Notes under the pieces: generated by a model
What the model was told of the DNA's origin: nothing
What the model saw: the letters and a program-made list of their open reading frames with translations, nothing else
The model's database searches: none
Made by a program: the position numbers and the translations under genes
Source of the DNA: Candidatus Bathyarchaeota archaeon A05DMB-2
GTDB lineage: Archaea; Thermoproteota; Bathyarchaeia; Bathyarchaeales; Bathycorpusculaceae
Assembly: GCA_018475625.1 (NCBI GenBank)
Contig: JAAKEZ010000008.1
Coordinates: 1-64,000 of the forward strand
Length of the DNA stretch: 64,000 nt
Direction: 5' to 3'
Shown: positions 1 through 64,000 of the stretch, one piece after another
Numbering within the stretch: position 1 is the stretch's first letter
How the letters are laid out: the number at the start of each line of letters is the position of its first letter

Positions 1-808
1 TGCCTGTTTCGGGCCAGTGGTGTTCGCCGAAGGTTTCGTAGTCTGGGAAGATGTTGATGCAGTCACCGTGGGTCTCGGCGAGCCAGTGTGCGTACTTGTC
101 GGCGGTTAGGGGCCATTCGTTCCACCATCGGCTGCTGAAGCGGAAGCCGATGTCGTCTGTTAGTTTGTAGTTGCGGAGTAATACTCGGATTTTTTTGCTG
201 CCTTTGGGCGTGTAGGTGTAGTTGGGTGATTTATTGTGGAGGATTTTTTCGACGCCTTCAGTGAATATGCCTTTGTAGCCGAGGTTTTCCGCGATGTTGG
301 CGATGGTGTTGTTGTAGAGGAGTTCGGTGTTTTCGAAGACTGTGGTCGTGTAGCCGAGCAGTGCTTTGACGGCTTCACGGTGCAGTTTTACCTGTTCTTG
401 GAACTCGGTTTTTTCGGGGTAGAGGCTGCTGATGGAGTGGTAGTAGGTTTGGTTGAGGAACTCGACGCAGCCCGTTTCTGCGAGTTGTTTGAAGGTTTCG
501 AGGAGGTCGGGTTCGAACTTTTCGCATTGTTCGAGAAAGACGCCTGAGACGCTGAACGAGACTTTAACTTGGCGCCGCTCATGGCGGAACTGGTCGATGG
601 CGTCCAACAGTATGCGGTTTGATGGGAAGTAGCATTTTCGTGCGGCGCGCTTGAAAATTTCCCTGTCCACCTCGCTGTCGAAATAGTAGTCGAAAAGCTC
701 CTGTTTCTTCAGACGCCTGAAAATCTTGTTCTCCCAAAACAGGTTCCGCCGTAGCCTATGCGGCTGATGCACCTCAAACACAAACACAATGTCCGTCAAA
801 CGCCACAT
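1..808 (-). CDS. Glycoside hydrolase family 57 protein (C-terminus beyond window)
   Basis: N-terminal 269 residues of a GH57 (alpha-amylase/glucanotransferase-type) enzyme, reading leftward off the window. Visible GH57 signatures: FEVHQPHR near residue 10 (conserved region 1), VSFSVSGVFLEQ near residue 80, an ENTELLYNN stretch near residue 150, and FPDYETFGEHHW at about residue 255, the region that in the family carries the acid/base Asp. Start is ATG at 806-808; the other two frames are broken by stops. The family cleaves or transfers alpha-1,4-glucans, usually in the cytoplasm. Substrate cannot be told from half a protein. No neighbour in the window helps. Confidence 0.88.
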   Translation of the reverse strand, partial: MWRLTDIVFVFEVHQPHRLRRNLFWENKIFRRLKKQELFDYYFDSEVDREIFKRAARKCYFPSNRILLDAIDQFRHERRQVKVSFSVSGVFLEQCEKFEPDLLETFKQLAETGCVEFLNQTYYHSISSLYPEKTEFQEQVKLHREAVKALLGYTTTVFENTELLYNNTIANIAENLGYKGIFTEGVEKILHNKSPNYTYTPKGSKKIRVLLRNYKLTDDIGFRFSSRWWNEWPLTADKYAHWLAETHGDCINIFPDYETFGEHHWPETG

Positions 809-948
809 CGACCCATGCAGAAGCAATACGTAACAACGTTTATTTCTAATTTGCCCTTCGTAAAAAATACGCTGACGAACAAATAGTGCGTGAAGAGACT
901 GTGGATTTCTGAAAAGCGTAGTGAACTTGGAAGGCAGTGGGCGTCACC

Positions 949-1110
949 TTGCAGAAAACAGAAGCAGAACACCCTTACATGGAAATAAACCCGGAAATAT
1001 GCGGCGGCAACCCAGTCATCGCGCTTTCTTACTGCTACGAGAACAAGGACACGTTGGACAAGAAAATCAGAGAAGACAAACAATTCATGCGAAAACTCGC
1101 GAATCAATGA
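949..1110 (+). pseudogene. Internally deleted DUF433 (antitoxin-like) gene
   Basis: A 53-codon frame (TTG start) begins with the hallmark DUF433 N-terminus HPYMEINPEICGGNPVI but jumps straight to the typical DUF433 C-terminal helix (LSYCYENKDTLDKKIRED). In the family a GTRI-V core with a helix-turn-helix of about 30 residues lies between them; here it is absent while the frame is kept. Read as an in-frame deletion remnant, or possibly a minimal expressed peptide. DUF433 proteins are usually about 70-80 residues and often pair with PIN or DUF5615 toxins; no partner is seen next to it. Confidence 0.55.
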
Positions 1111-1507
1111 GAACAAGCTTATTACTATTTCTCTGTGCAGAATTTTGTTACGAGTTTGGATGATTTCTTTCAGCGGTTTGTTCTTGCCTTCTTCCGCTTC
1201 TTTCAGGGTAGCCCTTCAGCAACTTAGCATTTCATGTGCCACCGCATGTGCAGAACCACCATATTTGGCTCCTATTAGTGGTGCGTTGCAGAAATCTATA
1301 GAGGGGAGGTCGCTATTGGCGCCGAAACACGCCAAACCATGATGAAAACAGGAGAGGGGAGGGTCTGTTCACAGAGCAGTGGTCGTTCCAAAAAATTAAT
1401 GGCACTCTGGCTTAGAGTCCTGCTGGCTTGCAGTTGCATTCAACAGCTTAACCATTAACCATAATAGGCGGAAGACGTACTCTTCACTGAGGTTAAGACC
1501 AAACACA
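1111..1507. other. Intergenic stretch without a supported gene
   Basis: Apart from the 88-base dispersed repeat at 1260-1347 nothing coding is supported here. A frame on the plus strand crosses the repeat but looks non-proteinaceous upstream of it. Confidence 0.5.
1260..1347 (+). repeat. 88-base dispersed repeat, copy A
   Basis: Matches the reverse complement of 14404-14491 over 88 bases without gaps, with about 9 substitutions (roughly 90 percent). The central 37 bases, starting TTGCAGAAATCTATAGAG, are identical. Both copies stay open in one frame that ends in the same AKP-stop, so a decayed coding segment is possible; a conserved RNA or 3' regulatory element is an alternative. Confidence 0.8.
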
Positions 1508-1651
1508 ATGTTCAGAGATCCGGTCTGCGGCATGGTTCTTGACGAAAACACCGCCAAATTCAAAATCACCTACGAAGGCGAAACCTACCATTTTTGTAGC
1601 CTCCAATGCAAGAAAAGATTCAAGAGGCACGCAACCAAATTCGTGAAGTAA
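1508..1651 (+). CDS. YHS domain protein
   Basis: 47-residue protein that is almost only a YHS domain: DPVCGM at residues 4-9, YHFCS near residue 27 and a following CKKRF. The spacing of the three cysteines is that of the metal-binding YHS module found in heavy-metal ATPases and as stand-alone proteins. It probably binds a soft metal ion in the cytoplasm. It ends 48 bases from the convergent aquaporin gene. Start ATG gives the domain directly, with no extra N-terminal residues. Confidence 0.8.
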   Translation: MFRDPVCGMVLDENTAKFKITYEGETYHFCSLQCKKRFKRHATKFVK

Positions 1652-1698
1652 CCGGTAAAAAGAAAAAGGGGAAGTTGGAAAGCACAGCCCTGCCGTGA

Positions 1699-2424
1699 CT
1701 ACTGCAAGAACCGCCAAACAGCAGCAGCTATCAGACCGCCAATTATAGGAGCCGCCCAGAACAGCCACAACTGACTCAACGCGGTGGTATTCACCATACT
1801 CATAATAACTGCTGGACCCAAACTTCGCGCAGGATTCACCGAGGTGCCGTCAATCGGAATTCCCACAAGATGAATGAGCACTAAGCTTAACCCAATAGCT
1901 ATTCCCGCGAACCCTTTAGGCGCTTTCTCACTCGTTGAGCCATGAATCACCAGCAAGAACAAGAACGTAAACAGAACCTCAGCGATAAACGCCGACATCA
2001 TGGAATAGCCTGCAGGGGAAGCCGCATCGAACCCGTTCTGACCTAGACCATTCAAGCTCAGACTGTAAGTGGGAAGCCCAAGAGCAATCGCGTAGAGAAA
2101 CGCCGCACCGATTGTCGCGCCAACACATTGAGCAATGATGTATCCAACAGTGTCTTTAACGCTTATTTTTCCCGCAGCCAACATGGAAATCGATATTGCA
2201 GGGTTAATGTGGCAACCAGAAATGCCTCCAATCGCGTACACCATAGCAAGTACTGAGAGACCAAAAGCAAAAGCAATTCCTACCGTGCCTATGCCCACTA
2301 AACCACCCGGTTGAATCCCAAAATCTCTGGCCGCAATCACCGCACTTCCACAGCCCATCATAACTAACACAAGGGTTCCAATTAGTTCCGACGCATACTT
2401 TTTTGCCGCACTATTTTCACTCAT
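1699..2424 (-). CDS. Aquaporin / glycerol facilitator (MIP family)
   Basis: 241 residues with six hydrophobic helices and the two half-helix NPA motifs expected of the MIP family: HINPAIS near residue 74 and SVNPARS near residue 196, the latter followed by the conserved LGPAV. Length is that of AqpM/AqpZ-type channels. It moves water or small neutral solutes through the cytoplasmic membrane. Preceded by about 120 bases with an AT-rich promoter-like stretch; it stands alone, with the DUF1015 gene upstream on the same strand. Confidence 0.95.
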   Translation of the reverse strand: MSENSAAKKYASELIGTLVLVMMGCGSAVIAARDFGIQPGGLVGIGTVGIAFAFGLSVLAMVYAIGGISGCHINPAISISMLAAGKISVKDTVGYIIAQCVGATIGAAFLYAIALGLPTYSLSLNGLGQNGFDAASPAGYSMMSAFIAEVLFTFLFLLVIHGSTSEKAPKGFAGIAIGLSLVLIHLVGIPIDGTSVNPARSLGPAVIMSMVNTTALSQLWLFWAAPIIGGLIAAAVWRFLQ

Positions 2425-2545
2425 GCAAATTCCTCATTTCAGTAAGGTCACGAACACCCTTTTTCTAACTTAACTTTTATAATAGTTTCCATGAAAATGG
2501 TACACATATTAGACAAGAAAACCGAAATGCTCGGAAAAACGCATA

Positions 2546-3823
2546 TTAGAGCTTTTCCTCAGGCGAAATGTCCATCATCGCTAAGCCCGAAACTGGCTTC
2601 GGATAGAAATCCGTGGATTTCTCCGGTAACCGTTCATGCTGCTGCGCAATCTGCCACACAACCTTAGAACTTATCGGATTAACTAGGAACGCCACGCTGG
2701 CTTCGCCCTTGTCAACTTTTTCCACGGCTTCTCTTGTCCATCGCACGTAAAGAATATCCTCATCCATCTTGAACTCTCCTGCGTTTAGTACGCTCTTGAA
2801 AATCACGTCATGCAGTATGACTACATCAAAAAGCTTTGTTTCCTTTGACGAAATGGCTTCCACGAATTCGTAAACGTGTTTCTCATGCTTCAAAAGCAAG
2901 CCATGTGCCTTCTCTTTGGTGTAAACGCAGAAAGCATGTTCGTTCCTGTTGTTCGCAAGAAACTCTTCCAAGCCTTTTACGGTGGCGTCAATTTCTGAAA
3001 CAGTGAAAAGTTGTTGCAGCGCGTCCATGTGGTCGTTTGTTAGTTTAAAGTTTTTCAGGAGTCGGTGAGTGGGCAAAACCACGAGTCCTTTTTCTTGAAC
3101 TGGAACCATGTAGCTCATGTGGAAATTGAACGCGGAATCTTCAGACCAATTTCCCTGTCTGCGCATTTCGTCTCTGTAGGCGACGGCACTTTCGTACCTG
3201 TGGTGGCCGTCTGTAATCACGAGGTTCTTATCTTTCAGTGCTTCCTGCACGAGCCGTATTTTTTGCGGGTCAGTCACCCTCCAAAGGGTGTGCTTGACTC
3301 TGAAGGAATCCTCGACTTCCGCCACGGGTTTAGTCTTCGTGACATCCGCAAAAAATTCGATGGTTCTGTTCTCTGGGTCGGAGTAAATTAGAAAAACGGG
3401 TTCAAGGTCTTTTTGAACCGTGCGCAGCATGCTCAGCCTGTCCGCTTTCGGCTCTTCATACGTGACTTCGTGGGGGAAAACGACATCTTCGCTATAGTCG
3501 TAGAGTCGCAAGGCGGCGATTAGCCCTGTGCGGGCGCAGGTTTCACCGTTAAGCCTGAATTCTTGTCTTGAGACGAAAACCGTTGGTTCTTTATCCTTCG
3601 CAAGTACGCCTTCGCTCATCCACTGTTGGATTCTTTGCCGCGCCACTTCATACTTGTTCTCTTCTAACGGCAGAATCAGTCGGCAGTAGTTGTACGGTGA
3701 CTGCTTGTAGTATTCAACCTGCATATCGGGGTCGATTTTGTCATAGGGCTGAGTTATCAGGTTTTTGAGGTCTCCAGCTTTTTCAGTGTAGCGTATTGCC
3801 TTGAATGGTCTAATGTCAACCAA
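2546..3823 (-). CDS. DUF1015 family protein
   Basis: 425 residues matching the DUF1015 family from end to end: IRPFKAIRYTEKAGDLKNLITQPYDKID at the start (quoted in part: RPFKAIRY, QPYD), VFPHEVTY, and the family hallmark DGHHRYE near residue 205. Third gene of an operon behind the class V aminotransferase and phosphoglycerate dehydrogenase, 5 bases after serA. The same neighbourhood is known in other archaea and Thermotogales, which suggests a step in serine metabolism; no phosphoserine phosphatase is seen here, so DUF1015 could be linked to that step. That role is inference. Confidence 0.9.
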   Translation of the reverse strand: MVDIRPFKAIRYTEKAGDLKNLITQPYDKIDPDMQVEYYKQSPYNYCRLILPLEENKYEVARQRIQQWMSEGVLAKDKEPTVFVSRQEFRLNGETCARTGLIAALRLYDYSEDVVFPHEVTYEEPKADRLSMLRTVQKDLEPVFLIYSDPENRTIEFFADVTKTKPVAEVEDSFRVKHTLWRVTDPQKIRLVQEALKDKNLVITDGHHRYESAVAYRDEMRRQGNWSEDSAFNFHMSYMVPVQEKGLVVLPTHRLLKNFKLTNDHMDALQQLFTVSEIDATVKGLEEFLANNRNEHAFCVYTKEKAHGLLLKHEKHVYEFVEAISSKETKLFDVVILHDVIFKSVLNAGEFKMDEDILYVRWTREAVEKVDKGEASVAFLVNPISSKVVWQIAQQHERLPEKSTDFYPKPVSGLAMMDISPEEKL

Positions 3824-3828
3824 GCCTG

Positions 3829-4731
3829 TCAGCTCGCAGGTTTTTCCAGTACTTCGATTATTTTTTTGGCTATTTGCACGCTTGCCTTAAGTTGGGCTTC
3901 GTGGGTTTGGGCGCCTATGTGGGGCGTGGCAATCACGTTCTTGAGGGTGAGCAGTTTGCTGTTTTTTGGAGGTTCCTCTTCGAAAACATCTATCGCTGCG
4001 GCTTTGACCTTGCCCGAGATAAGAGCCTGGTAAAGTGCTTCTTGGTCAACTATTCCGCCTCGGGAGCAGTCGATTATCATCACACCGTCCTTCATCATGT
4101 TGAACTCTCTTGTTGAAATCATGTGCCTAGTGCTCGGCGTAAGAGGAACGTGGATGGTGATGAAGTCTGCTTCAGGCAACATCTCGTGCAGGGGTATGAA
4201 GCGGTCGAAAACGCATTCTTCCACTCCGAGGACTCGCATGCCTAAAGCCGCGGCAATTCTTTCAACGGTTCTGCCTATGTAGCCGCAGCCTACTATGCCG
4301 AGGGTTTTTCCGTTGACTTCCACGCCCATGAGTTCTTCTTTTTTCCATTTGCCCTCGCGAAGCGAATTTGTGCCTTCAACGATGCCTCTGGCGAGCGCCA
4401 ACAAGTGCCCAATCGTTAGTTCAGCAACGCTCATGTAAGACACGTGGGGCGTGTTTACAACCGCGATTCCCCGCTCCTTTGCCTTTGCCGTGTCGATGTT
4501 GTCTAAGCCTTCGCCTGCGCGACCGATAACACGAAGCTTGGAGGCTTTGTTGATTAGGTCTTCGTTGACTTTGGTGGCTGACCGCACAATGAGCGCTTCG
4601 TATTCGCCTACCAGTTTCGGGAGTTCAGTTTTAGGCACATCCCAAGCTCTCGTGACTGTGTAGCCTTTTTCTTCTAGAAGTTTTATGCCTTCGTCGGCAA
4701 TTTTGTCGCAGACAAGAACCTTGAACGTCAT
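3829..4731 (-). CDS. serA: D-3-phosphoglycerate dehydrogenase (short form)
   Basis: 300-residue D-2-hydroxyacid dehydrogenase. The Rossmann motif GCGYIGRTV is at about residues 147-155; the catalytic triad is visible as Arg in CSRGGIVD, Glu in DVFEEEP and His in TPHIGAQT. It oxidises 3-phosphoglycerate with NAD to 3-phosphohydroxypyruvate, first step of serine synthesis. It lacks the C-terminal ACT domain of long SerA, so serine feedback through that domain is unlikely. Its ATG follows the aminotransferase stop with no gap, so the two are cotranslated. Confidence 0.9.
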   Translation of the reverse strand: MTFKVLVCDKIADEGIKLLEEKGYTVTRAWDVPKTELPKLVGEYEALIVRSATKVNEDLINKASKLRVIGRAGEGLDNIDTAKAKERGIAVVNTPHVSYMSVAELTIGHLLALARGIVEGTNSLREGKWKKEELMGVEVNGKTLGIVGCGYIGRTVERIAAALGMRVLGVEECVFDRFIPLHEMLPEADFITIHVPLTPSTRHMISTREFNMMKDGVMIIDCSRGGIVDQEALYQALISGKVKAAAIDVFEEEPPKNSKLLTLKNVIATPHIGAQTHEAQLKASVQIAKKIIEVLEKPAS

Positions 4732-5814
4732 TTAGGCAAGCTCCCAGATTTCATCTATGACCGCGAGAACCTGCTTTATCTCTTCCAGCGTCCACTCACC
4801 CATGTGTCCGATGCGGAAGGTTTTCTCGGCTAGTTTGCCGTAGCCGTTGGAGATGACGTAGCCGTGCTCCGCGAGTTTCATGTTCAGGTCTTTCACGCTC
4901 TTGCCATGCGTGTTCTGGATGCAGCTTACGGTGATTGATTCGTAGCCGGGTTCAGAGAACATGGCAAAGTGCTTATTCGCCCATTGCTGCGTGTACTCTG
5001 CCATTGCCCTATGCCGCTCGTAAACCTTTTCGTACGTTTCTTCCAGCAGAAGGTCCATGCGCTTGTTCAAGGCGTACAGCAGCGGGATGCAGGGCGTAAA
5101 GGGCGTCTGGTGCTTTTGTTCAGCTTCGAATATTTCCACCAGGTCCGTGTAGCTGCCGCGGTTCGGGATTTTCCGTGCTCTTTCCAGCGCCCTGTCGTTA
5201 ACCAAGCCTACTGCTAGCCCAGGTGGCAGGGCGAAGCATTTCTGTGTTGAGGCGAAGATGATGTCGCAGCCGATTTCTGCGGGAAACGTTTTGTCGCCCG
5301 CCATGGATGAGACAGCGTCGATGACGTAGATGACGTCTGGGTAGTTTCGGCGCACCATTTTGCCGATTTCCTGGATTGGGTTGCGGACGCCTGTGGAGGA
5401 TTCGTTGTGGCACACTGCCAACGTGTCGTATTCGCCTGTCTCGAGTTTTTCAGCTACCATGTCGGGTTTAACGGCTCTGCCCCATTCCACTTCCATGAAG
5501 TCGGCTTGTTTGCCGCAGCCTTGGATAGTTTTGCCGAATCTTTCGGAGAAGGCGCCGTTGATGCACACGAGGGCTTTGTGTTTTACGATGCTTCGGGCGA
5601 CGATGTCGAACCAGAGGGTTCCTGAGCTGGTGGTGACCGTGGGTTTGCAGTCGCTTGGCAGTTGGAAGTACTCTGTGAGTTTCGCGATTACTTGGACGTA
5701 GAATTCTTGGAATTCTTTGCTTCTGTGACCGATAAGCGGGTGGGTTTGTTCTTGGAGTATGGTTTGGCTTACTTCTGTTGGACCTGGAATCAGGAGTTTC
5801 TTGTGCATTTTCAC
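4732..5814 (-). CDS. Class V aminotransferase (serine/alanine-glyoxylate type)
   Basis: 360-residue PLP enzyme of fold type I. LLIPGPTEVS at the N-terminus and the PLP lysine in STQKCFALPPG (Lys192) identify the alanine/serine-glyoxylate aminotransferase group. Next to serA it most likely transaminates phosphohydroxypyruvate or hydroxypyruvate in serine formation, rather than glyoxylate detoxification; that choice is from context. First gene of the operon; AAAGGAG lies about 8 bases before the ATG. Confidence 0.9.
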   Translation of the reverse strand: MKMHKKLLIPGPTEVSQTILQEQTHPLIGHRSKEFQEFYVQVIAKLTEYFQLPSDCKPTVTTSSGTLWFDIVARSIVKHKALVCINGAFSERFGKTIQGCGKQADFMEVEWGRAVKPDMVAEKLETGEYDTLAVCHNESSTGVRNPIQEIGKMVRRNYPDVIYVIDAVSSMAGDKTFPAEIGCDIIFASTQKCFALPPGLAVGLVNDRALERARKIPNRGSYTDLVEIFEAEQKHQTPFTPCIPLLYALNKRMDLLLEETYEKVYERHRAMAEYTQQWANKHFAMFSEPGYESITVSCIQNTHGKSVKDLNMKLAEHGYVISNGYGKLAEKTFRIGHMGEWTLEEIKQVLAVIDEIWELA

Positions 5815-6190
5815 GTCTCCTTTGCGGTTTTTCTATGTTTTGTTTGGTTTATCTCATTTTTTGCGTTCAAGACAAGCAGCCACCGAAAAATGTTAAGCGT
5901 TAGTTGGGTTGGTTAACTGCGGGTCTATTTTTTGCAGTGTCCGGAGCCGCATCCGGAGCGAGTGTTTCCGCTGTTGTTGGGTATTACAAGGTTTGGGTTC
6001 ATGGCAGTTAACCACAAGAGCAAGTAGTGTTTGGTTTTTTGGATATAAGGTTTACGCTGGGATTGTGATGTCTGCTGTGGGATGCTGGTTATGGATAAAT
6101 CTGGATTTTGTCTATAGGAGAATTCTGAAAAATTAACTCACAAGGTATTTAAACGCTTTAATCGAAGAAGTATGGGCTGAGGTAACGTCG
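5815..6190. other. Intergenic region upstream of the serine operon
   Basis: Holds the leader of the serine operon (leftward), a possible 25-codon Cys-rich peptide at 5925-6002 and the promoter of the rightward winged-helix gene. No other gene is supported. Confidence 0.5.
5925..6002 (-). CDS. Possible tiny Cys/Gly-rich peptide
   Basis: 25 codons from ATG ending in SGCGSGHCKK. The compact CxxxxC with flanking Gly/Ser and basic end looks like a metal-binding tail, but the frame is short, has no clear ribosome binding site, and could be chance. No family recognised. Confidence 0.25.
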   Translation of the reverse strand: MNPNLVIPNNSGNTRSGCGSGHCKK

Positions 6191-6403
6191 GTGTCCAAGG
6201 TTGATTTGGTTTTGGAGTTACTCGGCGACGGCGGATGGCATGAGATTACAGAGTTGCAGCAGAGCCTGACGCTGGATGAGCGGGAGGTGCAGGAGATTTT
6301 GGCGTTTTTGGGCACGTATGAGTTGGCTGAGGTTGATGCTGAGAAGGGGAGGGTGAGGATTAGCCGGGATTTTCAGAAGTTGCTGAATTTGAATGTTTTT
6401 TAA
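6191..6403 (+). CDS. Small winged-helix DNA-binding protein
   Basis: 70 residues, GTG start. The pattern DLVLELLGDGGWHEITELQQ, then a recognition-helix-like EREVQEILAFL and a wing ending RVRISRDFQKLL, is a minimal winged helix typical of archaeal one-domain regulators. It converges on the Roadblock operon, ending 27 bases from it, and may regulate that operon or the divergent serine operon. Target unknown. Confidence 0.65.
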   Translation: MSKVDLVLELLGDGGWHEITELQQSLTLDEREVQEILAFLGTYELAEVDAEKGRVRISRDFQKLLNLNVF

Positions 6404-6430
6404 AAATTGTGGGAATTTTGGGTTTTGGGG

Positions 6431-6844
6431 TTAATGCGGGATTCTGTTCAGGATGGCGGTGTGGTCTGCTGTTTTTTCCATGAATATGCTGATTTTGTTT
6501 GCGCCTATTAGCAGGCTGAGGGTTTTGAGTTCTTTGCCCTGGATGAATATGTGTTGGGGTTCGCCGAGGTTGAATAGTTCGGTGATTTCTCGGCTTGAAT
6601 CCAGCGCCTGTGAGGAGAGTATGGCGTATTCGACTATTTTTCCGGGTTCTTTGAGGTCAATGGTTGCTGATGTTGTGCCTCTGAGTATGTAGCCTTGGAC
6701 GCCTTTGAGTTTGCGGATTTCTTTGAGGGTTTCACTTAGGGTTGTGAAGGTTTCGTCTTCTTGGCTGGTGTTTTCTGGCTCTTCGTCGTCTTCCATCATT
6801 ATGGCGGACGCGGTTTCGGTTATGCTGCCCTTTTTCTTTACCAT
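6431..6844 (-). CDS. Roadblock/LC7-like protein
   Basis: 137 residues: an acidic disordered N-terminus (about 1-30) then a Roadblock/LC7-like fold (LKEIRKLKGVQGYIL near residue 40, later a strand-rich region ending IGANKISIFM and a final helix). Roadblock proteins are regulators of small Ras-like GTPases; MglB is the best known bacterial case. Last gene of the four-gene pilin operon, 15 bases after the larger Roadblock-like gene. No GTPase gene is in view. Assignment rests on pattern and context. Confidence 0.6.
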   Translation of the reverse strand: MVKKKGSITETASAIMMEDDEEPENTSQEDETFTTLSETLKEIRKLKGVQGYILRGTTSATIDLKEPGKIVEYAILSSQALDSSREITELFNLGEPQHIFIQGKELKTLSLLIGANKISIFMEKTADHTAILNRIPH

Positions 6845-6859
6845 GTTTTTGCGCCTCGG

Positions 6860-7783
6860 TTACTCCACTACTGGTTTGACCATGACGAGTTCGCCTTTTG
6901 TGGCTTCTAGGGTTATTTGGAGTTTTTCTGGGATTTGGATTATGCCTTTTCCTTGGTATTTTGAGTCTTTGATGTTTTTGAATTTGCAGCGTGTGGTTTT
7001 TCCGTTTAGGGCTTCTATGTCGACTTCTTCGATTTCTTTGTCGCCGTAGAGGTCGTTCCATTGTGCGATTAGGGCGTTGTCAATGCGCACTGTGTCTGAT
7101 GGTACGAGTAGGCCGCCGAGGTTTTCGACTATAAGCTGGGTTACTGGGGGTTCGGGGATTTGGAGTCCGTTTTCTTCTTCGGTTTCTTGGGGTTGTTGTT
7201 CTTTGATTGGTTCGATTGGTTCCATGGGTTCGTATGGTTCGGCTTCTTCGGGTTCCGGGATTTCTTGTGGTGCTGCTTCTTCCCCGGGTTCTTGTTCTGG
7301 GGGTTCTTCGATTTCGGGTTCGTAGGCAGGGGCTTCTTCTTGGTCGGCTTCGTTGGTTTCTTCTTCTGGTTCGGGTTCAGCTAAAGGCGATTTTTCTTTT
7401 GCGTTTTCTTCTGGCTGGATTTCGTCGACTAGTTTGATTACGATTGGGATTAGGACTTGGGTTAGTGTGTTGACGTATTTTTCGTCTGCCTCTTTAGAGG
7501 CGACGCTTGTAAGGTAGAAGTCGTTCATGCGTGTGATGGTGACTTTGCCTTCTGCGCCTTGGATGGTGACGGTTTCTATGGCGCCGCCTATGGTGTCTGC
7601 TCTTTCTGTGATGTCATTGAAGGCTTCGATGGTTTTGCGTATGGTTTTTTCGGGTGTTTCGTCGTCTTTGGCTAGGATTTTGGTGTTTTCTTCGAAGATG
7701 AAGGTGTTGGTTACGTCTGGGCAGACGTTTTTGATTTCTTTCAGTGTGTTTTTGAGGGCGAAGGCGTATACTTCATTGCTCAT
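6860..7783 (-). CDS. Roadblock-like domain protein with acidic linker
   Basis: 307 residues in three parts: an N-terminal Roadblock/LC7-like domain (about 1-120, with LKEIKNVCPDV and a GAEGKVTITRMNDFYLT strand pair), a very acidic Pro/Glu-rich linker (about 125-210, repeats of EPEPEE, EIPEPEE, PIEPI), and a small basic/beta C-terminal domain (about 215-307). GGAG precedes the ATG. The linker is probably extended and disordered. Third gene of the pilin operon; likely a cytoplasmic adaptor, function unproven. Confidence 0.6.
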   Translation of the reverse strand: MSNEVYAFALKNTLKEIKNVCPDVTNTFIFEENTKILAKDDETPEKTIRKTIEAFNDITERADTIGGAIETVTIQGAEGKVTITRMNDFYLTSVASKEADEKYVNTLTQVLIPIVIKLVDEIQPEENAKEKSPLAEPEPEEETNEADQEEAPAYEPEIEEPPEQEPGEEAAPQEIPEPEEAEPYEPMEPIEPIKEQQPQETEEENGLQIPEPPVTQLIVENLGGLLVPSDTVRIDNALIAQWNDLYGDKEIEEVDIEALNGKTTRCKFKNIKDSKYQGKGIIQIPEKLQITLEATKGELVMVKPVVE

Positions 7784-7823
7784 GTTCTAGCGCTCCTGCT
7801 GGTTGTTGGTAGCATGGGGCGGC

Positions 7824-8270
7824 TTAGGAGATTTTGAACAGGATGCGTTCTGGGACTCCTTCGCTTTCGACCACTAGATACTTTAGTCCTTCGGTGTCGC
7901 CGAGTTGGTCTAGCCATTTGAGGGCTTCGCGGGCTTTCTGCAGGACGAGCAGGCGTTCTTGGTGGCTGCGTACGACTGATTCGATGGCGGTTAGTTCGTG
8001 GAATGGGTTGGCGTCCAGGACGATTTCTAGGCTGCCTACGCTGATTTCGCCGAGTGTTTCGGCTGATGCTTTGGTTTTGCCTGCGAGTTTCATGACGACT
8101 TCGCGGATTTTCTTGGATTTCTCCGCCAGGTTTCTGATTTCATCTAGCCTTCGCAGGTATTCGCCCAGCGTGCTTTTTGTGTCTGAAATTTCTTTATCCA
8201 GGGTTTCGGCTATTTCTTCGGCTGATCCGTATTCCTTTATTTCTACTACCATTGTTTTTTGCACCTCCAA
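7824..8270 (-). CDS. Coiled-coil protein of the pilin operon
   Basis: 148 residues, largely alpha-helical: heptad-rich TLDKEISDTKSTL onward, a KSKKIREVVMKLAGK helix, and a second long helix SHQERLLVLQKAREALKWL. No membrane segment and no recognised family. Lies between the pilin and Roadblock genes (83 and 40 bases apart), so it may link the pilus or a surface structure to a cytoplasmic regulator. Confidence 0.65.
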   Translation of the reverse strand: MEVQKTMVVEIKEYGSAEEIAETLDKEISDTKSTLGEYLRRLDEIRNLAEKSKKIREVVMKLAGKTKASAETLGEISVGSLEIVLDANPFHELTAIESVVRSHQERLLVLQKAREALKWLDQLGDTEGLKYLVVESEGVPERILFKIS

Positions 8271-8353
8271 AGAGGAAACAAGAGAAAGGGAAATTTGGAG
8301 CGGTTAAGCTCACCCTACCCCTCGATGTCGCTAAAGCAAAGATATGGGGAAAT

Positions 8354-8788
8354 TTATGACGATGGAGCGCTGGCGGTGTACGGGAATGTGTTGCCTTTTG
8401 TTGATTTCAGTTGTATATTGTAGTTTGAACCAAGTGCCCACTCGTATGAAATTGTAACATTCATAGCGCTATTAGCAGGTACTGCTCCACCTGTTATGCT
8501 GTAGGTTACGCCACTTTGTTGCTGGCCATTGACCCAAGCTTCGTTGATTGTAACGGGACTCGTTCCTGTGTTAGATAAGGTGACAACAATGGTTTTACTA
8601 CCTGCACTTCCGAGGAATCTCACGCTTGTTATTTTGACCTCTTCTGTTCCCATGAATCCGACTGTTAGGGCTCCCATCCATGCGGCTACGGCGATGCTGA
8701 CTGCGACTGTGACGGCGATGAGTATGATTGATGCGACTACGGGGCTTAGGGCTTTCGCGTTTTTCCTGATTTTTCTTAGAGTTTTCAT
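8354..8788 (-). CDS. Archaeal type IV pilin-like protein
   Basis: 144 residues with a type IV pilin N-terminus: a basic leader (KTLRKIRKNAKA), then LSPVVASIILIAVTVAVSIA as the hydrophobic helix (about 15-40), followed by a beta-rich Ser/Thr/Gly ectodomain. The Ala-Leu-Ser-Pro junction is typical of archaeal pilins cleaved by an EppA/PibD-type peptidase, followed by assembly into a filament. First gene of the operon with Roadblock proteins. AAAGGAGGGA lies 12 bases before the ATG. Substrate or adhesion role unknown. Confidence 0.85.
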   Translation of the reverse strand: MKTLRKIRKNAKALSPVVASIILIAVTVAVSIAVAAWMGALTVGFMGTEEVKITSVRFLGSAGSKTIVVTLSNTGTSPVTINEAWVNGQQQSGVTYSITGGAVPANSAMNVTISYEWALGSNYNIQLKSTKGNTFPYTASAPSS

Positions 8789-9102
8789 TTCTCTTTTTAT
8801 CCCTCCTTTGGGATTGATTGAGTATGTTAGACCAAGATACCAATTTAAATCTTACGACTTACTATACAATATTATATATGTGTAAAACAAAACTACACAA
8901 AAAACACAAACATCAACAAAACCACGGACAAAAAAACATACAAAAACAAAATGTACAACAGTTGAGCAACATTATGCCCACCAAGCTTAAACCCAAAACC
9001 CATAACCCAAACAGCAAAAACTCGCACAAACAGGACTTTAGAGAATAAAGAAGCGTCTAAAAAGAAAATAAGCAACAGTCGGGCGAAAATTTTTCGCTGT
9101 TC
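8789..9102. other. AT-rich pilin promoter region
   Basis: Contains the leftward pilin promoter; the TATA-like ATTTAAATT lies at about 8841-8850, some 53 bases before the ATG. Beyond it 8885-9060 is A/C-rich on the plus strand (T/G-rich on the minus), almost free of G, and probably carries T-rich termination of the upstream winged-helix gene. No gene. Confidence 0.5.
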
Positions 9103-9444
9103 TTACGCGCCAAGTTCGTCAAAGAACTCAAGCAGAAGCTTCGCGACTTTCTCGCCCAACTCCGTCTTCATGTAGTACTTCTTCAAAGGATCAATACGCT
9201 CACTCTTAGCCAACCCAAGCTCTTCAATCTCAATCATCCGCGCCCTGAAAGTGCCGTCGCTCAACGTCAGCTTGTTCTTCCGCATGAAATCCTTGGCTTC
9301 CTTCCACTTCCCACGGTTTACGTAAAGCAGGAACAGGCAGTCTATGGCATGGTCCTTCTCCAGCATCGCCTTAATCGCGGACAACTTCGGGTCAGTTAGA
9401 ATGTGCTTTATCTTCTCCTCTTCTCCATTTTTCTTCGAGACCAC
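9103..9444 (-). CDS. Winged-helix transcriptional regulator
   Basis: 113 residues. A helical N-terminus, then FLLYVNRGKWKEAKDFMRKN and a recognition-helix-like LSDGTFRARMIEIEELGLAKSE, then PLKKYYMKTELGEKVAKLLLEF, the usual end of archaeal single-domain winged-helix regulators. Located directly upstream of the pilin operon on the same strand, so it is a candidate regulator of pilin expression. Confidence 0.7.
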   Translation of the reverse strand: MVSKKNGEEEKIKHILTDPKLSAIKAMLEKDHAIDCLFLLYVNRGKWKEAKDFMRKNKLTLSDGTFRARMIEIEELGLAKSERIDPLKKYYMKTELGEKVAKLLLEFFDELGA

Positions 9445-9685
9445 TATTCACACCTTGTTTTTGTTTCTTAATATAGCAGAATGCCCTTTTAAGATTTAAC
9501 CTATATTACGATATATGACACATATCTTAGGAGTCATAAATCAAGAAACCGTATTATTTTAAACCCCGACAAACCCTCACAAGCCCCAAAAACACAAAAA
9601 CGCCAAAGTTATCGGCACGCCGCCGAATCCGACTCAGAAAGTGTTTTATAAAAAAACCGAAGAAATATAGAAACCGCGTGAAAAA

Positions 9686-10522
9686 ATGTCAACAATCACC
9701 GAAGTTTTCTCCAACATGGTTGGAGACATAATCAACGCCATACCATCCATCATCGCCGCCATCATAATAATCCTCGTCGGCTACGGCATCGGCATAATCG
9801 TCGGCAAAGCAGTCAACAAAATCATCGAAAAATTCGGCATAGAAAAAGGCTTCGAACAAACCAGCGCGGGCAAAGCCTTCAGGTCAGCCGGCTTAGACCT
9901 CTCAAACTTCGTGGGCGCCGTGATCAAAGCCTTCATAACCATACTGGCAATAATCCTCGCCATCCAAATACTCAACGTAGGCGGAACAATCGGCGGATAC
10001 CTCGCAGCCATAGCAGACTACTTGCCTAGGCTCCTCGGCGGAATCCTCATCATCGTCTTCGGCATAATACTAGTCGACTTCCTAGCCTCATTCATCGGAC
10101 GCATGCTGAAGCCAATGTTCCCCGAAGCCAAAGCCGAAATAGCCGACATGCTCAAAAACCTGCTGCTCATAGGCTTAATAGCGTTCGTACTGTTACTCGC
10201 GCTTGACCTCCTACTGCTCTCAGGCGACCTAGTATACCCGCTGATACTTGGATTCGTACTGATCGGCGCAGGCGTAGCATTGACAGACGGCTTGATAAAA
10301 TCAATAACAGACGACCACGAGGAATTCCGACCAGTCGCAGGATACGCCAAATTCATCCTCTACAGCATCTTCCTCGTCGTCGGCGCAGGCGCAATATTCG
10401 CAACGTTCACCAACGTCACAACCATCGTAGCCAACATAGCATGGGCTTTCGCAATAGCTCTGGCGATAATACTGATTCCGATAGTGTACGCCATGGCAAA
10501 GAAGATAACCAAAGAAACCTAA
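9686..10522 (+). CDS. Multi-helix membrane protein, MscS-like TM-helix repeat family
   Basis: 278 residues, about seven to eight membrane helices. It carries repeats of the small-conductance channel TM helix: IAAIIIILVGYGIGIIVGK near residue 30, LLGGILIIVFGIILVDFLAS near 115 and a third less exact copy. The cytoplasmic beta domain of MscS is absent, so it resembles the conserved TM-helix proteins rather than a full mechanosensitive channel. A 160-base upstream region holds an AT-rich TTTTATAAAA element at about 9645. Confidence 0.75.
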   Translation: MSTITEVFSNMVGDIINAIPSIIAAIIIILVGYGIGIIVGKAVNKIIEKFGIEKGFEQTSAGKAFRSAGLDLSNFVGAVIKAFITILAIILAIQILNVGGTIGGYLAAIADYLPRLLGGILIIVFGIILVDFLASFIGRMLKPMFPEAKAEIADMLKNLLLIGLIAFVLLLALDLLLLSGDLVYPLILGFVLIGAGVALTDGLIKSITDDHEEFRPVAGYAKFILYSIFLVVGAGAIFATFTNVTTIVANIAWAFAIALAIILIPIVYAMAKKITKET

Positions 10523-10586
10523 GCAGCAAAGTCGCTCACCACCTCCCTCCTTTTTTAAAAAACACAAAAAGGTTCTGGTGCATTCC

Positions 10587-10624
10587 GATTTAAGCTGCTT
10601 GGAAAGAGTGGTAAAGTTCCCACG
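10587..10624 (+). repeat. 38-base dispersed repeat, copy 1
   Basis: GATTTAAGCTGCTTGGAAAG and the following 18 bases recur inverted at 13397-13436 with one substitution and two one-base indels. It lies between two convergent genes, just past the membrane protein gene. Confidence 0.8.
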
Positions 10625-10646
10625 CGCTAGAGACAACTATTCTCCA

Positions 10647-11357
10647 TTAATCTCGTTTCATCGCTTCCGCTCTAAGCTCTTTCGGCATAAGCTCAACCGC
10701 GTATCGCAGCGCAGTGCGTGGCATTCTCTTCCTATTCCGCAGCACGTACTCCAGAACCTCACGCTGATGCTTTCTACTTGCCTCCTTAAGCAGCCAGCCA
10801 TACCCTTTCTGCACCATGTCATCCTCATCCAACAACAATATGTCGCTTATCTCAAACGCTTCCCGCAAAAATCTGCCGTTCTTGGCTGGAATGATGAGCG
10901 ATACTGCCGCAGCTCTCTTCAGCCATCGGTTCCCAGACAAAGCCCAACGCTTCAACTCGTCAACGGCTTCTGGATACTTCGTTATCAAACCGCCTACCGT
11001 ATGGTTGCAGAAACCGTCACATTTAGCCCAGTTATCGATGTACTTCTCAATCCACGTTTTGAAAACTGCCAAGTCGCTTGGTTCAAGCTGCTCCATCAGG
11101 TTCGGCAGCCAAAACGCCACGACGAACGCTTCTTCGGTGAAGCCTGAACGGTACAATTCTTCACAGAGCCCGAAAATCTCCGGTTTGCTGAGCTGTTTGA
11201 TTTGGTTCCAGTGCTTCTTGGCGATTTTGCCAACAACCAGAGTTTTCACTCCATAGCAGGTGACATTTTCCTTGAAGAACCTCTGGAAGCCCTGCTTTGT
11301 TTTATCGTCCGCGCTTGCCCTAAGTTCTTCCCTGATTCTCTCTACGACTTGACTCAT
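10647..11357 (-). CDS. AlkD-like DNA alkylation repair protein (HEAT-like)
   Basis: 236 residues of helical repeats from the chosen ATG. Characteristic AlkD-family elements: an early KTKQGFQRFFKENVTCYGVK, EEAFVVAFWLPNLM, WAKCDGFCNHTVG with the conserved Trp-Asp/Lys-Cys-Asp pattern, and ALSGNRWLKRAAAVSLI. The family removes bulky or positively charged alkylated bases by a HEAT-repeat glycosylase, although several members only bind DNA. An upstream in-frame start would add a hydrophobic Cys-rich stretch unlike the family. Confidence 0.85.
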   Translation of the reverse strand: MSQVVERIREELRASADDKTKQGFQRFFKENVTCYGVKTLVVGKIAKKHWNQIKQLSKPEIFGLCEELYRSGFTEEAFVVAFWLPNLMEQLEPSDLAVFKTWIEKYIDNWAKCDGFCNHTVGGLITKYPEAVDELKRWALSGNRWLKRAAAVSLIIPAKNGRFLREAFEISDILLLDEDDMVQKGYGWLLKEASRKHQREVLEYVLRNRKRMPRTALRYAVELMPKELRAEAMKRD

Positions 11358-11441
11358 GCACACAACATAGCTTACTGCAAAAATAACGCTTTCGCCCGTT
11401 AAACAACCAGCAAAACACCGCAAAAAAAGGGAAAAAGACGC

Positions 11442-11738
11442 CTAGACCTTTTCCATCTGGTAAAGGTCCACGTCCAACTCGATTTTCAGCCGTTTCTCGT
11501 GTTCACAGCTTTCGATGTCGTAGAGTTCAGACATGATTTTCGCCAACTCGCCTTTCACAAAACTCCGCTTTGCCACAGCTACCTTGACTTTGGGCTTGCC
11601 GATTTTTGTAGGACGAACCTGCGCGCCACGCATTCCCAGAACATCCTTGTCCAACACGTCAGTGACACAGACTTTGCTTGCCTCTTCTAAGGAAAGGTGG
11701 CATTTCACCGCTATCTCCTCAGGACTCTGCTTAGTCAA
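11442..11738 (-). CDS. Hypothetical protein, translationally coupled to RHH gene
   Basis: 98 residues from TTG with GGAGG 7 bases upstream; this start overlaps the stop of the RHH gene. Begins TKQSPEEIAVKCHLSLEEASKV, which looks like a helix-turn-helix-like or substrate-sensing helical region, then a basic PTKIGKPKVKVAVAKRSF and an acidic end. No family recognised. Coupling with a DNA-binding RHH protein suggests a regulatory partner. Confidence 0.6.
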   Translation of the reverse strand: MTKQSPEEIAVKCHLSLEEASKVCVTDVLDKDVLGMRGAQVRPTKIGKPKVKVAVAKRSFVKGELAKIMSELYDIESCEHEKRLKIELDVDLYQMEKV

Positions 11739-11886
11739 CGCCTTTCCTCCGCCAAACCTCAGCACTTATCAAGTCGCGTATTGCAACTCGTATGGCTTCT
11801 GCTCTGTTGGGATAGAACCTTTCGTCCACAAGCTGGTCTAAAGCTTTTATATAAGTTTCAGGTAGGTACAGTGTAATTAGCTTCAT
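11731..11886 (-). CDS. CdrS-like ribbon-helix-helix regulator
   Basis: 51 residues: MKLITLYLPETYIKALDQLV forms the ribbon and first helix, then FYPNRAEAIRVAIRDLI as the second helix, the archaeal RHH signature seen in CdrS and NikR-type N-termini. RHH dimers bind palindromic DNA by the beta ribbon. The stop lies 8 bases inside the next gene, so the two are coupled. Expected to act as a global or local repressor/activator. Confidence 0.8.
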   Translation of the reverse strand: MKLITLYLPETYIKALDQLVDERFYPNRAEAIRVAIRDLISAEVWRRKGVD

Positions 11887-12083
11887 GTTGTCTTCTCCCT
11901 TGGTAAACTACGAAAAGGATGGTCGAAGGTTATACTTCTATATATTATGATATAAATATGTAATAAACATGTTCGTGCCTTTACTTTTAAACACCTCATC
12001 AGGCATGTTGCAGTTTCCTGTCAATTCACGGCTGCAGCAACCTGTATGTTTTTATTTCTTGTTGAAGCATCTAACGTACTGCG

Positions 12084-13379
12084 ATGAGAAAAATGCGAGC
12101 TTACCTGAAAAGCTACGGTTGCTCCGCAAACCAGGCTGACGGCGAAGTCATGAAGGGTTGCTTAGCCCAAGCTGGCATCGAACTCGTGGAATCTGCATTG
12201 GCGGCAGACATTGTCGTCGTCAACACTTGCGCTGTTAAGGGACCGACGGAAAACCGCGTGATAGACTCCTTGAAGCGTTACTCGCAAGAGCGGAAACTGG
12301 TGGTTGCTGGCTGCTTGCCGCTGACGAGTTTCGACAGGTTAATCCGTGAAGTGCGGTTCGATGGTGTGGTGGGACCTGCTGCTGGCGAAGGTGTGGTTGA
12401 GGTTGTGGAGCGTGTTTTTAAGGGTGAAAAGGTCGTGGCTTTAAACGGTGCGTTGAACGCTAAGCCACGTCTTGCTCTTGCGCCGTTGCGGTCAAATCCC
12501 GTGATTAGCATCATTCCCGTGAACTACGGCTGCCTTGGTTCATGCGCGTACTGCTGCGTCGTCTTTGCGCGTGGTCGCCTGCGAAGCTACGCTGTGGAGG
12601 AGGTTGTGGGTCGCGTGCATCGGGATTTGGCGGCTGGCGCGAAGGAGTTTTGGCTGACGTCTCAGGATGCAGGGTGTTATGGAAGGGATGTGGGCGCGAA
12701 CCTTGCGGTTCTGCTTGAAGCTTTAAGCGCTTTGGCTGGTGATTTTCGGGTTCGCGTGGGCATGATGACGCCGAACATGGTGACAGACATCTTGGATGAG
12801 CTGGTTGCTGCGTTCGGCAGCGAGAAGGTTTTCAAGTTTATTCATCTACCGGTGCAAAGCGGTGATGACGAAGTTTTGCGGCGCATGCGGCGGTTTTACA
12901 CTGTGCAAGAGTTTAAAGTCATTGTCGAAGCGTTTAGGGCGGCTTTTCCGCAGGTGACGTTGGCGACGGATGTGATTTGCGGGTTTCCCGGCGAAACCCC
13001 TGAAGCCTTCGAAAACACGCTAAAGCTTATCAGCGAGGTGAAGCCAGACATCGTTAACGTTTCCAAGTTTTTCCCCAGACCCAGAACAGCTGCAGCTGAA
13101 ATGCGCGGTGGGTTCGTGGAGTTGGCGGAGATTAAGCGGCGAAGCACTAGAGCGGCACAGATAGTCAAGCGGATTGCTTTGGAGAGAAACAGACGGTGGA
13201 TAGGCTGGACTGGCGAGGTTTTAATCGACGAGAAAGGCAAGGTGCCTGGAACGTGGATAGGTCGCAACTTCGCCTATAAACCCGTAACAGTCAGGAGCGG
13301 CAAGAATTTGATTGGCAGGAAGCTGAATGTGAGGGTTGTGAAGGCGTTTTCGACTCATTTGTTAGGTGTGCCTTGCTGA
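12084..13379 (+). CDS. tRNA t6A37 methylthiotransferase (MtaB/CDKAL1 type)
   Basis: 431 residues with the three-part methylthiotransferase layout: N-terminal domain with Cys in SYGCSANQAD, NTCAVK and VAGCLP (auxiliary 4Fe-4S ligands), radical SAM core with GCLGSCAYC near residue 150, and a C-terminal TRAM-like region (GWTGEVLIDEKG onward). It uses S-adenosylmethionine and Fe-S clusters to add a methylthio group to t6A37 in ANN-decoding tRNAs. Archaeal members act on t6A rather than i6A. Stands alone with its own AT-rich upstream region. Confidence 0.9.
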   Translation: MRKMRAYLKSYGCSANQADGEVMKGCLAQAGIELVESALAADIVVVNTCAVKGPTENRVIDSLKRYSQERKLVVAGCLPLTSFDRLIREVRFDGVVGPAAGEGVVEVVERVFKGEKVVALNGALNAKPRLALAPLRSNPVISIIPVNYGCLGSCAYCCVVFARGRLRSYAVEEVVGRVHRDLAAGAKEFWLTSQDAGCYGRDVGANLAVLLEALSALAGDFRVRVGMMTPNMVTDILDELVAAFGSEKVFKFIHLPVQSGDDEVLRRMRRFYTVQEFKVIVEAFRAAFPQVTLATDVICGFPGETPEAFENTLKLISEVKPDIVNVSKFFPRPRTAAAEMRGGFVELAEIKRRSTRAAQIVKRIALERNRRWIGWTGEVLIDEKGKVPGTWIGRNFAYKPVTVRSGKNLIGRKLNVRVVKAFSTHLLGVPC

Positions 13380-13396
13380 AAGCCTTTTTTCTGACA

Positions 13397-13436
13397 CGTG
13401 GGGAAACTTTACCGCTCTTTCCAAGCAGCTTAAATC
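13397..13436 (-). repeat. 38-base dispersed repeat, copy 2 (inverted)
   Basis: Reverse complement of 10587-10624 with one substitution and two single-base insertions. It again sits between two convergent genes, 17 bases past the methylthiotransferase stop. Confidence 0.8.
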
Positions 13437-13474
13437 TGTGCCTATACTGAGCGCTGGCTTGGCGATGCGTGGGT

Positions 13475-14140
13475 TTAGGTGGCGTTCCAGAGGGCACTGG
13501 CTTGGCGTCTTTTCTTTTCTTCCTTAAGCTTCTGAATATCCAGGAACAGCGTAAACGCCTGTTTGTATATGGCGTCGTATCGTGTCATGGTGCGCTGCAT
13601 CTCGTCGGACCACACCAGCAGATGCGGGAAATATGGACGAGGAAGAGCAAATGTCTCTGAGTCTGATGGGCGTTCGTACCAGTACTCCATGTAGGGTTCT
13701 TTGGCGTAAACGCCGACTGTCACGCCGTAATCGTATTGTTCGAGGATGACACCTAGTTCGCCGAGTGCACGTCTTATGGGTTTGTCGATTAGCTCTGGGA
13801 ATCTGGTGCCAACCTGCTGATATTGGTAGAGGGAGTCTTCTTTGCTTGGGTTTTGGTGCCACCAGATCTTTGCACCTGACAACGCATTCGTGATTAGCGT
13901 GTCTGCGTTTCTTGCAAGAGCGATGACTTTCTGCTTCATGGCTGCGAGCCGTTCTTTGCCCATGTTTATTGTGACTTCCGGCTTCTTAGTGACGTAAAGC
14001 TGAGCGGTTTCTTCGAACCATTTGGCTGCGAACTTGGCGGTGTCGCTGATGAACTGCCCTCGGAGTTCTTCCATGCGCTGGCGTAACTGCTTAAGCTCTG
14101 CTTCTTTGCTCTGGATGGAAAGATCCAAATCCTCACTCAT
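13475..14140 (-). CDS. Hypothetical coiled-coil protein
   Basis: 221 residues. The first 40 form a coiled coil (SKEAELKQLRQRMEELRGQF); the middle has an aromatic-rich segment (KIWWHQNPSKEDSLY) and a globular region with GVILEQYDYGVTVGVYAKEP; the end is a basic helix. No membrane segment, no recognised family. Its long 5' region separates it from the histidine kinase on the same strand. Confidence 0.65.
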   Translation of the reverse strand: MSEDLDLSIQSKEAELKQLRQRMEELRGQFISDTAKFAAKWFEETAQLYVTKKPEVTINMGKERLAAMKQKVIALARNADTLITNALSGAKIWWHQNPSKEDSLYQYQQVGTRFPELIDKPIRRALGELGVILEQYDYGVTVGVYAKEPYMEYWYERPSDSETFALPRPYFPHLLVWSDEMQRTMTRYDAIYKQAFTLFLDIQKLKEEKKRRQASALWNAT

Positions 14141-14503
14141 GGCGGCTTAACCCTGATTATTATTTGGGACATCCATGGGCTAAGTCTGCAAGAGGACTCT
14201 CCCAAGGAATCATCACTGACATGTTAATGTTCAATTTTTATTTAAAGTATATGAAGAAACAATACACATACAAAAAGCGAGCAGTTAGCCTTACCGCAAA
14301 CCGTACTAGCGTGCTCGGAAGTCTTTAGCCCCTTATTTAAAGGGGCAATGTGTAGGTCTGAAGTGCTTATGCCTCCGCGGGTAGTCCCCTCCACTCTTCT
14401 CCCTTTCATCATGGTTTGGCTGTTTTCTGCGCCAATAGCGACCTCCCCTCTATAGATTTCTGCAATGCACCTCTATTAGGCTCCAAATATGCGGGTTACC
14501 GTT
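14141..14503. other. Intergenic region with dispersed repeat
   Basis: Promoter region of the leftward coiled-coil gene (AT-rich 14225-14280) followed by the 88-base repeat copy B at 14404-14491 right behind the histidine kinase stop. No gene supported. Confidence 0.5.
14404..14491 (-). repeat. 88-base dispersed repeat, copy B (inverted)
   Basis: Inverted match to 1260-1347, about 90 percent identical without gaps. On the minus strand it begins 12 bases after the histidine kinase stop codon, so it would form the 3' untranslated region of that transcript. Confidence 0.8.
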
Positions 14504-17185
14504 TCAGCTAGTGGGAAGTTCGATGATGAAGCGTGTGCCTTTTCCTGTTTGGCTTTCAAAGGTGATGGTTCCGTTCATTGCTTCGGTTAGTTTTTTACAG
14601 ACTGCCAAACCGAAGCCTTGCCCCTTGGATTTCGTGGTGAACAATGGCTTGAACATTTTCTCCCTATTCTCTTCAGATATACCTCTACCAGTGTCTTCAA
14701 CGCTTATCAACGCCTTCTCGCCTCTATGGGTTGCGTTTATGGTGAGTTCTCCTCCGTTCGGCATCGCTTGCACCGCGTTTGAAATCAGGTTAATCAATAT
14801 GCGTTTTAGGAACGAGGCATCAGCCTTCAACTTGGGGAAGCCGTTCTCAACGTAGTAGGAGAACTCGATATTCTCTGGGATGTCCATGCTTGAAATTACG
14901 GCTTGAATCGTTTTGTCTACGTCCACCTCTTCCATGCGTGGTGCTGCGGATTTCGCGTAGTCTTGGAGGTCAGTTACAATCTTGTTAATATAAGCGGCTT
15001 GTTCTTCAATAACCGCGATGCTTTCTTTCAGGCTTTCCTTAGTTTCGCTGTTAGGCAATTTGCTTAGCTCATCATTTATTAAATAAAGCTCACCGACAAT
15101 TGACTGCAAGGGGTTGCGGATGTCATGCCCCACCATGCCCGCGGTTTCGCCGATGGCTGCTAACCGCTCAGCAGCTTTCAATCTTTCAGTGCGAATTCGG
15201 ACAAGTTCCTCTAATTTTTGAGCGTGCTGCTCAAGCTTTTGTTGGAGATTCTTCAGTTGGGTGATGTCTACCGCCATGCCGACCGCGAAACTGCGTTTAT
15301 CCTGCAATGTGCCCAGCATAGAGGCGCTGAAGCTCCAGTAGCGAACTGCGCCATCTCGCGTATGGATTGGAAACTCCATGCTGATGTAATTCTTGCCTGT
15401 GAATAGGTCGCGCATGTGGTCGCGCATATCATCAGCGTCTCCGCCATAAGCTGTGCGTAGCCAAGCATCAAAGAAGGGCATATCCTGGAGCTCGTATCCC
15501 GTCAGTACAGTCCAAGCGCGGTTTATTTGCAGAACCTCTCCATCCTCAGCCAACATAATGACAGGTATAGGCGCGTTCTCAATTGCTCGTCGGAACTGCT
15601 CCTCATTGTTCCGTAACGCCTCTTCAGCCCGCTTGCGCTCAGTCGTTTCTACAAGAGAAAACACCAAGCCCTCGACCCTTCCAGAGCTGTCTTTGACAGG
15701 CTTAAGAGTCCAATCCCAATAAGTAACGCCCCGTTCCGGCTGGTCCGGGAACACAAATGGCTTGTCATGGAACTCTGCGGACACACCTGTATCCCGCACG
15801 CGGGCAAAAATCTCCTCGTTTTTCTCGTCTGGATACAGTGCGAAGTGATTTTTCCCAATCATCTCTTCAGGCATGTAACCACAGGTTTTAGCGTATGCCT
15901 CGTTGACTCGTACAAAGTTGAAATTCCTGTCCAGATACACTAAGTGAACGTTCTTGGCGCCGTTCATCACAGCCTGAAGCAGGTCCCGTTCTTTCTCAAG
16001 CGCCGCTTTGGAATCGGCAGCTGTCGCTTCGAGTCTTCTAGTCTCAGTGATGTCAACGATCCCCCCGACTACGCGCAGCGCCCGTCCCCTATCATCTTTA
16101 ACAGTTTTTACCGTGTCACGAACGAGAATGTAGTCGCCTCGCTTATGCCGAATATGGTACTCGAAAACTCCATCGTTGACAGCTTCGATTGCCCTCTTCA
16201 GCTGCGCCTCAACATTTAAGCGGTCTTCCGGATGTATCTGACTAAACCACCAGTCTTTAGAAAGCGGTGACCCCTCAGGTTCGTATCCGAGGAGTTCCTT
16301 CAAACCATAGATGACGGTGACCTTGCCGCTTTCTACTTCAAACTCGTACACCATTGTAGCGGCGGCTTCAGCAATAAGCCTGAACCGCTCTTCACCCCTC
16401 TTGATTGCTGCCTCATTCTGTTTGCGCTTCGTGATGTCATGTAGAAAGCCGAAGAATCTTCCCCCTTCTATGTCCGCGTAGTTAGCGCTTACCTGAATCG
16501 CTATTATCCGCCCGTCTTTATGACGGTGAAGAGTTTCAAAGCAATCAGAACCATTTTCCTTTATGCTTTGCAGATGCCGGGCTACTTCTCCGGGAGTTTC
16601 TTTGACCACAAAATCGCTAATACGCATTCCAAGGATTTCTTCTCGGCTGTAACCTGAAAGGTCAAGAAATGCCTTATTCACATCTAAGAAACGCCCTTCA
16701 GCATCCGCCAACCAGAAACTGTCAATTGATGCATCGAGAAGGGTTCTGTAGAGTTCCTCGGTTTTCTTGCGTTCGGTCATGTCCTCAAAAATGGCGATTG
16801 CCCCTGTGATTTGGCCTTCTTCACCAGTCAAGGGAACAGCACTTGCATTGACGTATATTCGTGATCCATCACGTCTTTCAATAATTAACTTTTCATCGCA
16901 GACTTTTTCACCAGTTAGAAAAGCACGTCTAGCGGGTAGTTTATGAGTCGGGCAAATCTCTCCGTCAGTGGTGTAATGCTTCAGCGTGCAAATGTGATTT
17001 TTCACAGCAGGTTCGCGTGGGTCAACCCCATAAATTTCGATTGCGCGGTCGTTAACGTAGGCTATTCTGCCATCCGGCTTGACAAGTATGAGTAAACCCG
17101 CAGGGACGCTTTTCAGGATTGTCTTAATGCTGGTTGAGCTAAACAGGTCATTTGAGTAATCAGAAAAGCTGGGTTCGCCGCTCAC
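14504..17185 (-). CDS. Five-PAS sensor histidine kinase
   Basis: 893 residues. Five PAS/PAC units in a row at roughly 15-135, 145-255, 265-380, 395-515 and 525-645 (for example IAYVNDRAIEIYG, FLDVNKAFLDLSGYS, FVRVNEAYAKTCGY, VLQINRAWTVLTGY), then the kinase core: H-box GHDIRNPLQ near residue 690, N-box NLISNAVQAMPNGG, and G-boxes DTGRGIS and GQGFGLAV. No membrane segments, so it is a soluble sensor. No response regulator lies nearby, so it is an orphan kinase; ligand unknown. Confidence 0.93.
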   Translation of the reverse strand: MSGEPSFSDYSNDLFSSTSIKTILKSVPAGLLILVKPDGRIAYVNDRAIEIYGVDPREPAVKNHICTLKHYTTDGEICPTHKLPARRAFLTGEKVCDEKLIIERRDGSRIYVNASAVPLTGEEGQITGAIAIFEDMTERKKTEELYRTLLDASIDSFWLADAEGRFLDVNKAFLDLSGYSREEILGMRISDFVVKETPGEVARHLQSIKENGSDCFETLHRHKDGRIIAIQVSANYADIEGGRFFGFLHDITKRKQNEAAIKRGEERFRLIAEAAATMVYEFEVESGKVTVIYGLKELLGYEPEGSPLSKDWWFSQIHPEDRLNVEAQLKRAIEAVNDGVFEYHIRHKRGDYILVRDTVKTVKDDRGRALRVVGGIVDITETRRLEATAADSKAALEKERDLLQAVMNGAKNVHLVYLDRNFNFVRVNEAYAKTCGYMPEEMIGKNHFALYPDEKNEEIFARVRDTGVSAEFHDKPFVFPDQPERGVTYWDWTLKPVKDSSGRVEGLVFSLVETTERKRAEEALRNNEEQFRRAIENAPIPVIMLAEDGEVLQINRAWTVLTGYELQDMPFFDAWLRTAYGGDADDMRDHMRDLFTGKNYISMEFPIHTRDGAVRYWSFSASMLGTLQDKRSFAVGMAVDITQLKNLQQKLEQHAQKLEELVRIRTERLKAAERLAAIGETAGMVGHDIRNPLQSIVGELYLINDELSKLPNSETKESLKESIAVIEEQAAYINKIVTDLQDYAKSAAPRMEEVDVDKTIQAVISSMDIPENIEFSYYVENGFPKLKADASFLKRILINLISNAVQAMPNGGELTINATHRGEKALISVEDTGRGISEENREKMFKPLFTTKSKGQGFGLAVCKKLTEAMNGTITFESQTGKGTRFIIELPTS

Positions 17186-17316
17186 GACTCTCCCTCAACT
17201 AAGTTTTAGCGTACTGCAATAATAAGTGTTTAGCAGAGAACCGTACCTAAGACTGGACAATAAGAATTATAGTTTCTTTTGGACTGTGCCTTAGCAATGC
17301 AGAGGCTGTCAGCGGG

Positions 17317-18417
17317 CTATTTCACGGCGAAGTTGGCGCACAGTTCTTCCACTGTCCGGTTCTGTGTCAACTCAGCTATGTCCTGTGCATAATCCAGTAT
17401 CCGTCTTGAACTGTCCAGCATCAGTCTGAGAATCGACGCGATGTTCGGGTCAAGTTTCTTACTCCACATAAGCCTTATCAAATCGTTTTCCAGCGTGACG
17501 ATGGAACCGCGCTGTGCGATTAAGCTTTCTGCAGCATTGTAATCTTTCTTGAACATTGCCTTCGTAGATTCCTCGAACAACTGGTGCGCCACAGAATTGA
17601 AGCTAAGCATCTGCGAGAACACTTCCTCATCAATGGGTTCTTTTATGAACAGCAATTGTTCATCAATCAGCTTCTGGAACGTTGCTAAGTTGTTGACTAT
17701 GTTCAGCGCGTTCTCAGCAATGTTCTTTATGTCGTTCACCACGATGCGGTACAGCAGAAACTCTTTGGGAGTGTTGAATTCCAGCTCTCTGTACAGGTTA
17801 TGCTCTATGCCATACTTCAGTTGGCGAACCACGTATAAGCCTAAACGGTTCGCGTCGTTGCGGGCGTTAACCACATTCTGAAATAGTGCCGGGCTTCGGT
17901 CCTTCAACGCTGAGATGGCGTCCTTGTTAGCTGACAAAGCGATGATTGCCATTCTACGAACAGCTCTTTCGATGGGAAACTCGCTGTGCTTTATGAGAAT
18001 CTGTAGCGTGATTTCGTCTTCGGTTTCATCGATGACTTCAGCGCCCAGAAACGTGTCTCGGGCGAAATTCTTAATCTCTGTTTTGCACCTGGTCGCGTCT
18101 TCCATGTTTCGGAAGTGTATTCGTATGATGTCGGCGCTGATGACGTATAATGCTTTTATCATGCGGAGAGTAGACTGCAGATCGTCTTTCGGGTCAACGT
18201 TGATGTAGTACTCTTTGAGTTTGGAGCCCGTGTCATCCAGTTTTTCCTTGATTTTCCGCGGGATAAGGTTGAGAGTTGAATCGGTATTTATGTTGAAGGC
18301 AATTTCGCTTCCTCGTTTCAGCCCTATGTCCTGCACCCACTCTTTAGGTAAGCTTATGATGTATGAGCCTCTGCCTGTGCATTGGACTCGTCTGTATCCT
18401 AAGTCTTTTTCAGCCAT
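17317..18417 (-). CDS. phoU: AbrB-PhoU phosphate regulator
   Basis: 366 residues: an N-terminal SpoVT/AbrB-like swapped-hairpin DNA-binding domain (GRGSYIISLPKEWVQDIGLK, residues 16-35) fused to two PhoU-type three-helix bundles, each with acidic metal-binding faces (for example FNSVAHQLFEESTKAMF). The fused form is the usual archaeal PhoU. It probably senses phosphate status and represses a transport or kinase system. It is divergent from the glutamate synthase operon and adjacent to the histidine kinase on the same strand, but no pst genes are in view. Confidence 0.88.
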   Translation of the reverse strand: MAEKDLGYRRVQCTGRGSYIISLPKEWVQDIGLKRGSEIAFNINTDSTLNLIPRKIKEKLDDTGSKLKEYYINVDPKDDLQSTLRMIKALYVISADIIRIHFRNMEDATRCKTEIKNFARDTFLGAEVIDETEDEITLQILIKHSEFPIERAVRRMAIIALSANKDAISALKDRSPALFQNVVNARNDANRLGLYVVRQLKYGIEHNLYRELEFNTPKEFLLYRIVVNDIKNIAENALNIVNNLATFQKLIDEQLLFIKEPIDEEVFSQMLSFNSVAHQLFEESTKAMFKKDYNAAESLIAQRGSIVTLENDLIRLMWSKKLDPNIASILRLMLDSSRRILDYAQDIAELTQNRTVEELCANFAVK

Positions 18418-18484
18418 TCCTGCTTCACCTACACATATTTCATTTAGATTATGTAATTCATTAACTTACATATAAATGATTTTC

Positions 18485-18505
18485 AACAAAGATATATAGA
18501 ATATA
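18485..18505 (+). promoter_or_regulatory. Promoter of the glutamate synthase operon
   Basis: GATATATAGAATATAG at 18491-18506 is TATA-like and AT-rich, about 30 bases before the small reading frame at 18529. It points rightward into the gltB operon and shares the region with the divergent phoU gene. Confidence 0.5.
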
Positions 18506-18528
18506 GATCACTAGCATAAAGAAAAAAC

Positions 18529-18666
18529 ATGAAAACGGTGGACAGAATGCCCGTAAACACTTGTAGAGCACGCATAAGTAAATCTGGACAAACAGTCACA
18601 ACCAGAGCAGTTTTATCCACAACAGACGTCGAACTCCACATTTTCATGCTCACCTGCCAGCACTAA
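18529..18666 (+). CDS. Small leader reading frame of the glutamate synthase operon
   Basis: 45 codons from ATG to TAA ahead of the ferredoxin gene, placed where a leaderless transcript would begin if the TATA element at 18491 is used. The product (RARISKSGQTVTTRAVLST core) has no recognised family. It could be a real small protein, a regulatory leader peptide, or chance. Confidence 0.35.
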   Translation: MKTVDRMPVNTCRARISKSGQTVTTRAVLSTTDVELHIFMLTCQH

Positions 18667-18692
18667 TCTGCCAAAAAAGCATGGAGATATAG

Positions 18693-19136
18693 ATGAAAAG
18701 AATAATCGCCAAACAAGAATTCTGCATGGGCTGCGGACTCTGCGAAGTCTACTGCACAGTCCAGCACTCCAAAACAAAAGACATAGTCAAAGCTTACAAC
18801 AGAGAAAACCCCAAACCAATCAGCCGAATACGCCTAGAAATGAACAAGCCCGTCAGCTTCGCCATCCAATGCCGCCACTGCCAAGACGCCCCATGCGTAA
18901 CCGCCTGCCTCTCAGGTGCCATGCGCAAAGACGAAAACACCGGACTAGTCACGCACGACGCTGAAAAATGCATGGGCTGCTGGACATGCATCATGGTCTG
19001 CCCATACGGCGCCATCAAAATGGACGTCAACGGCAAAGTCGTAGCCAAATGCGACCAATGCAATGGGCTGGATGTTCCGGCGTGCGTTGCCAACTGCCCC
19101 AACGGCGCCCTTGTATGCAAAGAGGTGACACCCTAA
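18693..19136 (+). CDS. Polyferredoxin-type electron-transfer subunit of glutamate synthase
   Basis: 147 residues of the HycB/DmsB class with four cysteine groups: CMGCGLCEVYC, CRHCQDAPCVTAC, CMGCWTCIMVCPYG and CDQC with CVANCP, enough for about four 4Fe-4S clusters. First major gene of a five-gene operon; its stop overlaps the next start (TAATG). It most likely carries electrons between the flavoprotein and the FMN synthase subunit. Confidence 0.9.
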   Translation: MKRIIAKQEFCMGCGLCEVYCTVQHSKTKDIVKAYNRENPKPISRIRLEMNKPVSFAIQCRHCQDAPCVTACLSGAMRKDENTGLVTHDAEKCMGCWTCIMVCPYGAIKMDVNGKVVAKCDQCNGLDVPACVANCPNGALVCKEVTP

Positions 19137-20416
19137 TGTCAAAATACGTTATCGTCGGCGCTTCTGCCGCAGGAATAGGCGCAGTCGAGGCTATACGGGA
19201 AGTAGACCCAGTTGGCACCATAACTGTCATCTCAGAGGAGTCGTGCCCACAATACTCGCGCCCGATGATTTCCGACTTGGTCAGCGGCAAAGCAGACTTC
19301 GAGAAGATGAAGTGCCGTGAAGGCAAGTTCTGGGAAAACACCCAAGTCCAAGCGTTAACAGGCAGAACAGCCGTGCGTTTAGACCTCACCGAAAAGTTCG
19401 TGGTACTCGACAGGGGCGACCGCGTAAACTTCGAAAAACTCCTAATCGCCACAGGCGGCAGACCCTTCGTTCCAAAAATCGAAGGCACAGACAAAGAAGG
19501 CGTATTCACATTCACAACCATCGCGGACGCTGAACACTTAGCCGCAAAACTCCAGACAACCAAAACCGCCGTGGTCATCGGCGCTGGACTCATCGGCGTC
19601 AGCGTAACCGAAGCACTCGTAAAACGAGGCATAAAAGTGACGCTAGTGGAGTTGCAGGACAAAATCCTCAGCCTCCTATTAGACGAGAAAGGCTCAGACA
19701 TCGTGGAAAACGTCATCAAAAAAGCCGGCGTCACCATCATCACTGGGCAATCAGTCCAACAGATAACGGGTAGACCAGAAAACAGCTGCGTCGTCGGCGG
19801 CGTAGTCCTCACCAAGGGCGAGCAGATACCCTGCGACGTCGTGATCATCGCCATCGGCGTTATCCCACGCATCGAACTCGTCACAGGAACTCAGGTGAAA
19901 ACGAACCGCGGCATAGTCGTGGACAACTTCATGCAGACAAACGTTCCAGGCGTTTACGCAAGCGGCGACGTTGCTGAGGCTTATGACTTTGTCTTGAACC
20001 AGAATCGCCTGCTGCCTCTCTGGCCGCTTGCAGTCCATGAAGGCAAAGTCGCGGGCTACAACATGGCAGGCAAAAAGACCGATTACGAGGGCGGCACCAA
20101 CATGAGCGCCCTGAAGTACTTCGGTGTACCCATCGTCTCCATAGGCATCGCCAATCCGAAAGAAGAGGCAGCGTACGAAGTCCTGGTTAAACATAAGCCG
20201 GAAAGGAACTTGTACAAGAAGCTGGTGCTCAAGGACAACGTCATCATGGGCATAACCCTCGTAAACGACATCGAAAGAGCCGGCATACTCTTCCACCTCA
20301 TGAAGAACCGCGTCAACGTGAAAAAAATCAAGCAGGCACTCCTCCAAGAAGACTTCGGCATCGCCACCCTGCCCCGCTCTTTAAGGAGAAAAGTGTACCC
20401 GGGTGAAATAGAATAA
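19136..20416 (+). CDS. FAD/NAD(P)-dependent oxidoreductase of glutamate synthase
   Basis: 426 residues, pyridine nucleotide-disulfide family. FAD-binding GASAAGIGAVEAI at the N-terminus, NAD(P)-binding VVIGAGLIGVSV near residue 147 and the ASGDVAEAYD FAD motif near 280. Start is the ATG that overlaps the ferredoxin stop. It resembles NADH oxidase/nitrite reductase-type flavoproteins and would feed reducing equivalents from NAD(P)H, playing the role of bacterial GltD. Stop overlaps the following gltB1 ATG. Confidence 0.9.
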   Translation: MSKYVIVGASAAGIGAVEAIREVDPVGTITVISEESCPQYSRPMISDLVSGKADFEKMKCREGKFWENTQVQALTGRTAVRLDLTEKFVVLDRGDRVNFEKLLIATGGRPFVPKIEGTDKEGVFTFTTIADAEHLAAKLQTTKTAVVIGAGLIGVSVTEALVKRGIKVTLVELQDKILSLLLDEKGSDIVENVIKKAGVTIITGQSVQQITGRPENSCVVGGVVLTKGEQIPCDVVIIAIGVIPRIELVTGTQVKTNRGIVVDNFMQTNVPGVYASGDVAEAYDFVLNQNRLLPLWPLAVHEGKVAGYNMAGKKTDYEGGTNMSALKYFGVPIVSIGIANPKEEAAYEVLVKHKPERNLYKKLVLKDNVIMGITLVNDIERAGILFHLMKNRVNVKKIKQALLQEDFGIATLPRSLRRKVYPGEIE

Positions 20417-21546
20417 TGCGAGACCTAACCCTGATAAACAATCCTTTCAACGACGATAAGGACTTCGCAGGCTGCAGCATATTCGGCATGATGAACCTCG
20501 AAGGCAAACGCTTCTCGTCACGTGACCCAGTACGAGCCATAGCCAACATGCACGAGAGAGGAAACGGTTTGGGCGGCGGCTTCGCAGTATACGGCATCTA
20601 CCCTGACTTCAAAGACTACTACGCCTTCCACATCATGTACCTAAGCAGAGACGCAAAAGAGAAAACCGACAGAATATTGGCAGGAAGCTTCAACATAATC
20701 TACGATGAGGAAATGCAAACCCGACCTGCCAACGTCAGAGACCCCCCGTTGGTGTGGCGGTACTTCGTCCAGCCTAAACAGCGGCGGCTCGAGAACCAGA
20801 CCGAAGACGATTATGTGACGGAGAGAGTTATGCGAATCAACACGGAAACGGGCAAGGCGTTCGTCTTCTCAAGCGGCAAGAACATGGGCGTCTTCAAAGG
20901 TGTCGGCTATCCCGAAGACATAGCGGACTTCTTCTGCCTTGAGGATTATCAGGGTTATCTGTGGACGGTTCACGGCAGGTTCCCAACGAACACTCCTGGC
21001 TGGTGGGGCGGCGCGCATCCATTCAATATCCTAGACTGGACGGTCGTGCACAACGGCGAACTCTCGTCTTACGGGATTAACCGCCGCTACTTGGAGATGT
21101 ACGGCTACAAATGCACCATGCAGACAGACACCGAAGTCCTAGCTTACGCGGTGGACTTGCTCATGCGCAGACAGCACCTGCCAATCGAAATAGTCGCCAA
21201 AATCTTCGCCGCTCCCCTGTGGATCGAGATAGACGCGATGGAGCCTGAACAGCAGCGCCTGCACAGGGTTCTCCGCCAAACCTACGGCAGCCTGTTAATG
21301 AATGGCCCCTTCAGCATAATCGTGGCGCATCATGGCGAGATGATTGGGTTAACAGACCGCATCAAGCTGCGACCTCTCGTTGCAGGCACCAGAGGCGACT
21401 TCCTGTACCTGTCCTCAGAGGAAGCTGCCATGCGGCTTGTTTCCCCGACGCTGGACAGGTTCTGGCATCCACGAGGCGGTGAGCCAGTGGTCGGCAGGCT
21501 TCGCAGTGAGCCAAAGGTTGAGGTCTTGGCAAGCGTGGAGGCATAA
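20416..21546 (+). CDS. Glutamate synthase glutaminase subunit (archaeal GltB1, class II GATase)
   Basis: 376 residues. A class II (Ntn) glutamine amidotransferase: Cys in AGCSIFGMM at residue 20 is the expected nucleophile, GRFPTNTPG and NGELSSYGINR are the glutamine-site motifs. The Cys is not at residue 2, as in other archaeal split enzymes, so an N-terminal propeptide must be removed or the start lies further in. It releases ammonia from glutamine for the synthase subunit. Confidence 0.9.
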   Translation: MRDLTLINNPFNDDKDFAGCSIFGMMNLEGKRFSSRDPVRAIANMHERGNGLGGGFAVYGIYPDFKDYYAFHIMYLSRDAKEKTDRILAGSFNIIYDEEMQTRPANVRDPPLVWRYFVQPKQRRLENQTEDDYVTERVMRINTETGKAFVFSSGKNMGVFKGVGYPEDIADFFCLEDYQGYLWTVHGRFPTNTPGWWGGAHPFNILDWTVVHNGELSSYGINRRYLEMYGYKCTMQTDTEVLAYAVDLLMRRQHLPIEIVAKIFAAPLWIEIDAMEPEQQRLHRVLRQTYGSLLMNGPFSIIVAHHGEMIGLTDRIKLRPLVAGTRGDFLYLSSEEAAMRLVSPTLDRFWHPRGGEPVVGRLRSEPKVEVLASVEA

Positions 21547-21549
21547 TAG

Positions 21550-23061
21550 ATGAAGACCTACTTGATACCTGAATACTTGGTGGAACGAGACGAGAAGAGG
21601 TGCATCCGTTGCAAGGTCTGCGTAAACCAGTGCACGTACGAGACGCACAGCTACGACGCGGAAGACGACGTGATTCGCAGCAAAGACGAGAACTGTGTCA
21701 ACTGCCAGCGTTGCGTCACGTTCTGTCCCACGCACGCCATCACTATACGCAAGAATCCGAATGCTAACCGCGAGAACGCCAATTGGACTATGGAAGCGCT
21801 CAGAGACGTCAAGAAACAGGCTGAAAGCGGCGCGGTGATTCTCACGGGCATGGGCTGCGACAAGCCCTACTTCACTTACTGGGACAGGCTTGTGCTGAAC
21901 GCCAGCCAAGTGACAAACCCGTCGATTGACCCTCTGAGAGAGCCAATGGAGATAAGGACTTACCTTGGCGCGAAACCGGATAATCTAGAGATGGAACTGG
22001 AAAACGGTCAGGTGGTGCTGAAGACCACGCTTACTTCTCAGCTGTGCTTGGATACTCCGATTATGTTCTCTGCCATGTCCTACGGCGCCATAAGCCTCAA
22101 CGTTCACGAAGCATTAGCGCGTGCGGCAACAGAATGCGGCACCTACTTCAACACGGGCGAAGGCGGCTTAGACAAGAGCCTATACAAGTACGGCGACCAC
22201 GCCATCGTGCAGGTCGCTTCAGGCCGTTTCGGCGTACACCCGGATTACTTGGATGTGGGCGCGGCTGTCGAAATCAAGATTGGTCAAGGCGCCAAACCGG
22301 GGATAGGTGGGCACTTGCCAGGTGAGAAAGTCACAAAGGATGTTGCTCGAACGCGCATGATTCCAGCAGGCACGGATGCGCTGTCGCCTGCGCCGCAGCA
22401 CGACATCTACTCCATCGAAGACCTGAGGCAGCTAATCTACGCGCTGAAGGAAGCGACAAACTACACCAAACCAATCTCAGTAAAAATCGCAGCAGTTCAC
22501 AACTCAGCCGCAATCGCGAGCGGCATGGTTCGCGCCGGAGCAGACATCATCGCGTTAGACGGCGTTCGTGGCGCCACTGGCGCCGCACCGAAAGCTATCA
22601 GGGACAACGTCGGCATACCGATTGAGTTAGCGATTGCGCAGGTGGACCAGCGTCTGCGCGAAGAAGGCATACGGAACAAGGCAAGCATAGTCGCGGCTGG
22701 CGGCATTCGAAGCAGCGCAGACATCGTCAAAGCCATCGCGTTAGGTGCGGATGCCGTGTACATCGCTACTGCCGCGCTCGTGGCGATTGGTTGCACCGTC
22801 TGCCAACGCTGCTACACTGGGAAATGTCCATGGGGCATCGCAACGAGTGACCCGTGGATAAGCAAGCGCGTGAACCCTGACATAGCTGCGGAGCGGCTGG
22901 TGAACCTGTTGCGTGGGTGGAGTTTGGAGATTAAGGACATGATGGGCGGTATGGGCATAAACGCCATTGAAAGTTTGCGAGGTAACCGTTTGGCTCTGCG
23001 TGGTGTGGGCTTAACCGACACCGAACTCAAGGTTCTAGGCGTAAAAATGGCAGGAGAATGA
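21550..23061 (+). CDS. Glutamate synthase FMN/Fe-S subunit (archaeal GltB2)
   Basis: 503 residues. An N-terminal 2x4Fe-4S ferredoxin module (CIRCKVCVNQC, CVNCQRCVTFCP) is fused to the FMN-dependent synthase barrel (GEGGLDKSLYKYG, KPGIGGHLPGEKV, ALDGVRGATGAAP) with the 3Fe-4S ligands in CTVCQRCYTGKCPWG near residue 420. It condenses ammonia with 2-oxoglutarate to glutamate. The fused ferredoxin module marks the archaeal type. 3 bases after gltB1 and 6 before gltB3. Confidence 0.93.
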   Translation: MKTYLIPEYLVERDEKRCIRCKVCVNQCTYETHSYDAEDDVIRSKDENCVNCQRCVTFCPTHAITIRKNPNANRENANWTMEALRDVKKQAESGAVILTGMGCDKPYFTYWDRLVLNASQVTNPSIDPLREPMEIRTYLGAKPDNLEMELENGQVVLKTTLTSQLCLDTPIMFSAMSYGAISLNVHEALARAATECGTYFNTGEGGLDKSLYKYGDHAIVQVASGRFGVHPDYLDVGAAVEIKIGQGAKPGIGGHLPGEKVTKDVARTRMIPAGTDALSPAPQHDIYSIEDLRQLIYALKEATNYTKPISVKIAAVHNSAAIASGMVRAGADIIALDGVRGATGAAPKAIRDNVGIPIELAIAQVDQRLREEGIRNKASIVAAGGIRSSADIVKAIALGADAVYIATAALVAIGCTVCQRCYTGKCPWGIATSDPWISKRVNPDIAAERLVNLLRGWSLEIKDMMGGMGINAIESLRGNRLALRGVGLTDTELKVLGVKMAGE

Positions 23062-23067
23062 TAGAGC

Positions 23068-23871
23068 ATGCTTGAACAAGAAAAAATATTCGCGGAAATC
23101 GACGTGAATTATCTTTCACGTGTAAAAATGGAGAAAAACGTTTGGAAAATCGACGCTGAAGGAATGCACTATAAAGAACTCAACAATCTACTGCGGCTCA
23201 TCAGCAGCAACGGCGCTGAAAGAATCGAGATACACAACGTCTGCGGGCAACGGTACATCGGAACAGACCTAGAAACAGACAAACAAATCGACATCTACGG
23301 GACACCCGGCAACGACTTGGGAGCTTTCATGAATGGCCCGCGGATTGTGGTTCACGGGAACGCGCAGGACGGCTGTGGCAACACCATGAATGATGGGCAA
23401 ATCGTCGTTCACGGTCAAGCCGGAGACATCACTGGGCATTCGATGCGTGGTGGAAAAATCTTTGTCCGCGACGACGTAGGCTACCGTGTTGGCATACACA
23501 TGAAAGAGTACCAGCGCAAAGTGCCGACCATAGTGATAGGCGGAACTGCAGGCGACTTCTTGGCAGAGTACATGGCAGGCGGCGTCGTCCTCGTTCTTGG
23601 CTTGACTCTAGCTGCGGGCGAACAATGCAGTGCAAGGTTCGTGGGCACAGGAATGCACGGCGGCGTCATCTACGAGCGTGGCGACATCCTTGAACTGGGC
23701 AAAGGCACCAAAATCATGAAAGTTAGCAAACGCGACCTGCATGTGATTGAGGGCTTGGTTAGGGAGTTCTGTGAATACTTCGGCGTGGACTATGAAAGAG
23801 TAGTTAACGGGACGTTCCACAAGATAGTGCCACTATCCAAACGACCATACGAAAACCTGTACTCGCATTAA
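23068..23871 (+). CDS. Glutamate synthase GXGXG subunit (archaeal GltB3)
   Basis: 267 residues of right-handed beta-helix typical of the glutamate synthase alpha-3 domain, with repeated G-x-x-G units (GNDLGAFMNGPRIVVHGNAQ, GCGNTMNDGQIVVHGQAGD). It has a structural role holding the glutaminase and FMN subunits in place. Last gene of the five-gene operon; converges on rpoN with 23 bases between. Confidence 0.92.
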   Translation: MLEQEKIFAEIDVNYLSRVKMEKNVWKIDAEGMHYKELNNLLRLISSNGAERIEIHNVCGQRYIGTDLETDKQIDIYGTPGNDLGAFMNGPRIVVHGNAQDGCGNTMNDGQIVVHGQAGDITGHSMRGGKIFVRDDVGYRVGIHMKEYQRKVPTIVIGGTAGDFLAEYMAGGVVLVLGLTLAAGEQCSARFVGTGMHGGVIYERGDILELGKGTKIMKVSKRDLHVIEGLVREFCEYFGVDYERVVNGTFHKIVPLSKRPYENLYSH

Positions 23872-23894
23872 TCCAATGGTCGCGTCAGAAACGC

Positions 23895-24125
23895 TTAGTA
23901 GAAGCTGCGGGATTCTTTCCTCTTTTCAGCCTCTTCGTAGAAGCGCAGCACTTCGTCGATTATCTCCACGTTCGAGAGTAGCATCCGCCTGCAGCAGTAC
24001 CTTTTGATTCCCAAGCTGTCCAAGATGTCGCTGGCGTTCTCGCCTGTTCTGACTCTCCGAGCGAATTCTTCCCAGCGGTCGCCAATCAGCTTGCCGCATG
24101 TGAAACATCTTACGGGAATTATCAT
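23895..24125 (-). CDS. rpoN: RNA polymerase subunit Rpo10 (RpoN)
   Basis: 76 residues from the internal ATG ([12 protein letters not shown]), the universal N-terminus of RPB10/RpoN. The zinc-binding pattern CFTCGK with RYCCRRMLL at residues 45-53 is complete. An upstream in-frame start would add 20 unlike residues. Last gene of the ribosomal operon and essential for RNA polymerase assembly with Rpo3 and Rpo11. Confidence 0.95.
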
Positions 24126-24141
24126 CGTTGCTTTTTCTCCT

Positions 24142-24552
24142 TTACCTGTAGCTCTTCTGCTCCTTGGCGCGTGCGCCTGGTCCACCGAACTTCTTGGGTT
24201 CTTTCATTCGGGAGTCTCCTACAATCATGGTTCGGTCGTACTCGGTGAAGACTGTACGCAGGTGGCCGCTCTTCGTCCACTTCAACAGCGCGTTGGCAAC
24301 AGCCATTCTTGCAGCTTCCGCCTGTCCCATATATCCGCCGCCGCTGGTTCTGATGTCCATGTCCAACTGACCCCAAACATCGCTGCCAGCCTGCAAGAGA
24401 GGCTCCATGATTTTTTCACGGGCGATTTCAGGCTCATAAATCTCAATAGGCGTCTTGTTTATGCGCACTCTGCCAGCGCCTTGTCTCACGATAGCACGGG
24501 CAATGGCGGTTTTCCTTTTTCCACTAACGACCAAAACTTTCTTCGCTGGCAT
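24142..24552 (-). CDS. rps9: Ribosomal protein uS9
   Basis: 136 residues with the uS9 marks: [19 protein letters not shown] at the start, [19 protein letters not shown] in the middle and the basic C-terminus [18 protein letters not shown]. Small-subunit head protein whose tail reaches the P-site tRNA. Follows uL13 by 2 bases. Confidence 0.97.
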
Positions 24553-24554
24553 GT

Positions 24555-25007
24555 TTAGTCACCTTGATTCCATCCCACTTCTTTCGCCAACTCGGCAAGG
24601 GTAAAGTGTGGCCCTTTCAGTTTCGTGGCTTGCGCTTCCGTGAACGTGACCAGTTCTTTGCCTTTAAACTCTTCGGGAATGCTCATGAAAACCTTAAGCC
24701 GCTTAAACGCATTCTTTCCCTTCGGCTGCTTGAAAGGCAACATTCCGCGGACGGTTTTCCGCACAATCTTGTCAGGTCGCCTGTAATGAAAGGGTCCTCT
24801 TTCGGGCGCTCCGACTTCAAGGAATTCTTTGGCTTCCGCTATTTTGCTTTTCTTTTTTCCTGAGATTATGGATTTCTCAGCGTTAACTATGATTACGTTT
24901 TCCCCGTTCAAGAGTTTCTTGGCTACTTTGCTTGCCATCCTGCCGAGGATAAGCCCCTCAGCATCGACGAGAGTAACAGGAGTTTTTGCGGTTTGCGCTT
25001 TCTGCAT
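24555..25007 (-). CDS. rpl13: Ribosomal protein uL13
   Basis: 150 residues; [29 protein letters not shown] and the late [15 protein letters not shown] are typical of archaeal uL13. The ATG is preferred to the TTG two codons earlier because GGTGA lies 7 bases before it. Large-subunit assembly protein in the conserved archaeal block. Confidence 0.95.
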
Positions 25008-25014
25008 GTTCAAT

Positions 25015-25377
25015 TCACCGAATAATCTTTACGTTTGAACCTTTCGGGTTTTTCTCAACCAACTCTGGAATGGACACGTACTTCGCTTTGGCAGCCTTCA
25101 GTTTCTCCTTGGCTCTTTTCGAAGCGCTGAAAGCTGCTACTGTCACCGCGTGGTTTAGCGTACCTGATGCAAGAACTTTGCCTGGCACAACAATCGTGCT
25201 GCCTTTTTCCGTGTACCTGTTTATCCGGCTCAAGTTCACGGCGACCGCTTGTCTACTCGGTTTGGAGAGGTGTTCTGCCACGTCCAACCAGATGCCTGCA
25301 TCTTTTTCGCGGCTCTGTTTCTTCAGGAAACGTATAAGCTGGATAAGTTCGGGGTTTGTGGTTTTGGTTTCTCTCAC
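25015..25377 (-). CDS. rpl18e: Ribosomal protein eL18
   Basis: 120 residues of eL18: TNPELIQLIRFLKKQSRE, then GSTIVVPGKVLASGTLNHAV, the conserved middle loop. Start overlaps the rpoD stop by 4 bases (ATGA type), so translation is coupled. Confidence 0.95.
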   Translation of the reverse strand: MRETKTTNPELIQLIRFLKKQSREKDAGIWLDVAEHLSKPSRQAVAVNLSRINRYTEKGSTIVVPGKVLASGTLNHAVTVAAFSASKRAKEKLKAAKAKYVSIPELVEKNPKGSNVKIIR

Positions 25378-26195
25378 TTTTCCGTCTCCTCCTTCAACTG
25401 CTCTTCAAACTCAGCTAACTGTTTGTCTAATATCTTTGTGGCTTCCTGTAGCACTCTTTCAGGAGGCAGAACGCCTGTGGATTCGATGTTCATGATGAAA
25501 GCGTTCTTTTCCCACCCAACTTTTATGGGTTTAGGCTCCTTTGGGCAAGCTTCAACGCAGTCCATGCACAGGTTGCATGCCAACAACTCGCGGACTTCGA
25601 CTTTGTTTTCCTTCACGGTGAGCACTTTTTTCGGGCAGATGTTCACGCATTTCGCGCCGCAATCGCCGCAGTCCTCAGTTGAAACTTCTATTTGCGGATA
25701 ATACTTGTAAGCGCACATGGAGACAGGCTGCCACTTCGCATGATCTTTCCCTTTTCCAAGCCGAGCGTAAGCTTCAAGCTTCAACTTCTGTCCCTTCGCC
25801 AACTTTATGATGGGCACTTTGTCTGACACTGGCACGATGTCTGGGTTTTCAGAGACAAGCTCTCCTGAGTAAACTGTACGTATCCCCTCTTTGGCTTCTG
25901 CGTCCAGCGTGAGCGTTACGCGGCAGAGAGGGCAGCCGAACTCGCTTTTGCACTCGCATTCCTCAGGAAGGTTGTAACTGTTCAAGTCTGTTTTCAGCGG
26001 AGTAAGTCCCAGCCTGTGTGCGATAATCTCATCTTGCAGAATGGAAGAGTTCTCAATCATGACAACCTCGTCAATAGCCATGCTTGGCACTTCTGCGAGA
26101 GCTATCCGCCGCAGCGCATTCATAAACGGTACATCTGCCTCTTTTATGACTAAGCGGAGGTTTGTATCGTTTTTTTCCAACACTTCAATTTTCAC
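25374..26195 (-). CDS. rpoD: RNA polymerase subunit Rpo3 (RpoD) with two Fe-S clusters
   Basis: 273 residues from GTG (start KIEVLEKNDTNLRL is the usual archaeal N-terminus; an ATG 16 codons upstream is in frame but atypical). Contains the alpha-subunit-like dimerisation domain (FMNALRRIALAEVPSMAI) and a ferredoxin-like insertion with CGDCGAKCVNICP and CNLCMDCVEACP, enough for two 4Fe-4S clusters. That domain is present only in some archaeal lineages and here looks fully intact. Confidence 0.93.
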   Translation of the reverse strand: MKIEVLEKNDTNLRLVIKEADVPFMNALRRIALAEVPSMAIDEVVMIENSSILQDEIIAHRLGLTPLKTDLNSYNLPEECECKSEFGCPLCRVTLTLDAEAKEGIRTVYSGELVSENPDIVPVSDKVPIIKLAKGQKLKLEAYARLGKGKDHAKWQPVSMCAYKYYPQIEVSTEDCGDCGAKCVNICPKKVLTVKENKVEVRELLACNLCMDCVEACPKEPKPIKVGWEKNAFIMNIESTGVLPPERVLQEATKILDKQLAEFEEQLKEETEK

Positions 26196-26301
26196 TTGTC
26201 TAGGACACTCCACAATTGTGAGGATTATGACTGTGCGGTTCAATAGAAGTGACGGTGCATTATTTCAATTTTTCTGTTAATAACGCCCTGAACTAGGCTG
26301 A

Positions 26302-26703
26302 CTATATGCGTCTTCCTCTTCTGCCACCTGGTCTTCTTGTTCCGTCATGCGGAATCGGCGTTACTTCCTCGATGCGTTCTATCCGGAAACCAAACCTTGC
26401 AAGCGCGCGTATGGCGGCTTGAGCACCTGGACCCGGTGTGCGCGGACCTGAACCGCCTGGAGCGCGAACTTTGATGTGGATAGCGGTAATGCCCTTGTCC
26501 CTTGCCACTTCAGCTGCGGCTGTGGCTGCGCGCATGGCAGCGTAAGGTGAAGATTCCATGCGGTCTGCTTTCACGAACATTCCGCCACTCGTGCGAGCGA
26601 TGGTTTCCGCGCCTGAAATGTCAGTTACATGGATTAGTGTGTTGTTGTAGCTGCTGAAGATGTGGACAACACCCCATTTTTCGTTTTTCTTGCTGCTGCT
26701 CAA
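26302..26703 (-). CDS. rps11: Ribosomal protein uS11
   Basis: 133 residues; [20 protein letters not shown] at the start and the basic end [13 protein letters not shown] are those of archaeal uS11. Small-subunit platform protein. Its ATG overlaps the uS4 stop by 4 bases. Confidence 0.97.
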
Positions 26704-27290
26704 AACCTTCCGCCTCCTTTTCCGCCTCTTCTGCCGCGGCTTGGTTGGCTTATTTCAGGTTGCTTGGCTTCCACTGATAAGCCTTGGCGTAGTGGATGTG
26801 TTTCTTTGGCTATCGCGCTTTTGGGGCTGTATGTGATTTGGTTTTCTTCTTCTTTTGACACCATGTAGCCGGGTATGGTTACGCGTCTGTTGCCTATGGC
26901 TACGTGTCCGTGTGTGATTAGTTGGCGTGATTGGTAGATTGTTCGGGCTAAGCCTTTTCGGAAAACGATTGTTTGGAGTCGGCGTTCAAGCAGGTCTTCG
27001 ATGGACAAGTCTAAAATGTTGTCGAGAACCGCGGTTTCATGTAGTATGCTGATCTTCTTCAATTTTGTCAGGAGTTCGTTCTCCATTTTCGCGCGTTCTT
27101 CAGGCGCTTTGCCTATTAGTGACCGTGCTATGCTTCTGGTTTTGGACAGGGTTGTTTTATGACGCCACAGTTCATGCTTGTTCCTCAAGCCGTACTGCCC
27201 TAAGAGTCTAAGCTCTTCTTGAAGTATGTCTTTGCGCCAACGGAAACGCGGAGTTTCATATTTTTTACGTTGCTTCTTCGGGTCGCCCAT
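26700..27290 (-). CDS. rps4: Ribosomal protein uS4
   Basis: 196 residues with the S4 RNA-binding domain ([40 protein letters not shown]) and an archaeal-type basic glycine-rich tail. Initiates 30S body assembly. Ten bases after uS13. Confidence 0.97.
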
Positions 27291-27300
27291 GATCTATTCC

Positions 27301-27783
27301 TCACTGTGCTGGTGGCGCGCCTCCAGTTTTCTGCATAAGCGCCTTTTTCTTTACGCCTAACGCTTTTCCAGCTCTTCCCGTGGTTTTGGTTCTTTGTCCG
27401 CGGACTTTCAGTCCGTAAGCGTGGCGGTATCCGCGCCAAGACCTGATTTCCTTGGCTTGGTCAATGTCCATTTTTGTTCTGAGAACAAGGTCTGCGCTTA
27501 TGAGGTGCATGTCTTTTCCTGTTTCAAGGTCTTTTCTTCGGTTAAAAAGCCATGAGGGTATTCCGTACTTTTCTGGTTCTCGTATCACGTCTTCTATTTT
27601 TGCGACGTCTGATTCGGTTAAGAAGCCAACTCGCAGGTCAGGGTTTACGCCTGCTTTTTTGAGTATGGCGTTAGCGAGACTTAGGCTTATGCCTTTGATT
27701 TCTGTTAATGCATAAACGGTTTTCAGGGTACCCTGCATGTCTGTACCCATTATGCGTAGGATGTGACGGTATTCCTGTGACAT
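27301..27783 (-). CDS. rps13: Ribosomal protein uS13
   Basis: 160 residues: EYRHILRIMGTDMQGTLKTV, GISLSLANAILKKAG and the late RGQRTKTTGRAGKALG are uS13 marks. Small-subunit head protein bridging to the large subunit. First gene of the eight-gene operon. Confidence 0.97.
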   Translation of the reverse strand: MSQEYRHILRIMGTDMQGTLKTVYALTEIKGISLSLANAILKKAGVNPDLRVGFLTESDVAKIEDVIREPEKYGIPSWLFNRRKDLETGKDMHLISADLVLRTKMDIDQAKEIRSWRGYRHAYGLKVRGQRTKTTGRAGKALGVKKKALMQKTGGAPPAQ

Positions 27784-27829
27784 TCTAATTTTTCATCCGT
27801 TCAAACTTTGGAGCTAACTACGAAATGAG

Positions 27830-27850
27830 ATGGTATTTATTTAAACCTTC
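27830..27850 (-). promoter_or_regulatory. Promoter of the ribosomal/RNA polymerase operon
   Basis: On the minus strand AAGGTTTAAATAAATACC reads as a BRE-TATA pair, about 55 bases before the uS13 ATG. This is the only good promoter-like element in the gap and fits an eight-gene transcript ending after rpoN. Confidence 0.6.
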
Positions 27851-27931
27851 CTTTTCAAGCATAAGGGCAGAATCATCCGCTTCTTGTTAACCAGAATTAT
27901 TGGGTTCTGCTTTCACGGATGGTGACGCAAA

Positions 27932-29701
27932 CTAAGACTTAAGCGCGTGGACTGTTTTTCTTCTCCTCAAGATGTAAACTGCTGCAGTAAATACTGAAGC
28001 TACCACGATTGCCCAATTAATGTATGGCATTACAGTTTCAAGCTCGTTTGTGGGGACTACGTTTCCATCGAGGGGTTGAATGGGCTCGTTCAGGGCTTTG
28101 ACTTCCAGGTTTTTGAAGGCTACAGCTCTGTCTGTGTTGTTTGCTATCAGGATTCCGATTTCATCTATGTTTGCGCCGTTGTTTGTGTTTACCATGCGTT
28201 CTAGAATGTTGCCGCTTATGTCTCGTAGTTCGGCGATTATCTCGGTCTCTGACAGTTTTGCCGTGACCTTGTACCATCTGTTTTCTTTTACGCTTGCGGA
28301 GGCGTTTAGGAACGCAGTCTTGGTGCCTTGGAGCTGCTGCATCTGGGAGACATCATCCTTGTCTAGTGCTTTCACGTTGACATTATAGTTGCTTTCGTTT
28401 CCTCGTTGGAGGAGGAGGCAGAACTGGTCATTCTTTATTAGGTTGTCTGGTAGCCTTAGAGGTTGGTCTCCTATCCGGTATTCGGGTTCTCGGACGTTGG
28501 ATAGCGTTTCCCCACTTTTGAGTACAATGAATTCACCGGTAAGTGTGACGCCTGCTCCAGTAAGATTGAGGTTGAGAAAATTTTTGACACCTTGCCTGAT
28601 GCTTAGTTCTTGAGCTGCGATTGCCGGGTTGCCTAAGATGTAGCTGTATTCGCGTGTTTGGAACTGGATTTGAATTTTGGGAAATCCTATGAACACGATC
28701 AGGTTTTCGCTGTCTGCACCTGAATAGTTACCTGCGCCGCTCCAGCTTGTTTTTATGTAGTATGTGCCTGTTTTTGTAAAGTCCCACGGAAAACTGTACT
28801 GTCCTGCTTGGTCGGTTTTGGTAGTGTAAGTATCCCATGCGGTTGCGTTTTGGCTAAGGTACATGACGACGTTTGCATCTGGGACCGCCGGGGTGATTTT
28901 GCCAGATACTGTTAAGTTTTGTTCCTCGTAATAGAATGGTATTGGCGGCGAGGACAGGTTTATGGTTATGTTTGAGGGAGTTAACGGCGTATCCAAGGTT
29001 GATGCAACCTGTGTGGGTGCGGTTTTTTCGCAGTTGTCAAGCGGGATTATCATGGGTGTTTCACCTGCGAGCGATTCAGGTTGGTCACCGACTTGCCATT
29101 CCGCCCTCGGAGTGCATTCTGCCATCCAGTATTCTGTGCCGTTGTATTCGTAGCTTTTGGGCGGCGTCATCCAAGTGCTGTAGGGCTTGTTTGGCAAGTA
29201 GATTCCGATGTTCATGTGGGCTGCTTTCGGGTAGTAGAATAGGACAACGTCTAATCCACCTGCTTTAAGGATTGAGGCTGCGAGGAGTGAGACGGTGTCG
29301 CAGTCTCCTTGGTTGTCCACGATGGTTTCGACTGGGTACTTTACGTCGCTTGTAACGTATGGGATTTCGTGGACTAGCGTCAAGACCGCGTTGGCGAATT
29401 CTTCATCGCTGTAAGTTTCTGTGAAGGTCATGTTTCGGATGTTCTCTGCGATTGTGGCCATTGCTGCGGGTGTTACGAAGTTTTGATAGTCATTTTCGTA
29501 TCTGATGATGTGTGTTTTGGTTTGGTAGTATTCGTAGAGTGATTGCGGTACGGAGACATAGATTGTGTGGCTGTTGAGTCCGAATTGGGCATTGCAGTTG
29601 TAGGTGCGGTTGTAGTTTTCTGATAAAACGACTGGTGTGATTATGCTTGTTAGCAGAATTGCTGTGAGCAGGATTGCTGTATTCTTGGGCTTAGAAGGCA
29701 T
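27932..29701 (-). CDS. Surface transglutaminase-like protein with Ig-like domain
   Basis: 589 residues. Signal-like hydrophobic N-terminus (about 8-26), a transglutaminase-like cysteine protease fold (Cys in NQGDCDTVSLLAA near residue 135, His in KAAHMNIGIY near 160), an Ig-like carboxypeptidase-regulatory segment (YLSQNATAWDTYTTKTDQAG near 290), a beta-rich domain, and a C-terminal membrane helix followed by RRRK. It is thus an envelope-anchored, outside-facing enzyme. Substrate unknown; such proteins in archaea are usually called transglutaminase domain proteins. Confidence 0.8.
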   Translation of the reverse strand: MPSKPKNTAILLTAILLTSIITPVVLSENYNRTYNCNAQFGLNSHTIYVSVPQSLYEYYQTKTHIIRYENDYQNFVTPAAMATIAENIRNMTFTETYSDEEFANAVLTLVHEIPYVTSDVKYPVETIVDNQGDCDTVSLLAASILKAGGLDVVLFYYPKAAHMNIGIYLPNKPYSTWMTPPKSYEYNGTEYWMAECTPRAEWQVGDQPESLAGETPMIIPLDNCEKTAPTQVASTLDTPLTPSNITINLSSPPIPFYYEEQNLTVSGKITPAVPDANVVMYLSQNATAWDTYTTKTDQAGQYSFPWDFTKTGTYYIKTSWSGAGNYSGADSENLIVFIGFPKIQIQFQTREYSYILGNPAIAAQELSIRQGVKNFLNLNLTGAGVTLTGEFIVLKSGETLSNVREPEYRIGDQPLRLPDNLIKNDQFCLLLQRGNESNYNVNVKALDKDDVSQMQQLQGTKTAFLNASASVKENRWYKVTAKLSETEIIAELRDISGNILERMVNTNNGANIDEIGILIANNTDRAVAFKNLEVKALNEPIQPLDGNVVPTNELETVMPYINWAIVVASVFTAAVYILRRRKTVHALKS

Positions 29702-29876
29702 GGGAATCGCCCAAGATGCTACTAGTTCTTTCCGAATCTTAAAAGAATATCTGCAACAAAATTGTTTAATTTTGTCGTTTGCTTTTCGGATATTGCCATG
29801 TTTTCCTCTTGTTGGTCATATATTGAGCAAGCATGGAACGTTTAAATTTACATTAATTCACTTTATTTCTTTGGTG

Positions 29877-30203
29877 ATGGTTCTCTTGGATAACGGCACT
29901 AAAGCGTTTCACTTCATAGAAGCTGATTGGCTGATTTATTTTCCAGCTTGCGGGAATCAGGGAAAATACGTTGGTTACAACGTGCTCTTCAGCGACAAAA
30001 AGAGCGGAACCTCGAAACCAGAGGCTCGCGTAACTCTGGGTGAGTTGTTGGATAAGCCTGAGATTAGTGAGCGTTATCCGCACACGGTGGGTTACTTCAA
30101 GCCTTTTGCAGAATCGTTGGATTCTGCACCAGAATACTTGGAGCTGAGAATTATTCGTAGTGTGGAAGAGTTCTGGGCGTTCTTGAACAGTTTGGACATT
30201 TGA
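29877..30203 (+). CDS. Hypothetical small soluble protein
   Basis: 108 residues from ATG (MVLLDNGTKAF), containing LIYFPACGNQGKYVGYNVLF and VTLGELLDKPEISERYP, and ending ELRIIRSVEEFWAFLNSLDI. It looks globular and acidic with no membrane segment. No family recognised. A longer in-frame start reaches back into the promoter of the divergent surface protein gene and has no protein-like composition. Confidence 0.6.
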   Translation: MVLLDNGTKAFHFIEADWLIYFPACGNQGKYVGYNVLFSDKKSGTSKPEARVTLGELLDKPEISERYPHTVGYFKPFAESLDSAPEYLELRIIRSVEEFWAFLNSLDI

Positions 30204-30493
30204 GCATGGCACATCTAATGCTGGCTGGACTAACGGCTTGGAGAAGCCTATAGCTTCATCATTTAAAGGAGCGTGCTGGCAACCTGTCGAGTAGTCTTCT
30301 CCATTATATCGCTTCGACAACACTGGCTCCTAATGTGATGTGCTCAGTGCGGTGCATTTGGCATCATTTTTGTCAGGTTTAGGTTCTGGGATGTGCCAGC
30401 TTGACCGTCATAAGCTTTGCTGAATTAAGGTTTTGATGGCGTTTGCTGGGTGCCGGTTTCGTGTGTATATTTTGGATTTTGTTTCAATATCTA
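30204..30493. other. Intergenic region before the PadR gene
   Basis: No gene supported on either strand. It leads into the operator-promoter of the PadR gene at 30494. Confidence 0.4.
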
Positions 30494-30519
30494 ATTCGAA
30501 ATTCGAATAAAATTTAAAT
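30494..30519 (+). promoter_or_regulatory. Palindromic operator and TATA box of the PadR gene
   Basis: ATTCGAAATTCGAAT (30494-30508) is a near-perfect palindrome built from ATTCGAA half-sites and lies immediately before TTTAAATA (30512-30519). Position overlapping the BRE suggests autorepression by the PadR protein encoded 33 bases downstream. Binding is inferred, not shown. Confidence 0.55.
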
Positions 30520-30551
30520 ATCTAAATGGAATCTATTCTGTTACAACGTGA

Positions 30552-30932
30552 ATGAACATGGTGGCTCTCACAGTGATCCTCAGCAACGAAAAAATGGAAG
30601 GGCGCATCCTCAAGAAAATGCATGAACGCATAATCAAAAACTTTATGGACATCATCATAATGGCGGAACTGCGGAACGGACCCCTCAGTGGCTACGACGT
30701 CATCTCCTACATCCACAACAAATTCAATCTCCTCGTCAGTTCAGGCACCGTCTACTCGCTGCTCTACTCTCTGGAAAGAAACGGGCTCGTTGAAGGCGTC
30801 TGGGACGAAAGAAAAAGAATCTACAGGCTCACAGAAAAAGGCGAAAAAACTATAGAAACCACGCTGAACGCCAACGAAAAAATCAAAGGCTTCATGTCCA
30901 ACATCCTAAAGGTGCAAGCAACAGCACCTTAA
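30552..30932 (+). CDS. PadR-family transcriptional regulator
   Basis: 126 residues with a PadR winged helix: MAELRNGPLSGYDVISYIHN, SSGTVYSLLYSLERNGLVEG and RKRIYRLTEKGEKTIE are the usual PadR pattern. The C-terminal helix is short, as in single-domain PadR proteins. Transcript probably starts within 10 bases of the ATG (leaderless). Downstream is the tRNA-Lys gene; an ABC exporter, a common PadR target, lies 0.7 kb on. Confidence 0.9.
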   Translation: MNMVALTVILSNEKMEGRILKKMHERIIKNFMDIIIMAELRNGPLSGYDVISYIHNKFNLLVSSGTVYSLLYSLERNGLVEGVWDERKRIYRLTEKGEKTIETTLNANEKIKGFMSNILKVQATAP

Positions 30933-31009
30933 CCTTTTTTTGCCCAGACGCAAACAGAAACGCTAAAAAACCTCTTTCTTGTTTCTCCTATAAGCGCAAA
31001 AATGCATGA

Positions 31010-31117
31010 GGGCCCGTAGCTCAGTAAGGCTAGAGCACCGGACTTTTAATCCGGGGGTCACGGGTTCAAACTTGGAAGGCAAAACCTTCTAGGGGACAAT
31101 TCCCGTCGGGCCCGCCA
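31010..31117 (+). tRNA. tRNA-Lys (UUU) with T-loop intron
   Basis: Cloverleaf: acceptor GGGCCCG/CGGGCCC, D-arm GCTC/GAGC, anticodon stem CCGGA/TCCGG with loop CTTTTAA (anticodon TTT), T-arm ACGGG/CCCGT, discriminator G and an encoded CCA. The T-loop TTCAAAT is interrupted after position 59 by 30 bases (31071-31100) containing the hairpin GAAGG-CAAAA-CCTTC. Removal restores a normal 7-base T-loop, so this is a non-canonical archaeal intron expected to be cut by the EndA-type splicing endonuclease. Confidence 0.93.
31071..31100 (+). other. 30-base intron in the tRNA-Lys T-loop (position 59/60)
   Basis: CTTGGAAGGCAAAACCTTCT plus ten bases. Boundaries were chosen because only this cut restores TTCAAAT and the ACGGG/CCCGT stem. 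The internal hairpin fits a relaxed bulge-helix-bulge substrate. Confidence 0.8.
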
Positions 31118-31163
31118 ATGGTTCCGACCCCAAAATGGGTGCAGGTCCAGTTCCGTCTTCTTC
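31112..31163 (+). repeat. Repeat overlapping and following the tRNA-Lys 3' end
   Basis: CCGCCAATGGTTCCGACCCC and AAAATGGGT (31112-31140) recur as a direct repeat at 45711-45738 with a few changes. Its second half (GGTTCCGA ... CAGGTCC ... CCGTCTTCTTC) resembles 47104-47147. Confidence 0.6.
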
Positions 31164-31352
31164 TAGGGTGTGTTTCCAATAAGGTCCGCTTCAGTTATTT
31201 GGAGCCAAAAAACCAGCGTTTGCTCAGCCTTAATTCTCATAAGGAAGGCATGGGGCGATTCCAAAATTAAAAATTCGTCTATTGTGACTTTGAAGTTTTG
31301 AACACTCTTACGGGGTTCAAGCAGGTAGCTCAATATGAGGTCAAACAGTTGC
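31164..31352. other. Gap between tRNA-Lys and the permease remnant
   Basis: No gene or clear signal seen. Confidence 0.4.
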
Positions 31353-31568
31353 CTACACGCTTGCCCTTTTTAGCGCCACCATGCAGCCAGCGAAGAAGAA
31401 CAACGCGAAGCCCAGAAGAGCCAGAAAAGACAGCCAAGGAAGAGGTTGTCCTAAAGCAACCGCTCGCAAGCTTTCACTTGAATGCGTGAGAGGCAATAAG
31501 TACAAGACAGCTTTTACTGCATCAGGCAAAGTTATTATTTGCCAACCCAATTGACCTACACCATTCAA
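31353..31568 (-). pseudogene. Remnant of an ABC-2 permease C-terminus
   Basis: The last ~57 codons (KAVLYLLPLTHSSESLRAVA, then a membrane helix and a basic end) are about 60 percent identical to the last 57 residues of the intact permease 33 bases upstream (KAVLYVLPLTHSSECLRATA). Everything before that is missing. This is the debris of a tandem duplication of the exporter gene or a replaced copy. Confidence 0.75.
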
Positions 31569-31601
31569 CTTCCACGATATATACGCTACCAGATTAGCGG
31601 C

Positions 31602-32351
31602 TTATACACTTTTTTTCTTGAGAACAAACACACTTGCCAAGAAAAACGCCAGTCCAAACGCGAAAAGAACACAGAAAGACCAAAATGGAAACGGCTGGGC
31701 TAAAGCCGTCGCACGCAAACATTCACTCGAATGTGTAAGAGGCAAAACATATAATACCGCCTTTGCTGCCGCAGGCAGTTGGCTCAACGAAAAGAACGTG
31801 CCGCATAAAAAGGTCATAGGTAAAATAACTAGGCTGTTAAAAGTGCTCATGCCTTGATGTGAATCTATCACAAATGCCACGAGTACTCCAAACAGTGCAA
31901 ACACAAAACATGACACCAACAACACCAACACAAATAATGGACTAATTATAAACATAGGGGAAAGAGCCAAACCGACTAACAGTATAGCAAAAGAACTGAT
32001 TAAACCACGAATCACTCCAATCAACGCCTTACCGACGATAATTGAATAAAGACTCACAGGCGACATCAAACACTCATCAAAGCTTTTATAAAAGAATCTA
32101 TCAACCTGAAGCTTTGATGCAGCGCCGCTGAAACTGGTTGAAAATGATGTTAACGCGATAATACCGGGAATAACAAATGCCAAGTAGCTAACACCTTCAA
32201 GACTGATGCCTTTTCCTAAACCATAACCAAATGCCACTAAATACAGAAGTGGCTGGACAAGACTGGTAGCAACTAACGAGCGCCAGTGGCGCCTCAAATT
32301 TCGCAAATCAACCCATAATATTGAGTACACATCTTTTAATGCATCCGACAT
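31602..32351 (-). CDS. ABC-2 type exporter permease
   Basis: 249 residues with six membrane helices and the ABC-2/DrrB-like pattern: LYLVAFGYGLGKG near residue 40, a cytoplasmic region with KSFDECLMSPVSLYSIIVGK, and PLTHSSECLRA before the last helix. Its ATG directly abuts the stop of the ATPase gene. With that ATPase it forms a DrrAB-like half transporter pair, exporting an unknown compound or drug. Confidence 0.9.
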   Translation of the reverse strand: MSDALKDVYSILWVDLRNLRRHWRSLVATSLVQPLLYLVAFGYGLGKGISLEGVSYLAFVIPGIIALTSFSTSFSGAASKLQVDRFFYKSFDECLMSPVSLYSIIVGKALIGVIRGLISSFAILLVGLALSPMFIISPLFVLVLLVSCFVFALFGVLVAFVIDSHQGMSTFNSLVILPMTFLCGTFFSLSQLPAAAKAVLYVLPLTHSSECLRATALAQPFPFWSFCVLFAFGLAFFLASVFVLKKKSV

Positions 32352-33218
32352 TTAGACATCACCGACTTTTTGTCCAGTTAGCTCTACGAAGACATCTTCC
32401 AAGTTTGAATCACGTATAATGATGGTTTTAACGTCAGGAGGCAAATTTTGCACATATTTTGTCGCTGCTGCGCGATCAGCAAAAAACTTATAATGTGTCT
32501 CCTTATTGTCAACAAGTGTCTCAACTGTGATTAGCCCCAATTTTCTGCGCAGCTCCAATGGATTGTCAAGAGCAATTAATCGCCCCTGATGAATGATTCC
32601 CACCCGTCCGCAAAGGGCCTCAGCCTCCTCGATATAGTGCGTAGTGAGAAAAATTGTTGTGCCATCCGAATTCAAGCGCCGCACCAAATCCCACAAACGT
32701 CGTCTTGCTTGAGCATCCAACCCAACTGTTGGCTCATCCAAAAAAAGCACTTCTGGCTCGTGAACCAAGCTACTAACGATCGCCGCGCGCTTCTTCATAC
32801 CGCCTGAAAGCGTATCAACCATTTTGTCAGCGTGTTCAGTAAGCTCCACGTAATCTAGCAATTCATTTATGCGCCGTTTGCGTTCAGAAGAGCTGAGATG
32901 ATGCAGACGGGCATGAAACTCCATATTTTCTCGTACTGTTAAATCGCGATCTAGACTCAAATGTTGCTGCACAACACCAAACATTTTCTTTACTTTTTCC
33001 GTGTCCTTTACAACATCTAAGCCGTTTATTCGCACACGTCCAGAAGTTGGTTTAGTTAAAGTAGTCATGATGCGAATAGTTGTGGTCTTACCCGCGCCGT
33101 TGGGTCCAAGAAAACCAAAAATTTCCCCGGAATATACGGTCAAATCCAGATCTTGGACAGCTTTGACGTTGCCATAACACTTGGTAAGCTTTTCAGTAAC
33201 AATACATTCTTTCAACAT
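32352..33218 (-). CDS. ABC exporter ATPase (DrrA/NodI type)
   Basis: 288 residues. Walker A GPNGAGKTT near residue 38, Q-loop GVVQQH, ABC signature LSGGMKKR near 141, Walker B LFLDEPTVGLD near 160, and switch His in TTHY. The C-terminal ~70 residues (LITVETLVDNKETHYK) are the extra domain of DrrA-like exporters. Own promoter in the 57-base gap after cbiZ. A PadR regulator upstream may control it. Confidence 0.93.
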   Translation of the reverse strand: MLKECIVTEKLTKCYGNVKAVQDLDLTVYSGEIFGFLGPNGAGKTTTIRIMTTLTKPTSGRVRINGLDVVKDTEKVKKMFGVVQQHLSLDRDLTVRENMEFHARLHHLSSSERKRRINELLDYVELTEHADKMVDTLSGGMKKRAAIVSSLVHEPEVLFLDEPTVGLDAQARRRLWDLVRRLNSDGTTIFLTTHYIEEAEALCGRVGIIHQGRLIALDNPLELRRKLGLITVETLVDNKETHYKFFADRAAATKYVQNLPPDVKTIIIRDSNLEDVFVELTGQKVGDV

Positions 33219-33275
33219 GAACCCTCCATAATTGGAGAGTACTCCTCAGCCAAGTTCTTAATTGTTGAATTCCGC

Positions 33276-34007
33276 TTATAGACCATCATGTCTCTTTAAC
33301 GCCTCAGTAACAGCAGCCTTAGTTGCATGCCCAATTAACTCGCCAATCTTGACGTGCCCACTGGACGCAAGCAAAGGCCTACCCATTCTCCCAGAAACAA
33401 CAATAACGTTGTCAGTTCCCGTACCAGTAGCTTGATGCTGAGGCGCTGAGGTGCTTCGGACATTCAAATCCTGAAGAGCCGCGGTTTTTGCTTCTGTGGC
33501 GGTAATAATAGCCCGCGCCATGGCACCGTTGCTTAAATTTGCGTTTGTAAGAAGAATCAAATTAATAGTTCCTAGCGTACTGAAGAATTTGCCATCTCGC
33601 TCCACGTAAGATGCCGTATCCACGCCTGTTCGTAGAGCGTTGCCTTTTGCTCCTGCAGTAGCTAGACAGTACACTTTGAACTCTTCATATGACTTCTCAC
33701 GTACGGCTGCGTTGTCCATGTTGACGCCGGTGCTCATGAACGCGATGTGTCGTGGATTGATTCCTAATGCACGGGGTAATTTCCTCTTAAAGGCGTTGTA
33801 ATTCATCATAGTACGTTCGGATAACCGAAGCGGAGTGTAATTGTTGGCTACAAACTTGACCCTTTTGAACCCATCCAAAGTTGAGAGAACCCTACGCTTT
33901 TCATCAAAAGAGACAAGCAGCGTGTTTAGATCGAATCCTTCATAGGTATGGTAGATTATTTTGGCTTCGACTCCTTCTAACTCAAGATGTATTTTCTTTT
34001 CTTTCAT
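33276..34007 (-). CDS. cbiZ: Adenosylcobinamide amidohydrolase
   Basis: 243 residues of the CbiZ family: AFMSTGVNMDNAAV, TAGAKGNALRTGVD, then GTINLILLTNANLS and the ATGTGTDNVIVV motif near residue 195. CbiZ cleaves the aminopropanol side chain from adenosylcobinamide or pseudocobalamin to give cobyric acid, allowing salvage and remodelling of corrinoids. Last gene of the corrinoid operon, 2 bases after cobN. Confidence 0.92.
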   Translation of the reverse strand: MKEKKIHLELEGVEAKIIYHTYEGFDLNTLLVSFDEKRRVLSTLDGFKRVKFVANNYTPLRLSERTMMNYNAFKRKLPRALGINPRHIAFMSTGVNMDNAAVREKSYEEFKVYCLATAGAKGNALRTGVDTASYVERDGKFFSTLGTINLILLTNANLSNGAMARAIITATEAKTAALQDLNVRSTSAPQHQATGTGTDNVIVVSGRMGRPLLASSGHVKIGELIGHATKAAVTEALKRHDGL

Positions 34008-34009
34008 GC

Positions 34010-37000
34010 CTATTTCTCCTTACTACTCTTCTTTTCGCTTGCGCCTTCAAGCAACCCTTCAATATCCAAGTAACTCTTTTGCAGTTTCTTCTTCATTTCT
34101 TCTGTAGCTTGCCACAAATTACGCTCGATAGCCTCCAGAAGCCGCTCAATCATGTTCTGCAAAGCGTAAGGATTCACCTCTTTAAGCCACTCTTGTACCT
34201 TCTTATCAAAAACATATTTTTCAGCCAACTCTTCCCACATCCAGTCTTCAACAACCTCAACCGTAGCGTCCCAACCCAAGACGAAGTCAAATGTTCTCGA
34301 GAAGTCGCCTGCAGCTTCATAGCCGTGACGCATCATGCTCTCTATCCATTTAGGATTAAGAAGGCGTGATCGAAAAACATAACAGGTTTCTTCTGCTGTG
34401 CTCCTAACCTTAACTCTGTTAGGGTCAGAGCTGTCGCCACAATAAGAGCGAGGCGCTTTCCCTTTTAGGGTTCTGACAGCGTTAATCATGCCACCATGTG
34501 CGTCATACCAGTCATCACCGTCAAGTATGTCGTATTCACGTGAATCTTGATTCTTCACTGTTACATCAATGCTGCTCAAACGCCGCTTAAACTGCTCCGG
34601 AACTGAGCACCCATAAGTTTTACGACTATAAGCATAGCTTCCCCATGTAACATAGATATCACTCAGATCTTTTTGATCTCTCCAGTTTTTCGCGTCCACT
34701 GCTTCGCTGACACCGCAGCCGTAGGCGCCAGGGCGGTCACCGAAAATCCTGTAATGCGCCTCTTCTTTTGCCTTTTCCAAGTCAACACCTTGATCGACAC
34801 GCTCTTTTACTTCGGCTTCCACATGCTTTGCAATATAGTTTTGTTCAGCGGGCTCTTTAAGGCTGGCTACCAATGCTACTGCATCATCGATTATGTGTAC
34901 AATGTTGGGGAAGGTGTCTCTGAAAAGCCCGCTAATTCGAACGATGACATCAATTCGAGGGCGCTTTAGCACCTCTAGCGGGATCGATTCGATGCCTATA
35001 ACTCGTCCACTGGTCTCTTCCCATATAGGCTTGACGCCCATAAGATAAAGAATTTCAGCTATATCATCGCCTTTTGTTTTCATAGTATCAGTAGCCCAAA
35101 TGACAATGCCGACGCTTTCAGGGTACTTTCCTTCTTCCTTCAGGTACCGCTCCAGTAAAGCATCACCTAAAGCAACACCTACACGCCAAGAAGCTTGTGA
35201 AGGCACCGCACGAGGGTCCACAGAGTAAAAATTCCGTCCAGTAGGCAAAATATCAGCCATACCCCTTGTTACGGAACCAGAAGGACCAGGAGAGACGTAA
35301 GTGCCTTCACAAGCTACCAAAGTATTTGTTAGCTCATCAGTGGTTGCCTCCAAAGCAGGAACAAGAAAACTGCTAATGTAAACGAGGCACCGCCGAACAT
35401 TGGGGTTGGTTCCGCCTAGAACTTCCTGCATTACCGAATCGATGTCTTGTTCTTTAAAGCCTTTAGCATGAAATTTTCTAATTAATTCCAAAGAAAGCTC
35501 ATGTAACTCTTTAATGACGTCTCCGTTGGTTCTGCCTTCAGCATTCAACTTACCTCTATTCGCCAACAAGTCCTCGTAATCGTACCCTTTCATCTCAGCA
35601 ATCGACTGCCGCAAAGAAGGCACACCACCATTATTCAGCCTAGTCAAGGTGACTATAAACTCATCCAGACGGGAGTCGGTTGGGGGTTCACCTAGAGTGT
35701 GTAACCCATCTCTAATTTGGGCGTCAGATAATTCATTTATGTAAGCATGCAGCCTTTCCAAGAAAGCATCAAAGTTAGAGAAAGCAGATTCCTCGATAAC
35801 CTCAAGGTCGCGATCCAGCTTGGCTTGAACTACGGTTTCCCAAATTAGCTTTTGAGAAACTTGCAGCTTACTTGGATCAGTAGTTTTGGTGTGATAATAA
35901 TCCTGTAATTGAACTTGCAGCTTTGCCAACTCCTCATAAGTATCAGCATTATGCATGACTGGCACTAGGTGCTCTATGATGCAGCAGTAGCTTCTTCTTT
36001 TCGCTTGAGTGCCCTCACCTGGATTGGTAATGACATACGGATAAATATTAGGCAAATCTGAGATAGCTATATCAGGAAAACAAGACGCAGAGAGACCAAC
36101 AGATTTGCCAGGCAGCCACTCCAATGTGCCATGTGTGCCAATATGCATAATAACATTAGCTTTAAACACATTACGAATCCAACGATAATAAGCGTAATAG
36201 TGATGCGGCATCGAAATATCCGGGCTGTGATAGATGCTTGAGGGATTTTCTAAAAAGCCGCGAGGAGGCTGAAGACCTATAAAGACGTTGCCGTTAATTA
36301 TCCCCGCAACCAGTAACTCGCCGTTGCAGCTGAAAAGTTTGCCTGGAGGATCACCCCAATCTTGCCTCATCTTTGTTTGAACGTCCACAGGAAGCTCATT
36401 AAACCATGCACTGTACTGTTCTTTAGAAATTTTAGCTACGGCTCTTTCTGCAAGTTCTTCAGCGCTTAGCCACCTGCGGTCATTAGTCAACCCATTTATT
36501 ATGGTTTCAATTAGTTCTTGCCCGTTCTTTGGCAAGGAATCCAGCTTATATCCAGATTCGCTTAAATCTCGCAAGATATTGTGCACTGAAACTGGGGCGT
36601 CAAGTCCAAAGGCGTGGCCAATCGTATCATTTCTGGGGGGATAATTATGCAAAATTATTGCAACTTTCTTTTCGCTGTTTGGAATGTGACGTAGCTTTGC
36701 CCAGTTTATACTCAAACTGACTAACTTGGCGACTCTTTCAGGAATAGGCTCGTACTGGATTATTTTAGTTCCCAAGGGGTTAGCTTGGGAAAAAGCCATC
36801 GCTGCAATAGGCACGGTAATCAAAAGGCCGTCAAACTCGGGCATTGCTATACCTGAGGGTATATCAATGATGCTGAGCCCTTGCATCGTATCGCGCCATT
36901 CTTCGTAAGTGTTGCAGGTCAAGATGGCCTTTATTATGGGCACTCCCAGTTTCTTTAACTCCGTAATTGAAGCTGAACCAGATAATGATGTGGTCAAAGA

Positions 37001-37777
37001 GAAGGACAAGGCGCTTATAACAACATCAACTATAGGTTTCCCTTCTTTCGTTAAGTAGTTTTCAATAATCCATTCTAACCCTTTTATGCCTAAAGCTTCA
37101 TTCTTGGCACCACTGAAAAACACAGGAAGCACATTGGCTCCTTGACGCTCCGCTTCTTCGATCAGATCATCTACGAAACTTGTGTTCTCACCCTGCCACT
37201 GAGTTTGGTGGAACCAGATGCCGATGGTGGGTCTTCCAGGTACTATTTTCTTTGCTATGTATTCATCTATTGTGGGAGGATGCTTAAACTCGGGGTGATA
37301 AATTCCTTCCCATGGCGGTTGTTCAGGAGCCTTAACTTCATAATTGGCTCCAGTGAAACGATTTGCTAAGTATAGCAAAAGGTTCTCGAGGTTATTTTTT
37401 CCTCCATAATTGAGGTATTTAAAAATCTCTTTGTAATCATCTTGCGCAACGGTAGAAATATTTCGATATTTGAGATTCTGCCCGAAAAAGGAAGTGGAGA
37501 CAAAAAGGGGAACACCAGCACTTTTCAGTGAAGATACAAGCAAATCAAAATCTGGGAGATCGCCCATTAAGTGAACAAGTGTCACGTGGGATTTTTGAGC
37601 GAACTCGATAAACTCATATAAGCTACCGAAAGCCCTGAAGTCGCCTCCAATTTGAATTTTAGTCTTTACTATGTCGCCTAGTCTTTCGTTTATAGATTTG
37701 ACGGCTGCGATAAAAGGTACCGCATCGGTTGGAATGGTTGTAATAAAGGCTATCTTGATTTGTGTCATACCGTTCAA
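34010..37777 (-). CDS. cobN: Cobaltochelatase CobN-type subunit
   Basis: 1255 residues, usual length for CobN/BchH. Family marks: PTIGIWFHQTQWQ near residue 200, HIGTHGTLEWLPGKSVGLSA near 550, GLHTLGEPP near 710, YVSPGPSGSVTRG near 830, and the C-terminal VRTLKGKAPRSYCGDSSDP and MRHGYEAAGDFSRTFDFVLGW. CobN binds the corrin or porphyrin ring and inserts cobalt with ATP from ChlI/D-type partners; such a partner is the first gene of this operon. Magnesium or nickel chelatase activity cannot be excluded by sequence alone. Confidence 0.93.
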   Translation of the reverse strand: MNGMTQIKIAFITTIPTDAVPFIAAVKSINERLGDIVKTKIQIGGDFRAFGSLYEFIEFAQKSHVTLVHLMGDLPDFDLLVSSLKSAGVPLFVSTSFFGQNLKYRNISTVAQDDYKEIFKYLNYGGKNNLENLLLYLANRFTGANYEVKAPEQPPWEGIYHPEFKHPPTIDEYIAKKIVPGRPTIGIWFHQTQWQGENTSFVDDLIEEAERQGANVLPVFFSGAKNEALGIKGLEWIIENYLTKEGKPIVDVVISALSFSLTTSLSGSASITELKKLGVPIIKAILTCNTYEEWRDTMQGLSIIDIPSGIAMPEFDGLLITVPIAAMAFSQANPLGTKIIQYEPIPERVAKLVSLSINWAKLRHIPNSEKKVAIILHNYPPRNDTIGHAFGLDAPVSVHNILRDLSESGYKLDSLPKNGQELIETIINGLTNDRRWLSAEELAERAVAKISKEQYSAWFNELPVDVQTKMRQDWGDPPGKLFSCNGELLVAGIINGNVFIGLQPPRGFLENPSSIYHSPDISMPHHYYAYYRWIRNVFKANVIMHIGTHGTLEWLPGKSVGLSASCFPDIAISDLPNIYPYVITNPGEGTQAKRRSYCCIIEHLVPVMHNADTYEELAKLQVQLQDYYHTKTTDPSKLQVSQKLIWETVVQAKLDRDLEVIEESAFSNFDAFLERLHAYINELSDAQIRDGLHTLGEPPTDSRLDEFIVTLTRLNNGGVPSLRQSIAEMKGYDYEDLLANRGKLNAEGRTNGDVIKELHELSLELIRKFHAKGFKEQDIDSVMQEVLGGTNPNVRRCLVYISSFLVPALEATTDELTNTLVACEGTYVSPGPSGSVTRGMADILPTGRNFYSVDPRAVPSQASWRVGVALGDALLERYLKEEGKYPESVGIVIWATDTMKTKGDDIAEILYLMGVKPIWEETSGRVIGIESIPLEVLKRPRIDVIVRISGLFRDTFPNIVHIIDDAVALVASLKEPAEQNYIAKHVEAEVKERVDQGVDLEKAKEEAHYRIFGDRPGAYGCGVSEAVDAKNWRDQKDLSDIYVTWGSYAYSRKTYGCSVPEQFKRRLSSIDVTVKNQDSREYDILDGDDWYDAHGGMINAVRTLKGKAPRSYCGDSSDPNRVKVRSTAEETCYVFRSRLLNPKWIESMMRHGYEAAGDFSRTFDFVLGWDATVEVVEDWMWEELAEKYVFDKKVQEWLKEVNPYALQNMIERLLEAIERNLWQATEEMKKKLQKSYLDIEGLLEGASEKKSSKEK

Positions 37778-37783
37778 CCTCCC

Positions 37784-38611
37784 TTAAGATTTTGCAGTTG
37801 TTTCTGGCGATGTCTTCAAGTTCTTAACTTCATTGAACTCAGACATTAAGGGCGTAATTTGAGGTCTGCCCAGAACCGAATTTGCCACATGCGCTTTAAC
37901 GCCGTAAACCAATTCTATGTTTTCTTCAGTTAACACGGATTCTGGAGTGCCAGCAGCATATATGCAACCATGCTTGAGCATAAGTATCTTGTCGGAGAAT
38001 CTGCTTGCTAAATTTAAATCATGCATTGCCGCTATGACAGAGCAATGTTTGGTTTGGGAAAGACTTCTAAGTATGCAAAGTATCTCCAACTGATGCTTAA
38101 TATCCAGTGAACTGGTTGGCTCATCTAGAAGCAAAATCTGCGGTTCTTGAGCGAGCGCACGTGCGATTATAACTTTTTGCTGTTCGCCACCACTAAGTTC
38201 ATTAAAGTGACGCATAGCCAGCTCGCCGATGCCCAAGAAATCCAGCGTTTCCGAAACTATTTCGTAATCTCGCTCACTCAAACTCCAATGTATGTAGGGT
38301 TTTCGTCCCATCAGCACTACATCAAAAACGGTGAATGGAAAGGTGCTGGTCGAGATCTGTGGAACATAACCCATAATCTTGGATAACTCTTTGAGGTTCA
38401 GCATGTTTGCGTCTTTGCCGTCAAGTAACACCGTATTCTGCTTGGTTTTTAAAATTCGGTTGGTACACCGCAAAAGCGTGCTCTTGCCTGAACCGTTAGG
38501 ACCGACAATGCTTAATATTTCGCCTTCGTCCACTATAAAATTAATGTCTTTTAGAACTGGAAAACTTGTATAGTTGAAAGAGAGGTTATTAATGGTAAGT
38601 TTCAACGCCAA
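37784..38611 (-). CDS. btuD: Corrinoid/iron-type ABC importer ATPase (BtuD-like)
   Basis: 275 residues: Walker A GPNGSGKST near residue 38, signature LSGGEQQKV near 140, Walker B LLLDEPTSSLD near 160, switch His in AMHDLNLAS. Matches the BtuD/FecE/FhuC class. Overlaps the permease gene by 10 bases. With BtuC and the binding proteins it forms a cobalamin-type importer; siderophore uptake is the alternative but context favours corrinoids. Confidence 0.92.
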   Translation of the reverse strand: MALKLTINNLSFNYTSFPVLKDINFIVDEGEILSIVGPNGSGKSTLLRCTNRILKTKQNTVLLDGKDANMLNLKELSKIMGYVPQISTSTFPFTVFDVVLMGRKPYIHWSLSERDYEIVSETLDFLGIGELAMRHFNELSGGEQQKVIIARALAQEPQILLLDEPTSSLDIKHQLEILCILRSLSQTKHCSVIAAMHDLNLASRFSDKILMLKHGCIYAAGTPESVLTEENIELVYGVKAHVANSVLGRPQITPLMSEFNEVKNLKTSPETTAKS

Positions 38612-39678
38612 CTTTGCCTCCTTTTACTTACCAGAATGTAAATAAAGAATGGAACACCTAACAACGAAGTCACGATACCTACTGGTAGTTCAGCGGGCTG
38701 AAGCACAAGCCTGCCCACCGTGTCAGAGCACAACAGCAAAACGGCACCCACAAAAGCGCTACAAGGTATAAGAAAGCGATGATCGCTTCCAATTAACATT
38801 CGAGCGATGTGCGGAGAAATTAAGCATACAAAACCAATGACGCCAGTAAAAGATATTATGCTTGCGGTTGCCAGCGTCTCTAATACCATGGTTATTTTGA
38901 GCACTCGCTTAGAATTTACTCCGAGACTTGTTGCCACATCTTCACCCATACTCATTACATTAATGTTCCAAGACTGAAACATCATAAGAACTATTGTTAC
39001 AAAAACGATGGGAGAAACAATTAAAATGCTCTCCCATGTGGCAGAATTAAGACCGCCCATGAGCCAAAAAACTACAGCGCGCACCGCTTCATGCTCAGGC
39101 GCAACGTACTGAATTAACGACAGCATAGCGGAAAAGAGGAAGCCAACAGCCACGCCTGCCAAAATCACGGTTTCGGTTGTTATTCCTCGTAGACGAGCGA
39201 TGCCGTACACCAATAGCATAGCGAGCATACAGAAGACGAAGGCGTTAGCAATAACCAAGTAATGGCCAACACCTGCTATGACACTGATTCCGAAAACGAT
39301 AGCTAGCGCTGCGCCAAAACCTGCGGCTGCAGAAATCCCCAAAATGTAAGAGGAGACCAGAGGGTTCCGTAGTACGCCTTGCATTGTTGCTCCAGAGGCA
39401 GCGAGACCAGCCCCAGCAATTATCGCTAAAACAATGCGAGGAAGACGCAAATCCCAAATTATTATTTGAGTCAGTTCAGTTCCAGGGTCAATCCCGAGAG
39501 AGGGAAAAATCTTTGCTAAGATAACTTGCATAGCCTCGTTAAACCGCGGTGAGCCAGCGCCAAGACTGACCGAGATAACTATGGCTATAAGCAATGCTAA
39601 GAAAATGGAAAGTATGGCAAGAATTTTTCGTTTCTTGCCTCTTTGATAGAGTTGTTTAAGTTCGGTAGCTTTGTTCAT
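38602..39678 (-). CDS. btuC: Corrinoid/iron-type ABC importer permease (BtuC-like)
   Basis: 358 residues from ATG (MNKATELKQLYQRGK), about ten helices, FecCD family: LRLPRIVLAIIAGAGLAASG near residue 95, QGVLRNPLVSSYILGISAAA, and GFVCLISPHIARMLIGSDHR near 300. The overlap of its ATG with the preceding binding-protein stop supports this start over a longer frame. Confidence 0.93.
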   Translation of the reverse strand: MNKATELKQLYQRGKKRKILAILSIFLALLIAIVISVSLGAGSPRFNEAMQVILAKIFPSLGIDPGTELTQIIIWDLRLPRIVLAIIAGAGLAASGATMQGVLRNPLVSSYILGISAAAGFGAALAIVFGISVIAGVGHYLVIANAFVFCMLAMLLVYGIARLRGITTETVILAGVAVGFLFSAMLSLIQYVAPEHEAVRAVVFWLMGGLNSATWESILIVSPIVFVTIVLMMFQSWNINVMSMGEDVATSLGVNSKRVLKITMVLETLATASIISFTGVIGFVCLISPHIARMLIGSDHRFLIPCSAFVGAVLLLCSDTVGRLVLQPAELPVGIVTSLLGVPFFIYILVSKRRQSWR

Positions 39679-40868
39679 GGGTACGCAAACGTTCCTTGCA
39701 CAGTTGTTCCGAAAAACTTTTGATATAGTTCCGCATGAATAGCAGTTGGGTCTATGTCTGCAAACAGGGTGGGCTGGCACCATTTTGCCCAGTAAAGGTA
39801 GCCAACTACACTACTGATTCCACCTCTTATGTCCCAATCGCAGATGTAGACCCTTCCGTTCTTGATGGCGTCTACACCAGCTAAAGCAGCACGGTTCAGT
39901 ATTTCATTACGTTCAGCGATAAAGTCTGTTGCATTATGGTTGGAGCTGCTGCTCATTCGGATAATTATGGCGGGGTTCTGTTCAACCACGAATTCGGGGC
40001 TTAGCACTGGTGCATAGACTGTTTGATTTTCGGCAATGTTGATTCCACCAGCTTGATCCAGACCAGGTGTAACAAAGGTATTGTATGGTTGGTACCATTC
40101 AAGCATAACTTTAGGTCTTTGGCTTTGATTCAGGGTTGCGATGCGCTCTTTAACGAGGTTGTTGTAGTATTGTACGTAGTTGATGTACTCGGTAGCCTTG
40201 GCTTCGTTGCCTACTATCAGGGCCAATTTGCTTATTAAATTGCAACTGAAATCCACTACTGTCAAATCTGAGTGCTTAGTTGGTTCTGGGTCGATTGGAT
40301 CAGCAATAAATATAGGTATACCTGCTGCTTCAAGCTGTTGCATGGCCACAGAGTTGTAAGGTAACATTGAATCAGCGAATATCACGTCCGGTCTTAGTTC
40401 TAAAAGCAACTCAACATTCGGCAAGTATGAATTGTCGCCCACAATGGGTACGTTCAAGACAGAAGGTGGCATGTTTGAACTCTTATCGCGCCCCACAAGT
40501 CTGTTTTGGCAGCCTAGAGCGCAAAGCATTTCTGTCAGCCCCGAATTAATGCTAACAATACGCTCTACTGGCACGGTTAGCGTAACATTTCTGCCCGCCC
40601 CATCCACAACAGTGATTACTGTTGGCCCTGGTACTTCTGAAGGTAGATGCGAAGAACCACCTGTAATATTTGAGCTTGGAGAGGGCGTCTGAGTGGGGGA
40701 TGGCGTACTTATGGGTGTCGGTTGTGGAGAAACTGTTGGACTTGGTGTGGGAGACGACGAAGGCGGAGGCGAAGCTGAGAAGTATAGTAGGTTATAGGCT
40801 CCGTAAACTGAACCAGCTATGATTATCCCGATGATAAACATTGTTGCTGCAAGAGTTGTTCTCTTCAA
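39675..40868 (-). CDS. Corrinoid/iron-type substrate-binding protein 1 (BtuF-like)
   Basis: 397 residues. An uncleaved-looking N-terminal membrane anchor (about 7-28), a Pro/Ser/Thr-rich spacer (about 32-68), then a class III periplasmic-binding fold starting VDGAGRNVTLTVPVERIVSI, with LRPDVIFADS and a C-terminal IHAELYQKFFG. No lipobox Cys. It presents captured ligand to BtuCD outside the membrane. Its ATG overlaps the upstream binding-protein stop. Confidence 0.88.
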   Translation of the reverse strand: MKRTTLAATMFIIGIIIAGSVYGAYNLLYFSASPPPSSSPTPSPTVSPQPTPISTPSPTQTPSPSSNITGGSSHLPSEVPGPTVITVVDGAGRNVTLTVPVERIVSINSGLTEMLCALGCQNRLVGRDKSSNMPPSVLNVPIVGDNSYLPNVELLLELRPDVIFADSMLPYNSVAMQQLEAAGIPIFIADPIDPEPTKHSDLTVVDFSCNLISKLALIVGNEAKATEYINYVQYYNNLVKERIATLNQSQRPKVMLEWYQPYNTFVTPGLDQAGGINIAENQTVYAPVLSPEFVVEQNPAIIIRMSSSSNHNATDFIAERNEILNRAALAGVDAIKNGRVYICDWDIRGGISSVVGYLYWAKWCQPTLFADIDPTAIHAELYQKFFGTTVQGTFAYP

Positions 40869-42061
40869 ATTTTCACCTCCTTTATGCCTTGTCTGAAATT
40901 ATTTTGGGGCAATAAGACAAGTTCACGAACGGGTAAGGCAGGAGAGATAGCGCTTAATTCTTCTAAATGCGAATAATTGTCGCCCTTTTCAGTATAGTTT
41001 TGACTTTGGGTTAGCGAACCAATTGCAGAGGGATATGCATATACATCTTCTAATTGGACACCAAAGAATTTCTGGATCATTTGCTCATGTATAGCAGTTG
41101 GTTCAATATCCTCAAAGAGGTCAGGGTGGAACCATTTTGCTAAGTATAGTAACCCAATCGCTGGTCGCAACACTAGCAGAGTGTTATGAATGATAAAGAC
41201 TTTGCCTTCGTTTACAGCCGAGGTTACACTCAATGCAGCACGGCTTAGTAGTTCATTTCGTAATGTTTGAAACACTGCCATGTCTTCACCATCCATTCGA
41301 GTTAACATCCGAACAATGATGTCTGGATTTTGTTCAGCTACATATTCAGAGCTCAAAATTGGATTGCTAACATTGAGGTTCTCAGGGGCAATGTTTCTTC
41401 CGCCTGCAGCGACTATTAGCACATCCCACGAGTCGCCTATGCTGGAAGTGTACCAAGCTTGGTACCATTCGAAGTAGACTTTAGGTTTCTGGCTTTGCGT
41501 TAGGGTTGCGATGCGTTCATTAACGAGGTTCTGATAAGTCACGGTGTAATTGATATACTCCTCAGCCCTTGCTTCTTCACCCAAGATCAAGCCAAAGTTT
41601 CTTATGGCGGTCTTCAGTCTTGGCTCCATCAGCATTTCAACAATTACAGGCACGCCAGCACTCTCAAATTTCTCACGGTTTTCGTCGCTTAACCCTTCAT
41701 CGGCAATAATCAAGTCGGGATTAAGCTCCAAAATGCGCTCCATGTTGGGACTAAATGAAGATTCTGCCACAACAGGTATTTCTAATACCGAAGGGGGGAA
41801 AGTGGAGTACGCATCACGCCCAACGATTTTGTCGCCACAGCCTAGTGCGCAGATGATTTCTACCGCGCCAGGGGCTATGTTGACGATGCGATTTACAGAT
41901 ACTTTCACTTCAACAGAAACACCTGTTTTATCGATAACGGTAACTGTCTCCTTTTGAGATTCAACCTCAGGATGATAGAATAGCCTGTGTACTCCATAGA
42001 ATGAACCGAATATAATGAATAATAGGACAATTGTGGTCACAATAGTAGTTGTTTTCTTCAT
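40865..42061 (-). CDS. Corrinoid/iron-type substrate-binding protein 2 (BtuF-like)
   Basis: 398 residues with an N-terminal membrane anchor (about 6-25), a short spacer without the Pro/Ser run of its two paralogues, and the same binding fold (VDKTGVSVEVKVSVNRIVNI, LNPDLIIADEGLS). It differs by a C-terminal extension of about 50 residues after AYPSAIGS. Second gene of the operon, 14 bases after the chelatase subunit. Confidence 0.88.
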   Translation of the reverse strand: MKKTTTIVTTIVLLFIIFGSFYGVHRLFYHPEVESQKETVTVIDKTGVSVEVKVSVNRIVNIAPGAVEIICALGCGDKIVGRDAYSTFPPSVLEIPVVAESSFSPNMERILELNPDLIIADEGLSDENREKFESAGVPVIVEMLMEPRLKTAIRNFGLILGEEARAEEYINYTVTYQNLVNERIATLTQSQKPKVYFEWYQAWYTSSIGDSWDVLIVAAGGRNIAPENLNVSNPILSSEYVAEQNPDIIVRMLTRMDGEDMAVFQTLRNELLSRAALSVTSAVNEGKVFIIHNTLLVLRPAIGLLYLAKWFHPDLFEDIEPTAIHEQMIQKFFGVQLEDVYAYPSAIGSLTQSQNYTEKGDNYSHLEELSAISPALPVRELVLLPQNNFRQGIKEVKI

Positions 42062-42075
42062 CGTGCTTCTCCTCT

Positions 42076-44085
42076 TTAAGCGTGATCAGCGATCGCGTTG
42101 GACCCGTAAAACAAGTTGCCGCGAACAGCTGACGCAATAGGTGCGGCGCTTAGTTCTTCCAACCGCAAATACTTCCCTGCCATCTCGGTGCATAGCTGCT
42201 TCACCAATCCGAATGTAAGGAAATCTCGTTCAGTGTCGATCGCAATTGACTGAATACCAGCTGCACTTATCTCACGAGCCACTGTCTTTGCTTCTTCCAC
42301 AGGGTCTCCACCATTAAGGGGAACATTCGCTTTGCCATCAGAGACTAGAACCAGAAGGGGAATAGCCTCTTTATCGCCGCTCATATAATGTCTAATCGTA
42401 TCCAGTCCAAGTTTTAATCCATGTGCCATTGGCGTACGCCCACCTGTAGGCAGTTTAGTCAAATATTTTTGTGCCAGTTCCACACTATTGGTAGGTGGAA
42501 GTACTAGTTCAGCCGTGTTTTTCCGAAAAACAACCATTCCCACACGGTCTCGCCGCTGATAGGCATCAAGCAAAAGCGAGAGGATAGCGCCTTTAGTGGC
42601 AGTCATTCTTTCTTCAGCAGCCATAGAGCCACTGGCATCAACTACAAACACAATTAAGTTGCCCACTTTTCTTTCGCGCACTTTTTCTCTTAGATCAGAG
42701 GTTTCGATAAGTAATGCGTTGGCGCTTCCATGTTCTTTTTTTCGTTGTTTCTGAAAGGGTGCAGCAGCCCTGAGAGTGGCGTCAAAAGCTAAGTCCTCTA
42801 CCTGTCCTTTAGGAATGGCACTGCCTACGTAACGTCCTGTCTTTGAGTTGCTCAAGCTCTTTGATCTGCGCCCTCTGCTACTTCGCGGCATCTGGTCTAG
42901 AGAAGGCGTAGTAATGCGTTTCACTGGATAAGGAGACCCAACTTCAAAGACTCGCTCTGTTTCAGGCTCTTCTCTTTCCAAGTTTTTGTCGTCATTATCC
43001 TTTTTAGAAGAATCATTTTCGGGTGGCGGTTTAGGCTGATTTTTGTTTTGATTCCATTTCTGGATGGTCTCTTGGAGTTGCTGCTGCTCCAGCTTTGGCT
43101 CTTCAAAAGGTTGGCGACGGCGGCGATGTGGAAGTGCTAACTCAGCGGCTTCTTTAACATCTTCTTCGATAACTTCTGTACGCCCTTTAAAGGCAGCAAT
43201 AGTGCATGCAGTTTTGTACATTGTTATGTCGGCTCGGTGTCCATCAACGCCGACGTCTATGCAAATTTGAGTGATAAGATCCAGCATTTCGTCACTTAAT
43301 TTAACATTGGACAAAAGCTTACTGGCTTCTACTATCTTACGGCGCAACTGCTCTTGATTACTGCGGTATTCAGCAAAAAAGGATGTTGGATTGTTTTCGA
43401 AGGCAATGCGCCTCCTAACTATTTCTGCTCTCGCCTCCCGATACGGGATGCCCTTAACTTCCACTGAGAGGGCAAAGCGATCCAACAGTTGAGGGCGCAA
43501 CTCACCCTCCTCAGGGTTCATGGTTCCTACTAAGACGAATTGAGCTGGATGGCTAAAAGAGACCCCTTCTCGCTCCACATAGTTTACGCCCATGGCAGCA
43601 GCATCAAGCAGAACATCCACTAAATGGTCATCCAGCAGGTTTACTTCGTCTATGTACAAGATGTTTCGGTTGGCTTCTGCAAGAAGCCCAGGCTCAAAAT
43701 GCTTTTCGCCTGTCTTAATAGCCTTTTCAATGTCAATGGTGCCCACAACTCTGTCCTCTGTTGCGCCTATCGGCAACTCTACTACAGATACAGGCCTTTT
43801 AGCAACAGGCAGCTTCTCGCCATTAGCTACCTTGGCACTGCAAGCGTCACACATTTCCTTTGGACGTGCTGGATCACAATGAAAAGGGCAATCAGCTACC
43901 ACATTTACTTCGGGCAGAAGATGAGCTAAAGCACGCACTACTAAAGATTTGCCTGTTCCTTTCTCACCTCGAAGGAGAACTCCACCAATTTTGGGATTTA
44001 TGACGTTGAGAATTAGTGCCAGTTTCATTTTTTCTTGGCCAACAATGGCACTAAAAGGGTAAACTGTTTTTGTTCGCCACCGCAT
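42076..44085 (-). CDS. ChlI-ChlD-type chelatase AAA+/VWA subunit
   Basis: 669 residues combining an AAA+ ATPase (Walker A GEKGTGKS near residue 40, [18 protein letters not shown] insertion, Walker [13 protein letters not shown] near 145), an acidic, basic and proline-rich linker (about 330-410), and a C-terminal VWA domain with MIDAS DASGSM near 485. This is the motor of magnesium and cobalt chelatases in one chain, and pairs with CobN encoded in the same operon. First gene of that operon. Confidence 0.92.
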
Positions 44086-44107
44086 TTCCCGTTTTCCCCC
44101 GTTGCAT

Positions 44108-44139
44108 GGTTAGATTATCCAACCGACCTTATAAATTTT
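44108..44139 (-). promoter_or_regulatory. Operator and TATA box of the corrinoid operon
   Basis: On the minus strand AAAATTTATAAGG (44127-44139, TATA) is followed by GGTTGGATAATCTAACC (44108-44124), an imperfect palindrome located where transcription should start, 23 bases before the chelatase ATG. The same arrangement recurs at 45553-45584. A repressor sensing corrinoid or cobalt is a likely user. Confidence 0.75.
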
Positions 44140-44279
44140 GGTTTAACTAAAGTTTAATCAAAGTTGAATAACTGGCGAATTCCGAAAACGGTTAAAGTAC
44201 GATTAAATAAAAATGGAAAGGATAGCGACGCTTTTTCGCCTTTTTGCCCCTTAAGTAAAGCTTTTGAGTCCAGCAGCGC

Positions 44280-45452
44280 TCATGGGTACACAAATACTCC
44301 TGTCAACGTAGCCCCAAAGAACCTTTGGATATACTCCGCATATATTGCCGCAGGGTCTATATCTTGGAAAAGATTTGGGTGGAGCCACTTTGCAAAATAG
44401 AGCATGCCAATCATTTGACGTTCTACTAGGAGGTTGCTTTTAATGATGTAGACTTTTCCGTCTTGGACCGCCTGTGTTCCACTTAATGCTGCTCGGTTTA
44501 GCATGTCATTTCTTAAAGTTTGAAATGCTGCTAAATCTTCGCCGTCTAAGTAGGTGAGCATTCGGATGATAATCGCTGGATTCGCCTCAGCTACAAACTC
44601 GGGACTTAACTCAGGGCTTGAAAGTGTCGCATTTTCAGCTATATTTATTCCCCCCGTCTCAACTATTAGTTTATTATATGACCCACCTGGACCTGTGCTG
44701 AACCATGGTTTATACCATTCAAAGTAAACTAAGGGCTTCTCGTCTCGCGATAGCGTCGCGATGCGTGTGTTGACCAGATTTATGTAATACGTTTCATACG
44801 CAATGAACTCCTCAGCTCTTTGCTCTGCACCCAAAAGTGCACCCAAGTTTCTTATACAAGTATTCCGCCTAGTCCCCGTTAAGGTATCCTCGATCACTGC
44901 TATTCCAGCGTTTTCAAGTTTCTTCCTATTTTCGTCAGACAGCCTCTGACTGGCGAGCACCAAGTCTGGCTGCAACTCTAGTATCAACTCCAAATTTGGT
45001 GCCATGTCTGTCCCTACATTAACTAGTGACGCCAACATCGAAGAGGGAAGAATGGCCGCGGTGTCGGAACCTAAAGATGCATCGTACCCCACGACTCTGT
45101 CTCCAGCGCCTAAGATGTAAACCGTTTCAATCATGGTAAGGCAGACGATGCGTTCCACTGGAAGAGCTACAGTAACATTGGCTCCGTTGGCGTCTACTAT
45201 AGTGATTGTTGTTGGTACTTGTAAGGGTAGGTTCGGCAAATCTGTAGAACTCGAGCTACTTGTAGAAGATGAGGATGGGGTTGGGGTAGCGGTTGAAGTT
45301 GGCGTCGAAGCAGGCGTTGGAGAGACGGTATTTGGCGGTGGTGTAGAAGACGGTGATGTTGCGGAGTAAAGCAGATTATGGGCTCCATAAACGAAAGCAG
45401 CGATAACTATACCGATAATAGACATCGTTACTATAAGAGTTGTTCTTTTCAA
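44280..45452 (-). CDS. Corrinoid/iron-type substrate-binding protein 3 (BtuF-like)
   Basis: 390 residues. Same plan as protein 1: membrane anchor (about 6-24), Pro/Ser/Thr-rich spacer (about 30-75), binding fold from VDANGANVTVALPVERIVCL, with LQPDLVLASQRLS. No lipobox. GGAGGTGA lies about 7 bases before the ATG. It is a single-gene unit just upstream of the corrinoid operon and shares its operator, so it is a third ligand-binding partner for the same BtuCD or for another ligand. Confidence 0.88.
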   Translation of the reverse strand: MKRTTLIVTMSIIGIVIAAFVYGAHNLLYSATSPSSTPPPNTVSPTPASTPTSTATPTPSSSSTSSSSSTDLPNLPLQVPTTITIVDANGANVTVALPVERIVCLTMIETVYILGAGDRVVGYDASLGSDTAAILPSSMLASLVNVGTDMAPNLELILELQPDLVLASQRLSDENRKKLENAGIAVIEDTLTGTRRNTCIRNLGALLGAEQRAEEFIAYETYYINLVNTRIATLSRDEKPLVYFEWYKPWFSTGPGGSYNKLIVETGGINIAENATLSSPELSPEFVAEANPAIIIRMLTYLDGEDLAAFQTLRNDMLNRAALSGTQAVQDGKVYIIKSNLLVERQMIGMLYFAKWLHPNLFQDIDPAAIYAEYIQRFFGATLTGVFVYP

Positions 45453-45467
45453 GATTTTTCACCTCCA

Positions 45468-45533
45468 TTACATTATTTCAAAGTGTTCCTGAATCGCGGA
45501 GACACGTAAAGCTGTTTTAGTTCGCCACTGCAT
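45468..45533 (-). pseudogene. Duplicated 5' end of the chelatase gene (21-codon leader frame)
   Basis: MQWRTKTALRVSAIQEHFEI-stop; its first 13 codons match the start of the chelatase subunit ([14 protein letters not shown]) and it lies at the same distance behind the duplicated operator and TATA box. The stop overlaps the GGAGGTGA of the binding protein gene, so it would now act as a short translated leader. Confidence 0.7.
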
Positions 45534-45552
45534 GTTCGTTCCCCTCATTTGT

Positions 45553-45584
45553 GGTTGGTTTATCCAACCATGTATATAAATTTT
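45553..45584 (-). promoter_or_regulatory. Operator and TATA box of the third binding-protein gene
   Basis: GGTTGGATAAACCAACC at 45553-45569 is a perfect palindrome (6-base arms, 5-base centre), preceded on the minus strand by the TATA element AAAATTTATATACA (45571-45584). Sequence and spacing match 44108-44139, including upstream TTTGATTAAACC. Confidence 0.75.
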
Positions 45585-45885
45585 GGTTTAATCAAAGTTA
45601 AATGAAGGTTGAATAAATCAATCGCCTACACGTGGACTTGCCTCTTTGTTTTTTGGATTACGAGTTTCAGTTTTTGGTTCTGGACCTTTTTGTGGTCGAG
45701 CCGCGTAGGTCCGCCAATAGTTCCGAGCCAAAATGGGTTCGAGTTTTATTATGTAGATAAACGAGTTACTGGTGAATGAAAAATGATGACAAAATCATAG
45801 TATTTGGCATGTGACAATTCGCTTATTGGAAAACATTTGACATGTGCGAATTGTGCACTAAAACTTTGAAAATTGGCGATTTAAA
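45585..45885. other. Intergenic region with repeat copy
   Basis: Upstream of the binding-protein promoter; contains the tRNA-flank-like repeat at 45711-45738. No gene supported before 45886. Confidence 0.45.
45711..45740 (+). repeat. Second copy of the tRNA-Lys flank repeat
   Basis: CCGCCAATAGTTCCGAGCC then AAAATGGGT, direct repeat of 31112-31140 with two substitutions and one deletion. The preceding GAGCCGCGTAGGT is tRNA-3'-like but no cloverleaf forms. Confidence 0.6.
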
Positions 45886-46026
45886 ATGGGTTGTATATGC
45901 GTGGAGTTCTCGGACGAGTTGGAGAAGCAACTCAGGTTCAAGACCATCGAGAGATTCGGTGGGAAAAAGGGCGACTTGATCCACGCGATCGAAGAGGCAG
46001 TAAGAACATGGATTGCCCAAGAATAA
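45886..46026 (+). CDS. RHH-like small protein
   Basis: 46 residues: VEFSDELEKQLRFKTIERFG, GKKGDLIHAIEEAVRTWI. A strand, then two helices with a GKKGD turn, is the plan of archaeal RHH antitoxin-type DNA-binding proteins. No toxin partner follows. Frame is short but composition is protein-like. Confidence 0.55.
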   Translation: MGCICVEFSDELEKQLRFKTIERFGGKKGDLIHAIEEAVRTWIAQE

Positions 46027-46268
46027 ATAGACCCACGCACCCCTTCAGTTTCCCAATAACTTCATTTTAAGGTAGCCTTATTCGAAAAAGGCGACAGAGA
46101 AAACAGCTCTTCCCCACACTCACTATAAAGAGTTTTATTACGGGTGAAATCAGAGTTGAGGTGTCTCCCTTCTGACGGGAGTTTAGTGAAAGATTGGATG
46201 TTTCTTCAATATTCAGCAAAGGAGCTTTGAGTGGTAATGGTGCTACAGATGATTTTTGAATGAAAAGG
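46027..46268. other. Intergenic gap
   Basis: Contains a GTCTCCC-TTCT-GACGGGAG hairpin-like stretch near 46165. No gene supported. Confidence 0.35.
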
Positions 46269-46535
46269 TTATTTGATTATTTCTGCCTTTGCGGTCATAC
46301 TGCCTATTCTCGTAATTTTTATTTTCACGTGGTCCCCAAGCTTTGCGTTGGCAACGAATATAACGAAACCTTGAATTCTGGCTATCCCTTCTCCTTGGCG
46401 GCTCATTTCCGTCACATCAACTTCATATGTTTTTCCCATCTCAACTGGGCAACGCTTGAAGCCTTTGCCGTGTCCGCGTCGTCCCTCATAACTACCACCT
46501 ATTCTGCTACCACCTTTTCTTCTACTATAACTCAC
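46269..46535 (-). CDS. TRAM domain RNA-binding protein
   Basis: 88 residues: basic Arg/Gly-rich N-terminus (about 1-28) and a TRAM domain (GKTYEVDVTEMSRQGEGIAR, GFVIFVANAKLGDHVKIKIT). Small TRAM proteins are common in archaea and act as RNA chaperones, some cold-induced. It forms a beta barrel that binds RNA without clear sequence preference. Confidence 0.9.
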   Translation of the reverse strand: MSYSRRKGGSRIGGSYEGRRGHGKGFKRCPVEMGKTYEVDVTEMSRQGEGIARIQGFVIFVANAKLGDHVKIKITRIGSMTAKAEIIK

Positions 46536-46635
46536 AGCGCATCATCCTCTATTCTATATTTAATGATGTTCACTTTAAGGCTTAAGTGCTCCGTGTTTTG
46601 TGCTATTTCTTTTGTGGATTTTATCGTGACCTGCC

Positions 46636-46869
46636 TTAGTCTTCTTCGTATTCCTCTTCAGCGAGTTCAACAGACACTGTGTCTTTATGTGCGGGTTGCT
46701 TCTTCTTATCTGGCGTCATCTCTCTTCCTTGCATGAACGCGTTTTCGGCAGCAGTGATTTCATCTTCATCCAACATTTCTTCTCTCTGTTTGTCGTCATA
46801 GATATCTTCGGTTTCCATCTTTTCTTCGTCTGTGCTTGTGTTGCTCTTCTTTCTTCTTGTTTTGCTCAT
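46636..46869 (-). CDS. Small acidic hypothetical protein
   Basis: 77 residues from ATG (MSKTRRKKSNTSTDEEK). A basic first ten residues then an almost wholly charged, Glu/Asp/Lys-rich helix ending EEEYEED. Likely disordered or coiled. No family recognised. Lies 100 bases upstream of the TRAM gene on the same strand. Confidence 0.55.
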   Translation of the reverse strand: MSKTRRKKSNTSTDEEKMETEDIYDDKQREEMLDEDEITAAENAFMQGREMTPDKKKQPAHKDTVSVELAEEEYEED

Positions 46870-47315
46870 GTACTCCCTCAACTTAATCAAAGAACCGTTG
46901 CACAATATAAAGAGCATGCACTAAACCTGCATGCTACCTCACCTTATGTAATTGAACGAAAATAGTATGCAAGACATTAAAGAATAGCAAAATAATAGGC
47001 TTTTGATGGAAGGAAGTGAAAAAATGGGCGGTAGGAAGCTTGAGCTTGTATTCGTTGATAAGGAAGGAAAATGATATTTGTTAGATGAACCCTTCAAGGT
47101 TTTGGTTCCGAACACACTTGAGTACCAGGTCCCGCCCCGTCCTCTTCAATGCTGTCATCCGTCCTTTTTTTTTTTAAATTTATCACGCATTGCAGACTTT
47201 TCCAAGCTATTTTTCAAAACTTGAAGCAAGTAATTTATAAGCATCGGCACAATCGTTAGATGGAGCGTGTGAGAAGCGATTTTTGCACAGCGAAAATGAG
47301 GAGATGAAATAGCGA
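46870..47315. other. Intergenic region with small remnants
   Basis: No full gene. A 22-codon frame at 47006-47074 (GGRKLELVFVDKEGK) looks like the start of a lost protein, and 47104-47147 resembles the sequence behind tRNA-Lys. A poly-T run at about 47163-47175 may terminate leftward or reflect a U-rich 3' end. Confidence 0.4.
47104..47147 (+). repeat. Diverged tRNA-flank-like repeat
   Basis: GGTTCCGA, a variable middle, then CAGGTCC and CCGTCCTCTTC line up with 31120-31163. Weaker than the 45711 copy. Confidence 0.4.
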
Positions 47316-47456
47316 ATGTACCGTGACAAGGAAATGCACAAGGCAGTCTGCGCTGATTGCGGCCAAGAATGTCAAGTTCCATTCAAACCTGACGGAACCA
47401 GGCCAGTCTATTGTCGAGACTGTTACGCAAAAAGAAGACCGCCTAGACGATATTAA
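47316..47456 (+). CDS. CxxC zinc-ribbon protein
   Basis: 46 residues: CADCGQECQVPFKPDGTRPV then YCRDCYAKRRPP. Two CxxC knuckles 17 residues apart form a small zinc ribbon with a basic tail, a family frequent in archaea. A close relative is encoded at 50854-51123. Possible RNA or nucleic acid binding; function unknown. Confidence 0.75.
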   Translation: MYRDKEMHKAVCADCGQECQVPFKPDGTRPVYCRDCYAKRRPPRRY

Positions 47457-47628
47457 ATTAGGCTATCGGCTTTAACTCAAAAATAGATTTTCCCACTAAT
47501 TTTTTCAGTTTTCAGTTTAATATCTCTTGAGTTCGTGCTCCAAGTTAGCGTAATGTCTCGTTCCATGCTAAAATCTGTTTATAAAGATAATTTGAATGTA
47601 GCCAAAAAGAAAAAGCATGCGTTAATTG

Positions 47629-48276
47629 TTAAAACGAAGAGTTTAGTAGCTCCATCGATTTAAGTTGGGGTTTGAGGATTTCGTTGCTAAGGATTCCTTT
47701 TTTTCCAAGGCTCAGTTGCCTTTCTCCCCTAAACATGGATGCTTGAGCGTTTTCAATTTGAATAACGTCCCCTACGGAGACACCGTCTATTTGCCCATTC
47801 CATAGGCAAAGTTCAATGGTTCCAGTCTCATCCCCGATTAGCACCTTGACAACAGTAGCGTTGTTTCCATATCTTGTAACAACAGGTTTAGGCTCTGCAA
47901 CTTCTAAAATTTTAGCCTTAAGATTAACATGGCTCATTCCGGCTCGCACGTCTTTTATTGAATGGGCAGGAGACGTTATATTTTTTCTTGATAGATGCTT
48001 GCGGATCTTATTGGTTCCCATGAAATTTCCAAGATGATTACTTTTATTCAGAAGAAATTCCCTGTCAATTGGAAATTGTGCAATGACTTCAGAACCCCGC
48101 ATAATTAGAAAGATCACATTCGTTTTTATTCTGCCTCGACACTGGATTGATAGGTTGCCGCAATCTAATTTGCGTTCTTGTGCTGTGCGGAGGGCATATA
48201 GGAATTTTTCAGGGTTAACTTCATATTTTACTGAGAGAAAAGCAAGATATTCGCCAATTGACGGTTTATGTCTTAT
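47629..48276 (-). CDS. OB-fold nucleic-acid-binding protein (RPA/SSB-like), start unusual
   Basis: About 215 residues. The C-terminal half is an OB fold (VNLKAKILEVAEPKPVVTRY, GDETGTIELCLWNGQI, GDVIQIENAQASMFRGERQL). The N-terminal half (SIGEYLAFLSVKYEVNPEKF, LDCGNLSIQCRGRIKTNVIF) is clearly coding and in frame, but between it and the in-frame TGA at 48283-48285 there is no ATG, GTG or TTG; ATA at 48276, 6-9 bases after GGTGTGA, is the best placed codon. First canonical start is GTG at 48117, which would cut the N-terminal domain. Follows aIF1A by 22 bases. Confidence 0.75.
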   Translation of the reverse strand: MRHKPSIGEYLAFLSVKYEVNPEKFLYALRTAQERKLDCGNLSIQCRGRIKTNVIFLIMRGSEVIAQFPIDREFLLNKSNHLGNFMGTNKIRKHLSRKNITSPAHSIKDVRAGMSHVNLKAKILEVAEPKPVVTRYGNNATVVKVLIGDETGTIELCLWNGQIDGVSVGDVIQIENAQASMFRGERQLSLGKKGILSNEILKPQLKSMELLNSSF

Positions 48277-48298
48277 GTTTCTTCACACCTTTTTGACC

Positions 48299-48604
48299 CT
48301 ACATTTCAAGGTAACCTTTGTTTCTGAGCCATTCCGACTGATTTTTTCTGTATCGCCAAAAAATGTCGCCTCGCTTGTCCGACTGAAAATCCCAAGGAGA
48401 AACTAAAACAATGTCACCTTCCCTAATCCATACACGCCTCTTTAGCTTGCCGCGAACTCTGCATAGTCGCTCCTTGCCATCTTGGCACTTAACCATGATT
48501 CTGTCAGCGCCGAGCATTTTGACGGCCATGCCTAAAACATCGCTTGCCGCTGGCAACACCATATTTTCAAGATTACCTTCATTCATGATTTTTCTTTTAC
48601 CCAT
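48299..48604 (-). CDS. Translation initiation factor aIF1A
   Basis: 101 residues from the internal ATG (MGKRKIMNEGNLENM). The S1-like OB fold has the aIF1A pattern GMAVKMLGADRIMVKCQDGK, RVRGKLKRRVWIREGDIVLV and FWRYRKNQSEWL. It stimulates subunit dissociation and scanning/initiator tRNA binding on the 30S. A longer frame upstream is atypical. Probably cotranscribed with the OB-fold gene. Confidence 0.92.
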   Translation of the reverse strand: MGKRKIMNEGNLENMVLPAASDVLGMAVKMLGADRIMVKCQDGKERLCRVRGKLKRRVWIREGDIVLVSPWDFQSDKRGDIFWRYRKNQSEWLRNKGYLEM

Positions 48605-49009
48605 GTTCCAACACCAATTTTGTGATCGTATTTGCACGCGCCACTCATTTGCCAATTAGAATAATCTGGAGAAAAAGGAAAGCGCACACCCGACCTGCGC
48701 GTACAGCCGATCCGCCTCTTCCTCTAAATAATTCTAACCGATACATCAGAATAGCCAGCCGACTATATTAGTATAGCTACACTGAAAACGCGTTTTCTAT
48801 GTTTTCTTAACACATTTTCGTTTTATTCTGCTTTGGAGTGTCATGCGTAGAACGTTGCGAGTTTCCTTGTAGCTTCTGAGTTATTTAGCCAATGCGTTTA
48901 TATGCGCGGCAGCGCACTAATGTACGAAGAGTTTCTCTTATCCCTTGGGCTGAACCTATCGAGTAATTGAACCTTTTCAAAGTAAAACAAACAAGAGGTA
49001 AATAGAATT
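48605..49009. other. Divergent promoter region with palindrome
   Basis: Leader of aIF1A and of the rightward gene at 49010. GAAAACGCGTTTTC (48784-48797) is a perfect 14-base palindrome next to TATA-like ACTATATTAG. No gene supported. Confidence 0.45.
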
Positions 49010-49348
49010 GTGTATGTTGAGAGCTGGTTTAGTAAAAAACTGCAGAAGATGCAAATCATCCGTGCGAACCACCTGCACATTAAGAAAGAAAGCTGGAAAG
49101 AAATTTTACGTAGACAACAAGAAGAAAGAGGGAACAAAAATATAATCAAAGTAGGTGACTGCGCAGAAGGTCCTGAATGCAGCAGGATGGGCCGCATAGT
49201 GTGGATTTCGAAAGATGGGAAGAAAGCAGGAATTCAATACCCCGCAAGTCACCGCCTAACGAGTCGTCCTGCTTCAAGACTTGGCATAGTCGAACATCCA
49301 CAGTCCAAAACCAGCAAAAATATGGTTTTCATAACGGAAAACAAATGA
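49010..49348 (+). CDS. Hypothetical basic protein
   Basis: 112 residues, GTG start with AGAGGT about 9 bases upstream. Very basic N-terminal half (KKLQKMQIIRANHLHIKKES, WKEILRRQQEERG), then CAEGPECSRMGRIVWISKDG and a Ser/Arg-rich end. Possibly nucleic acid binding. No family recognised. Confidence 0.5.
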   Translation: MYVESWFSKKLQKMQIIRANHLHIKKESWKEILRRQQEERGNKNIIKVGDCAEGPECSRMGRIVWISKDGKKAGIQYPASHRLTSRPASRLGIVEHPQSKTSKNMVFITENK

Positions 49349-49382
49349 AATTGTGGTACCTTTGTTAAACCAGTACACGCAT

Positions 49383-50015
49383 ATGTCAGAAAAAACCCCT
49401 TCGCTCTCCAGCAAAATAAGAATATGCTATGACCACAAGAAACTTGGTAATTTCTCTGAGAACCAAGTGAGGTTTTACTTGAGATACTCGTCTTTCGTGC
49501 TCAGAGTTTTAAGGAAACCTTCATTCCAGAAGTTTCTTCATTGGATGTTGAAAAAGGAAACAATAAAAGAACGAGCAGTCAGCGCTGTGCACATCAAGGT
49601 TCTTCCATTGAGAAGGAAGAACGGAAGGGGCATCGCTGGAAAATGTAACACTACCCGAGGAAGAATCCATATTTACCCAAAAACAACGAAGTTTTGCCGG
49701 ATATTCACGCGAAAATTTGGAAGGAATACTCTATTAGCCTACGTTGGAAACAGGGCAAGGGCGGCGCTAATACATGAGCTACTGCACTTGAAATACATAG
49801 AGGATGAGAAAACGGTTATGGAACTAGCCAAAGAGTACTTTTACATTTTCACACGAGAGCATTTCACTCAGAGTGCCTATTCGCTCGTTATCTGTACGAT
49901 GATATTTAATGCAAAAATTAGCGGAAAGAGGGCTCCTCCAAGCGTCTCTTACGATCCAAGTATAAGGTTAAGGCTAACTGACACATGTTTAAGAGCAAGT
50001 GGTGTCTTTAATTAA
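49383..50015 (+). CDS. Zincin-like metalloprotease protein
   Basis: 210 residues from ATG (MSEKTPSLSSKIRIC). The zinc motif HELLH in RAALIHELLHLKYIEDEKTV near residue 135, followed by a Glu-rich helix, is a zincin signature. The remainder is basic (RKKNGRGIAGKCNTTRGRIH). No signal peptide, so cytoplasmic. A GTG 10 codons earlier is an alternative start. Close to SprT or WLM-type proteins in plan, but no strict family match by eye. Confidence 0.55.
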   Translation: MSEKTPSLSSKIRICYDHKKLGNFSENQVRFYLRYSSFVLRVLRKPSFQKFLHWMLKKETIKERAVSAVHIKVLPLRRKNGRGIAGKCNTTRGRIHIYPKTTKFCRIFTRKFGRNTLLAYVGNRARAALIHELLHLKYIEDEKTVMELAKEYFYIFTREHFTQSAYSLVICTMIFNAKISGKRAPPSVSYDPSIRLRLTDTCLRASGVFN

Positions 50016-50037
50016 GTGTTGAAAAAAGGTGAACGTT

Positions 50038-50315
50038 TTGTCTCAGCCAGTTTATGGAAGAATAACGTACTATCGAATAGGCATCAGAACACAAATGTCC
50101 CGTGAGTGCCTAATTAAATTCACATAGTTACTGCCGCCAAGGCTAGCCAACTCATTGGTCGAAAAGTGTGGTTTGGAAAAGCGGAAACAAGAAGCTTATA
50201 AGGAAGGATCGTAGGTTTCCACGGAAAGAACGGCATTGTACGAGTAAGATTAAAGAAAGGAGTGCCTGGTCAAGCGCTAGGAACACCAGTCGCATTAGTC
50301 AGTCAAAGAATTTGA
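50038..50315 (+). pseudogene. Decayed ribosomal protein eL33 (L35Ae) gene
   Basis: Read in pieces the sequence is L35Ae: from TTG SQPVYGRITYYRIGIRTQMS, RECLIKFT, stop; then after a one-base shift VTAAKASQLIGRKVWFGKAE, an in-frame TAA, then GRIVGFHGKNGIVRVRLKKG and VPGQALGTPVALV. Thus one frameshift near 50115-50120 and one stop near 50200. The order and conserved GKNGIVRVR and KGVPGQALG are those of the family. Either decayed or carrying two sequencing errors. Confidence 0.8.
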
Positions 50316-50390
50316 GCTATCCAACTCTGCTTTGATAGCAACGATCCAAAAGTCCCAGTATAGAAAGTATTCAAAAAAGCAGGGGATTCT

Positions 50391-50498
50391 TTGATTAGAA
50401 ATGCGCGTTTTAACAAGTTAGAATGCAAAAATTGCATATACAACGGGAGTCCCTACTGCTGGAACCAGTGCCCTTACAACATTTGGCGAAATCCCTGA
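50391..50498 (+). CDS. Possible small Cys-rich protein
   Basis: 35 codons from TTG with AGGGG 6 bases before it: LECKNCIYNGSPYCWNQCPY carries CxxC and CxxxC in a zinc-finger-like layout. No family recognised and the frame is short. Confidence 0.35.
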   Translation: MIRNARFNKLECKNCIYNGSPYCWNQCPYNIWRNP

Positions 50499-50853
50499 AA
50501 CTATTCTCCTTAAAGCGTTTTTTCAAGGGGTGCTGTTCTACCCTTAGGATATTTAGACATTCAATCTATTGCTTCCGCTTTTGCTTCGGTAGGAAATTCC
50601 TGTGATATTTTGCTTCCTTACTCGTTATCCTTCACTTTTGGGAACAGAAGCACCACGTAATGCTCTACATATTGTTTCTTTGTGAACTAGATTTTGTTCT
50701 GCGGTCTGATTCATAAATCCCTTTTGTTGTCTATCCTTCTCCAGCCCTTTACTATCTTCATGAAAAATCTCACGTTTTCAGTTGCAGAGGTAATCCACAT
50801 CCGAACAGTTCGCTTTTTCTGTTTCAGTCTTTCTTTTCACATAGCCATCTTTT
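50499..50853. other. Intergenic region
   Basis: No supported gene in the first 280 bases. The end overlaps a second-frame continuation of the zinc-ribbon gene (50778-50969). Confidence 0.35.
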
Positions 50854-51123
50854 CTAAACAGCTTCCTTATCGTGCGTGCTGTAAGACCATTGGAATACAC
50901 TATGATGACCGGCCTCCTTCTTTTCCTGTCTGATATTCCTTCGTCGTGCCCACGCTTGTTTCGGGTCAAAACCGTTTGTCTTGTTGATACTTTCTGAGTG
51001 CTTAAACATGTGTTTTGAAAAGCACGTTTTACAGTAAGCTGGTTTGCCAGCTGTGGGTTTGAAAGGGACCATTGCAGTTTTGCCGCAGTCGGAACATTTA
51101 ATCTCGAACATATTTTTTTGCAT
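50854..51123 (-). CDS. CxxC zinc-ribbon protein with C-terminal extension
   Basis: 89 residues from ATG (MQKNMFEIKCSDCG). The ribbon CSDCGKTAMVPFKPTAGKPA then YCKTCFSKH matches the 47316 protein, including VPFKP. It is followed by about 45 residues with AWARRRNIRQEKKE. A different frame from about 50969 to 50778 also looks coding (RRPVIIVYSNGLTARTIRKL), so a frameshift may have cut a longer protein. Confidence 0.6.
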   Translation of the reverse strand: MQKNMFEIKCSDCGKTAMVPFKPTAGKPAYCKTCFSKHMFKHSESINKTNGFDPKQAWARRRNIRQEKKEAGHHSVFQWSYSTHDKEAV

Positions 51124-51177
51124 CGTAATAATCACCTCTAGTAACTTGAGGCATAATTGAAAAAAGTAAATTTTCAA

Positions 51178-51413
51178 TTATCGCTATTATAAAAGGCTGC
51201 GGCTGACTTAAAGGTTCTCATCGACAAAAGTTTTCCGGATAGCTGTTGGACTTGTTCAAGTCTATAACAGCGATCGCAAATGTTTACAAGTATAATCCTC
51301 TAGAGCACTTTCCCGCGAATATTCTCAACTAACAAGTCATATCAATAAGTCTTGATAAGAGGAAAACAAGTTAATCAAGTATTTATCCAGATTAACGATT
51401 TCTTTCTCTAGAA
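51178..51413. other. Left flank of the mobile element
   Basis: AT-rich intergenic DNA with no gene. With 55601 onward it forms the reconstructed empty site; an inverted repeat CCAAC-CAAAAA-GTTGG lies just right of the insertion (55606-55621). Confidence 0.45.
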
Positions 51414-51428
51414 GGATCAAAATTTAGT
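51414..51428 (+). repeat. Target site duplication, left copy
   Basis: GGATCAAAATTTAGT, identical to 55586-55600. Because the right TIR ends in GGG the true duplication is 13 to 15 bases. Confidence 0.88.
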
Positions 51429-51517
51429 CCCAACCCAACCCAACCCATTCTTCTTCTTCTTCTTCTTAACTACTTACATCTCACATATCACACATATCAC
51501 ACATCTCACACAAAAAA
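51429..51517 (+). repeat. Terminal inverted repeat, left
   Basis: Three CCCAAC-type units, CCCA, six TTC units, then TTAACTACTTACATCTCACA and a CACATATCA-rich inner part ending CACAAAAAA. Identical to the reverse complement of 55500-55587 except for one extra A at 51447. Confidence 0.95.
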
Positions 51518-51527
51518 CGTAGAATAG

Positions 51528-52562
51528 TTAGATTGTTGGTATTCTCGGATTCCAGTCTTTCCTTTCATCCCTCAAATATTTAGCTAATAGTAGAGCTTCT
51601 TCACTGATTAAGGTCTCAAGAGTCTGTCTTTTACCAACCTTCATTCTTGCTATTTCAACGTTAGACTCGAAAAACCCATTAAGCTCTCGCATCAAACCCT
51701 TAGAATCAACATCATTAAGATATTCCCTTTTCCCTATCTTCTTTCTTGTCAAAACCTCATATTTAGTGACAAAATCCTTCTTACTCAACCCGCTAAAGCG
51801 TTGAATCAAAAAATCATCAACCAAGAAACGATAAAGCTCCATCAAATCGCAGACAAGACTCGGCTTATTAAACTGCTCAGAATGCAAGAAACCGAGAAAA
51901 GGCTCAAGTTTAGCGTTAATCAAGGCTTTATGAACCTTCCACGAAAGAAGCTCATAACCCAAATTAAACAAATTATTCAATCCATCATAAGCCTTGAAAG
52001 TCCTTCGATTCTCAGGTCTCAAACCCTCAGAAAACAAGCTGAAAACTTGCTGGAAATAAGCATTAGAGCAGTGCCCTTCATACGTTGAAAGCTTCCTTCT
52101 AAGCCTATTCAAGCTCTCAAGCTCAAGATTCTTAACTCGTTCAATCATGGAAAAATCAAGCTGTCTCAACCCATATTTCTTAAGAACCTGATTCTGTCCT
52201 TGAATCTTGGCTAAAACAAGTTTCTTGGCTATTTCTAAGCCTTTTCCGCTTTTCAAAGCTTCATACTGGCAAACACGAGTTTTAACGTGTGAATCATCAT
52301 CTAACGCTTTAAGCATCGCAACAGGTCTCCCTCTCTGAGTCATAATCAAAACATCAACATCCCAGAAACCCAATGAAGCTAAAGCTCCCGTTGAAACCAT
52401 ATTTCCACTTTTCAGGATAACTTCGCCGATTTCCTTCTCAAATAAGGGAAAACGTTGAATATTTCCTTCTTTATCTTTAACCGTGAATGCGCCTTTTTCC
52501 ATTCCGAGATATGAACCGTGACTGTCAAGAATGATTTTTTGAGTTTTAGAACCCTGAACCAT
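51528..52562 (-). CDS. cas1: Cas1-type integrase (casposase)
   Basis: 344 residues. N-terminal Cas1 beta domain (LDSHGSYLGMEKGAFTVKDK, LIMTQRGRPVA) and helical C-terminal domain with all metal ligands: Glu162 in YEGHCSNAYF, His227 in GFLHSEQ, and Asp239/Glu242 in VCDLMELYRF. In casposons Cas1 inserts the element and makes 14-15-base duplications. Unlike many casposases it ends at KYLRDERKDWNP without an added C-terminal HTH. Starts within the stop of the winged-helix gene (TAATG). No cas2, no CRISPR. Confidence 0.95.
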   Translation of the reverse strand: MVQGSKTQKIILDSHGSYLGMEKGAFTVKDKEGNIQRFPLFEKEIGEVILKSGNMVSTGALASLGFWDVDVLIMTQRGRPVAMLKALDDDSHVKTRVCQYEALKSGKGLEIAKKLVLAKIQGQNQVLKKYGLRQLDFSMIERVKNLELESLNRLRRKLSTYEGHCSNAYFQQVFSLFSEGLRPENRRTFKAYDGLNNLFNLGYELLSWKVHKALINAKLEPFLGFLHSEQFNKPSLVCDLMELYRFLVDDFLIQRFSGLSKKDFVTKYEVLTRKKIGKREYLNDVDSKGLMRELNGFFESNVEIARMKVGKRQTLETLISEEALLLAKYLRDERKDWNPRIPTI

Positions 52563-53200
52563 TATTCTTTTTGCTCCTTTTTCTTTAAGTTTGAACCTAA
52601 TTGTTTTCCCAATTCCAAACTGTCTTTGAGTGGTTGTTTTGAAAACCCTTCTTTATCATATATTTTATTGCAGGCATCGTAAATTTTTAACAGTTCTTCT
52701 TCAGTAGGATTTATTTTTTGGCATTTTTCTAAAAAAGATGCTATAAAAGATTTATCATTAAACATTTCAAATAAGTCTGTAACAAGAGTTTTTAAAAAAT
52801 ACTCTTCATCAAAATATTTTAAATTCACTTTAGGTTTCATTTTTAAAACAATATCTGTAATAGCTTCAATGGGTATCATTCTCCAAAATATATTTGGTAT
52901 ATGACTGAATTTATTTTGTAGAAGTTTCTGAATTACACTTCTAAGCTCCTTTTTTTGAAGATTTCCCTCAATAATAAGTGTAGCCATTCCTTTAAGCGTC
53001 AAAATTGGTTTTTCAGTTCTTCTTTTGTCTAATTGTTTGATTATGGTGAGAAAACCGTCTTTTTTCATTTTGTTAATGTGTCGCCAAACAGTCGCATAGT
53101 TTGATTTAACTCCAGTTTTTTTCAAATATGCTTCTAAGCCATATTTGCTTTTTTGGTCAATCAGGATTGCTTTCAATATTTCTTGGTCTAACCTATTCAT
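52562..53200 (-). CDS. Winged-helix protein coupled to cas1
   Basis: 212 residues. Residues 1-80 are a winged helix (LDQEILKAILIDQKSKYGLE, YATVWRHINKMKKDGFLTI, KPILTLKGMATLI); the rest is helical with many Lys/Phe (IPNIFWRMIPIEAITDIVLK) and may bind DNA or Cas1. It shares TAATG with cas1, so both are made together. It may take over the end-binding job of the HTH domain that is missing from this Cas1, or act as repressor at the palindrome upstream of its ATG. Confidence 0.75.
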   Translation of the reverse strand: MNRLDQEILKAILIDQKSKYGLEAYLKKTGVKSNYATVWRHINKMKKDGFLTIIKQLDKRRTEKPILTLKGMATLIIEGNLQKKELRSVIQKLLQNKFSHIPNIFWRMIPIEAITDIVLKMKPKVNLKYFDEEYFLKTLVTDLFEMFNDKSFIASFLEKCQKINPTEEELLKIYDACNKIYDKEGFSKQPLKDSLELGKQLGSNLKKKEQKE

Positions 53201-53226
53201 TTTTACCGCCTTTTTGAATATATTCT

Positions 53227-53241
53227 ATTCAATCATTGAAT
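53227..53241. promoter_or_regulatory. Palindrome in the divergent promoter of the element
   Basis: ATTCAATCATTGAAT, perfect palindrome with 7-base arms, lies between the leftward cas1 operon and the rightward small-gene operon. TATA-like AATATATAAG (53256-53265) faces rightward. Likely operator for the winged-helix or RHH-like protein. Confidence 0.6.
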
Positions 53242-53293
53242 ATGAACGTAAAGCAAATATATAAGCTTAGTTACAAAGTGGTAATGACCGCCT

Positions 53294-53401
53294 ATGAAAA
53301 CAATTCACCAAACATTTACAGATGAAGAGTTTGAGAAGCTCCAAACTGCGAAGGGAACAAAAAACTGGCATGATTTTATCATGGAGTTGGCGAAGAAATG
53401 A
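53294..53401 (+). CDS. Small antitoxin-like protein of the element
   Basis: 35 residues: IHQTFTDEEFEKLQTAKGTK then NWHDFIMELAKK. The TFTDEEFEKL-AKG-WHDF pattern is that of small archaeal RHH/VapB-type proteins found on plasmids and viruses. It overlaps the next gene by ATGA. May bind DNA as a dimer. Confidence 0.6.
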   Translation: MKTIHQTFTDEEFEKLQTAKGTKNWHDFIMELAKK

Positions 53402-53562
53402 GGAAATGGCATATCCAAAGTGACCCAGAGTACAGAAGCAAAATCGAGTCTTTAAGGAAGATAAAGAGCAAATTAGACAAGAATATAGAGAATTGTAGCA
53501 CAGAGAAGCTTAATTTAAGAAATGCAAGGAGAAAACAGAATGAACAAGCAAAACAACCCTGA
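53398..53562 (+). CDS. Small basic protein of the element
   Basis: 54 residues, highly basic and helical (YRSKIESLRKIKSKLDKNIE, LNLRNARRKQNEQ). Starts in the stop of the preceding gene (ATGA). No family recognised. Confidence 0.5.
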   Translation: MRKWHIQSDPEYRSKIESLRKIKSKLDKNIENCSTEKLNLRNARRKQNEQAKQP

Positions 53563-53845
53563 AACAGGCACATTCTTTGAAATACGGAAATCTGAACGTA
53601 AAGAATGGGAAAAGCTCCGAAGGGCAGAAGAAGCAAAAAATTTTAGGCGAATCATGCGTTTAGCCAAGAAGCTCTGTCCCATTGACTACGTCAACCTCTG
53701 CTATGAAATCCAGTTCAGGCTCCACATCAACTATAACCACACTCAAAAGGCTCCTTACAGCCGATACTTAGACACTTTAATCGGAATCGGGAAACTCAAG
53801 AAAACCGATGATGGAACGGTCAGTTTAGGAGATGCACAGAAATGA
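53540..53845 (+). CDS. Hypothetical element protein
   Basis: 101 residues from ATG with AAGGAG 8 bases upstream. Charged N-terminus (RKSERKEWEKLRRAEEAKNF), then CPIDYVNLCYEIQFRLHINY and YSRYLDTLIGIGKLKKTDDG, a winged-helix-like end. Overlaps the next gene by ATGA. No family recognised. Confidence 0.6.
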   Translation: MNKQNNPETGTFFEIRKSERKEWEKLRRAEEAKNFRRIMRLAKKLCPIDYVNLCYEIQFRLHINYNHTQKAPYSRYLDTLIGIGKLKKTDDGTVSLGDAQK

Positions 53846-54267
53846 GTGAACCTAAAAAACTCAATACTGAAATTATTTTAACATACATTGGAGCAACAAA
53901 AGACAACCTCCGAGCCGATGCTTACAACCACTGGTACAGATTCATTGAGTTTTGCAAACGAAATTCTGGAAAAAACTGGAAAGAAGATATTAGAGCAAAA
54001 CTAAGGTCATGGATAGGAGTCGATTTTAGGTATTTAGATGATTATCTCATGTCTTGCTTATCATGGGGAATTATGGAATTAAATGATGGAAACCTGATTT
54101 TCAAAGGAATACCTGACGATGCTGAAATGCCATGCGAGTTGACTGAGGAGCAACTCAAAGAAGAACTTGCAGAGGAAAATGAGCAGAGAAACAAGCTTGG
54201 AAAGCCCAGAGTCAGCTTAGAAGAGTGGAAAGAGAAGCGTTCTAAACGGTTGAAGCCGATAAAATAG
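53842..54267 (+). CDS. Hypothetical element protein
   Basis: 141 residues, acidic; EIILTYIGATKDNLRADAYN and SWIGVDFRYLDDYLMSCLSW suggest a globular helical domain, followed by a Glu/Lys-rich tail. Paralogue-like in plan to the previous protein (helical domain sensing or adaptor). No family recognised. Confidence 0.6.
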   Translation: MSEPKKLNTEIILTYIGATKDNLRADAYNHWYRFIEFCKRNSGKNWKEDIRAKLRSWIGVDFRYLDDYLMSCLSWGIMELNDGNLIFKGIPDDAEMPCELTEEQLKEELAEENEQRNKLGKPRVSLEEWKEKRSKRLKPIK

Positions 54268-54280
54268 GAGATTTTGAGCC

Positions 54281-54682
54281 TTGCCGAAAGCTAAAAAACT
54301 GAATCCAAGGACTATTTTGGCAATCCATGGTTACGTTAAGAAAGGTTACTCGGCTAACAGGATACAGAAACAGCTTCAAGCTCAACATCTCGGAATAAGA
54401 AGGAAAACGCTTCTTGCAGAAATCCGCAGAGTCAAAGGTCAACCGTCAAAAGCTGAAACCGTCAAGTACATTCCTAAAAAGTATGCTCGGGCAAGATGGA
54501 AAGCGAGAGCCAAAAGAATAAAATTTGAACCGATTAGAGGAAAACAGGTAACTCTCACAGGATTGCATAAAGGAAAATTAATTTCTAAAACTCAGCATGG
54601 CTCAGGAAAAGACCTCTTTCGTTTCGTTAAGGATGAAATGACAGGTGATTATTGGGATGAAAAACCACACATCCACAGCTAA
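54281..54682 (+). CDS. HTH protein of the element
   Basis: 133 residues, TTG start with AGGAG 12 bases upstream. TILAIHGYVKKGYSANRIQK then HLGIRRKTLLAEIRRVKGQ is a resolvase-type helix-turn-helix; a basic SH3-like C-terminus follows (RGKQVTLTGLHKGKLISKTQ). It probably binds DNA, possibly the element ends. Confidence 0.6.
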   Translation: MPKAKKLNPRTILAIHGYVKKGYSANRIQKQLQAQHLGIRRKTLLAEIRRVKGQPSKAETVKYIPKKYARARWKARAKRIKFEPIRGKQVTLTGLHKGKLISKTQHGSGKDLFRFVKDEMTGDYWDEKPHIHS

Positions 54683-55316
54683 AAAACATGTTTCAATCTA
54701 TGGCTCTCACGAAAAGAAGAGTAAAAGATGGGAATTGGAGATAGATGAAAACAACCCTAAAGACATGGAAGCATTAAAGTTGGCTGTTCAGCATCCACCT
54801 GAACAATGTTTTCCACGTAAAAATCCTTACCCAAAGGTTGTTTTGGGCGATTGGGATACAGATATGGTTAAAGTTGACTGGGATGAGAGGTTTTTATGTG
54901 AAGTTAAGCGTTTTTCAAAGATACTTGTTAAGCGTTTTTCCGTTTTAGGTGATGGATTCATTATTTTGAAATCAAGTACAAAAACTCGTAAAATCAGAAA
55001 TGATACTTTTACCGATGTTGCTTATAGTTATAAATCGCCGAGTTATCATACTGTTTTTAACGGTGAAGTTTCTAAGGTTGAATTAGAGAGTATTCTTGCA
55101 TGGTTGTGTTTGTTTACTAAAGATAATGGTTTGATTACATGGTTTCTTTTGCAGTTGATTAAAGGCACGTACACGTTAAGAATTGGGTTTAAAGGTAAAA
55201 AGAAACCGCCTAAGATTGTTTTTCGTTATGGAAATCAAGATAAGCAGATTAAGAAATTTCTTGAGAATAGAGATTTTATTTTGAATTTTTTAATTCAATC
55301 AGAGAAAAAGAGGTGA
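54657..55316 (+). CDS. Hypothetical element protein, largest passenger
   Basis: 219 residues from ATG (MKNHTSTAKKHVSIY), overlapping the previous gene by 26 bases. A beta-rich middle (GDGFIILKSSTKTRKIRN, YSYKSPSYHTVFNGEVSK), a helix (ESILAWLCLFTKDNGLITWF) and a basic end. Highly lysine-rich. Could be a replication or integration factor in place of a polymerase, but there is no recognisable nuclease, primase or helicase motif. Confidence 0.6.
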   Translation: MKNHTSTAKKHVSIYGSHEKKSKRWELEIDENNPKDMEALKLAVQHPPEQCFPRKNPYPKVVLGDWDTDMVKVDWDERFLCEVKRFSKILVKRFSVLGDGFIILKSSTKTRKIRNDTFTDVAYSYKSPSYHTVFNGEVSKVELESILAWLCLFTKDNGLITWFLLQLIKGTYTLRIGFKGKKKPPKIVFRYGNQDKQIKKFLENRDFILNFLIQSEKKR

Positions 55317-55323
55317 AATTAAG

Positions 55324-55491
55324 TTGGTTTGGAAGAGTTGTGGTTATATTTCGTTGACGAAAGATGAAAAGAAGCTTAAAATCGTGGTTAAAAAAGAAAT
55401 TTTCATCGCAGACCTTAACGATGTTAAGGCAGTTTTGAACGGTTGGCTCGATTATACAGAAATTTTTGAGCCATTAGAGATTAAACAGTAA
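55324..55491 (+). CDS. Small element protein
   Basis: 55 residues, TTG start with GAGGTGA 6 bases before it. VWKSCGYISLTKDEKKLKIV and IADLNDVKAVLNGWLDYTEI; a single small alpha/beta domain. Last gene before the right terminal repeat, 8 bases away. No family recognised. Confidence 0.55.
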   Translation: MVWKSCGYISLTKDEKKLKIVVKKEIFIADLNDVKAVLNGWLDYTEIFEPLEIKQ

Positions 55492-55499
55492 TATTTCTC

Positions 55500-55587
55500 T
55501 TTTTTGTGTGAGATGTGTGATATGTGTGATATGTGAGATGTAAGTAGTTAAGAAGAAGAAGAAGAAGAAGGGTTGGGTTGGGTTGGG
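55500..55587 (-). repeat. Terminal inverted repeat, right
   Basis: Inverted copy of 51429-51517 with one fewer base; ends TTGGGTTGGGTTGGG against the target duplication. Confidence 0.95.
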
Positions 55588-55600
55588 ATCAAAATTTAGT
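55586..55600 (+). repeat. Target site duplication, right copy
   Basis: GGATCAAAATTTAGT, identical to the left copy; overlaps the TIR end by two G. Confidence 0.88.
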
Positions 55601-55879
55601 TATAGCCAACCAAAAAGTTGGACCTGCTTTCTTGCAGTGAGCACTTGACTTTATGACGGCAAACAATACCGTTAAACTGAAAAACATATCTATGGCTCAT
55701 GCTTCTTGGTTTCTTACCCTATAATAATGCCCATGTGTATTTCTGTAGAGTTTTTTATGTTTATGTGTCATTTTCCTTTTATGCGGCATTTCTTACATTC
55801 CCCCATCGTGCCTGTGCTCTTTTGCGCGCTAACTGACAGGTAACAGTATAAGTGAGTCCCGCATTATATATAGACGTTA

Positions 55880-56065
55880 GTGGCGAAAGTTATGATTTTG
55901 AAATGCGTAGACTGCGGAAACACATTTAAAATTGATGCTGTTAACGATGACGAGATAATCACTTGCCCTATCTGTGAAGCAGATTATACGGTAGTCGTTA
56001 AAGATGGAAAAATCCAATTGAAAGAATTTATCTATGAAGGCGAAGACTTTGGAGAACTCCTATAA
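55880..56065 (+). CDS. LysW-like zinc ribbon protein
   Basis: 61 residues: [20 protein letters not shown] then [11 protein letters not shown] and an acidic tail ending EGEDFGELL. It has the CxxC/CxxC ribbon and acidic end of the amino-group carrier protein LysW, whose last residues are EDWGE with a free Glu carboxylate. Here the end is EDFGELL, so carrier function is doubtful. No lysine or arginine synthesis gene is near. Confidence 0.6.
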
Positions 56066-56094
56066 TAGCGCAAGCGCGAAAGGTGATGGTTGAA

Positions 56095-56310
56095 ATGGTG
56101 ACTTGGGAATATAAGGTGGTCCCGGTAAAGACGCAGATTCATTCAAATCACTTTGAAGGCGGTAGCAAGCCAGTAATGGAAGACATTCAAAATGACCTGA
56201 ACAGCTTGGGCAAAGAAGGTTGGGAACTTGTCAGCGTCCAGGACATTAGTCTCCAAGATGGTAGACGGTTCACGGTTGCCTACCTTAAAAGACAAAAAGG
56301 AACAGAGTAA
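56095..56310 (+). CDS. DUF4177 family protein
   Basis: 71 residues from ATG (MVTWEYKVVPVKT). EYKVVPV at the start, LNSLGKEGWELVSVQDI in the middle and a final strand FTVAYLKRQ are the DUF4177 pattern. Start chosen because GGTG lies 8-11 bases before it, too close to the earlier in-frame ATG. Cytoplasmic, function unknown. Confidence 0.75.
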   Translation: MVTWEYKVVPVKTQIHSNHFEGGSKPVMEDIQNDLNSLGKEGWELVSVQDISLQDGRRFTVAYLKRQKGTE

Positions 56311-56354
56311 AGGCGTGTGCACCTAACTGTTCGGTGGTTGTTAAGTTAATGCCT

Positions 56355-57368
56355 TCAGGCTTGGTCTGATTCTTTAATTTTGCTGCGAACCAAAACTGCC
56401 AAGCCTAAGAAAATAAACGTGGCACACCACAGGTAGGGATTGTGAAGTGGACCTATTACTTCGTACCACACGCTTGGATGAGCTTCATAGCCGCCAGTGA
56501 GATAGTAAACAAGCGTGTTGAAGACGAAGTAGCCCCCAAACGCCAGTATAACCGCACCTAAGCCGCGGCTGTGCAGTTTAAGCGGTTGCTTTTTCTGGAT
56601 GGCGGGAAGGGTAAGCACCAGCGCAAGCGCGGCTACGGCGAAAAGTCCGAAAACTGTTACTGCAAAGCTCACAAAGTTTGCTGGCTCAAATAGAAAACTC
56701 AGTCCGTATTGCTGGTGCGCGCGCGGGTACGGAACCATGACGGCTGCCCACAGCATGGAGTAGTTGAACCAGAACACCACGAACAGATACGCCACACCAG
56801 TGAGGCAACTCCACTTGATGTTTTCCTGGGTTGAAGCGTCGTGCGCGATTTTTGCCCTCAGCTTCAACAGAAGCGGCGGAATGATCAGGACCATGGCGAG
56901 GCAGGGTATGCCTGTGCCGTACAGTAGAAGGGTGCCGGGAGTGTGGTCGAAATAGTAGAGATACTCCGTGGACGAGTAATAAGCGAAAGCCGCTATGACA
57001 GACGGAATCAAAAACAGAAAGGCACCCGCTTCAAAGAGCAGGGCGAAGCCCACTTTTCCCTTAATCTTAGGCAGTGCAGCGTCCTTTTTTCTCCAGAAGA
57101 GGAAAGCTGAATACACTGCGAAGAAGCCGCCTATGACGCGGAGGATGAGCGCCACTGAGCCAGAAAAGCCTTCGCTACCGTAGTACAGGACTACCCACCA
57201 CCACGGATTCTTCGATACGAGGTTGTAGACGTAGCTGTCTGAGATCAGGGAGATGCCGAAGTTTAACCCATAAACCGCGAAGTATAGGGCGTAACCGAGG
57301 TAGGCGCAAACCACGATGAAAATCCAGAAACCAAAGGAACTTGTAGGGTTTTCAAACTGTTTTTCCAT
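56355..57368 (-). CDS. Polytopic membrane protein of unknown function
   Basis: 337 residues with about nine membrane helices (e.g. FWIFIVVCAYLGYALYF near residue 15, AVTVFGLFAVAALALVL near 240, LWCATFIFLGLAVLVR at the end). Aromatic-rich loops (KNPWWWVVLYYGSEG). No transport or redox motif recognised. Stands alone between divergent neighbours. Confidence 0.75.
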   Translation of the reverse strand: MEKQFENPTSSFGFWIFIVVCAYLGYALYFAVYGLNFGISLISDSYVYNLVSKNPWWWVVLYYGSEGFSGSVALILRVIGGFFAVYSAFLFWRKKDAALPKIKGKVGFALLFEAGAFLFLIPSVIAAFAYYSSTEYLYYFDHTPGTLLLYGTGIPCLAMVLIIPPLLLKLRAKIAHDASTQENIKWSCLTGVAYLFVVFWFNYSMLWAAVMVPYPRAHQQYGLSFLFEPANFVSFAVTVFGLFAVAALALVLTLPAIQKKQPLKLHSRGLGAVILAFGGYFVFNTLVYYLTGGYEAHPSVWYEVIGPLHNPYLWCATFIFLGLAVLVRSKIKESDQA

Positions 57369-57565
57369 CCAAGCTCACCCAAGACCGCTATCTTTTCACT
57401 GCTACTCCATTGGCGCTAACTGTTATTTAGTTCTAATCAAGGAACAAAACGTTCCATTTACGGAACACTGCAAGACCCAGTCAAGGTTTAGCCTCGGCGT
57501 CACGGTGTCGTGCGCAAAGTTAATAGTGCCCGGCGTGTGTAACTTGTTTAGAGGTGTTGTGTTTT

Positions 57566-58537
57566 TTGAAAGCCGCTGTTTACCGTGGCGCAGGCAAGAT
57601 TCGGGTTGAAGAGGTGCCTGAGCCACAGGTTTCGGAACAGAAGGCTCTCGTTAAGTTCAGGGCGGGAAGCATCTGCGGCACCGATCTGCACTTTTTCAGG
57701 GGCGACTGGCGCTGGATGAAGCGCGGGCGAATAATCGGACACGATGCGTGCGGCGTAAGGGCGGATACTGGCGAGCGTGTGGTTATGGTGCCTGTGACTT
57801 ACTGCGGCAAATGCTACTATTGCCTAAGAGGGCTGTCTACATATTGCACGCGTGGCAAATTCTTGGGCTTAACAAGCGACGGCTTTTTCGCCGAATCTAT
57901 AGCAATGCGCACGAGAAACTTGGTTCCTGTGCCCGACAGCGTCAGCGACGAGGAAGCCGCCGTTGCGGAGCCTGTGGCGCTTGCGCTTCACGTGATGGAT
58001 GCACTTAAGCCTAACGTGGGCGATTGGGCGACGATAATCGGGCAGGGCGCCATAGGCTTGTTGATGACGCAGGTGGCGCGACTGAAAGGCTGCCGAGTCA
58101 TAGCCATCGATTTAGAGGATTACCGGCTGCGGCTTGCCGAGAAGTACGGCGCGGATTTCTGCATCAACGCGAAGCGGGAAGACGCAGTTAAGCGGGTTAG
58201 GGAAATCACAAGGCGCGGCTCGGATGTGGTGGTTGAGGCTGCTGGAACCGTGCGGACAGTGGAGCAGACGCCGTTTATGGTGCACAAAGCTGGCAGGGTC
58301 GCGTTGGTGGGTGAGTCGAAGGGGTATCTGAACTTGGAGGATGCGGATGAGGCTATGTTCTTTACTATGTATATTTCGCCTGTGGAGTATCCTTTAGCTG
58401 TGAAGCTTATCGCCGAGAAACGCGTTGATGTGAAGGGATTGGTGACGCACAAGTTCAGGCTTGCCGACTTCGAGAAGGCGCTGCAGACAGCGGATAACCC
58501 GGCGGAGAAGCCGCTGAAGGTAGTGGTAACAGCGTAG
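57566..58537 (+). CDS. Zinc-dependent alcohol dehydrogenase (MDR family)
   Basis: 323 residues from TTG with GAGGTG 8 bases upstream. Catalytic zinc Cys in GSICGTDLHF near residue 34 and His in GHDACGV; structural zinc Cys group CGKCYYCLRGLSTYC near residue 80; Rossmann motif GQGAIGLL near 160. Typical of the medium-chain threonine/sorbitol-type dehydrogenases. Oxidises an alcohol or polyol with NAD(P); substrate not evident. Single gene. Confidence 0.92.
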   Translation: MKAAVYRGAGKIRVEEVPEPQVSEQKALVKFRAGSICGTDLHFFRGDWRWMKRGRIIGHDACGVRADTGERVVMVPVTYCGKCYYCLRGLSTYCTRGKFLGLTSDGFFAESIAMRTRNLVPVPDSVSDEEAAVAEPVALALHVMDALKPNVGDWATIIGQGAIGLLMTQVARLKGCRVIAIDLEDYRLRLAEKYGADFCINAKREDAVKRVREITRRGSDVVVEAAGTVRTVEQTPFMVHKAGRVALVGESKGYLNLEDADEAMFFTMYISPVEYPLAVKLIAEKRVDVKGLVTHKFRLADFEKALQTADNPAEKPLKVVVTA

Positions 58538-58638
58538 GCTTCCGCGTTTTCTATGGTTTTACCGCAAAGTATATTATCCATCAGGAAAGTGTTTACCGCG
58601 CTTCGCTTCAACGAAAAACATGAGCGTGAAAAGGCAAA

Positions 58639-59328
58639 ATGAACGTTAAAGCAGTAGTATTCGATTTAGACGGCACGCTGGTAGGTTTCAACTTGGACTA
58701 TCGAGCTTTGAGGGCAGAGGTTAGAGGCTACCTATCTAAGAGAGGTATCCCAGCCTCGGTTTTATCTCTGAAAGAGAATATTTTTGAGATGCTGAAGAAA
58801 GCTGAGATTTTCGTGAGGAACTCGGGGAAATCAGCTGAGGAAATGGCGGCCATTCGCAGTGAAGTTTTCGGCATTGCTGAGACGTATGAGTTTGAGGCGG
58901 CAATGAGCACGGGCTTGTTGTCGGGTGCGGTTGAGACGTTGAAGGCGCTGAAGCAGATGGGCTTGAAAATCGGCTTGTGCACTATTGATAGCGAGAAGTC
59001 TACGGGTTATGTTTTGCAGCGCTTCAAGATCGCCGAGTTTTTCGATGTGGTTGTCACGCGGGACATGGTGGGTCAAGTGAAGCCGCATCCTGAGCATCTG
59101 CAGGTGGTGTTGAAAGCCTTAAGCGTGGCGCCAGAAAATAGCGTGGTTGTCGGAGACAGCAGCGCAGACATGCAGTGCGCCCGCGAGTTGAGGGCTATCG
59201 CGGTTGGGTTGCCCACGGGCATTTCCACGGTGCCGCAGCTGATGAGCCACGGCGCAGACTACATTATTACGTCGATAACTGACTTGCCTGTTCTGATTGA
59301 AAAGATAAACAAGGCACAGGCTGAGTAA
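58639..59328 (+). CDS. HAD-family phosphatase
   Basis: 229 residues. HAD motif I VFDLDGTLVGF at residues 7-17, motif III-like RDMVGQVKPHP and motif IV VVVGDSSADMQCARE near 175, with the four-helix cap typical of phosphoglycolate/phosphonatase-like enzymes. It dephosphorylates a small phosphoester. Own transcript; no pathway context visible. Confidence 0.9.
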   Translation: MNVKAVVFDLDGTLVGFNLDYRALRAEVRGYLSKRGIPASVLSLKENIFEMLKKAEIFVRNSGKSAEEMAAIRSEVFGIAETYEFEAAMSTGLLSGAVETLKALKQMGLKIGLCTIDSEKSTGYVLQRFKIAEFFDVVVTRDMVGQVKPHPEHLQVVLKALSVAPENSVVVGDSSADMQCARELRAIAVGLPTGISTVPQLMSHGADYIITSITDLPVLIEKINKAQAE

Positions 59329-59515
59329 TAGCGGTTTGAGCGGCTTTTGAGTAGAATGAAGACCACTCTATTTTTTATTCATGGATTGTAGTTATTTTAT
59401 AATTCTGCAATTGTGTCTTGGCTGGAGATTTGTAAGTAATTCATTCTGCCATTGCAAAGCCCTTAAAACCTTATTAACTTAGTTCTAGCGCAGAAGTCTA
59501 CTGGAGGGTGAAGGC

Positions 59516-59866
59516 ATGATTGTGGAGATAGTGAATATTGTAGCTGGGCTGGTGTTGGCGATGGGTATTCTGCCGAGTGTGCCTGCTGTTGGGAAGAGCT
59601 TGGAGAAAGTTGCTAAATGGCTGGGCAGGTTCCAAACGATAATCGGCGTAATAGCCATAATCGTTGGGATACTGTATCTTTTTAGCTTGCAAGCGATAGT
59701 GGCAATCATTGCTGGGCTAATTTTGGCTATGGGCATTCTGACGAGCATACCTGCGATTGGCGGAAGCTTAGAGAAAGTTGCCAAGTGGCTGGGCGGATTC
59801 CAAACAATTATTGGCATAATAGCCATAATACTTGGGCTGCTTGGTCTTTTGGGAATTTTTGTTTAA
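59516..59866 (+). CDS. Tandemly duplicated small membrane protein
   Basis: 116 residues made of two ~57-residue repeats, each with helix-loop-helix: GLVLAMGILPSVPAVGKSLE and GLILAMGILTSIPAIGGSLE, each followed by KVAKWLGRFQTIIG or KVAKWLGGFQTIIG. Four membrane segments with an amphipathic KVAKWL in each loop. GGAGGGTGA before ATG. Bases match between repeats too, so duplication is fairly recent. No family recognised. Confidence 0.7.
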   Translation: MIVEIVNIVAGLVLAMGILPSVPAVGKSLEKVAKWLGRFQTIIGVIAIIVGILYLFSLQAIVAIIAGLILAMGILTSIPAIGGSLEKVAKWLGGFQTIIGIIAIILGLLGLLGIFV

Positions 59867-59955
59867 TCCCCATTTTCTTTTTTCATATTCAAATTTTTTG
59901 TTTAGATCTGAATTGCTTCTGTGCAGAAAGAGGAAAGAACTAGTCACTGTTGAAG

Positions 59956-60354
59956 TTACACTGGTTTGAAGCAGTATCGTGGCCACTGCGGCCACGCTTG
60001 AGCGGTGCTGCATGTGCCGAAGTCTATGGTTAGATCCATGCCTATCTTTAGCTGTTCTGGCGCAACGCCTAAAATCATGCCGGGCAATTTTAAGCCGTTT
60101 TCAAGCTCCACGATGCCCACCGCGTAGGGCGCCATGGCTTGAAACTGTTGGGGCGCGATGTGGATGACTGTGAAGGTTGCGAGTTTGCCTTTTCCGCTTA
60201 TTTCTGTCCATTCAAATTCTTGATGGAAGCAGTTGTCGCAGAGCGGTCGGGGCGGCAAGTGGATTTTTCCGCAGTTGTGGCATCGTCCAGCCATGAGCTT
60301 GCCTTCAGTGAGGTACTTGTAGAATTGTTCGATGGTGAATGGTGGCTGGCTCAT
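59956..60354 (-). CDS. DUF35 zinc-ribbon OB-fold protein
   Basis: 132 residues: N-terminal helices, rubredoxin-like zinc ribbon CHNCGKIHLPPRPLCDNC near residue 25, then an OB fold (GKLATFTVIHIAPQQFQAMA, LKLPGMILG). In archaea such proteins bridge thiolase and HMG-CoA synthase and channel acetoacetyl-CoA. Its ATG overlaps the thiolase stop by 4 bases. HMG-CoA synthase is not in the window. Confidence 0.92.
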   Translation of the reverse strand: MSQPPFTIEQFYKYLTEGKLMAGRCHNCGKIHLPPRPLCDNCFHQEFEWTEISGKGKLATFTVIHIAPQQFQAMAPYAVGIVELENGLKLPGMILGVAPEQLKIGMDLTIDFGTCSTAQAWPQWPRYCFKPV

Positions 60355-61529
60355 TGCTGGTCGCTCCTGTAGATGTGTACGGCTGCGGTGGCGCCTGAAC
60401 CGCCCACGTTATGCGTCAAACCCGTTTTGGCGTCTTTGACTTGGCGCCTGTCCGCTTGCCCCGTCAACTGTAGGTAAATCTCGTAGGCTTGCGCTGTGCC
60501 TGTGGCGCCAACAGGATGCCCCTTTGCCTTTAAGCCGCCGCTGGTGTTGACTGGTAAGCGTCCGCCGAGTCGTGTTTCGCCGCTTTCAACGAGTTTGCCG
60601 CCTGTGCCCTTTGGGCAGAAGCCAAGGTCTTCGTAGGCGATTATTTCGGCGCTGGTGAAGCAGTCGTGCACTTCTGCGACGTCGATGTCTTCGGGTGTGA
60701 TCTGCGCCATGTCGTAGGCGGTTTTTGCCGCGAGCTTCGCCGCCAACAGCGAGGTGAGGCTTTGGCGTTCGTATAAGCCGATGGTGTCGCTGGCTTGTCC
60801 GCTGCCGATTATGTGCACGGGCTGGTCCGTGAAGCGCGCTGCGAGTTCGGGTTTGGTTAGGATGGCGCAACTGGCGCCGTCAGTTATCAACGAGCAATCA
60901 TAAAGCTTGAGGGGGGAGGCGACGACGCGGGAAGCCAGAACGGTTTCGACTGTTATCTCTTTCTGCATTTGGGCTTTGGGGTTGAGGGTTCCGTGGTAAT
61001 GGTTCTTCACGGCAACCGTTGCCAACTGCGCTTCGGTGGTGCCGTAACGGTGCATGTGCGCCTTTGCCATCAACGCGTACAAGCCGGGGAAGGTGATGCC
61101 GTGCCACTGTTCAAACGGGTAATCCGAAGCCATTGCTAAGTACTCAGTAACTTCGGCGGTGGTGCGGTGCGTCATTTTTTCGACACCGCCTACCAAAACA
61201 ACATCAGCCAAGCCCGACAGCACAGCGTAAATGCCCGAGCGCAACGCCGCGCCAGAAGAAGCACAAGCAGCCTCAGTGCGGGTAGCAGGAATATTCAGGA
61301 GCCCTGCCCAGTCCGCGGCTGCCGCACCCATATGCCCCTGATGCTCATAGGCTTCGCCCATGTGACCCACGAACATGGCTTCTATATCGTTTTTCGGGTC
61401 TAGCCGGGGGCAGCGGTCAAGCGCCTCTTTGACAGCGTCTGCGAAAAGCTCCCTCGCGTAAAGTCCTTCGTGTTTTCCGAATTTGGAGAGACCAGCGGAA
61501 ATGATGGAGACAAGTGGTTTGCCCTTCAA
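60351..61529 (-). CDS. Acetyl-CoA acetyltransferase / thiolase
   Basis: 392 residues with thiolase motifs: active-site Cys in RTEAACASSGAALRSG near residue 89, VAEVHDCFTSAEI near 280 and catalytic His in GGLKAKGHPVGATG near 345. With DUF35 next door it is the archaeal acetoacetyl-CoA thiolase of the mevalonate pathway, or a sterol-carrier-type thiolase acting on another acyl-CoA. Confidence 0.92.
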   Translation of the reverse strand: MKGKPLVSIISAGLSKFGKHEGLYARELFADAVKEALDRCPRLDPKNDIEAMFVGHMGEAYEHQGHMGAAAADWAGLLNIPATRTEAACASSGAALRSGIYAVLSGLADVVLVGGVEKMTHRTTAEVTEYLAMASDYPFEQWHGITFPGLYALMAKAHMHRYGTTEAQLATVAVKNHYHGTLNPKAQMQKEITVETVLASRVVASPLKLYDCSLITDGASCAILTKPELAARFTDQPVHIIGSGQASDTIGLYERQSLTSLLAAKLAAKTAYDMAQITPEDIDVAEVHDCFTSAEIIAYEDLGFCPKGTGGKLVESGETRLGGRLPVNTSGGLKAKGHPVGATGTAQAYEIYLQLTGQADRRQVKDAKTGLTHNVGGSGATAAVHIYRSDQQ

Positions 61530-61632
61530 ACATGCATTACCTCTGTGTATGCCCAGTATTGTGTTGATTGACGTTTAAAAACTATGCAAGTCACACCCGC
61601 TCACAGTTGCTGTTGTTTAGTAAAGCGTTTTC

Positions 61633-62418
61633 TTAATGCTGCTCTTCCGGCGTTTTCCACAACATTTCAAAATAATTTTCAATCATAGCCACAATACACG
61701 CGTTGTCGGACCACAAAACGGGAGCCTCAATATTCATTTCGGTTCTCAAAAAAACTTCCGTCTTGTCGATTAGAACAATGCAGGGCGAGGAAGCGCGCAT
61801 GAACTTGATCTCAAAGTTGCCGTTGTTTTCTAAGGCTGGGTCAAGATCCAAGGTTACTTCCTCATCGTGAGGCTTGCCTATCAGAAATTGATACTTCACG
61901 CCCCTTTTCACGCCTCTTTTCCAGACGTCTTCGGTTATAAACCGCACTTTTCTGAACATGTCTAATGTAGTAAAACAGAGCACGTTTGATTGGGCATTAT
62001 CAACCGCGTTTCTTATCCTGTGGACATGCACTCCTGGAACCAAGATGAAATGAGCCGCCTCTTCCTGAAACGTCGTGGTGGTTTTTGCGCTTTTTCCTTC
62101 GTAGCTTTGAACTAGTTCGGTTGCTTTCTTGTGCAAGAGAGCGCTTTGGTTATCTCTACGTTGAAGCAGAATGGCGATTCCCTTGTCTATTGGGGTAGCT
62201 TTAAACCTGTGTGGTATAGCTATGATTCTTTCAATCAAACCATGGTTTTCAAGCATGGACAGTACACGGTAAACGTCTGGTTGAGAAACGTTTGAGGCCT
62301 TTGAAATTGTTTTTGCCGATGTTTCATCTGTTCTAACGAGGGTAAGGTAAACTTTTGCCTCTAAAACCGTTAGTCCCAAACCAGTTAATACTTGGAGGCT
62401 TTCTTCTTGAGACTCCAC
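61633..62418 (-). CDS. TrmB-family transcriptional regulator
   Basis: 261 residues. TrmB winged helix at the N-terminus (LTGLGLTVLEAKVYLTLVR, NVSQPDVYRVLSMLENHGLI), a coiled linker, then a C-terminal sensor-like domain (FILVPGVHVHRIRNAVDNAQ, ALENNGNFEIKFMR). TrmB-type regulators sense sugars or other ligands. Divergent from the secreted protein gene across two palindromes at 62463-62510, its probable targets. Confidence 0.9.
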   Translation of the reverse strand: MESQEESLQVLTGLGLTVLEAKVYLTLVRTDETSAKTISKASNVSQPDVYRVLSMLENHGLIERIIAIPHRFKATPIDKGIAILLQRRDNQSALLHKKATELVQSYEGKSAKTTTTFQEEAAHFILVPGVHVHRIRNAVDNAQSNVLCFTTLDMFRKVRFITEDVWKRGVKRGVKYQFLIGKPHDEEVTLDLDPALENNGNFEIKFMRASSPCIVLIDKTEVFLRTEMNIEAPVLWSDNACIVAMIENYFEMLWKTPEEQH

Positions 62419-62462
62419 TTTAATACTTCCACAAAGTACTCTCTCTTATTTTTTCGATAGAT

Positions 62463-62510
62463 TTCAGTGGACGGGCTACTTAAAAACTTTTCAGTGGAAT
62501 AGCCACTGAA
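62463..62510. promoter_or_regulatory. Two tandem operator palindromes between trmB and the secreted-protein gene
   Basis: TTCAGTGG-N5-CCACTGAA at 62490-62510 is perfect. TTCAGTGG-N5-CTACTTAA at 62463-62483 matches six of eight second-arm bases; starts are 27 bases apart. They lie between the divergent TrmB gene (start 62418) and the rightward gene at 62570, whose TATA-like TTTAATAA follows at about 62516. Confidence 0.7.
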
Positions 62511-62569
62511 TACCATTTAATAACTTGTCTGCGCCCATTTGTGCACAACGAAGAAAGGAGAATAAGAGA

Positions 62570-64000
62570 ATGAACTTGAAAAAAACATCAGCTATTGCTT
62601 TGCTTTTGATAGCAATTTTCGCTGTCTCGCTTATTGCATTGCCAGCAGCTAACGCGCATACGCCTAAATGGGAATTAACAACGAACGCCTACATTGCTGC
62701 TTTTCCGAATCCTGTCGGTGTTGGACAATCAACCCTCATTTACATGTGGCTTAACAGAGTCTACGGACAGGGCGCTGAAACAAGCCCGCCAGCTTATGCG
62801 GCAGTAAGCAACACTTACCGATTCCGTAACTACAACCTAACCATCATGGATTCTGACGGTGCAAAAGTGTTGGAGAAGATTTTTGATGTTATCTGGGATA
62901 CAACATCATCACAGAGCTACTACTGGACTCCTGACAAAGTTGGCACGTATACGCTGATCTTTACCTTCCCAGGACAAGTCTACGGCGCCGGTGGTAACGG
63001 TCTACCTACTTCCGTGCTAGTTAACGACACTTATCTGCCAAGTTCTGCAACTACCAAGCTCACTGTCCAAGAAAATCCAATACCCAGATATCCCAGCAGC
63101 TATCCTCTCCCAACCGAATACTGGACAAGGCCAATCTACGGCGAAAACCCTGACTGGTGGGCAATCTCGTCTAACTGGCTCGGAACAGGTGCGCCTGGCT
63201 ATGGTGGCTTCACAGTTTCCTACAATCTTGGAGGAAACGGAGCAGTGTTCTATGCGGGCGATACCGTAGGACCGCTAACAGGCCACATCATGTGGACCAA
63301 GCCAATGCAAACTGGAGGAATAGTCGGAGGCAACAAATTTGAAATTCAAGGAAACCAATACTTCGAAGGGTCTGCATACAACCAAAGATACCAAAACCCA
63401 ATAGTAGTCAACGGAAAGATTTACTATACTGACGTTGTATCATTCACAGGCTACGCTAGTGGACCAACAAACTGCCTTGACCTGAGAACGGGAGAGCTGC
63501 TCTGGTCTCGCAAAGACGTACCGCCACTATCCTTCGCCCTCATTTGGGACCACGAAGACCCCAACCAACACGGTGTTTACCCGGCAATCTTGGCCACAGC
63601 AAACTTTGCCCAACTCTTTGACGCAGACACAGGAGAGCCGCTGTTCAACGTGACAGGTGTTCCAACAACGTTCACTAATGCGCTTACAACTGTATTAGGT
63701 CCAAATGGCGAACAACTAAAATATGTCTTTATCAACCGAGGCACACCGTCAAGTCCGAATTGGGTCTTAGCTCAGTGGAACTCAACCAACCTCTGGAACT
63801 TCGGTGTCAACCCCTACACTGGTGGAAGTCTACTGTCACCATCAATCATCAACGCAACTGCACTCGGAGCCAGAACTACTGGCGCGACTGCAGGAGTAGT
63901 TACTGATCCTTCACTCCAAGCTTTGATTACTGTGTTTCCTCCACCCTTAACAGGAACAACTGGAACCCTATCGAACAGCACATCGAGTGCAACCACATCG
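62570..64000 (+). CDS. Secreted beta-propeller-like (PQQ-type repeat) protein, partial
   Basis: First 477 residues of a protein that runs off the window. Signal peptide (hydrophobic LLLIAIFAVSLIALPAANA, about 9-28), an Ig-like stretch (SSATTKLTVQENPIP near 160), then a Tyr/Trp-rich region with blade-like repeats (NGKIYYTDVV, LDLRTGELLWSRKDV, LFDADTGEPLFNVTG). The TGELLW/DADTGEPL pattern is that of PQQ-like propellers. AAAGGAG 10 bases before ATG. Envelope-exposed; ligand unknown. TrmB operator in front. Confidence 0.8.
   Translation, partial: MNLKKTSAIALLLIAIFAVSLIALPAANAHTPKWELTTNAYIAAFPNPVGVGQSTLIYMWLNRVYGQGAETSPPAYAAVSNTYRFRNYNLTIMDSDGAKVLEKIFDVIWDTTSSQSYYWTPDKVGTYTLIFTFPGQVYGAGGNGLPTSVLVNDTYLPSSATTKLTVQENPIPRYPSSYPLPTEYWTRPIYGENPDWWAISSNWLGTGAPGYGGFTVSYNLGGNGAVFYAGDTVGPLTGHIMWTKPMQTGGIVGGNKFEIQGNQYFEGSAYNQRYQNPIVVNGKIYYTDVVSFTGYASGPTNCLDLRTGELLWSRKDVPPLSFALIWDHEDPNQHGVYPAILATANFAQLFDADTGEPLFNVTGVPTTFTNALTTVLGPNGEQLKYVFINRGTPSSPNWVLAQWNSTNLWNFGVNPYTGGSLLSPSIINATALGARTTGATAGVVTDPSLQALITVFPPPLTGTTGTLSNSTSSATTS

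Follow-up and report, generated by a model that had tools for sequence, protein, structure and literature searches.

The closest described systems fall into three classes. The first is termination-reinitiation coupling (Huber et al. 2019, PMC6728339; Huber et al. 2023, PMC10666635). In the passages of these papers on coupled gene pairs, re-initiation in archaea was measured for overlaps of the 4-nt type, and the pairs carry a Shine-Dalgarno motif before the downstream start, as do the leaders described here. The passages of the later paper on Haloferax volcanii report coupling that is strong for overlaps and near zero at 22-23 nt, with pairs 13 or 14 nt apart re-initiating substantially less and varying from 40 to 60%, and those on Escherichia coli report that short 3' pieces of the upstream gene suffice for coupling (PMC10666635). 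The upstream partner is functional in the pairs treated in these passages (PMC6728339, PMC10666635); in the present case a decayed gene or an unconserved frame takes its place, and coupling is presumed.

The second class is tandem operon duplication with differential gene loss. There, as here, stubs of the lost genes mark the copies; the present case differs in that stubs on the path from the promoter to the next gene are open and those off this path are broken. The third class comprises regulatory leader peptides and uORFs, of which a paper on a copper uORF reportedly gives an example. In these too, a short frame separates the promoter from the main gene, but the leader described here has no conserved peptide, and its apparent origin is the collapsed first gene of a duplicated operon. 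Among the open-licence PMC papers listed for a cobalamin or cobalt operator in archaea, for leader ORFs from gene remnants and archaeal uORFs, and for Bathyarchaeia with cobaltochelatase or cobalamin, none describing the present arrangement was found.

In this study, we analysed a window of 64,000 nt, the whole stretch of DNA presented above, in which a cobalamin-type gene cluster is headed by a short leader frame (Table 1). We consider it probable that an operon was duplicated in tandem, that the chelatase gene of one copy collapsed, and that open remnants of such genes were retained for re-initiation at the next gene. The locus offers a worked route for the origin of a leader ORF, the collapse of an operon's first gene, and naturally occurring intermediates illustrate its stages. 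In archaeal operons transcription is linked to translation, and the locus provides a natural test of whether selection there acts on the translation of a leader and not on any peptide. The wider value of the feature in the window lies in the repeated, frame-preserving collapse across the family.

Table 1. Features of the cobalamin-type gene cluster in the window, all members of which lie on the minus strand (BP, binding protein).
Feature	Position	Strand	Remark
Flank common to the leader promoter and the intact chelatase promoter of genus-mate G001	45621..45709	-	
Presumed TATA box TTTATATA (45573-45580) and presumed conserved upstream element, leader promoter	45573..45616	-	
Operator-like palindrome GGTTGGATAAACCAACC, leader promoter	45553..45569	-	motif class in 56/90 family genomes
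Leader frame, 21 codons (MQWRTKTALRVSAIQEHFEIM, stop)	45468..45533	-	remnant of chelatase gene 5' end
Shine-Dalgarno of BP3, GGAGGTG	45460..45466	-	one base past leader stop
BP3, substrate-binding protein (Peripla_BP_2)	44280..45452	-	TTG start at 45452
FecCD permease N-terminus remnant (MSAAGLKSFT-stop-GAKRRKSVAILSIFI)	44210..44283	-	in-frame stop
Second promoter/operator copy and chelatase start codons	44061..44171	-	
Chelatase ATPase subunit, intact	42076..44085	-	TIGR02442, putative cobaltochelatase
BP1, binding protein	40865..42061	-	with in-frame chelatase C-terminal remnant
BP2, binding protein	39675..40868	-	TTG start overlaps BP1 stop by 4 nt
FecCD/BtuC-type permease	38602..39678	-	
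ABC ATPase	37784..38611	-	
CobN-type cobaltochelatase large subunit	34010..37777	-	
CbiZ, adenosylcobinamide amidohydrolase	33276..34007	-	

Duplicated promoter and leader frame

An earlier note on this DNA had reported that the promoter and start codons of the chelatase gene are copied upstream of a binding-protein gene, and our analysis confirmed this duplication. The promoter, operator and first chelatase codons at 44061-44171 recur at 45509-45616, ahead of BP3, as two in-register repeat pairs (44094-44171 with 45539-45616, 77%; 44061-44085 with 45509-45533, 88%). Local alignment of the two upstream regions bore the claim out with a score of 119.5. None of 1240 other 201-nt pieces taken from the window exceeded 43.5, a score reached by edge pieces and in the related BP2 region.

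Six-frame translation of the window yielded 12,786 pieces, and the leader matched the chelatase N-terminus better than any other non-self piece (score 45; next unrelated, 34). Its secure chelatase homology covers only about the first 7-8 codons, and for these the statement that the leader copies the first chelatase codons stands; it does not extend to codons 8-21, which alone scored 14 against a shuffle mean of 13.9, no better than shuffles. When the leader is aligned as a whole with the chelatase of G001, the alignment extends through codon 20. A possible match of the leader's second half to the chelatase C-terminus, with a score attained by 57 of 2000 shuffles, was dropped because chelatase codons 1-20 gave the better alignment.

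The leader stop had been described as overlapping the Shine-Dalgarno of the binding-protein gene. This proved incorrect: the TAA (45470-45468) is followed by a single T and then by GGAGGTG (45466-45460), and the gap from the stop to the BP3 TTG (45452) is 15 nt, with no overlap. An apparently translatable open frame of 21 codons does precede BP3, and the earlier description of a leader formed by a copied promoter and start codons is supported, its translation being presumed. Shuffles of the window leader considered by itself gave such an open frame with a chance of 0.35.

Tandem duplication of the operon

Directly 3' of BP3 we found a 28-codon stretch with stops (MSAAGLKSFT-stop-GAKRRKSVAILSIFI-stop) that matches the start of FecCD (MNKATELKQLYQRGKKRKILAILSIFL). 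Its DNA score of 70 was attained by 0 of 2000 shuffles, and it was the best non-self match among 12,780 pieces of the window (50 against 37). Another remnant lies between BP1 and BP2: the last 45 or so codons of BP1 (40865-40997) represent the chelatase C-terminus, joined in frame to the binding protein. The DNA score of this extension against the chelatase C-terminus was 64 (shuffle maximum 30, 0 of 2000), and its protein score was 44, with 38 for the next unrelated piece of the window and 1 of 5000 shuffles attaining it. The chelatase 5' end, BP3 and the FecCD 5' end thus precede the second promoter in the order of a duplication scar. As the chelatase and permease remnants occupy the sites expected from copies of a promoter-chelatase-BP-FecCD unit, they indicate tandem operon duplication.

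The flank of the window's leader promoter (45709-45621) is matched in the genus-mate G001 by the flank ahead of an intact chelatase. In a comparison covering only about 90 nt past the promoter, this match places an intact unit at the same position in a close relative. Similarity between the G001 locus and the chelatase of the window begins only at the promoter. Since the G001 flank matches that of the leader promoter and not that of the window chelatase, the window leader marks the old operon head. These results point to the leader piece as the scar of a tandem duplication of promoter, chelatase, BP and permease, in which the chelatase decayed in place.

The earlier note had read the arrangement as promoter capture, in which only about 110 bp of promoter and start codons would have been copied before a pre-existing BP3, which would have gained regulation. 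The similarity between the copies does span only about 110 nt. However, the FecCD stub follows BP3, a chelatase C-terminal remnant persists, and the flank upstream of the leader promoter is homologous to the intact G001 operon head. In relatives G024 and G085, moreover, an entire duplicated BP-FecCD unit lies upstream of the chelatase, and G077 still has the chelatase 3' end before BP. Promoter capture is therefore very improbable, and this evidence favours operon duplication.

Under operon duplication, an ancestor of this archaeon would have acquired a tandem copy of an operon with the order promoter-chelatase-binding protein-FecCD permease, followed by further genes. Internal deletion would then have shrunk the upstream chelatase to about its first 20 codons and the BP3 junction, the upstream permease would have been reduced to a broken stub, and BP3 would have remained under the original head promoter.

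Intermediates of collapse in related genomes

The chelatase was present in 30 of the 90 family genomes (E <= 1e-150), and relatives held intermediates of the collapse. In G024 the gene order is leader-BP-FecCD-promoter-chelatase-BP-FecCD-ATPase-CobN, with the duplicated permease kept; the order in G085 is BP-FecCD-chelatase-BP-FecCD, and G032 has the gene order of the window without BP1. The FecCD copies of a genome share 71% protein identity in G024 and 67% in G085, and in the FecCD tree neither genome's copies group as a pair, which indicates that the duplications are old or were followed by exchange.

The chelatase remnants themselves differ in extent. In G100:C23, a single open 88-codon frame before BP combines chelatase aa 1-40 (35% identity) with aa 626-660 (49%). 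The open 64-codon frame before BP in G077 matches the chelatase C-end with a score of 73 (shuffle maximum 38) and the N-end weakly, and a frameshifted FecCD stub follows BP. G101 has 75 open codons (chelatase residues 1-55, 58%) leading into FecCD on C23 and 37 open codons leading into CobN on C11, and the G024 leader has 26 codons (MWRTKNTVY...). Together with the window (G000), all six chelatase-derived leaders examined were open. When chelatase codons were mutated randomly to the same divergence, without indels, the probability of an open frame was 0.50 for G000, 0.41 for G024, 0.13 for G077, 0.04 for G100, 0.08 for G101:C23 and 0.23 for G101:C11, and the joint chance of all six being open, taken as the product, was about 10^-4.7. 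Off-path FecCD stubs carried stops or frameshifts in both cases seen (window and G077). Similar collapses of the chelatase appear to have recurred repeatedly in the family.

Chelatase fragments in G008 and G039, considered as further remnants, were discarded, their matches sitting at contig ends; the one further locus that a search of genome contigs gave, the distant L134 (35% identity), was left out.

Leader frames across the family

We collected 32 BP genes behind a promoter copy, 30 in the family and 2 in a single genome (G053) of a sister family. BP starts were picked by Shine-Dalgarno and signal sequence, independently of the leader, and duplicates of a locus were counted once. BP rows with a promoter score below 48 were left out (G004_C11, 38; G008_C105, 42; G101a at 11068; G103 at 9681; G103_1352k), as were G004_C44 and the BP1-like row of G087 (both 48), though their frames begin near the promoter (short class). 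Comparison of relatives for the presence of the leader, which had been proposed earlier, gave a divided result: leaders of at least 60 nt occurred in 23 of the 32 BP units, and 9 were shorter than 60 nt (for example 45 nt in G064, 51 nt in G076 and 56 nt in G066). As the promoter lies directly before BP in some relatives, a leader is not required.

Every one of the 23 leaders of at least 60 nt had a frame from the old chelatase start position to the BP start. The frames opened 6-26 nt past the operator and ended at -16 to +8 relative to the BP start, with an exact 4-nt stop/start overlap (+4, NTGA) in 17. A purine-rich, Shine-Dalgarno-like 5-mer stood ahead of the leader start in 18 of the 23. 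Leader lengths ranged from 5-6 to 100 codons, and the downstream starts were often TTG, GTG, CTG or even ATA. The apparent BP start after the leader at L056 (G024) is ATA, with a perfect Shine-Dalgarno, and the apparent start in G085:C2 and G103 is CTG. Tandem binding-protein genes were also seen fused into single frames of 670-1006 aa (G101, G103, G099, G047, G053, G119).

Dinucleotide shuffles of the leader interiors gave an expectation of 8.5 such frames among the 23 (log10 P -14.8), or 6.4 of 17 after removal of redundant loci (log10 P -11.3), where the frame search windows were fixed after inspecting the leaders and the P values are partly post hoc. As a control, real genes of the same loci gave such frames in 10.8% of 1654 gene/length pairs (77 genes). 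At native chelatase junctions the stop lies mostly within or before the Shine-Dalgarno, and by eye at most 1 of 31 has a 4-nt overlap, indicating that the overlaps were not simply inherited and arose after collapse. In most leaders chelatase similarity is undetectable, and their descent from the chelatase is presumed from promoter and start position only.

A later set comprised 26 operator rows in which the apparent leader measured 60 nt or more; 11 complied with this pattern and 15 did not. The compliant rows were L229 (already in the first set), seven genes that we take to be DPH6-like and three BP/CobN leaders; with L237, added by eye, the BP/CobN leaders found later complied in 4 of 4 cases (L220, +1; L230, -5; L234, +8; L237, -6). 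Among the 15 misses, 12 were genes presumably of the ECF type, 2 lay before structured RNA-like stretches (the first site of L205, and L231) and 1 was DPH6-like (L201). In 8 of the 12 ECF-type misses, a long frame (182-195 codons) opens just behind the operator and runs through the assigned start, and we read these as start mis-assignments; at L211, L243, L245 and L248 the start was not found in the tested window.

Probable translational coupling and the leader peptide

The sole close ribosome entry of the promoter would be the old chelatase start, about 20 nt behind the operator. Ribosomes would begin there, traverse a peptide of irrelevant sequence, terminate at the binding-protein start or shortly ahead of it and re-initiate at that start, and translation through the leader would also keep the nascent mRNA covered. 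Because no other ribosome entry would lie close to the promoter, remnants that are open up to the next gene would be retained. Most likely, translational coupling is what kept the collapsed genes open. The sequences themselves show the duplication, the remnants, the intermediates of relatives and the surplus of open frames and 4-nt overlaps; leader translation, re-initiation and selection on openness are what we infer from the frames and their end points.

The possible coupling raised in the earlier note is plausible for the class, in view of the 4-nt overlap in 17 of 23, and weaker for the window. BP3 has a Shine-Dalgarno before its start (GGAGGTG, 45466-45460), as in the described coupled pairs, but the leader stop lies 15 nt before that start, and coupling there would therefore be partial.

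The leader might instead be a passive pseudogene remnant, open by chance and recency, with BP3 initiating on its own strong Shine-Dalgarno. Considered alone, the window is compatible with this explanation, given the shuffle chance of 0.35, the perfect GGAGGTG of BP3 and the 15-nt gap, and relatives without a leader exist. Across the family, however, open frames were in excess (23/23 against 8.5 expected, including frames of 88 and 100 codons), 4-nt overlaps dominated and the off-path FecCD stubs were broken in both cases seen, and we consider a passive remnant unlikely.

A further explanation is that the leader encodes a regulatory peptide, an attenuator or arrest peptide sensing cobalt or corrinoid, as its position behind the operator of a cobalamin/cobalt-type operon and the recurrence of leader ORFs might suggest. 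Against this, the orthologous 40-codon leaders of G087 and G064b differ by 2 synonymous and 11 non-synonymous changes, with 0 stops or indels, and leader lengths vary from 5-6 to 100 codons. No motif common to the leader peptides was seen by eye. A regulatory peptide is highly improbable. By these comparisons the leader peptide is not conserved, and openness and end point appear to be what is kept. The leader frames in relatives vary freely in sequence yet reach the next gene, suggesting that they are kept so that ribosomes arrive there.

A broader reading, which we put forward tentatively, is that first-gene decay in the family's duplicated cobalamin-transport operons may be channelled. Selection would ignore the peptide and keep the frame open from the single ribosome entry of the promoter to the next gene, so that a dead gene would become a ribosome lead of no fixed sequence, as short as 5-6 codons, with a 4-nt overlap at its end and often a non-AUG start (TTG, GTG, CTG, ATA) behind it.

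Operator and neighbouring genes

The operator TTGGATAATCCAWCCA (at most one mismatch) was found in 56 of the 90 family genomes, and the reversed pattern gave 4 matches in 3 genomes. Its sites in the window are 45553-45569 and 44108-44124, with another at G000:C20:20616-20631. It also precedes genes that we take to be CbiM-like (MHIMEGFLPHPWW...), NifH-like and CobN genes, and it looks like the mark of a cobalt/corrinoid regulon.

GC-rich, strongly folding, gene-free stretches lie just behind the operator at L118 (G103), L115 (G101), L205 (G083) and L231 (G099). Rfam gave 0 matches at the folding stretches of L115, L118, L122 and L231, and tRNAs only on the window and 7 loci. These stretches are candidates for regulated non-coding RNA.

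Behind the operator, 7 of 8 presumably DPH6-like genes (MKVVASWSGGKDS) had a 43-67-codon leader frame ending 1-16 nt before the gene (L193, L194, L196, L209, L218, L224, L227; exception L201). These leaders have a TTG start in 7 of 7, L224 also a GTG, and several begin alike.

In the window, a 46-aa ribbon-helix-helix-like frame at 45886-46026 on the plus strand is divergent from the leader promoter and is a possible candidate regulator; it scored 24.7 bits against PF16762, below the 27-bit cut-off. The frame at 51528-52562 on the minus strand, which we take to be Cas1-like, is preceded by a small helix-turn-helix-like frame.

Follow-up and report, generated by a model that had tools for sequence, protein, structure and literature searches.

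A probable Cas1-driven transposon family of Bathyarchaeia without a family B DNA polymerase

CRISPR adaptation is presumed to derive from casposons, which were defined as self-synthesizing elements with a family B DNA polymerase (PolB) of their own. PolB has been stated for all casposons, along with a median of 15 for the target-site duplication (TSD) and 25-602 nt for the terminal inverted repeats (TIRs) (PMC4046053). The window analysed here, a stretch of 64,000 nucleotides from contig JAAKEZ010000008.1 of Candidatus Bathyarchaeota archaeon A05DMB-2, contains a short unit with a cas1 gene between inverted repeats and no such polymerase, which raises the question of what kind of element it is and how it could move and be copied. 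The evidence assembled below makes it very probable that this is a complete and presumably autonomous transposon from a family restricted to Bathyarchaeia, in which Cas1 integrates at a 13-bp palindrome and, in place of a polymerase, a primase-like protein is the likeliest replication factor.

Including its duplications, the complete inserted element occupies positions 51416-55600 of the window; the element proper spans 51429-55587 (4,159 bp) and consists of cas1 and about eight small genes, with two ORFs on the minus strand and seven small ORFs on the plus strand:

51416..51428, no strand: left TSD, ATCAAAATTTAGT, 13 bp, identical to the right copy and framed on the TIR ends
51429..51517, plus strand: left TIR, 89 nt; (CCCAAC)3 followed by (TTC)n and 9-nt repeats
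51528..52562, minus strand: cas1, casposase-like integrase, 344 aa; Pfam Cas_Cas1 1.2e-47, catalytic residues intact
52562..53200, minus strand: probable winged-helix DNA-binding protein, 212 aa; one-base overlap with cas1
53294..53401, plus strand: 35-aa ORF; ribbon-helix-helix regulator likeness by eye, no family match
53398..53562, plus strand: 54-aa ORF (translation), function not assigned, no family match
53540..53845, plus strand: 101-aa ORF (translation), function not assigned, no family match
53842..54267, plus strand: 141-aa ORF (translation), function not assigned, no family match
54281..54682, plus strand: HTH-like protein, 133 aa, directly upstream of the primase-like gene
54657..55316, plus strand: candidate replication protein resembling archaeo-eukaryotic primases (AEP), 219 aa; conserved D74, D76, S107, T173 and R175
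55324..55491, plus strand: 55-aa ORF; similar (43%) to one of 74 aa in L035 (12.6 kb)
55500..55587, minus strand: right TIR, 88 nt
55588..55600, no strand: right TSD, ATCAAAATTTAGT

The TIRs of 88-89 bases given in the preliminary description were borne out at these coordinates, and its duplication of 13-15 bases is exact at 13 bp when framed on the TIR ends; the longer value of 15 bp falls away, since it arose from a chance GG adjoining the left copy. The joint TSD and TIR score of the element was 37.5, compared with 24.5 for the best of 150 shuffled loci. When one TIR arm was used as the query in a genome-wide search, the other arm was matched at 99% and no further copy rose above noise elsewhere in the host genome, so that the element is single-copy. 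The congener G001 is syntenic with the window and lacks a stretch of about 50039-55819. This gap is larger than the element, an exact empty site was not found in G001, and the comparison is therefore not decisive for the mobility of the window copy. None of the host CRISPR spacers matched the element.

The Cas1 is intact, as had been described, and its residues E162, H227, D239 and E242 are invariant in ten family members. Profile searches with the proteins of the window element gave no match to PolB, HNH, Cas4 or Cas2 families, in agreement with the polymerase and nuclease deficit noted earlier. The protein encoded next to Cas1 showed weak matches to HTH_24 (0.01) and Csa3/CARF (0.003-0.004), and winged-helix-like ORFs also adjoin cas1, as judged by eye, in the relatives L037, L040 and L055. 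The 133-aa HTH-like protein has a counterpart in L037 (34% identity, 5e-14) and, by eye, lookalike ORFs in L055 and L160.

Close homologues of this Cas1, mostly 46-71% identical, are found in Bathyarchaeia genomes; among the 257 genomes of the class, by our own count, at least 22 contain one above 180 bits, sampled CRISPR Cas1 proteins reaching 161 bits at most. An alignment-based scan of genome contigs yielded 19 Cas1 loci, 17 of them titled Bathyarchaeota; the two others are titled 'uncultured archaeon' (L059) and Levybacteria (L060), the latter probably being misbinned sequence. Single-sequence Cas1 scans of genome contigs and of IMG/VR gave no match. Ten relatives are complete with both ends and duplications, namely L034 (5.4 kb), L035 (12.6 kb), L036 (3.9 kb), L037 (4.5 kb), L038 (4.1 kb), L039 (4.5 kb), L040 (6.2 kb), L055 (6.2 kb), L160 (3.3 kb) and L163 (7.6 kb), to which the composite L032 (7.5 kb) can be added, and all reside in Bathyarchaeia genomes. 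The window element, which had been called unusually small at 4.2 kb, is therefore of ordinary size in a family that ranges from 3.3 to 12.6 kb with most members at 3.3-7.6 kb. The ten complete relatives have TSD and TIR scores of 29-53, with shuffled loci reaching 24.5 at most, and the same scan recovered, as a positive control, the ends of eight family-1 casposons from Nitrosopumilaceae-type genomes that had been identified by a protein-primed PolB beside Cas1; at L033 and L057/L161 it gave no callable ends. Truncated or stop-bearing copies are numerous across the class, as expected for a transposon lineage. In some elements there are genes for restriction-modification (ThaI, Mrr, DNA methylases) or for ParB-like proteins. 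Cas1 is the sole recognisable integrase: a complete recombinase or transposase was not recognised in the eleven elements, where the matches of this kind were weak ones to transposase zinc-binding domains and similar.

The family is mobile, as follows from precise empty sites for three of its members. In the congeneric genome G007 the joined flanks of L034 and L039 align unbroken (94%, 901/901, and 91%, respectively), and in the congeneric G036 those of L036 align at 92% over 682 positions across the junction; each of these empty sites holds a single copy of the duplicated sequence. Automatic framing gave a TSD of 13 bp in eight elements and of 14 in L039, while 13 was read by eye for L040 and L160. 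The consensus ATWAAAnTTTAAT, common to ten sites, carries 10.1 bits and is palindromic, with a mean of 4.3 of 6 pairs as compared to 2.34 in AT-matched 13-mers (0/5000 draws as high). Tandem insertion, which is known for casposons (PMC6563490), is also seen here: in L160 one 13-mer occurs three times and separates a Cas1-less unit of ~0.7 kb and the Cas1 element, and L032 contains several such TSD junctions. Recurrent insertion at a single 13-bp site gives an arrangement reminiscent of a CRISPR array, with large units.

Short repeats in tandem make up all 22 TIR termini, with no more than one G per 24 nt; examples are (CCCAAC)3, (CCAA)6, (CCCAAA)n, (CCT)4, (CTTC)4, (CA)n and (CT)n. Their periodicity score of 0.74 exceeds those of internal 24-mers (0.40) and of family-1 ends (0.46), and within a single element the two arms may differ in repeat number (L036, L160). 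As in telomeres, the strand rich in G (or in purines) has its 3' side towards the tip. It is only a suggestion that these telomere-like ends may reflect end maintenance.

From this combination we infer that Cas1 is the catalyst, that it acts by strand transfer and that the element is autonomous. Cas1 would bind the TIR ends and join their 3' ends, at positions 13 bp apart, to the two strands of an AT-rich palindrome of the ATTAAAnTTTAAT or ATTAAAATTTAAT type; repair of the gaps would then produce the 13-bp duplication, just as with casposases and Cas1-Cas2. The primase-like protein encoded at 54657-55316 and its HTH partner would start synthesis, and host enzymes would copy the DNA.

Relatives of the primase-like protein are encoded in L034, L037, L039, L040, L055, L160, L032 and L057, divergent candidates in L163, L060, L035 and L159, and no counterpart was found in L036 and L038. 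The protein contains DxD and SxxxxxH (SSxxxYH) motifs that resemble those of AEP. D74/D76 and S107 are invariant in nine of nine aligned members and H131 is kept in seven of the nine, the proteins of the window and of L160 having an insert between the S and the H; a third acidic motif of primases was not obvious in the aligned members. Four of the nine gave a sub-threshold match to the AEP-like Pfam family PF24387 (best 2.6e-4), and over 398 genomes of the phylum this profile found only one element of the family and, in a different carrier genome, a remnant. Structure models are of low confidence (pLDDT 60 and 53) with partial matches mainly to ferredoxin-like folds, and the fold matches listed include no AEP. 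Profile comparison gave no match between the primase-like family and pRN1 RepA, nor was a match obtained in phages or in a scan of IMG/VR with a single relative. Intact copies in the class mostly lie near this Cas1, but some are away from any Cas1, one of them in G113. The assignment as a primase, read from these motifs, is tentative and falls a little short of an even chance. The earlier proposal that the element possibly relies on one of its own proteins of no assigned function gains support from this gene and keeps its 'possibly'.

How does the element relate to established Cas1 systems? With casposon families 2-4 (A. boonei, M. mazei and others), for which integrase activity has been shown biochemically, it shares a Cas1 transposase, TIRs and TSDs; those families possess PolB and often HNH, whereas the window element is devoid of both. 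In family 2, Cas1 bears an HTH domain at its C terminus; the best-studied target in families 2-4 is the 3' end of tRNA-Pro (A. boonei). Family 1 of the Nitrosopumilaceae likewise has a Cas1 integrase, TIRs, a TSD and small genes of no assigned function (PMC4046053, PMC6563490), but it encodes a protein-primed PolB, its Cas1 falls in a separate clade, and its TIR ends are AAATAGAATCCCCCC-like instead of tandem repeats; ef-2 is the insertion site of many of its members (PMC4046053, PMC6563490). Of the traits that define the casposon superfamily (PMC4046053), a stand-alone Cas1, TIRs and a TSD are present and the family B DNA polymerase is absent, and for this reason we do not file the element under families 1-4.

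The nearest published counterpart is casposase family 5, which was proposed in 2022 from hot-spring metagenomes for archaeal Cas1 proteins without other cas genes (PMC9755687). The element may well belong to it, and we consider this slightly the better bet; such membership would be compatible with a complete transposon restricted to Bathyarchaeia. Family 5 is archaeal, lies near subtype I-A Cas1, has kept the catalytic residues, mostly lacks PolB, shows TIRs in some contigs and has members more than 50% identical (PMC9755687), and the same stand-alone archaeal Cas1, TIRs, catalytic residues and absence of PolB are found here, the likeness being one of description only. On the other hand, one of its members has PolB and low identity, and descriptions of a TSD, a target or empty site, an end-repeat pattern and a replication gene are absent from the main text of the proposal (PMC9755687). 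The prior proposal of an archaeal family without PolB lowers the novelty of our element. New are the complete ends, the fixed duplication with its target, the empty sites, the repeat-ended TIRs, the arrays and the candidate replication gene; among the papers searched, none mentions casposons and Bathyarchaeia together. The preliminary reading of a Cas1-driven, casposon-like transposon without PolB and of a distinct family is thus upheld, and the element can be described as working like a casposon and as a distinct variant, possibly of family 5.

The host has a CRISPR system of its own. While no array or cas-gene neighbours accompany cas1 within the element, as had been stated, contig C98 of the same genome holds an array with 14 copies of a 37-bp repeat and a second Cas1, about 30% identical to that of the element. 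A 298-aa ORF adjoining this array is Cas4-like by appearance. CRISPR Cas1-Cas2 systems have in common with the element the Cas1 family, the catalytic residues and a staggered integration that duplicates the target; they differ in that the element is a 4-kb TIR unit without Cas2 or array and that its Cas1 belongs to another clade than that of the host. In fact, the Cas1 proteins of the element family form their own clade (100/100) apart from sampled CRISPR Cas1 including the host's. An array elsewhere in the genome, which the preliminary description would have counted against a casposon-like element if combined with nesting among CRISPR Cas1, does exist, but nesting within the sampled CRISPR clade was not found.

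The deep branches of the Cas1 tree are not significant, and it is conceivable, if unlikely, that a mobile element recaptured a CRISPR Cas1 and became casposon-like by convergence instead of descent. Scored with the family profile, host CRISPR Cas1 reaches 107-161 bits and family-1 casposases 76-107, with the M. mazei casposase (96.9 bits) also below host CRISPR Cas1, although raw bit scores partly reflect slower CRISPR branches. Without the long branches and the only family-2 sequence, the family grouped with host CRISPR Cas1 (74/83), and in the full tree this grouping is not rejected (p-AU 0.199). The full tree itself places the family on the casposase side and sets all sampled CRISPR Cas1 apart (75/92), a placement that is not rejected either, and no transitional locus was found. 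Sampling is thin for CRISPR and for family 2, which is represented by one partial PDB sequence because a plasmid search listed only CRISPR Cas1 and an IMG/VR search gave no match. We regard as rather improbable a still further departure, in which the family would be a line of Cas1 transposons separate from casposons that came about by recapture of a CRISPR-type Cas1. Such a line would have given up polymerase-based self-synthesis for a minimal primase and telomere-like ends of simple repeats, might move as linear DNA with its ends maintained at these repeats, and would form arrays by tandem insertion at a 13-bp palindrome.

A derivation from PolB-carrying casposons, with loss of autonomy and a polymerase borrowed in trans, would suit the small size of the element, and such decay of PolB does occur, as the polB of the family-1 casposon L158 reads with stops. 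However, none of the proteins of the eleven elements matched PolB, HNH or Cas4 (Pfam, PHROGs, NCBIfam), PF03175 had no match in the window genome, and the PolB-carrying relative that the preliminary description had thought worth seeking was not seen in the same Cas1 clade, while further elements and empty sites for three of them were. The term 'stripped' is accordingly not retained, and borrowing in trans is very improbable. Equally improbable is a reduced virus or provirus with Cas1 as its integrase, at which a protein shared by L036 and L038 (44% identical, guessed to be beta-rich by eye) and membrane or pilin-like ORFs in some elements (by eye) might hint, given that no capsid or packaging family is among the matches listed for element proteins, that 2.9 million IMG/VR contigs contained no Cas1 relative in single-sequence and alignment scans, and that the primase-like protein is without phage match.

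For the favoured reading of a complete Cas1 transposon, the consequences are experimental. A mobile lineage without PolB, with defined ends, a 13-bp stagger and a palindromic target, makes the minimal needs of a Cas1 transposon testable, and the family does the same for the direction in which Cas1 was transferred between transposons and CRISPR. Its compact elements (3.3-4.5 kb) may, furthermore, serve as practical integrases.

The stretch from window position 50039 to 55819 is entirely absent from the congener G001, in which both flanks are syntenic at ~89%. It reaches past the element at both ends, by ~1.4 kb to the left and ~0.2 kb to the right, and a zinc-ribbon-like ORF (window 50854-51177) lies in the additional left part. 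The host genome carries a CRISPR array on a separate contig (C98, L051:1-3032) with at least 14 copies of the repeat CTTTCAATTCCCTTTACTTGGGATTTTTCCTTGCATC and spacers of 37-43 nt, 13 of which were compared with the element and the window without a match. Beside this array lie an ORF that looks like Cas4 and a Cas1 of the CRISPR type.

In genome G036, the same CCCCCCTTATATATA stretch precedes both family insertions (L034:5530 and L039:9380), and short stretches resembling it occur at many places in G007, the genome with the corresponding empty sites. The target may include a TATA-like promoter element.

A Cas1 of the family, of Bathyarchaeia type, is also found on a contig labelled Levybacteria (L060, MFNH01000027.1), which is probably misbinned; it shares the RBG_16 series with Bathyarchaeota MAGs. 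Among family-1 casposons, the PolB-carrying type, that at L158:8381-12963 measures just 4.6 kb and its PolB region is interrupted by four stops; it is possibly a decaying PolB element in Nitrosopumilaceae.

The family member spanning L163:1308-8944 carries DNA methylase genes and probably restriction endonuclease genes; its proteins include a ThaI match (4.5e-90, not assigned to a single protein), and a second Cas1 sequence, a C-terminal fragment, lies at L163:3133-3381. Insertions arranged in tandem or nested within one another share one 13-bp site at L160:8147-12187 and at L032:6740-14240. They include units with repeat ends that lack Cas1, which suggests non-autonomous relatives.

Follow-up and report, generated by a model that had tools for sequence, protein, structure and literature searches.

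A PolB-less family of casposon-like Cas1 elements in Bathyarchaeia, and a winged-helix gene coupled to cas1 in one of its members

The window analysed here is the whole stretch of 64,000 nucleotides at positions 1 to 64,000 of contig JAAKEZ010000008.1, from Candidatus Bathyarchaeota archaeon A05DMB-2. An earlier note had placed at 51528-53200 a cas1 gene coupled to a gene for a winged-helix protein, and both open reading frames were found there, on the minus strand. They share one base in a TAATG overlap (AATAATGG on the minus strand), and the winged-helix gene is the upstream partner, translated just ahead of Cas1. The pair lies inside a complete mobile element of 4.2 kb (51429-55587). The features of the element and its insertion site are as follows.

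51415-51428, no strand: left target-site duplication, (G)ATCAAAATTTAGT, 13-15 bp with ambiguous boundary bases; perfect direct repeat with 55587-55600
51429-51518, plus: left terminal inverted repeat, made of (CCCAA)n, (TTC)n and then 9-bp repeats of the ATCACACAT type; pairs with 55500-55597 inverted
51528-52562, minus: Cas1-family integrase (casposase-like), 344 aa, without an extra C-terminal HTH; PF01867, full-length TIGR00287, active-site motifs
52562-53200, minus: putative winged-helix protein, 212 aa; weak HTH_24 and DUF6237 matches, TAATG overlap with cas1
53225-53241, no strand: 17-bp palindrome TATTCAATGATTGAATA, following a TATA-like box within the winged-helix/cas1 operon promoter
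53522-53845, plus: open reading frame, 107 aa, without significant family match
53842-54267, plus: open reading frame, 141 aa, without significant family match
54281-54682, plus: small protein; blastp homologs (E=2e-6 and 3e-13) in the elements at L039 and L047
54645-55316, plus: AEP/PrimPol-like protein (candidate replication protein), 223 aa; homologs, motifs, weak profile and model resemblance
55324-55491, plus: open reading frame only, 55 aa
55500-55587, minus: right terminal inverted repeat, pairing with the left inverted repeat
55587-55600, no strand: right target-site duplication, perfect direct repeat with the left copy

The identity of the 344-residue protein as Cas1 is unambiguous. 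It matches PF01867 (E=1.2e-47) and TIGR00287 (E=1.3e-49, model positions 2-324 of 327), and its residues E162, H227, D239 and E242 stand at the active-site motifs and are invariant among 13 family members. An alignment of the family profile with the solved CRISPR Cas1 8d3p extends to position 339 of 345 (residues 11-343 of 347). Since solved CRISPR Cas1 chains are covered to their ends, the protein has no additional C-terminal domain, and the final 60 residues are an ordinary Cas1 tail; these alignments bear out the earlier description of a Cas1 that stops at its normal C-terminus without an HTH. The accompanying premise, that casposases often have an extra C-terminal HTH, holds for family 2 and some family-3 casposases but not for family 1 and two family-3 members, which are without one (PMC4046053). 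The assignment of the 212-residue partner as a winged-helix protein is plausible but weak: its matches to HTH_24 (E=0.01) and DUF6237 (E=8e-4) both fall below cut-off, and a single-sequence model (pLDDT 67) gave no usable fold match.

The terminal inverted repeats are about 90 nt long and near-identical, with a 98-nt match between 51420-51517 and 55500-55597 at 97% gapped identity (E=3.9e-40), and this inverted repeat occurs in just two copies genome-wide, both at the element ends. Directly outside the C-rich ends GGATCAAAATTTAGT is repeated perfectly in direct orientation, over 13-15 bp according to the assignment of the boundary bases; the maximum among 200 random pairs from the same locus was 9. 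The element also differs in G+C content (36% vs 43%). In genome G072, of the same genus, the genes from either side (77-96% protein identity) are contiguous and the element is absent. G072 lacks 50040-55818, which comprises the element and 1.4 kb of its left flank (50040-51415), and therefore provides an empty locus, not an exact empty site. The element in the window was apparently inserted recently. The absence of 50040-51415 from G072 points to an older insertion or a deletion adjoining the element.

The extreme ends of the element (51429-51446 and 55570-55587) are telomere-like, with the G-rich strand 3'-terminal. The elements at L035, L042, L044, L045, L047, L049 and L051 likewise end in (CCCAA)n or (CCCAAA)n, and those of other elements in CCT, CA or CT repeats; such repeats might possibly serve as G-quadruplex or slide-back ends. 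Each inverted repeat also holds about four tandem, iteron-like 9-bp units (51476-51514 and 55505-55539). A CRISPR array at this locus was considered and rejected, the repeats at 51476-51514 being part of the inverted repeat.

A survey of 256 genomes of the class gave long matches to this Cas1 (at least 270 residues, at least 46% identity) in 16; about 29 others had only fragments, of degraded copies. In named records the hosts of the family are Candidatus Bathyarchaeota. In a phylum sample searched with the family profile, full-length members scored 512-593 bits, against no more than 157 for any other sequence, so that the family is sharply bounded. Its full-length members have 338-357 residues, all without a fused HTH. 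At least 11 relatives across the class have inverted repeats on both sides of a Cas1 of this family, and in nearly all of them the target duplication is perfect and 13-15 bp long: inverted repeats and perfect duplications occur together at L037, L039, L042, L044, L045/L157, L046, L047, L049, L050 and L051, and inverted repeats surround the element at L035. Convincing element ends were looked for at L036, L041, L043 and L062 and none were found. A+T makes up 85% of the target duplications, whose centre loosely follows AAATTT. Here and in at least 10 relatives Cas1 is the sole recognisable recombinase between the inverted repeats and target duplication, and we infer that it is Cas1 that moves the element.

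No open reading frame of PolB size is present in the window element, where the longest besides cas1 encodes 223 residues, or in the elements of its relatives, where the longest encodes at most 354. The 223-residue protein (54645-55316) has homologs at L035, L037, L039, L044, L045, L047, L050 and L051, and weaker ones at L043, L046 and L062, with D78, D80, S111 and R179 (DxD, Ser and TLR motifs) conserved. This conserved second gene of the element resembles the AEP-like primases of PF24387 in its DxD motif and in a weak profile match, its relatives giving E=2.6e-4 to 0.09; it differs in falling below the curated cut-off and in that the third catalytic motif was not identified. A model of one relative (pLDDT 60) found PrimPol and LigD polymerase domains closest among otherwise weak matches (Z ~5). 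From these sub-threshold profile matches, short motifs and a low-confidence model, the product would rather likely be a minimal AEP/PrimPol-type replication protein.

With casposons the element has in common a Cas1 with intact active-site motifs, terminal inverted repeats and a target duplication, here of 13-15 bp; casposases produce duplications of 14-15 bp (PMC6977970). It has no family B DNA polymerase such as makes casposons self-synthesising, and for this reason we call it casposon-like only, despite its ends, duplication and Cas1. Nor does it have the HTH fused to the Cas1 C-terminus of family 2, or, within the element, the cas2, cas4, effector gene or CRISPR array of an adaptation module. 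Family 1 casposons (thaumarchaeal, with protein-primed PolB) are similar in their HTH-less Cas1, inverted repeats, target duplications and archaeal hosts of the same phylum, but they carry PolB and several are inserted in the EF-2 gene, whereas the family described here is PolB-less with A/T-rich targets, and the window Cas1 belongs to a separate, 100%-supported clade. Family 2 casposons (A. boonei, M. mazei and Nitrosotalea type) share duplications of 14-15 bp, inverted repeats and helix-turn-helix genes within the element, and one locus of this type, L132, also has an overlapping winged-helix gene upstream of Cas1. Their Cas1, however, carries a fused HTH, which the M. mazei casposase requires in vitro, and they have PolB and HNH genes and tRNA targets. 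The adaptation Cas1 proteins of CRISPR systems in Bathyarchaeia and other Thermoproteota are alike in length, in their full-length domain and in having no fused HTH, and they give the top profile scores outside the family; they differ in sequence (about 30% identity) and in context, the window locus having inverted repeats and a duplication in place of Cas2, Cas4 and an array.

A directly upstream, co-directional winged-helix gene was found at six of the 18 loci (the window, L044, L045, L046, L051 and L061), at L045 again with a one-base overlap with cas1. The encoded proteins are very divergent between loci. The gene before cas1 at L035 is of unclear type, and there is no winged-helix gene in front of cas1 at L036, L037, L039, L042, L047, L049 and L050, although L036 and L047 have one elsewhere. 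Homologs of the window protein amount to three matches in the 256 genomes, itself included, none of them beside another Cas1 of the family, and none were found in plasmids or viral contigs. A conserved partnership of this protein with the HTH-less Cas1 was rejected on two grounds, the upstream position at only six of 18 loci and the lack of a homolog beside any other Cas1. The promoter palindrome has arms of 8 and lies at -42 to -25 of the start codon (arms of at least 8 arise in about 4% of shuffled sequences); it was looked for in the inverted repeats and is absent from them, and comparable promoter palindromes occur at L045, L051 and L035. Judged from its position and this palindrome, autoregulation of the winged-helix/cas1 operon is the likeliest role of the protein, with a somewhat better than even chance of being correct. 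Because the coupling recurs at six of 18 loci with very divergent proteins, some functional link between the winged-helix protein and Cas1 is likely; the recurrent coupling could equally reflect a protein complex.

The earlier note had interpreted the pair as a split casposase, with recognition of the ends and integration divided between two proteins. On this reading the winged-helix protein would recognise the element ends, for example the 9-bp repeats, recruit Cas1 and so stand in trans for the HTH fused to family-2 casposases. That Cas1 lies between inverted repeats with a target duplication agrees with this proposal, as do the TAATG coupling in the window and at L045, the upstream winged-helix genes at L044, L046, L051 and L061, and the tandem 9-bp repeats as putative binding sites. 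Removal of the HTH abolishes integration by the M. mazei casposase: cut back to residue 341, which makes it roughly as long as the window Cas1, the enzyme is inactive (PMC6977970), and for this reason we keep the proposal open for experiment. Against it, the absence of the HTH is family-wide, and five relatives (L037, L039, L042, L049 and L050) have no winged-helix gene before cas1 yet are bounded by inverted repeats and by perfect duplications of 13-15 bp. The HTH-less Cas1 is the rule in this family and in family-1 casposases, which work without a fused HTH, so the window locus shows no split of its own. At L132, which has a split PolB, a 409-residue Cas1 that is extended at its C-terminus in the manner of a fused HTH is itself preceded by the overlapping winged-helix gene, and the upstream gene is therefore no stand-in for the fused HTH. 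A split of the HTH by descent was rejected, the fused region (KSTLWYMKK motif) being unrelated in sequence to the upstream winged-helix proteins, and conservation of the winged-helix protein does not follow that of Cas1. We consider the split casposase improbable. An accessory role in target selection or excision, modelled on IHF in CRISPR adaptation, seems no less doubtful: the winged-helix protein would bend or mark A/T-rich target or end DNA and be swapped between elements, as might fit the recurrence of the coupling with divergent proteins and the A/T-rich duplications, but the duplications look the same whether or not an element has the upstream gene.

The remaining alternative is that this Cas1 is a part or relic of a CRISPR adaptation module and not of a transposon. 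Outside the family the CRISPR Cas1s are its closest relatives by profile score (at best 157 bits, against 82-90 for casposases), which hints at a CRISPR-derived origin; the trees are compatible with either origin. In a tree of 58 sequences the family forms one clade (support 100/100) and groups with families 1 and 2 of the casposases (89/84), but this grouping dissolves when family-1 casposases are left out, and an AU test did not reject a grouping with Bathyarchaeial CRISPR Cas1 (p=0.44). A module at this locus is nevertheless very hard to reconcile with the lack of Cas2, Cas4, effector and array, with a Cas1 flanked by inverted repeats and target duplications in the window and in 10 relatives, and with a separate second Cas1 in the same genome. 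That second Cas1 (G000:C98:2101-2994, on a 3-kb contig; PF01867 E=4.2e-75) is probably the CRISPR one.

The Bathyarchaeial family of PolB-less Cas1 transposons is real, as seen in the gene pair, the ends, the duplications, the distribution and the absence of PolB. We regard 51429-55587 as probably a compact, recently inserted, PolB-less casposon-like Cas1 transposon of Bathyarchaeia. From its ends and from casposase biochemistry, Cas1 would bind the terminal inverted repeats and insert them, with a stagger of 13-15 bp, into A/T-rich target DNA, and so produce the duplication. The AEP-like protein would probably act in replication or gap filling, in the place of PolB. The winged-helix protein would most likely autoregulate the winged-helix/cas1 operon or, at most, serve as a dispensable accessory that binds DNA; the integrase would not need it as its other half.

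Casposons are defined by Cas1 together with PolB and are regarded as the origin of CRISPR adaptation; to our knowledge all described Cas1 transposons carry a DNA polymerase. In the literature searched we found no report of casposons in Bathyarchaeia, and a PolB-less family of Cas1 transposons is not reported there. A compact, widespread PolB-less family with clean ends suggests that Cas1-driven transposition needs no co-encoded PolB. It also offers many natural HTH-less casposase-like enzymes for comparison with the HTH-dependent M. mazei enzyme, through which the role of the HTH becomes directly testable. More speculatively, and with little weight, these transposons may form a lineage of their own outside the casposons, perhaps one in which a CRISPR-type Cas1 became (again) a transposase; a minimal primase-polymerase would then take the place of PolB in replicating the telomere-like (CCCAAA)n ends, and a tailed virus would use the same Cas1 family.

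Several further observations concern individual loci. At L035 (5737-13243) an element end, a duplication and the next element end abut (GGGTTTGGGGG-TAAAGTTTTAT-CCCAAACCC), which suggests tandem or nested insertions at one site. L046 and L060 have a second, 78% identical Cas1 C-terminal fragment 1 kb downstream of cas1, a remnant of a neighbouring copy. L062, on a contig binned as bacterial (Candidatus Levybacteria), has a Cas1 of the family and an AEP-like gene, through misbinning or transfer. On two IMG/VR contigs (L067:8001-9035 and L068:8001-9035) a Cas1 of the family stands beside the minor tail, neck and tail genes (PHROGs) of a tailed virus, which may use Cas1 as its integrase.
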